Assembly: GCA_030747075.1 (NCBI GenBank) | Contig: JASLLL010000041.1 | Coordinates: forward strand, 1-16,528 | Reading direction: 5' to 3' | Length of the DNA stretch: 16,528 nucleotides | Source of the DNA: Gemmatimonadota bacterium | Lineage (GTDB): Bacteria; ARS69 | Shown here: positions 1-16,528 of the stretch, one piece after another | How positions within the stretch are numbered: position 1 is the stretch's first letter | Layout: the number at the start of each line of letters is the position of its first letter | Notes under the pieces: generated by a model | Databases searched by the model: none | Seen by the model: only the letters and a program-made list of their open reading frames with translations | What the model was told of the DNA's origin: nothing | Position numbers and translations under genes: made by a program

Positions 1-2
1 CG

Positions 3-476
3 GCCGCGGGTCCCCTCGCGCACCACCGCCCCGACATCAAGGCTGATCCTGGATGCCTCCAGGTGACTGTCCGCGAGAGAATGAGCGCGCCAAGGTCAAT
101 GTCTCCCGCTCTCGATCAGGTCAGCATCACCAAGTCGATCGCCATCGCGTTCGGCTACGACGGTTCGGCGGGTACCGAGCACACGAGGCTGACCCTGCCT
201 CCGCTTCCGGTGTACGCGTTCTTGGCTCCAGAGGGTTCGCTGCTGAGGGAGGACATGGTCCTTCTGAACTCCGGTCCGCCGAACGATCGGGACACCAGTC
301 TGTCCCTTCGCCCGGGACAGTACGATCCGGACGCGGGAGATCTGATTGTCTTGTTCTGGAGCGAGACCGAAGGCGTCGCGACACCGTGGGCCGAGCTTTA
401 CCAGGGCGAGGATCAGTCGTTCAAGCTTCGCGCGGTTCCGCCCCCCCGGAACCATTGGTTCCGCTCCCGGGCATGA
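3..476 (+). CDS. Unrecognised protein, 5' partial, 3' end running into repeat copy 1
   Basis: This frame is open from the left edge, so the gene probably begins outside the window. In-frame candidate starts are GTG 63, ATG 81 and ATG 99; none has a convincing Shine-Dalgarno (SD) sequence, which favours a start further upstream. The segment from about MSPALDQVSITKS to DQSFKLRA looks like a normal soluble protein with alternating beta-type stretches and acidic loops (for example PDAGDLIVLFW). I recognise no domain and see no membrane segment. The last 14 codons (from about 435) lie inside the duplicated cassette and encode an Arg/Pro/Trp-rich tail unlike the rest. The natural C-terminus was therefore probably replaced when the cassette was placed here, or the gene stops by chance within regulatory DNA. 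It is upstream of, and probably not co-transcribed with, the operon at 789. Confidence 0.5.
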   Translation, partial: AAGPLAHHRPDIKADPGCLQVTVRERMSAPRSMSPALDQVSITKSIAIAFGYDGSAGTEHTRLTLPPLPVYAFLAPEGSLLREDMVLLNSGPPNDRDTSLSLRPGQYDPDAGDLIVLFWSETEGVATPWAELYQGEDQSFKLRAVPPPRNHWFRSRA

Positions 477-484
477 GAGGAACC
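434..484. promoter_or_regulatory. Inverted-repeat array, likely activator binding site (copy 1)
   Basis: Four half-sites lie in 51 bp: GGTTCCG 434-440, CGGAACC 447-453, GGTTCC 457-462 and GGAACC 479-484. The central pair forms a perfect 17-bp dyad, CGGAACCA-N-TGGTTCCG, at 447-463. Its centre is about 120 bp upstream of the -12 GC of the sigma-54-like element, a usual distance for a bacterial enhancer-binding protein. The first pair could also form a hairpin around a C-run. Confidence 0.55.
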
Positions 485-560
485 GTGGCTGCGCGGCTTC
501 TCGCTTGGAACGGGTTGCCGCACAGCAAGTTGGGCACTTGTTGCATTTGCCGGGCTTGGT

Positions 561-575
561 TGGCACGGATTCTGC
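561..575 (+). promoter_or_regulatory. Sigma-54-type -24/-12 promoter (copy 1)
   Basis: TGGCACGGATTCTGC matches the sigma-54 consensus TGGCACG-N4-TTGC with one mismatch (C for the first T of TTGC), and the GG and GC are at the required spacing. Transcription would start near 587, some 94 nt before the ATG at 681 and 200 nt before the better start at 789. It would drive the secreted-protein/C25-protease operon. The element is unchanged between the two cassette copies. Confidence 0.6.
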
Positions 576-680
576 GATGGGGTGGGGCAACTCGCTGAGT
601 TCCCCGCGTCGCGTCGGGGGCATGACGCAGGGGCGGGGTTTTGGCGGGGAGGAGACGCATCAAACGAGAGAGAGGTGAAC

Positions 681-788
681 ATGAAGAAGAACCCGCAGTT
701 GAGCGGACAACTCTTCCGCCTCATACTGGCTGGACTGCCGGAATGGGCTGCCCTTCGTTCGTCGATGCACACTCTCAGGGGAATGTAC
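681..788 (+). pseudogene. Possible decayed precursor-peptide start fused in frame to the downstream gene
   Basis: The ATG at 681 has the same SD (AGAGGTGA) and first six codons (MKKNPQ) as the intact peptide gene at 4898. After that the F-x-x-L-x-x-R-E-L-L-K motif is missing; alignment suggests small deletions. The frame continues without a stop into the secreted protein at 789. Codon third positions here are mixed, unlike the GC-biased genes around. It may be a precursor remnant, or a functional N-terminal extension of the next protein (274 aa from 681). Confidence 0.35.
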
Positions 789-1505
789 ATGCGGCAACAC
801 TGGAACTGGATCGCAGTACTCTCGCTTGTGGGGGTCTTGGAATTGAGCGGCGCACCCGCGGCGACATTCGTTCCGACCTACAGTTACGTGGGCTACGGCG
901 AAACGGTGAATTCCGGGTTCGACGGCGTGCGCGGCAGGATCCAGATGAAGGACTCGGACAACGTAACAGCACCGACCGGGACCGCCGTGTGGTGCAGCAT
1001 GGGAACGTGCCATGTGTGGATCCAGAACCGGGAGTGGATCCAGGCCGGCTGGCGCCAGTTGTCCGATGGGACGAGGCAGATCTACGGGGAGGTCAAGACC
1101 GAGTACGGCCTGACTTCGGACATCAGGAGCTTTGAGTCCCCGTTGCCGCCGGAAGGGCTCTACAAATGCCGGAAGAACGGATCCGTCTACGAATGCATCG
1201 TCGATGGGTTCCTGATGAACTCCACAGCGGTCGGCGACATCGAGGACCGGTTGTGTGCCGCGGTGTTCGCCGCGGAGATTCAGGACACGCAGGATCACGT
1301 GCCGGGCCACAACAGTGATCGGGTCCAGTTCTCCGAGTGCCAGGTTCGGTTCATCCATCGGCCGGAGGGCACGAGCTACGAGGATGGAGAGATCACGCAG
1401 CCGCTGGACTCAGCTGAGACGTACGGAGCGGCGAAGTCGGCGGCGACGCTCGTTCCAGGCTCGGGCTGGACGTTCGACGTCTGGGACACGAGGAACCAGC
1501 CATGA
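789..1505 (+). CDS. Secreted cysteine-containing protein of unknown function
   Basis: The ATG at 789 is preceded by AGGGGA (777-782) with 6-nt spacing and opens a 238-aa protein with a clear signal peptide: MRQHWNW, a hydrophobic stretch IAVLSLVGVL, and a likely cleavage after GAPA. The ATG at 681 is an in-frame alternative with its own SD. The mature part holds six cysteines (CSMGTC, YKC, YEC, RLC, SEC), enough for three disulfides, and an aromatic WIQNREWIQAGW segment, suggesting an extracellular beta-rich domain. I do not recognise the family. It is the first gene of an operon that follows the copy-1 promoter; its stop overlaps the next start (ATGA). Being driven by the same promoter type as the peptide operon suggests a shared physiological cue. 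Confidence 0.82.
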   Translation: MRQHWNWIAVLSLVGVLELSGAPAATFVPTYSYVGYGETVNSGFDGVRGRIQMKDSDNVTAPTGTAVWCSMGTCHVWIQNREWIQAGWRQLSDGTRQIYGEVKTEYGLTSDIRSFESPLPPEGLYKCRKNGSVYECIVDGFLMNSTAVGDIEDRLCAAVFAAEIQDTQDHVPGHNSDRVQFSECQVRFIHRPEGTSYEDGEITQPLDSAETYGAAKSAATLVPGSGWTFDVWDTRNQP

Positions 1506-2311
1506 AACCAACACTGAGGAGAGCATCCGCCCATGCCGGGGCGGCCGTAGTACTTCTAGCCCTGCTCGGAGTGCACTCGGGCGCGGCGGGACCGTCAGAC
1601 ATCCAGAGGGGTCCCGCGCGCCAGACGGTATCCATCGCGCCGACGACCGCTGCTCCCGGGGTCAGACGCCCTGCTGATGTCCGGGCGCTCGCCGCAGCGT
1701 ACCTGGGTCGGGACGAACCACAGGTCGCGCTGGGCGAAGCAGAGCCGGTGGAGTTTTGGGATGAGAGCCCTTTCGGGGAAGACTACGAGGGCAGGGTTCT
1801 CTGGTCGGTGCGTGCGACCGGGGTTCGGATCGCTCGGACCGAGCGCCCGGATTCCGCCGTTGTGAACGTGACGCTCATCCTCGATGAGGCGGGCCGTCTG
1901 CAGTGCGCGTTCACGGACCCGAAGGTGGAGTGGGTCGTTTCGGCGGACGGCTCGTACGAGGACGTCGAAACGAAGGCGCGCAAGAACCGGATGGCGGCGC
2001 GACCGCTTCGCGAAGACGAGCGCTGCGAATCGTCGGTCGCAGACGTGCTCGGCGCCCTGTGGTCCAGAAGGGGCATCGACCCCTCCGAGCCCGGCCAGCT
2101 CGTGCTCCGGCCTCGATTCGTCTCCCGGGGGTTGCCCGCGAAGGAGGTGGACGGGGAGTGGGTGCCGGTGCCGCTGCCAGGGCCCTACTGGCTGGCGGAA
2201 ATTCGCGGCATGATCACGCTGATCAAGTACGGGCACTACTACAGCGGACAGCTCGTCGCCATGGACGATGACCTTGGGCGTCAAGACTCCCAGGGGACCT
2301 ACATGCCGTGA
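1502..2311 (+). CDS. Secreted protein of unknown function
   Basis: This is a 269-aa protein whose ATG overlaps the preceding stop (ATGA), implying translational coupling. The N-terminus (MKPTLRRASAHAG, then AAVVLLALLGVHSGAAG) is a typical signal peptide. The mature sequence mixes acidic and basic residues, has two cysteines (QCAF, RCES) and no obvious repeats or catalytic motif. Segments such as GRVLWSVRATGVRI and SAVVNVTLILDEAGRLQCAF look like beta strands of a small exported domain. I recognise no family. It sits between the previous secreted protein and the C25-type protease, so it could be a partner or substrate of that protease, but nothing in the sequence shows this directly. Confidence 0.82.
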   Translation: MKPTLRRASAHAGAAVVLLALLGVHSGAAGPSDIQRGPARQTVSIAPTTAAPGVRRPADVRALAAAYLGRDEPQVALGEAEPVEFWDESPFGEDYEGRVLWSVRATGVRIARTERPDSAVVNVTLILDEAGRLQCAFTDPKVEWVVSADGSYEDVETKARKNRMAARPLREDERCESSVADVLGALWSRRGIDPSEPGQLVLRPRFVSRGLPAKEVDGEWVPVPLPGPYWLAEIRGMITLIKYGHYYSGQLVAMDDDLGRQDSQGTYMP

Positions 2312-2325
2312 GAAGGAGGAGCACG

Positions 2326-4341
2326 ATGAGTCTCCATCGAGTCGCAGCCGGGGGTGTGGCCATTCTCCTGACCGTGGCCGGCGCGGCACAGTCGTTCGAG
2401 TGCCCGGAGCAATGCACCAGTCTGTGTGCGATTTGCGGCGACAACCCCGCCGCGAGCGCCGAAGCGTTCTTCATCTACGACGGCGTGGCAACCTGGGAGA
2501 TCGCCTGGGAGCATGAGACCCGCGAGTACTTCCTGGAGAGCGCAGATGACCCGACCATGGGCGAGTGGCTGCCGGTTGCCGGCGGTCCGTGGCGCCCGGG
2601 TCAGCGCAGGTACTCGACGAGTCTTCCGGCCGGGGCGGGGGAGTTCGTGCGGCTCGTGGAGATCGAGACGGACGGCAACCGACGGGTGCTCGACTACGCA
2701 CGGCAACAGCCAACCCCGACTCCCTTTGATCGACCGCCAGCGCCGACGGTGGAGGAGCTGCGAGCGCGGGTCGACTCTCTCCTGGCAGTCCGGACGCAGG
2801 GACTGCAGTCCCCGGCCGGTGCGGGAACGCTGGTGGTCTACGCGCCGTCGGCCTTCATGTCCGACCTTCAAGCCTACTTCGACTACGGTACTGCGTATGG
2901 CTACACGGTGATCCCGGAAAGCATCGACGGGTATCCGACGTCCCCCGATCTGTTCCGCGCCACTCTCAAGCAGAGCATCGCGACGCACGCGGGGGCCGGT
3001 GCGTTCTACTTCCACCTTGTTGGCGACGCGAACGATTGGCAAGAGTTTGATGGGCCGTTGACCTCCCAGTACTGGGTTGGGAGCTGGGAATCCGTCCGCC
3101 AGTCGTACCTGGACGGCGGCTTCCCGGCGGGAGGTCAGCCGTTGTTCAACGTGATCCCGACCTACGCGGTCGCCGACACGCTGCCACCGGGCACGAACCA
3201 AGCCCGGTGGTATCCGTACTGGACCTCGGACCAGCCCTACGCCGACGTGGACGATGATGGATACCCCGATGTCGTCGTGACACGATGGCCCGCGACGGAT
3301 GTTACGGATGTCGTGTCTTTCGTGGGGAAGACGCTCTCGTATGGAGGGCTGGGAGGGGGGTCGCCCTTGTACGTCGCGGAGCTGTTTGTCTGGGACTGGG
3401 AGAATATGAGCGGCGGTCACGGCACCGGTTCCTTCATCCGGGGTGTTGCCGACAGCGTTGCGGCCACGCTGTCGGCCTTCTCGTCTGTGTCCTCCCTGTA
3501 TGCGTTTCCCAACTATGGAGAGTCTGGCCTGGTGGGGCCGGCGGTCGGTGAGTGGAACTGGAACCGCCCGGATCTCGCTGTGATCCTCGGATCGGAGTCC
3601 CATCGGTACTCTCCCGGCAAGTTCTTCAGCAAGAAGGTCGGCGCCGGCTCTTTCGACGTTGGGATGCTCGCGAGCGGTCACCCGGCGTTCGTCCTGGGGC
3701 CGACATGCGGGACCGGCGACTGGAGCATGACCGAGGACATGGACTACGGCCCGCCGGTCTGCGAGGACTTCCTGCGCCATCCCTGGGACGGTGCGATCGC
3801 ATGGGCCGGTCCGTCGGCCGCAACATGGCAACAGGGGAACGTGGAAGTTATCGTCCGGATTCTCGATGAGGTCGTTGCGAATCCCGATCGCCCGATGGCG
3901 GAGTCCTGGCTGGTGACTATGCAGCGGATCGCGTCCGAGTTCTCCGACAGCTCGCCCATCCGCGAGACGGCAGATTCGTACATGTTCTTCGGGGATCCAT
4001 TGAGTAGGCTTACCTCGGGAGGAGGAACACCGACGGGGGGCTCGCTCGACCAAGGGGTGCCCGGCCGTCTTGCCCTTCTCCCTGCGTCCCCGAACCCCTC
4101 CTGGGGTGGGAGCCGGATTCACTTCTCGGTTCCCGACTGCGCGCCAGTGAACCTGGCCGTCTATGATGTTGGAGGTCGTCGCCTTCGCACGCTTGTGAGC
4201 GAGGAGCGTCCGCAGGGGCGCTACAGCGTGCAGTGGGAGGGGCTGACCGATGAGGGTCGTCGTGCGGCTGCCGGGGTGTATTTCGTTCGTCTTGACGCGG
4301 GCAGGGAGGCGATCACGCGGAAGCTTGTGCTCCTTCGGTGA
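2326..4341 (+). CDS. Peptidase C25 (gingipain-type) with C-terminal FlgD-like Ig domain
   Basis: This is a secreted cysteine protease of the C25/caspase-like fold, 671 aa. The ATG at 2326 follows AGGAGG (2314-2319) at 6 nt, better than the overlapping GTG at 2308. Residues 1-23 are a signal peptide, followed by a Cys-rich stretch (CPEQCTSLCAIC). The catalytic domain spans about 160-560: GTLVVYAPS, HLVGDANDW, then DDGYPDVVVTRWPA, the family's D-x-Y-P-D-x-x-x-x-R-x-P-A block. His426 (GSESHRYS) and Cys461 (GPTCGTGDW) are the likely dyad; His is not followed by the usual Gly. The end (about 585-671, SPNPSWGG ... GVYFVRLDAG ... KLVLLR) is the Ig-like domain often found at the C-terminus of secreted FCB-group proteins. 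It is the last gene of the copy-1 operon. Possible roles include processing of secreted peptides or general proteolysis. Confidence 0.88.
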   Translation: MSLHRVAAGGVAILLTVAGAAQSFECPEQCTSLCAICGDNPAASAEAFFIYDGVATWEIAWEHETREYFLESADDPTMGEWLPVAGGPWRPGQRRYSTSLPAGAGEFVRLVEIETDGNRRVLDYARQQPTPTPFDRPPAPTVEELRARVDSLLAVRTQGLQSPAGAGTLVVYAPSAFMSDLQAYFDYGTAYGYTVIPESIDGYPTSPDLFRATLKQSIATHAGAGAFYFHLVGDANDWQEFDGPLTSQYWVGSWESVRQSYLDGGFPAGGQPLFNVIPTYAVADTLPPGTNQARWYPYWTSDQPYADVDDDGYPDVVVTRWPATDVTDVVSFVGKTLSYGGLGGGSPLYVAELFVWDWENMSGGHGTGSFIRGVADSVAATLSAFSSVSSLYAFPNYGESGLVGPAVGEWNWNRPDLAVILGSESHRYSPGKFFSKKVGAGSFDVGMLASGHPAFVLGPTCGTGDWSMTEDMDYGPPVCEDFLRHPWDGAIAWAGPSAATWQQGNVEVIVRILDEVVANPDRPMAESWLVTMQRIASEFSDSSPIRETADSYMFFGDPLSRLTSGGGTPTGGSLDQGVPGRLALLPASPNPSWGGSRIHFSVPDCAPVNLAVYDVGGRRLRTLVSEERPQGRYSVQWEGLTDEGRRAAAGVYFVRLDAGREAITRKLVLLR

Positions 4342-4648
4342 CCGACACAGAGCGAGTGCCCTTAGGGGCACACAGGTTCGCTCGCGAGTCGGCGACTTCC
4401 GCCCTCACCTGAGACCGAGCGGGTTCCTCTCCCGCGGCTGAACCGCAACCACGCTTGCCGGACTTGATGCATTGACAGCTTTAGAGGTACCGAAGCGCGC
4501 GGGCGTGGCTCTCCTGGCCTCGCTGATACTTCTGCACACACTCCTTCACTAGCCCCGGTTTCTCCCCGCGCTCGGTCTCGGCGAGGCGGCGTCCTGTGCT
4601 TCCCGATGATGCGGCCCGATGTCGTGTGTGTGTGAGGGGGGGGCGAAA
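4342..4648. other. Gene-free stretch between the two operons
   Basis: Apart from the small hairpin at 4356-4371 I find no supported gene here. There is a CTCGCGAG palindrome near 4381, and a low-complexity run of alternating GT followed by eight G just before cassette copy 2. Reverse-strand frames are open across it, but they continue through the cassette and have neither a good start nor a recognisable product. Confidence 0.6.
4356..4371 (+). terminator. Possible hairpin after the C25 protease gene
   Basis: GTGCCC-TTAG-GGGCAC forms a perfect 6-bp stem with a 4-nt loop 15 nt after the stop codon. No T-run follows, so intrinsic termination is uncertain; it may only stabilise the mRNA end. Confidence 0.35.
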
Positions 4649-4649
4649 C

Positions 4650-4700
4650 GGTTCCGCCCCCCCGGAACCACTGGTTCCGCTCCCGGGCATGAGAGGAACC
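4650..4700. promoter_or_regulatory. Inverted-repeat array, likely activator binding site (copy 2)
   Basis: GGTTCCG 4650-4656, CGGAACC 4663-4669, GGTTCC 4673-4678 and GGAACC 4695-4700. The perfect dyad CGGAACCA-N-TGGTTCCG occupies 4663-4679, centred 120 bp upstream of the -12 GC. The geometry is identical to copy 1. Confidence 0.55.
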
Positions 4701-4776
4701 GTGGCTGCGCGGCGTCTCGCATGGAACGGGTTGCCGCACAGTAAGTTGGGCACTTGTTGCATTTGGCGGGCTTGGT

Positions 4777-4791
4777 TGGCACGGATTCTGC
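4777..4791 (+). promoter_or_regulatory. Sigma-54-type -24/-12 promoter (copy 2)
   Basis: TGGCACGGATTCTGC, followed by A, so this copy also matches the preferred A/T after TTGC. One mismatch to consensus, correct GG-GC spacing. The predicted start is near 4803, giving a ~95-nt leader to the ATG at 4898. It would drive the three peptide genes and probably the acyltransferase and protease genes behind them. Confidence 0.62.
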
Positions 4792-4897
4792 AATGGAGTG
4801 GGGCAACTCGCTGAGTTCCCCGCGTCGCGTCGGCGGCATGACGCAGGGGGCGGGGTTTTGGCGGGGAGGAGACGCATCAAACGAGAGAGAGGTGAAC

Positions 4898-5017
4898 ATG
4901 AAGAAGAACCCGCAGTTCGAGCAGTTGGAGAACCGGGAACTCTTGAAGGTCCCGTGGCGTTTTCCGTTCTTGCCGCCGTGGTGGCCGGATCCGTATCCGT
5001 GGGAACCGATCTTCTGA
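4898..5017 (+). CDS. Putative precursor peptide A (39 aa), Trp/Pro-rich core
   Basis: A tiny gene with SD AGAGG (4888-4892) 5 nt before its ATG. Residues 1-18 (MKKNPQFEQLENRELLKV) form the presumed leader, sharing F-[DE]-x-L-x-x-R-E-L-L-K-[IV] with the next two peptides. The C-terminal ~21 residues (PWRFPFLPP..., ending WEPIF) contain eight prolines, four tryptophans, three phenylalanines and one tyrosine, with no cysteine, serine or threonine. That excludes lanthionine- or thiazole-type modification but would suit an unmodified or aromatic-modified peptide. Known parallels are RiPP or bacteriocin precursors. The leader also resembles the LEPR-XLL-type N-terminal motif of planctomycete surface proteins, an alternative reading, though those are attached to large proteins. 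It is the first gene after the copy-2 promoter. Confidence 0.75.
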   Translation: MKKNPQFEQLENRELLKVPWRFPFLPPWWPDPYPWEPIF

Positions 5018-5071
5018 TAACCAGAGGACAAAGAGGGCCCATGGAAGCAACGACTGTAAGGAGGAGAGAGC

Positions 5072-5206
5072 ATGATGAGGCAGGAAGCCGTGTCGTTTGA
5101 CGAGTTGAGTCATCGAGAACTGTTGAAGATCGATCCCACTTGGTGGTGGGGGCTGGTCATTGTGGTCGCCACTTACATGATTGAAAATCCGCCGAACGGA
5201 GGGTAG
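5072..5206 (+). CDS. Putative precursor peptide B (44 aa), hydrophobic core
   Basis: AAGGAGG (5058-5064) precedes tandem ATGs at 5072 and 5075; the second matches the start of peptide C (43 aa from there). The leader is MRQEAVSFDELSHRELLKID. The core begins PTWWWG and runs into the hydrophobic GLVIVVATYMI, then ENPPNGG. It has no cysteine; a single Thr-Tyr pair and the three adjacent tryptophans stand out. Aligned with peptide C from the tryptophan block onward it reads L-x-I-x-x-A-x4-E-x-P-x2-G-G, so B and C are paralogues. Length, leader and hydrophobic core fit a leader-type secreted peptide (RiPP, epipeptide-like or class II bacteriocin-like). A small membrane peptide or toxin cannot be excluded. 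Confidence 0.8.
   Translation: MMRQEAVSFDELSHRELLKIDPTWWWGLVIVVATYMIENPPNGG
5074..5138 (+). repeat. 65-bp perfect direct repeat, first copy (leader of peptide B)
   Basis: Identical, including all synonymous positions, to 5212-5276, at an offset of 138 bp. It covers the leader from the second ATG through the first bases after KID-P. Confidence 0.95.
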
Positions 5207-5211
5207 GGCAC

Positions 5212-5276
5212 GATGAGGCAGGAAGCCGTGTCGTTTGACGAGTTGAGTCATCGAGAACTGTTGAAGATCGATCCCA
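5212..5276 (+). repeat. 65-bp perfect direct repeat, second copy (leader of peptide C)
   Basis: Second copy of 5074-5138. Identity ends at the core, where the two genes diverge at once. Confidence 0.95.
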
Positions 5277-5341
5277 TTGATTTGTCGCTGCTCATTTTGC
5301 TCGCCATAATCACGACGGAAGGTCCGTCGTACGGAGGGTAG
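5213..5341 (+). CDS. Putative precursor peptide C (42 aa), hydrophobic core
   Basis: It starts 6 nt after the stop of peptide B. The SD (GGAGGG, 5198-5203) is formed by the final two Gly codons of B. The leader is identical to B in protein and DNA (65-bp perfect repeat, 5212-5276). The core (after KID) is PIDLSLLILLAIITT, then EGPSYGG, a Leu/Ile-rich stretch with two threonines and a Gly-Gly end. Next to B, the core differs at most positions and is one residue shorter, yet still aligns (L-x-I-x-x-A-x4-E-x-P-x2-G-G). Paired paralogues with the same leader suggest a two-peptide product, or a diversifying family served by one processing machinery. Confidence 0.8.
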   Translation: MRQEAVSFDELSHRELLKIDPIDLSLLILLAIITTEGPSYGG

Positions 5342-5357
5342 GGAGTCTCAGCATCCA

Positions 5358-5394
5358 CCGGCCGTGGGGAAGGATATCCACTTTCCCCGGCCGG
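5358..5394 (+). terminator. Strong hairpin between peptide genes and enzyme genes
   Basis: CCGGCC (5358-5363), a 2-nt bulge, GGGGAA (5366-5371), an 11-nt loop, TTCCCC (5383-5388), GGCCGG (5389-5394): a 12-bp GC-rich stem. No T-run follows, so it is more likely a partial terminator or an RNA-stabilising or processing structure. It would let the peptide mRNA accumulate above that of the downstream enzymes. Confidence 0.5.
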
Positions 5395-5424
5395 GCTTCC
5401 CCTGTTTCCCGGGAGGGCAGTTTC

Positions 5425-6312
5425 ATGATCATCGTGAATCGATGGGCTCCGGCGGTTCTTGCGCCGCTCCTGTTCGGCGTGACGCGGGGGACCGTCCGGA
5501 AGCGGGTTCACACGAGCCTGTATCTTGCGATGACGAATCTGGGCCGGAAGGCGAGTGCGACAGGTGTGGACCACATGGTTGCGAGGAACTTCAGAAGCCT
5601 CTTCACCGATCGCCTGCATTCGCTGGTGCTGCTCCTCCCCCATTGGACCTTCAGGCGCATCGTGCAGCGTTCCGTGCCTCCGCAGGGGGCCCCGGCGCTG
5701 GAGGCCGCGCTGGCCAAGGGGAAAGGCGCCATTGTGTTCTCGTGCCACATGGGCCCCTATGCGCTGATTCCAGCGATCCTCTCCACGCTGTTCTACAAGG
5801 TGACCGCAGTCGACAAACTCAGCTACCTCGTCCGCCCCACGGCCCTGGCCAAGGTGGAGAAATCCAACGCGGCATATGGAGAAGACCGCCTGGAGACTCT
5901 CCCGGTGGGCGACGGGTTGCTTCTTCGCAAACTCGAGCGCCGGCTTCACGAGGGGCGCGTCGTGTTCATGATGGGGGACTACCGGGGGACACCCGCCCGC
6001 GGCGCCGAGCCCATTCGATTCCTTGGGCACCCGGTACACGCGGGGCGCGGTCTTGCGTGGTTGCACGCGAGGACAGGGGCGCCGCTGATCCCCGCCATCT
6101 TCACATTTGAGAAGGGAAAGCCCCGGCTTGAGGTTGGCGAGGAAGTGAATGTCGAGGGTCTTCGGACTCCGCGGGACATCACGCAGAGAATCTACAAGAC
6201 GCTGGAACAACGAATCCTGAAGAGCCCCGAGCGCTGGGCACTGTGGATTGACTACCATCTCATGGTCTCCCACGAGACACTGAATGCCGAAAAGGAGAAC
6301 AACCCCCAATGA
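5425..6312 (+). CDS. LpxL/HtrB-like acyltransferase (LPLAT superfamily), atypical active site
   Basis: A 295-aa protein; SD GGGAGGG (5411-5417) is 7 nt before the ATG. The order of landmarks matches the lipid A acyltransferase family: a basic N-terminal part, an HX4-type block (IVFSCHMGPYALIP, His108), a GD-centred block (MMGDYRG, Asp185), then RFLGHPVHAGRGLAWLHARTGAPLIPAIF. Family members transfer acyl chains to lipid A or glycolipids at the inner face of the cytoplasmic membrane. The acid expected five residues after the catalytic His is Ala113, so the usual His-acid pair is absent. The protein may have changed chemistry, use another acid, or be inactive. It is the first large gene after the peptides and its stop overlaps the M1 start (ATGA). 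Acylation of a peptide or of a lipid carrier is an inference from position only; ordinary lipid metabolism is possible. Confidence 0.8.
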   Translation: MIIVNRWAPAVLAPLLFGVTRGTVRKRVHTSLYLAMTNLGRKASATGVDHMVARNFRSLFTDRLHSLVLLLPHWTFRRIVQRSVPPQGAPALEAALAKGKGAIVFSCHMGPYALIPAILSTLFYKVTAVDKLSYLVRPTALAKVEKSNAAYGEDRLETLPVGDGLLLRKLERRLHEGRVVFMMGDYRGTPARGAEPIRFLGHPVHAGRGLAWLHARTGAPLIPAIFTFEKGKPRLEVGEEVNVEGLRTPRDITQRIYKTLEQRILKSPERWALWIDYHLMVSHETLNAEKENNPQ

Positions 6313-9239
6313 ACACGAGACGCAGAGAACTCGGACGCCAAGTGATCGGAAAGCGGGCAGGGGTCTTGGTCGCTCTCTTCGCGACGCTCCTGGCGGTTGC
6401 GCCGAGTTGGGCGGGTCCGGAGCTTCGCTATGACATCCGGGCGTCGCTCGACACCCGGGAGAAGACGATCACGGGGATGGAGCGCATTGTCTACGCGCAC
6501 GACGCGGACGGTCCGCTGGACGAACTCTATCTCCACCTGTATGCGAACGCCTACCGGAGCGAAGCAACCACCGCGGGCCGGGAGGCGGAAGAACAGCATC
6601 ACGACTTCACGCTGGCGCATACGCCCTTGAAAGACCGGGGGTGGGTGGAGATTCGGTCAGTGTCAGTCAACGGGCGATCCGTATCGCACGAAGTCGACGA
6701 GACGCTGATGCGTATTGGTCTTCCGGAGCCTGCGATGCCGGGAGAGGTGTTGGTGCTGGAGATTGACTTCATGACGAAGATCCCACGCGTTCCCCATCGC
6801 TTACAATACTCCGGCTCCCAGTTCACATGTGCGCAGTGGTATCCGAAGATGGCCCTTCGCGACGAAGACGGTTGGCACAAGGACAAGTACCACCTGGTCG
6901 GTGAGTTCCACGGCGAGTTCGCCACCTACGATGTCCGAATCGAACTGCCGGGCGATTACTATGTGGGAGCGACCGGGCATCTGGTGGAGGCGGTCGGTGG
7001 AGACAACGACATTCCCGAGGCCTCGGCGGCCATGCGGGGCGAAGCGGGTGCGGGGTCTTCCGGCAGCGAAACGACCCCCTCCGCCGAGCGCAAGACACTG
7101 GCCTTTCACGCGGAAAGAGTGCACGACTTCGCGTGGGTCGCGTCCCCGGACTATGTGAAGGACTCTGCGGAGTGGCGGGGCGTGACCGTGACCGCGCTGG
7201 TTCTCCGGAAGGACTACTCCGGGGAGTGGGAAAACCTCCTGGAGTACTCGCTGGACTCGATCGAGTTCTATTCCGACCGCGTCGGCATGTACCCGTACTC
7301 GCACCTTACGGTGGTGGAAGCCGCATCTCACCCGAATGGCGGTATGGAGTACCCCATGCTGAGCATGCTGGATCCGGGTCTGGGGAACTGGTTGACGAAG
7401 CACCGCCTGGAGGAGGTGGCGTCGCACGAGATCGGTCACATCTGGTGGTACGGAATCGTCGCAAACGATGAGGTTCAGGAACCGTGGCTCGACGAAGGAA
7501 TCAACCAGTACTACACGCATCAGTACCTGGAGTGGAAGTACGGAGACAGGGAGTGGAAAGGGCCGGGTCTCGTGCGGACACTCCAGAGTCTGGGGGGCGA
7601 TGCGTTTTCCACACGCGACGGTATGATCGCATTCCTCGGGAGGGGGGGACTGAATCAAGTCATTGACCAGCCCGCGTACCACCTGGGGGGCATGGCCGAG
7701 TACGGCACGATTGTTTACGCCAAAGGATCGCGCGTTCTGGAGATGTTGGGTGCGGTGGTGGGTGACGAAGTCCTGGATGACATCATGAGATCATTCTACG
7801 ACGAGTACAGCTTCCGGCACCCGAGTATAGAGGACTTCGTTCGCGTCGCGGAGACGGTCAGCGGCGAGGAGTTGGACTGGTTCTTCGATCAATGGCTGCG
7901 TACGGGGAAGAGTTGCGACTATGCGGCAGGGGGGGTGAGTCGATCGTCCTGGAATGAGTCCACTGGCGAGTATGTGACGACGGCCGAAGTTCTCCGAGAG
8001 GGCGAGATCGTCATGCCGGTGGAGGCGGAGGCGATTCTCGCGAACGGTGAACGAGTGACCGAGACCGTTTTCGCCGAAAAGGAGAAATCGCTGGTCACCT
8101 TCCACACAGAGAGCCCCGTAGAGAAAGTCGTTGTGGATCCACGGCATCGCCTCCTGGAGTGGGACCGCATGGACAACCAGAGCGGGTTCCTTCCTCCCGT
8201 CCAGTGGTCCGGGCTCTTCCATGGCGAGCAGGAGAGGGAACCGCCCAGCGCCTACCCCGTCCGCCTGAATCCGACGCTTGCGTACAATTCGGTCGACCGA
8301 TGGAGGGTGGGTGTCAGCATGGGAACTCCCAGAGTGACACTGGTTCCGCACAGATTCCTGTTGAGCGTTGATTACGGAACCGCCAGCGAGAAATGGAACT
8401 ACCGGAGTCTCCTCGTCACGACGACGGGCCGAAATGGCGAACTGTCTCTTGCGGCGTCTGACGCAGCCGGGCGGAGAGGGGTGGCCTTCGAGTGGAAAAC
8501 GCCGTCGGTCGTCACTCGGGTGGCGAACCGTGCCAGGACTGAAATGCCGAAGAAGACGACGCGAATATCGGCGGGCTTTCGCGATCGCTACAACGATCGC
8601 TACGAAGACCCGAAATGGTCTTCGCCGGGGAAGACCACTCTCGTCGAGTGGGTCGGAACATATGAGAACAAGGGATACCATGGCTTCACTCAGGGCCGGG
8701 TGGAAGTCGGTGCGGGAATAGACATGCTGGACCCGGATTACACATTCCGACGCGGTTGGGCGGAGGCGAGCCAGGATCTTCGTCTTGGGAGAACAGGGGC
8801 GGTGCTCTTCCGATTCCGCGGGACTGCGGGGCTGGTAACCGACGGGGCGCCGATTCAGGAGCGGATGCATGTGGCTCTCGGCGTTCCGGCGTCTACCGTG
8901 AACCCCGTCGCATTTCTTTCCAGGCACCGGGGCGGCGGGGGTGTGCGCGGATACCAGACCGAGGCGGCCTTCGGAACGAATGTCCTGGCCGCAGGCGTGC
9001 AGCTCTCGAGCAAACGCTTTTCCCTGGGTCCGGTGACGCCGATCCTGTTCTTCGACGGCGGAAGGGTTGGCGGAGATGGGGATTCGCGGCTTCTGGACCG
9101 GGTTGTCTATGACGCCGGGCCCGAGTTCTGGATTGCATCCGTTCTCAACCTCAGCTTTCCCGTGTGGCTCAGCGATCCCCCTGTCGATGAAGACGAGTTT
9201 GACTTCCGCATGGTGGTGAAAGGAAACCTGGCCTTCTGA
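6309..9239 (+). CDS. M1-family metallopeptidase fused to outer-membrane-barrel-like domain
   Basis: A 976-aa exported zinc peptidase. AAGGAGA (6292-6298) lies 10 nt before the ATG, which overlaps the upstream stop. A signal peptide (about 1-36, ending VAPSWAG) is followed by an M1 N-terminal beta domain and the catalytic domain: GGMEYP (344-349, the GxMEN-type motif) and HEIGH-x18-E (His373, Glu374, His377, Glu396, in PWLDEG). M1 enzymes usually remove N-terminal residues from peptides. After about residue 640 the chain becomes beta-strand-like with alternating polar and hydrophobic residues. It includes VRGYQ (879-882 plus Q), a later FFDGGRVGG, and a C-terminal Phe, all features of Omp85/BamA-type barrels. 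M1 enzymes are commonly 550-870 aa, so this tail is an extra module that could anchor the peptidase in the outer membrane. Next to leader peptides, leader removal or trimming is a plausible role. Confidence 0.87.
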   Translation: MNTRRRELGRQVIGKRAGVLVALFATLLAVAPSWAGPELRYDIRASLDTREKTITGMERIVYAHDADGPLDELYLHLYANAYRSEATTAGREAEEQHHDFTLAHTPLKDRGWVEIRSVSVNGRSVSHEVDETLMRIGLPEPAMPGEVLVLEIDFMTKIPRVPHRLQYSGSQFTCAQWYPKMALRDEDGWHKDKYHLVGEFHGEFATYDVRIELPGDYYVGATGHLVEAVGGDNDIPEASAAMRGEAGAGSSGSETTPSAERKTLAFHAERVHDFAWVASPDYVKDSAEWRGVTVTALVLRKDYSGEWENLLEYSLDSIEFYSDRVGMYPYSHLTVVEAASHPNGGMEYPMLSMLDPGLGNWLTKHRLEEVASHEIGHIWWYGIVANDEVQEPWLDEGINQYYTHQYLEWKYGDREWKGPGLVRTLQSLGGDAFSTRDGMIAFLGRGGLNQVIDQPAYHLGGMAEYGTIVYAKGSRVLEMLGAVVGDEVLDDIMRSFYDEYSFRHPSIEDFVRVAETVSGEELDWFFDQWLRTGKSCDYAAGGVSRSSWNESTGEYVTTAEVLREGEIVMPVEAEAILANGERVTETVFAEKEKSLVTFHTESPVEKVVVDPRHRLLEWDRMDNQSGFLPPVQWSGLFHGEQEREPPSAYPVRLNPTLAYNSVDRWRVGVSMGTPRVTLVPHRFLLSVDYGTASEKWNYRSLLVTTTGRNGELSLAASDAAGRRGVAFEWKTPSVVTRVANRARTEMPKKTTRISAGFRDRYNDRYEDPKWSSPGKTTLVEWVGTYENKGYHGFTQGRVEVGAGIDMLDPDYTFRRGWAEASQDLRLGRTGAVLFRFRGTAGLVTDGAPIQERMHVALGVPASTVNPVAFLSRHRGGGGVRGYQTEAAFGTNVLAAGVQLSSKRFSLGPVTPILFFDGGRVGGDGDSRLLDRVVYDAGPEFWIASVLNLSFPVWLSDPPVDEDEFDFRMVVKGNLAF

Positions 9240-10576
9240 TGGGCCCGGGCCTTCACGAACCGGGCGGACCGGTTTCATCGCGGAGAGGAACACACCGCCC
9301 TTGCCGGGGAGAGCCCGCCGCGCTTCCCCCCGGAAAGGCAGGTTCCGTCGTGCTTCGGCGGAACCCCGGCTGCGAAGTGTCCATGCAGCGGAGTGGAAGT
9401 GAGTCCTTCGCGCTCGTTCGATTCGGGGACCGGTACTTGAAACTTCGCGGGGCGTTTTTCCGTTTGTTTGAAGCACTCGATGGAACGGTTTCTGTGAACA
9501 CAGCGATTGCCCGCGTGTTTGCGTCGAACGATATCCCGCCAACGGAAACGATCGACGAGTTCCTGGTACTGTTGTTCAGGAACCGAATGGCTCTGCCCGT
9601 GTCCGCGATGGACACCGATGTGCTTGAGAGGATGTCGAAGGAACGGAGCCCCGCGAAGGCCTCGGTTGGAAGTGCGATCGGGCGGCGCATGGTAAGGGCG
9701 AGGGTGGCGTTCTGGCCTGCGGATCGCTTTGTGACCTTCCTGTACGGCGTGGTCGGCCGGGTTCTTTTTGCGCGGCCGTCCGTGGCGGCGATGTCTGCGT
9801 CTGCGCTGGCAGGGCTGTGGCTGCTGGGCGCGCAACTCTCGGGGGCCGATCCGGCTTCGATGTACTCGGCGGTGGTTCACGGGAATGTCGGTCCGGCGGC
9901 GGCGGCGATGTTGCTGGCCATGGGACTCCTGTCGATGTTGACTCACGAAATGGCGCATGCATTGGCGTGCAAGCACTACGGGCGCCGCGTGTCCGGGTTC
10001 GGAGTCATGTTCTACTACGGCGTTCCGGCCTGCTTTGCCGACACCACCGATGCATGGATGCTGTCGCGCGGGAAGCGCGCGGTCATCGACGGAGCGGGGA
10101 TGTTCGCGAATGCCGTCATGGGGTCTGCCTTCAGCATTGCGGCGTTTCTCCTTCGCGGGGAACCGGTGTGGCAGGTTCTCGTGCTGGTCGCGGCAGTCAA
10201 CTATCTGTCGCTCCTCGGGAACCTGTGGCCGCTTCTGAGATTCGACGGTTACTACATTCTCTCCGATCTGATGGACCGGCCGAAACTGAGAGAGGAAGGA
10301 ATCCGGGCCGCCCTTTCGCGAGAGTCATGGGTTTGCGCCATTCGGAGGAACGCGTCCCGGGCGGAGACCGGCGTGCTCCTCTTCGGTGTGGCTTCGCTGG
10401 CTTTCACCGCCGTCGCCGTCGCCGGCCTGAATCAGTATGCCGTGACGGCGGCGCGGAGAATCATCCCGGGAGTGTACGGGGACCTCGCGGCGGCGGTGGC
10501 GGTCGTCTTGATTCTCGGTACGCTCGCGAGTTACTGGCGTCGCGAAGTGACGGGAGCACGGAACCTCCGTGTGTGA
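9239..10576 (+). CDS. Membrane M50-type metalloprotease with N-terminal PqqD/RRE-like domain
   Basis: A 445-aa protein; ATG 9239 overlaps the M1 stop (TGATG) with only a weak upstream AAGGAA, so the start may lie further in. Residues about 38-115 (VVLRRNPGCEVS ... RYLKLRGAFFRLFEALDGTVSVNTAI ... FLVLLFRNRMAL) have the pattern of PqqD-like RiPP recognition elements, small winged-helix domains that bind leader peptides. Then come hydrophobic segments with the zinc motif HEMAH (His236, Glu237, His240) and LLRFDGYYILSD (Asp336, the likely third ligand), as in 'putative peptide zinc metalloprotease' proteins such as YydH. About six membrane segments are visible. In known clusters such proteins lie beside short precursor peptides and ABC transporters and are thought to cut or handle the peptide. 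Here it closes the operon that begins with three leader-type peptides, a strong contextual match. Confidence 0.85.
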   Translation: MGPGLHEPGGPVSSRRGTHRPCRGEPAALPPGKAGSVVLRRNPGCEVSMQRSGSESFALVRFGDRYLKLRGAFFRLFEALDGTVSVNTAIARVFASNDIPPTETIDEFLVLLFRNRMALPVSAMDTDVLERMSKERSPAKASVGSAIGRRMVRARVAFWPADRFVTFLYGVVGRVLFARPSVAAMSASALAGLWLLGAQLSGADPASMYSAVVHGNVGPAAAAMLLAMGLLSMLTHEMAHALACKHYGRRVSGFGVMFYYGVPACFADTTDAWMLSRGKRAVIDGAGMFANAVMGSAFSIAAFLLRGEPVWQVLVLVAAVNYLSLLGNLWPLLRFDGYYILSDLMDRPKLREEGIRAALSRESWVCAIRRNASRAETGVLLFGVASLAFTAVAVAGLNQYAVTAARRIIPGVYGDLAAAVAVVLILGTLASYWRREVTGARNLRV

Positions 10577-10594
10577 GCGCGGAGACGCCCCTCC

Positions 10595-11389
10595 CTATTT
10601 CACGAGGCGGCGCTTCATCAATACGAGTGCGGCAACACTCAGCACGCCCGAGACCACGATCAGATACGCGAGGCTCGCGGGCCACGCCGTCGGGAAGTCG
10701 CCGAGGCACGCGCCTCGCACGAGAACCGCCAGGTGCGTCAACGGGAGCGCCATAGCGACGGCGTGGAGAGGTGCGGGGAGGATTTCGAGCGGGAAGAAGG
10801 TGCCGCTGAAGAGGAACATCGGGAAGATGAGCAGAAAGACCGGCAGGTTGAAGGAGTCGATCGTGCGAGCGCGGGAAGTCGCGATGAGTCCCACGCTTGC
10901 AAACAGGATTCCGCCCAGCGCTGTCAGCGGGACCACAAAGAGGCCCCACGGCCACGCTACCAGTCCGAAGAGCGAGAGAATGCCGAGGATGGTTGTTCCC
11001 GCGAAGACGGACTTCGTGGCGCCCCAGAGCCACTCCCCCGCGATGACATCCTCCACGAGAAGGGGCGTGGCGACGATTGCGTCGAAGGTGCGCTGGTAGT
11101 ACATCCGCACGAACGACGAAAAGGTCATCTCGAAGAATGACCAGAACATGACCGCCATGCAGATCACACCGGGTGCCATGAACTCGAGATAGGGAAGGTC
11201 GCGCCCGCGGTGCTCCACCGTGTCGATGAGGGAACCCACGCCGAATCCGAACGCGAGAACATACAGGACGGGCTCGAGAAGCGGCGGCAGGACATTCGTG
11301 AGCCATGTGGTCCGGGCCACATCCGCGTTGCGACGCCATACGAGCCATGCGCCATGGGAAACATTGCGAAGCGATGCGGACGCGCTCAT
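10595..11389 (-). CDS. ABC-2 type transporter permease (NodJ-like)
   Basis: A 264-aa integral membrane protein; the ATG at 11389 follows GGGGAG in the end of the ATPase gene, 7 nt upstream, with three bases between the genes. It has about six hydrophobic segments (for example LFVVPLTALGGILFASVGL and NLPVFLLIFPMFLFSGTFFPLE). The FLFSGTFFPL stretch is typical of ABC-2 permeases of the NodJ/daunorubicin-resistance group, which export lipo-oligosaccharides, drugs or peptides. It pairs with the ATPase upstream. The gene ends 18 bp from the end of the M50 gene on the other strand, so the two operons converge. A link to peptide export is a guess from proximity; it is not in the same transcript. Confidence 0.88.
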   Translation of the reverse strand: MSASASLRNVSHGAWLVWRRNADVARTTWLTNVLPPLLEPVLYVLAFGFGVGSLIDTVEHRGRDLPYLEFMAPGVICMAVMFWSFFEMTFSSFVRMYYQRTFDAIVATPLLVEDVIAGEWLWGATKSVFAGTTILGILSLFGLVAWPWGLFVVPLTALGGILFASVGLIATSRARTIDSFNLPVFLLIFPMFLFSGTFFPLEILPAPLHAVAMALPLTHLAVLVRGACLGDFPTAWPASLAYLIVVSGVLSVAALVLMKRRLVK

Positions 11390-11392
11390 CGG

Positions 11393-12190
11393 TCAACTCC
11401 CCAGCGACTTTCCGGTTCGACGCAGGAAGACATCCTCCAGCGTGGCGGGCCGGGTGATGCGGTTCGCGTCGTCCCCGCCGGCGGTCTCGACGACTTCGCC
11501 GCCGATCTCCTGCTCGACCAGCTCCCCGGGTGGGCCGTCCAGAAGGATCCGGCCGCCGTCCATGAGAATCACACGGTCGCAAAGCCGCGCCGCCTCTTCC
11601 ATGTAGTGAGTCGTGAGCAGTACCGTGACGCCCTCCGCCTTCAGGCTCTCCACGCGACGCCAGATGAGAAGGCGGGCGTCGGGGTCGAGGCCGGTGGTCG
11701 GTTCGTCGAGAAGAAGAAGGTCGGGCCGGTTGAGGAGTGACCGCGCGAGTATGAGCCGGCGCTTCATGCCGCCGGAGAGTTCGTCGATCCGCGCGTCGGC
11801 GCGATCCTCCAGTCCGACCATCGCCAGAAGCTCCAGCCCGCGTGTTCGCGTCTCTTCCGTGGATAGTCCGAAGTAGCGCCCGTACACCAGGAGATTCCGC
11901 AAGACATTGAAATCCGGATCCAGGTTGTCCTCTTGCGGGCAGATTCCGAGGCGCGCCTTGATCCGGCGCGGGTCGGCGGTCACATCCATGCCGAATACCC
12001 GGGCCGACCCGGCGGTCACGGGAAGAAAGCAGGAGATCATGCGGACGGTCGTCGTTTTTCCCGCCCCGTTCGGCCCCAGAAACCCCACGCACTCTCCGGG
12101 TTCCACCGAGAAGTCCACGGAATCAACCGCCGTGAAGGAGCCGTACCTCTTCGTGAGACCGCGCGCCTCTACCGGGTGAAGTGGTTTCAT
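11393..12190 (-). CDS. ABC transporter ATP-binding protein (NodI-like)
   Basis: A 265-aa ATPase with all motifs intact: Walker A GPNGAGKTT, Q-loop CPQEDNLDPDFNV, signature LSGGMKRR, Walker B LLLLDEPT, and H-loop TTHYMEEA. The PQxDNLDP...NLLVYGRYFG block is characteristic of NodI and related ABC-2 exporters. It drives the permease encoded directly behind it. The ATG at 12190 faces the TPR lipoprotein gene at 12305 across a 114-bp divergent spacer that must hold promoters for both; I see no clear -35/-10 pair or sigma-54 element there. Substrate unknown. Confidence 0.92.
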   Translation of the reverse strand: MKPLHPVEARGLTKRYGSFTAVDSVDFSVEPGECVGFLGPNGAGKTTTVRMISCFLPVTAGSARVFGMDVTADPRRIKARLGICPQEDNLDPDFNVLRNLLVYGRYFGLSTEETRTRGLELLAMVGLEDRADARIDELSGGMKRRLILARSLLNRPDLLLLDEPTTGLDPDARLLIWRRVESLKAEGVTVLLTTHYMEEAARLCDRVILMDGGRILLDGPPGELVEQEIGGEVVETAGGDDANRITRPATLEDVFLRRTGKSLGS

Positions 12191-12304
12191 GAAGGTGAGC
12201 CTCCGGGAGTTCCGCGTGCCGTGCAGGCTAGCAATCCGGGGGGGATCCGGCTAGGCTCCCCTGATTCCGTCCGGCGTTCTCATCCCGCGCAGGAAGATAC
12301 ACGA

Positions 12305-14041
12305 ATGTTCCGTACTGATCGATCGGGCCTCATGGTCGCGTGGACTGCGGCAGGGGCGGTGTTGTGCGCCCTTGCGGCGTGTGCTCCCGGGGGGGCGCCC
12401 GCCGAGCGAGCGCGGACAGCGATGAATGCCGGGCGGATCGAAGCGGCGTACAAGATTCTGACAGTCGCGGTGCGGGACCGTGCGCCATCGGCGGATGTGC
12501 TGGCACTCCACGCGCGGGCATGCGTCGCGACATGGAGGACTGCCGAGGCGTTGGCCAGCGCGGAGCGGGCGGTCGCCGAGGCTCCGGAGAGCGCGGAAGC
12601 GCACTTGGCTCTGGCTCGCGTTCATGAAGCGCGCCGGCGCCATCTTGCCGCGATCCGCGAAGCGCGAGAGGCGATCGCGCTGGCACCCTCCGACGCGCGT
12701 GCTCACATGGCGCTGGGCGAGTTTTTGTCCGGCGGCGGCCTCGTCGGGACGGCCGACCCCGAAGGCGCGGCGGATGCGTTCCGCGAGGCACTTCGCCTGG
12801 ACGCGCAGTCCATTCGCGCGCGATGGGGATTGGCGAAAGCACTGGTCGCGCTGGGTCGTTCCGCCGAGGCGGCGCTGGAAGTGGACGCGGTCCTGGAGCG
12901 GGCGCCCGGGTACGCCGGGGCCTACCTTCTGCGCGGGACGATCCGAATGCGCGCGCGGGACCTTGCCGCCGCAGAGGAGGATTTTCGCGCTTCGGTGACA
13001 CTGGACGCATCCAACCCCACCGCGCACTTCAATCTCGCGCGCGTTCTGCAACTTGCGCGTCGAACGGAGGAGGCGGACGCGTTTCGCGAATCCTACGGCC
13101 ACGCACGAACGCGGGCGGCGCGCATCGAACCCGCCGAGATCTCCTTTCGCGAAGATTCCGGCAATGTCCGCGTGGGCCTTCTTCTGGCGCAACTGTGCCT
13201 GGAGTCGCGGCGCGCGGAGAAGGCATGGCGGGTGTCGCTGGCGGTCTGTTCGTCGGCCCCCCCGGGGCTGCTCCCTCGCGCGCACCTCTTTCGCGCCGAA
13301 GCCGCGCTTGCCGCCGGTCGCATCGAGGATGGGCTGGCGTCGGCGATTCTCGCCTGCGACCTCCTTCCGGGTGACGCGCACCCTCGGGTTCTCGCGTCCC
13401 GTCTGGCTGAGTTCTCGGGAGACACCGAAGCGGCGCTGAAGTACGCGCGGGAAGCGGTCGCTGCGGACCAGTCCTCCGCGGAGGCGGCGCTTCTTCTCGG
13501 CGACGCGCTTCTGGCGGGCGAAGATCCAGCCGGCGCACTCTCCGCCTACCGTCAGGCGGGGCGACTGGTTCCGGGCGATCCGCGAGTCATGGCGGGCGAG
13601 GGCCGCGCGCTGGCTCAACTGGGGCGGCATTCGGAAGCGGAGCAGCATCTCTCCGCGGCTCTTCGGATTCGGCCGCGGAACTTCCGCTGGCGGGTTCACC
13701 GCGGTGAGGTCCGGCTCGACGCCGGGAATCTCCGTTGGGCGGAAGACGATCTCCGCAAGGCCGCGGAGTCGCTCCCCGGCTTTGCGCCCGCGCATCGGGC
13801 ACTGGAGCGCGTGCTTCGCGAGGGCGGAGAGGCGGCCGCCGCGGACTCCGCCGCACGCCGTGCATCGGAACTGGAGCATCGCGTGGGGAAGATCGAAGAA
13901 GGGCGCGCCGCATTCCTGAAGTCACCGGGAGACGAAGCGGCGGCGCAAACACTGGCGACGCTCATGGAGGAGTCGGGCCGCCCGGCCGAGGCTCTCCGTG
14001 TCTTGTCGCAGTCACTCGAAGCGGGAGGGAGAATGCCATGA
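12305..14041 (+). CDS. TPR-repeat lipoprotein
   Basis: A 578-aa protein; ATG 12305 has AGGAAG (12291-12296) 8 nt upstream. The open frame extends further 5' but that part is antisense to the ATPase gene. The N-terminus (GAVLCALAAC) has a lipobox with Cys at about residue 26, so it is probably a lipid-anchored exported protein. The rest is alpha-helical, Ala/Arg/Glu-rich, with many degenerate 34-residue TPR units, for example NPTAHFNLARVLQLARRTEEA, and AEAALLLGDALLAGEDPAGAL. TPR proteins act as scaffolds. The stop overlaps the next ATG (ATGA), so it is coupled to the FG-GAP/ASPIC gene. TPR and ASPIC proteins are often found paired or fused, suggesting a common extracellular complex of unknown function. 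Confidence 0.88.
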   Translation: MFRTDRSGLMVAWTAAGAVLCALAACAPGGAPAERARTAMNAGRIEAAYKILTVAVRDRAPSADVLALHARACVATWRTAEALASAERAVAEAPESAEAHLALARVHEARRRHLAAIREAREAIALAPSDARAHMALGEFLSGGGLVGTADPEGAADAFREALRLDAQSIRARWGLAKALVALGRSAEAALEVDAVLERAPGYAGAYLLRGTIRMRARDLAAAEEDFRASVTLDASNPTAHFNLARVLQLARRTEEADAFRESYGHARTRAARIEPAEISFREDSGNVRVGLLLAQLCLESRRAEKAWRVSLAVCSSAPPGLLPRAHLFRAEAALAAGRIEDGLASAILACDLLPGDAHPRVLASRLAEFSGDTEAALKYAREAVAADQSSAEAALLLGDALLAGEDPAGALSAYRQAGRLVPGDPRVMAGEGRALAQLGRHSEAEQHLSAALRIRPRNFRWRVHRGEVRLDAGNLRWAEDDLRKAAESLPGFAPAHRALERVLREGGEAAAADSAARRASELEHRVGKIEEGRAAFLKSPGDEAAAQTLATLMEESGRPAEALRVLSQSLEAGGRMP

Positions 14042-15657
14042 GGCGGTTTGCTCTTGCGGCGTGCGCTGCCGCGCTGCCCGCTCTTCTTCCGGCCGCGTCC
14101 CCCGCGGGATCTTTCCGGGATGTCACGGCGGAGTCGGGAATCGACTTCGCGCACTCCAACGGCGCCACGGGTACCAAGGATTACCGCGAGGTCATGGGTT
14201 CCGGCGCGTGCCTGCTGGACTACGACGGAGACGGCAGGCTGGACATCTATCTCGTCAACAGCGCGAAGCCGAACCGGATGTATCGCAACCTCGGAGGGCT
14301 TCGCTTTGCGGACGCCACCGACGCTTCCGGCACGGGAGATACGGGCTACGGCATGGGAGCGGTGGCCGCGGACATCGACAATGACGGCGACGCGGATCTC
14401 TTCGTGACGAATGTCGGGCCGAACCGGCTGTACATGAATCGCGGAGACGGCACCTTCCGCGACGCTTCGGAGCGTGCCGGGCTTGCGGATCCGAACTGGG
14501 GAGCGGGCGCCGCCTTCTTCGACATGGACGGGGACGGCCTGCTCGACCTCTATGTCGCGAACTATGTGCAGGTAGCGTCTCCGGACACGAACGAGTGCGT
14601 GTCTCCGGAGGGCCTCCGGCTCTACTGCTCGCCGAAAGCGTATCCGCGTGCGACCGATCGGCTCTATCGCAATCTCGGCGACGGGACCTTCCGCGATGTC
14701 ACGAGCGCGTCGGGAGTGGACGCGGTGCAGGGCCGGGGGCTTGGCGTTCTCGCGATGGATGTGGACGGTGACGGAAGGGACGACCTCTATGTCGCAAACG
14801 ACCTGGACCCGAACTTTCTCTTTCACAACGAAGGGGACGGACACTTTACGGAAGTGGGGATGATCTCCGGGGTCAGTCACTCCGAAGAGGGTGTGGTGGA
14901 GTCCGGGATGGGCATTGCCGATGGTGATCTGGACCTGGACGGTCGCACGGATCTCTTCGTCACGAACTACCAGAATGAAACGAACACACTCTATCGAAAC
15001 GAAGGCGGCGGATTCTTCTTTGACGAGTCAGCGTCGTCCGGGCTGGGACCGTCGAGCCTCGCGTGGATCAGTTGGGGGACGGGTTTCATCGACTATGATC
15101 TCGACGGATGGCCGGATCTTTTGCTGGTGAACGGGCACACGGAGTCGGACGCGGAACTCTCCGACCCCACGACAACATGGAAGCAACCGGACGCGCTCTT
15201 TCGAAACCGGGGCGACGGCTCTTTCGACGAAGTCACCGCGGAGGAGGCCCCCATGCTTCTGGAACATCGCGCCGGGCGCGGCGTGGCGTTCGGGGATCTC
15301 GATGACGACGGCGACACGGATGTCGTGATCGTAAACCAGAACGGTGCGGCCATGCTTCTGGAGGCGACGGGGTCGCAGGGGCGGCACTGGCTCGGCGTGC
15401 GACTTCGGGGAGTGGCATCGTCCCGGGACGGCATCGGTGCGCGCGTGGAAACCCACACAGGCGGTCGGGTTCTTGTGCGGCAGGTTCATGCGGGCGGGAG
15501 TTACCTCTCCGGGAACGATCTGCGCGTCCTCTTCGGACCGGGCGAACACGCGGTGGTGGATTCGGTCGTTGTGCGATGGCCTTCCGGCGCGGTGGATCGC
15601 CTGGTCACGCCGCAAGAAGGCCGGTATCACCTTGTCACGGAAGGAGGCGATCGATGA
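14038..15657 (+). CDS. CRTAC1-like FG-GAP/VCBS protein with ASPIC/UnbV domain
   Basis: A 539-aa exported protein; GGGAGGGAG lies about 6 nt before ATG 14038, which overlaps the TPR gene stop. A signal peptide (MRRFALAACAAALPALLPAASPAG) is followed by FRDVTAESGIDFAH, the usual start of this family. At least seven calcium-binding DxDxDGxxD blades are visible (DYDGDGRLD, DIDNDGDAD, DMDGDGLLD, DVDGDGRDD, DLDLDGRTD, DYDLDGWPD, DLDDDGDTD), consistent with a beta-propeller. The C-terminus (about 445-535: GRHWLGVRLRG ... GIGARVE ... SYLSGND ... VVVRWPSG) is the UnbV/ASPIC domain. Such proteins are secreted; their biological role in bacteria is poorly defined. It is the middle gene of a three-gene operon with TPR and FG-GAP lipoproteins. 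Confidence 0.92.
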   Translation: MRRFALAACAAALPALLPAASPAGSFRDVTAESGIDFAHSNGATGTKDYREVMGSGACLLDYDGDGRLDIYLVNSAKPNRMYRNLGGLRFADATDASGTGDTGYGMGAVAADIDNDGDADLFVTNVGPNRLYMNRGDGTFRDASERAGLADPNWGAGAAFFDMDGDGLLDLYVANYVQVASPDTNECVSPEGLRLYCSPKAYPRATDRLYRNLGDGTFRDVTSASGVDAVQGRGLGVLAMDVDGDGRDDLYVANDLDPNFLFHNEGDGHFTEVGMISGVSHSEEGVVESGMGIADGDLDLDGRTDLFVTNYQNETNTLYRNEGGGFFFDESASSGLGPSSLAWISWGTGFIDYDLDGWPDLLLVNGHTESDAELSDPTTTWKQPDALFRNRGDGSFDEVTAEEAPMLLEHRAGRGVAFGDLDDDGDTDVVIVNQNGAAMLLEATGSQGRHWLGVRLRGVASSRDGIGARVETHTGGRVLVRQVHAGGSYLSGNDLRVLFGPGEHAVVDSVVVRWPSGAVDRLVTPQEGRYHLVTEGGDR

Positions 15658-16528
15658 GTGTCCCGTGGACGGATTGGTTTGGGCGACGCCATGTGGTGAT
15701 GCTCGCGGTTGTCGTCGCCTGGGGCGCACCCGGTTGCGGCGGCAAGGGCGAGCAAGACACCGCATCCGAAGGCGGACACGCGGCGCACGATCACGCGGCG
15801 CACATGGCGGCCATTACGCAGCCGGAGTTGCCTGAAGGTCCGGCCAGCCCGAAGCATGCGCGTCTTCTGGACATTGCGCGGCGGATTCGCGCGTCTTCGG
15901 AAACCTACTTCGGAAGCCAGACGCTGCGCGAACTGGAGAGAGCGGACACCACCGCGATGTCCTCCGGGGAACGCGCCGTCCACGAGTATCAACTGGCGTA
16001 CGAGTACTTCAAGCTCGCGACGCCCAAACTTCCCGAAGAGTACTGGGGCCGAAGCTACGCGCGCGTGCCCGCCCCGCGGACGCTCTTCATGCAGGGGATT
16101 GCCCAGTTCCGGGAGGCGCAGACAGCGAACTGCATCGGCTACCACAATCGCGAGAGCTGCATCTTTCCGCTGGCAGGCGGCGGGGTTCATGTCGCACAAG
16201 ACCCCACGAAACGCGCCTTTGCATCGTTCCAGGAGGTCTTCGACGCCACCCCCCGCGGGAACCGTCCGCGCGTCCGTTGGTTCACCAACCTCATGGCGAT
16301 GGCGCTCGGCACTTACCCGGAGAGCGTGCCGAAGCGGCTTCGCATTCCGGAAGAGCGGTTCCGGTCCGAATACGACATCGGTCGCTTCCGGGATGTCGGA
16401 CTCGAAAAGGGGGTCGCGGCATTCAATCTGGCGGGTGGCAGCATCATGGAAGACTTTGACGGCGACGGGTTCCTGGACATCGTGACCTCCACGGGGCAGT
16501 TGGAAGGGCAGATGCTCTACTACCACAA
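15654..16528 (+). CDS. FG-GAP repeat lipoprotein, CRTAC1-like, 3' partial
   Basis: The frame starts at ATG 15654, overlapping the upstream stop (ATGA), with AAGGAGG at 15641-15647, and stays open to the right edge (291 codons). The N-terminus has a hydrophobic segment (VVMLAVVVAWGAPGC) ending in a lipobox-like Cys, then a short His-rich stretch (GGHAAHDHAAHMAA). About residues 60-240 are helical and TPR-like, with a cysteine pair (NCIGYHNRESCIFP). At the edge a VCBS blade begins (IMEDFDGDGFLDIVTSTG), so a propeller and perhaps an ASPIC domain should follow. It is the third member of the TPR/ASPIC operon. The His-rich segment could bind metal, but that is only a suggestion. Confidence 0.88.
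   Translation, partial: MSVPWTDWFGRRHVVMLAVVVAWGAPGCGGKGEQDTASEGGHAAHDHAAHMAAITQPELPEGPASPKHARLLDIARRIRASSETYFGSQTLRELERADTTAMSSGERAVHEYQLAYEYFKLATPKLPEEYWGRSYARVPAPRTLFMQGIAQFREAQTANCIGYHNRESCIFPLAGGGVHVAQDPTKRAFASFQEVFDATPRGNRPRVRWFTNLMAMALGTYPESVPKRLRIPEERFRSEYDIGRFRDVGLEKGVAAFNLAGGSIMEDFDGDGFLDIVTSTGQLEGQMLYYH

Follow-up and report, generated by a model that had tools for sequence, protein, structure and literature searches.

What do three adjacent, very small open reading frames (ORFs) at 4898–5341 of a Gemmatimonadota contig encode, and what would process their products? Within the window (the whole 16,528-nt stretch of DNA that was analyzed), these ORFs, here P1, P2, and P3, stand in a co-directional block (4898–10576) whose other genes encode a homolog of acyltransferases, a metallopeptidase of the M1 family, and an M50 protease with a fused RRE (RRE-M50). 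We examined the peptides, the protease, and the neighboring genes, and compared them with known systems and with RRE-M50 loci elsewhere.

Three small peptides with a common leader and different cores

P1 (4898–5017, forward strand) encodes a predicted 39-aa precursor peptide (MKKNPQFEQLENRELLKVPWRFPFLPPWWPDPYPWEPIF) with the leader FEQLENRELLKV and an aromatic, proline-rich core containing Trp. P2 (5072–5206, forward strand; a second ATG at 5075 is also a possible start) encodes a 44-aa peptide (MMRQEAVSFDELSHRELLKIDPTWWWGLVIVVATYMIENPPNGG) with the leader FDELSHRELLKI and the hydrophobic core TWWWGLVIVVATYMIENPPNGG, and P3 (5213–5341, forward strand) encodes a 42-aa peptide (MRQEAVSFDELSHRELLKIDPIDLSLLILLAIITTEGPSYGG) with the hydrophobic core IDLSLLILLAIITTEGPSYGG. 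The cores of P2 and P3 are short and helix-like, and the cores of P1, P2, and P3 end in F, G, and G, respectively. Each gene has a Shine-Dalgarno sequence: GAGAGAGG for P1, AAGGAGGAG (strong) for P2, and a moderate GGAGGG for P3, which lies ~10 nt upstream and overlaps the 3′ end of P2.

All three peptides carry F-[DE]-x-L-x-x-R-E-L-L-K-[IV] at the N-terminus. The first-pass annotation had described three tiny adjacent ORFs sharing this motif, and they lie exactly where it placed them: a six-frame search of the window returned three matches, against none in 300 base-shuffled windows. The local similarity between P1 and P2 was reached by 2 of 20,000 shuffles, and that between P1 and P3 by none of 20,000. 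The DNA of P1 is otherwise unlike that of P2 and P3, and P1 did not arise by recent copying of either. P2 and P3 stem from a tandem duplication (no further copy was found in the 2.67-Mb genome), and their leaders and cores have fared very differently. None of the 63 leader nucleotides differ between them, whereas 23 of 66 core nucleotides do; the 14 changed codons are all nonsynonymous, and the frame is intact (Fisher’s exact test, leader vs. core: P = 2.6e-8). A leader under constraint beside a core that diversifies is what one expects of precursor peptides, and the contrast supports the leader/core layout that the annotation had proposed; gene conversion is a possible alternative cause of the leader identity.

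An RRE fused to a site-2 protease

The block ends with a gene (9383–10576, forward strand; alternative start at 9239) for a site-2/M50 intramembrane protease that is fused to a PqqD-like RRE (residues ~1–80). Both zinc motifs are intact (HEMAH at 188–192 and LRFDGYY at 285–291). Pfam detected M50 and missed the RRE in the window protein, and PqqD was matched by three of six aligned relatives. A profile built from 35 relatives matched solved structures of PqqD (3g2b, 7–79) and mjS2P (3b4r, 172–289); its matches to two other RREs, 5ff5 (PaaA) and 6jx3 (TfuB1), were weaker. In the AlphaFold (AF2) model, whose mean pLDDT is 86.7, a β-hairpin at the N-terminus is followed by three helices, which is the RRE/PqqD topology, and then by a membrane domain; Foldseek returned SpoIVFB and mjS2P as best matches, with modest E-values. 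Profile, model topology, and zinc motifs thus agree with the earlier statement that an RRE fused to an M50 protease is encoded in the same co-directional block as the peptides.

Scanned from the alternative start, the protein matches the daptide protease model NF041824 over model positions 75–375 of 379 (E = 4e-46), at 158 bits against an equivalog cut-off of 300, and the RRE-M50-HlyD protein of a LEPR operon scores equally. The match to the Yyd/LiaK model (YydH, NF058609) reaches 49 bits. The annotation had likened the locus to the Yyd logic without a radical SAM enzyme. The epipeptide Yyd/Epe system (YydH/EpeP) does resemble the window in having an M50 protease and a small precursor, and the window indeed encodes no radical SAM epimerase (the rest of the genome has one SPASM protein, on contig C3), while Yyd/Epe itself has such an epimerase. 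The remainder of the analogy found less support: among curated models the daptide protease comes closest, and the ABC genes lie outside the operon; the Yyd-type reading was set aside on its weaker match, 49 vs. 158 bits.

Other genes of the block and the convergent ABC pair

The gene following P3 (5425–6312, forward strand) encodes an LpxL/PatA-like acyltransferase homolog (PF03279) that reads HMGPYA at the HX4[D/E] motif and so is missing the acidic residue. Its paralogs mostly have HxxxxE (HMGNWE, HTGNWE, HLGCWE, HFGNWE), one of them also being without the acid. Because HMGPYA replaces the HxxxxE of most paralogs, catalysis by the window protein is doubtful. It had no match among PDB sequences. 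Its stop overlaps the start of the M1-family metallopeptidase gene (6312/6309), and the M50 gene, if it starts at 9239, would in turn overlap the end of the M1 gene. The M1 protein (6309–9239, forward strand) has an intact HEIGH...E, a GGMEYP motif, and a long C-terminal extension of unknown fold; its N-terminus is signal-peptide-like, and it is probably secreted. With HEIGH kept and an apparent export signal, it may trim the product outside the cytoplasm and so have a part in maturation.

An ABC-2 permease (10595–11389, reverse strand) and an ABC ATPase (11393–12190, reverse strand) follow. The Yyd logic to which the annotation had likened the locus includes an ABC transporter, but this pair runs toward the M50 gene from the other strand and thus is not part of the operon transcript. 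It is a candidate exporter whose membership in the system is uncertain. PADLOC returned only generic ATPase matches.

A duplicated upstream element with a putative sigma-54 promoter

The regulatory element upstream of P1 (4649–4897, forward strand) is duplicated at 433–680 with 94–96% identity. The repeat (217 nt at 4649–4865) continues 20 nt into the P1 coding sequence, with near-identical stretches of ~270 nt at 433–704 and 4649–4920, and a third copy, partial and more diverged (77%), lies on contig C29 (G000:C29:30301-30461, L003). From the consensus, we recognized a putative sigma-54 type −24/−12 promoter, TTGGCACGGATTCTGC, at 4776–4791 (forward strand). It is present in each copy of the element, the exact 16-mer is confined to those three places, and the genome encodes RpoN (rpoN); P1–P3 are probably under sigma-54 control. 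The 433 copy precedes a three-gene block (681–4341) whose last gene encodes a C25 peptidase. Because element and promoter are duplicated and RpoN is encoded, P1–P3 and this block probably form one regulon. An Rfam search returned nothing.

The element carries GGTTCC/GGAACC inverted repeats. The 433 copy includes the 20 nt with which the P1 gene begins, here in frame with an ORF for a secreted protein, and looks like a recent promoter capture. The C25 (gingipain-type) peptidase that ends the block under the duplicated promoter (2308–4341) has an FlgD-like/T9SS-type C-terminal tail.

LExR-type leaders beside RRE-M50 genes elsewhere

Small ORFs with related leaders are found around RRE-M50 genes in other bacteria: IEKLEERIAP in a Gemmataceae MAG (L081, two small ORFs), VQELESRVAP in an acidobacterium (L082), IEDLEDRIAP in a proteobacterium (L115), IEELEERIAP in L046, ITRLEDRIVP in a planctomycete (L104), EELEDKTAP in a Terriglobia MAG (L101), and EVLEEKVAP in a Zixibacteria MAG (L073). 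In an Ignavibacteria MAG, two Cys-rich peptides with the leader DLExRLELS (L067:21-263 and 627-830) lie upstream of a standalone RRE-M50 gene. LExR-type tags adjoin RRE-M50 genes in about six phyla.

A first ranking with a position-specific scoring matrix was circular, its ten motif rows having been drawn from the same loci that were ranked, and a looser count of LE.R, with 10 near and 16 far where permuted or altered motifs gave 0–5 near, is only suggestive. We then froze a 13-column motif model and applied it to 20 further RRE-M50 loci with 3,912 ORFs. The five top-scoring ORFs all adjoin the protease, at distances of 123 bp (L176), 279 bp (L171), 319 bp (L170, divergent), and 433 bp (L175), the fifth being a LEPR-XLL giant at 2.8 kb (L166) that was already known before the test. 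On the strand of the protease and no more than 2.5 kb from it, three ORFs scored ≥14; 100 column-permuted controls averaged 0.05 such ORFs and never gave more than 1. LExR-type leaders are therefore statistically linked to RRE-M50 genes outside the window. The fit of the P1 leader to the external LExR motif was reached by 17 of 100,000 shuffles, and the leaders of P2 and P3 taken alone matched it weakly (2.3 and 9.7% of shuffles, respectively), so that the tie of P2 and P3 to the LExR family would run through P1.

Several further observations concern these loci. The two Cys-rich Ignavibacteria peptides have identical ends (CSFCSYCGGDEICNTM). Very short ORFs (25–36 aa) with LE-[ED]-K-x-AP and then a Gly-rich end sit directly downstream of RRE-M50-type genes (L171:8535-8612, L175:7736-7816, and L073:3647-3757). 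Two proteins of 1,050–1,130 aa (L170:5469-8873 and L050:214-3360), divergent from the neighboring RRE-M50 gene, begin with KLDEIVAPGA, possibly a further variant of the tag. At one of the 20 new loci (L185), a small ORF with IDELEQLEAP...T scored 24.3 bits with a daptide precursor model, the cut-off being 25. M50 genes of the same family also lie near leader-bearing small peptides of the Os17/NHLP/Nif11 type (L047, L048, and L072), where the leader family differs (Os17/NHLP).

Giant tagged proteins share the neighborhood

At two loci (L105 and L129), the neighbor of RRE-M50 is a giant protein that bears a curated LEPR-XLL tag and has >2,200 aa inside the locus. On proteobacterial plasmids (L188, L193–L195, and L200), RRE-M50 is fused to HlyD in the order giant protein, TolC, RND-type adaptor, HlyD, RRE-M50-HlyD; an E. 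coli plasmid (L200) has the same gene order. The N-termini of all four plasmid giants that were read carry an LExR tag: SLEPRMLFDGA in Kosakonia, ALEPRVVYDAS in Burkholderia, ALEPRFMFDAA in Azospirillum lipoferum, and ALEARYMFDAA in Variovorax. The first three score slightly below the LEPR-XLL cut-off, and the Variovorax giant has no LEPR-XLL match. The A. argentinense giant is uninformative because its annotated ORF begins inside a longer open frame. Among 386 genomes, LEPR-XLL and RRE-M50 occur together in three (G232, G263, and G360), and two (G247 and G029) have strong LEPR-XLL matches without RRE-M50, so the association is not obligatory.

Distribution

The 386 genomes yielded neither a second copy nor a close relative of the operon. 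A public genome scan gave no close relative among the matches listed, viral contigs gave no relative, and plasmids gave distant homologs with no close relative. Of the five genomes of the phylum that were searched, the other four lack the M50 gene, all four being more fragmented than the genome studied here. We found no relative that keeps the M50/M1/acyltransferase set.

Discussion

We put at roughly two in three the probability that P1–P3 are ribosomal precursor peptides whose leader is read by the RRE and cut by the fused site-2 protease, with a probable sigma-54 switch. Transcription of P1–P3 would be turned on by the sigma-54 promoter, the N-terminal motif would be bound by the RRE of the 9383–10576 protein, and binding would hand the peptide to the intramembrane site-2 protease, which would cleave right after the leader and free the variable core. 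Trimming or modification of the product would be possible roles for the M1 and acyltransferase-like proteins. Leader binding, cleavage site, and export route are predictions. The products are most likely short hydrophobic or Trp/Pro-rich peptides, and we infer that they are secreted and membrane-active, either antibacterial or signaling. An RRE domain adjoins short leader/core precursors, as in RRE-dependent RiPPs in the broad sense, and apart from the doubtful acyltransferase homolog no core-modifying enzyme is recognizable.

The closest known logic is that of daptides (MpaA/MpaP; NF041824 and NF041808), which have several precursors with an ELExMEAP leader and aliphatic cores, the leader being removed by an RRE-site-2 protease (PMC10036551); their products are cut after ELExxxxx (PMC12338566). 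The window is alike in its several short precursors, its hydrophobic cores, and, at a score below the equivalog cut-off, its RRE-site-2 protease fusion, and its leader layout is related, with LENRELL/LSHRELL (LxxRELL) in place of ELExMEAP. It thus appears to hold a daptide-like system in which an RRE reads the leader and a site-2 protease cuts. In contrast to daptides, P1–P3 lack the invariant C-terminal Thr, and the window encodes acyltransferase-like and M1 proteins and no MpaB/C/D/M: neither MpaB nor an aminotransferase, alcohol dehydrogenase, or methyltransferase was found in the 16.5-kb contig. For want of a daptide tailoring enzyme in the contig and of the C-terminal Thr, we do not class the system as a daptide. 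One could still suppose a daptide whose enzymes MpaB, C, D, and M are encoded elsewhere in the genome, as the protease similarity, multiple precursors, and hydrophobic cores would allow, but the Thr is absent from all three peptides and no daptide precursor model matches them, and we give this supposition the least credence of those considered. Hardly more credible is that the peptides are chance ORFs from recent duplications, the similarity of P2 and P3 being an artefact of tandem duplication. The region is rich in duplications (the 217-nt repeat at 433/4649 and a 79-nt repeat at 5060/5198), but P1 shares the motif despite its otherwise unlike DNA, and the core changes between P2 and P3 are all nonsynonymous with the frame kept.

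Two other readings deserve more weight and are nonetheless unlikely. LExR could be an export tag; the peptides would then not be antibiotics but small surface or signaling components, sorted in the manner of LEPR-XLL proteins. LEPR-XLL/Planc_extracel (NF012209 and PF07595) shares its LExR-x-LL core motif with P1 (LENRELL) and has RRE-M50 neighbors in several loci, and the same type of tag is found both on those giants and on the giants beside TolC-HlyD-RRE-M50 operons. The known carriers, however, are giant surface proteins, unlike the small P1–P3. P1 reached E = 0.25 and 11.6 bits with PF07595 (cut-off 25.5) and did not match NF012209, and P2 and P3 did not match PF07595. The protease of the giant-protein operons is fused to HlyD and accompanied by TolC, whereas that of the window is standalone, with no TolC or HlyD gene in the contig; moreover, the P2 and P3 cores are helix-like as in daptides, and core variability suggests diversification. 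We rate marginally lower a lipopeptide pathway, in which the LpxL-like protein would acylate the N-terminus exposed by leader removal and the lipopeptide would be secreted. The position of the PF03279 homolog between peptides and proteases, and the overlap of its stop with the M1 start, would suit this pathway, but the acid of HX4[D/E] is replaced (as it is in one paralog) and we found no precedent for this family acting on RiPPs. We retain leader reading by the RRE and cleavage by the fused protease; differing from daptides and from giant-protein operons alike, the window would represent a new variant of RRE-site-2 protease leader processing.

With somewhat less assurance, we favor the broader view that a single widespread leader family comprises the LExR motif of such peptides, ELExMEAP of daptides, and the LEPR-XLL/Planc_extracel tag of giants, and is read by RRE-site-2 protease proteins, which would act alone or, for giants, fused to HlyD and paired with TolC. 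We found no paper linking LEPR-XLL and RRE-M50 among the open-access papers searched, which is weak evidence. If this view is true, there would be a system in about six phyla that reads a tag, cuts, and exports cargo of ~25 to ~16,000 residues, and RiPP leader recognition and the tag of giant surface proteins would be the same molecular mechanism. This would account for the function of the LEPR-XLL tag, at least in the presence of an RRE-M50 gene, and would suggest a function for many RRE-M50 and LEPR-XLL genes. An LExR tag beside an RRE-M50 gene would also be a simple handle for finding new secreted peptides, for example in the sparsely sampled phylum studied here.
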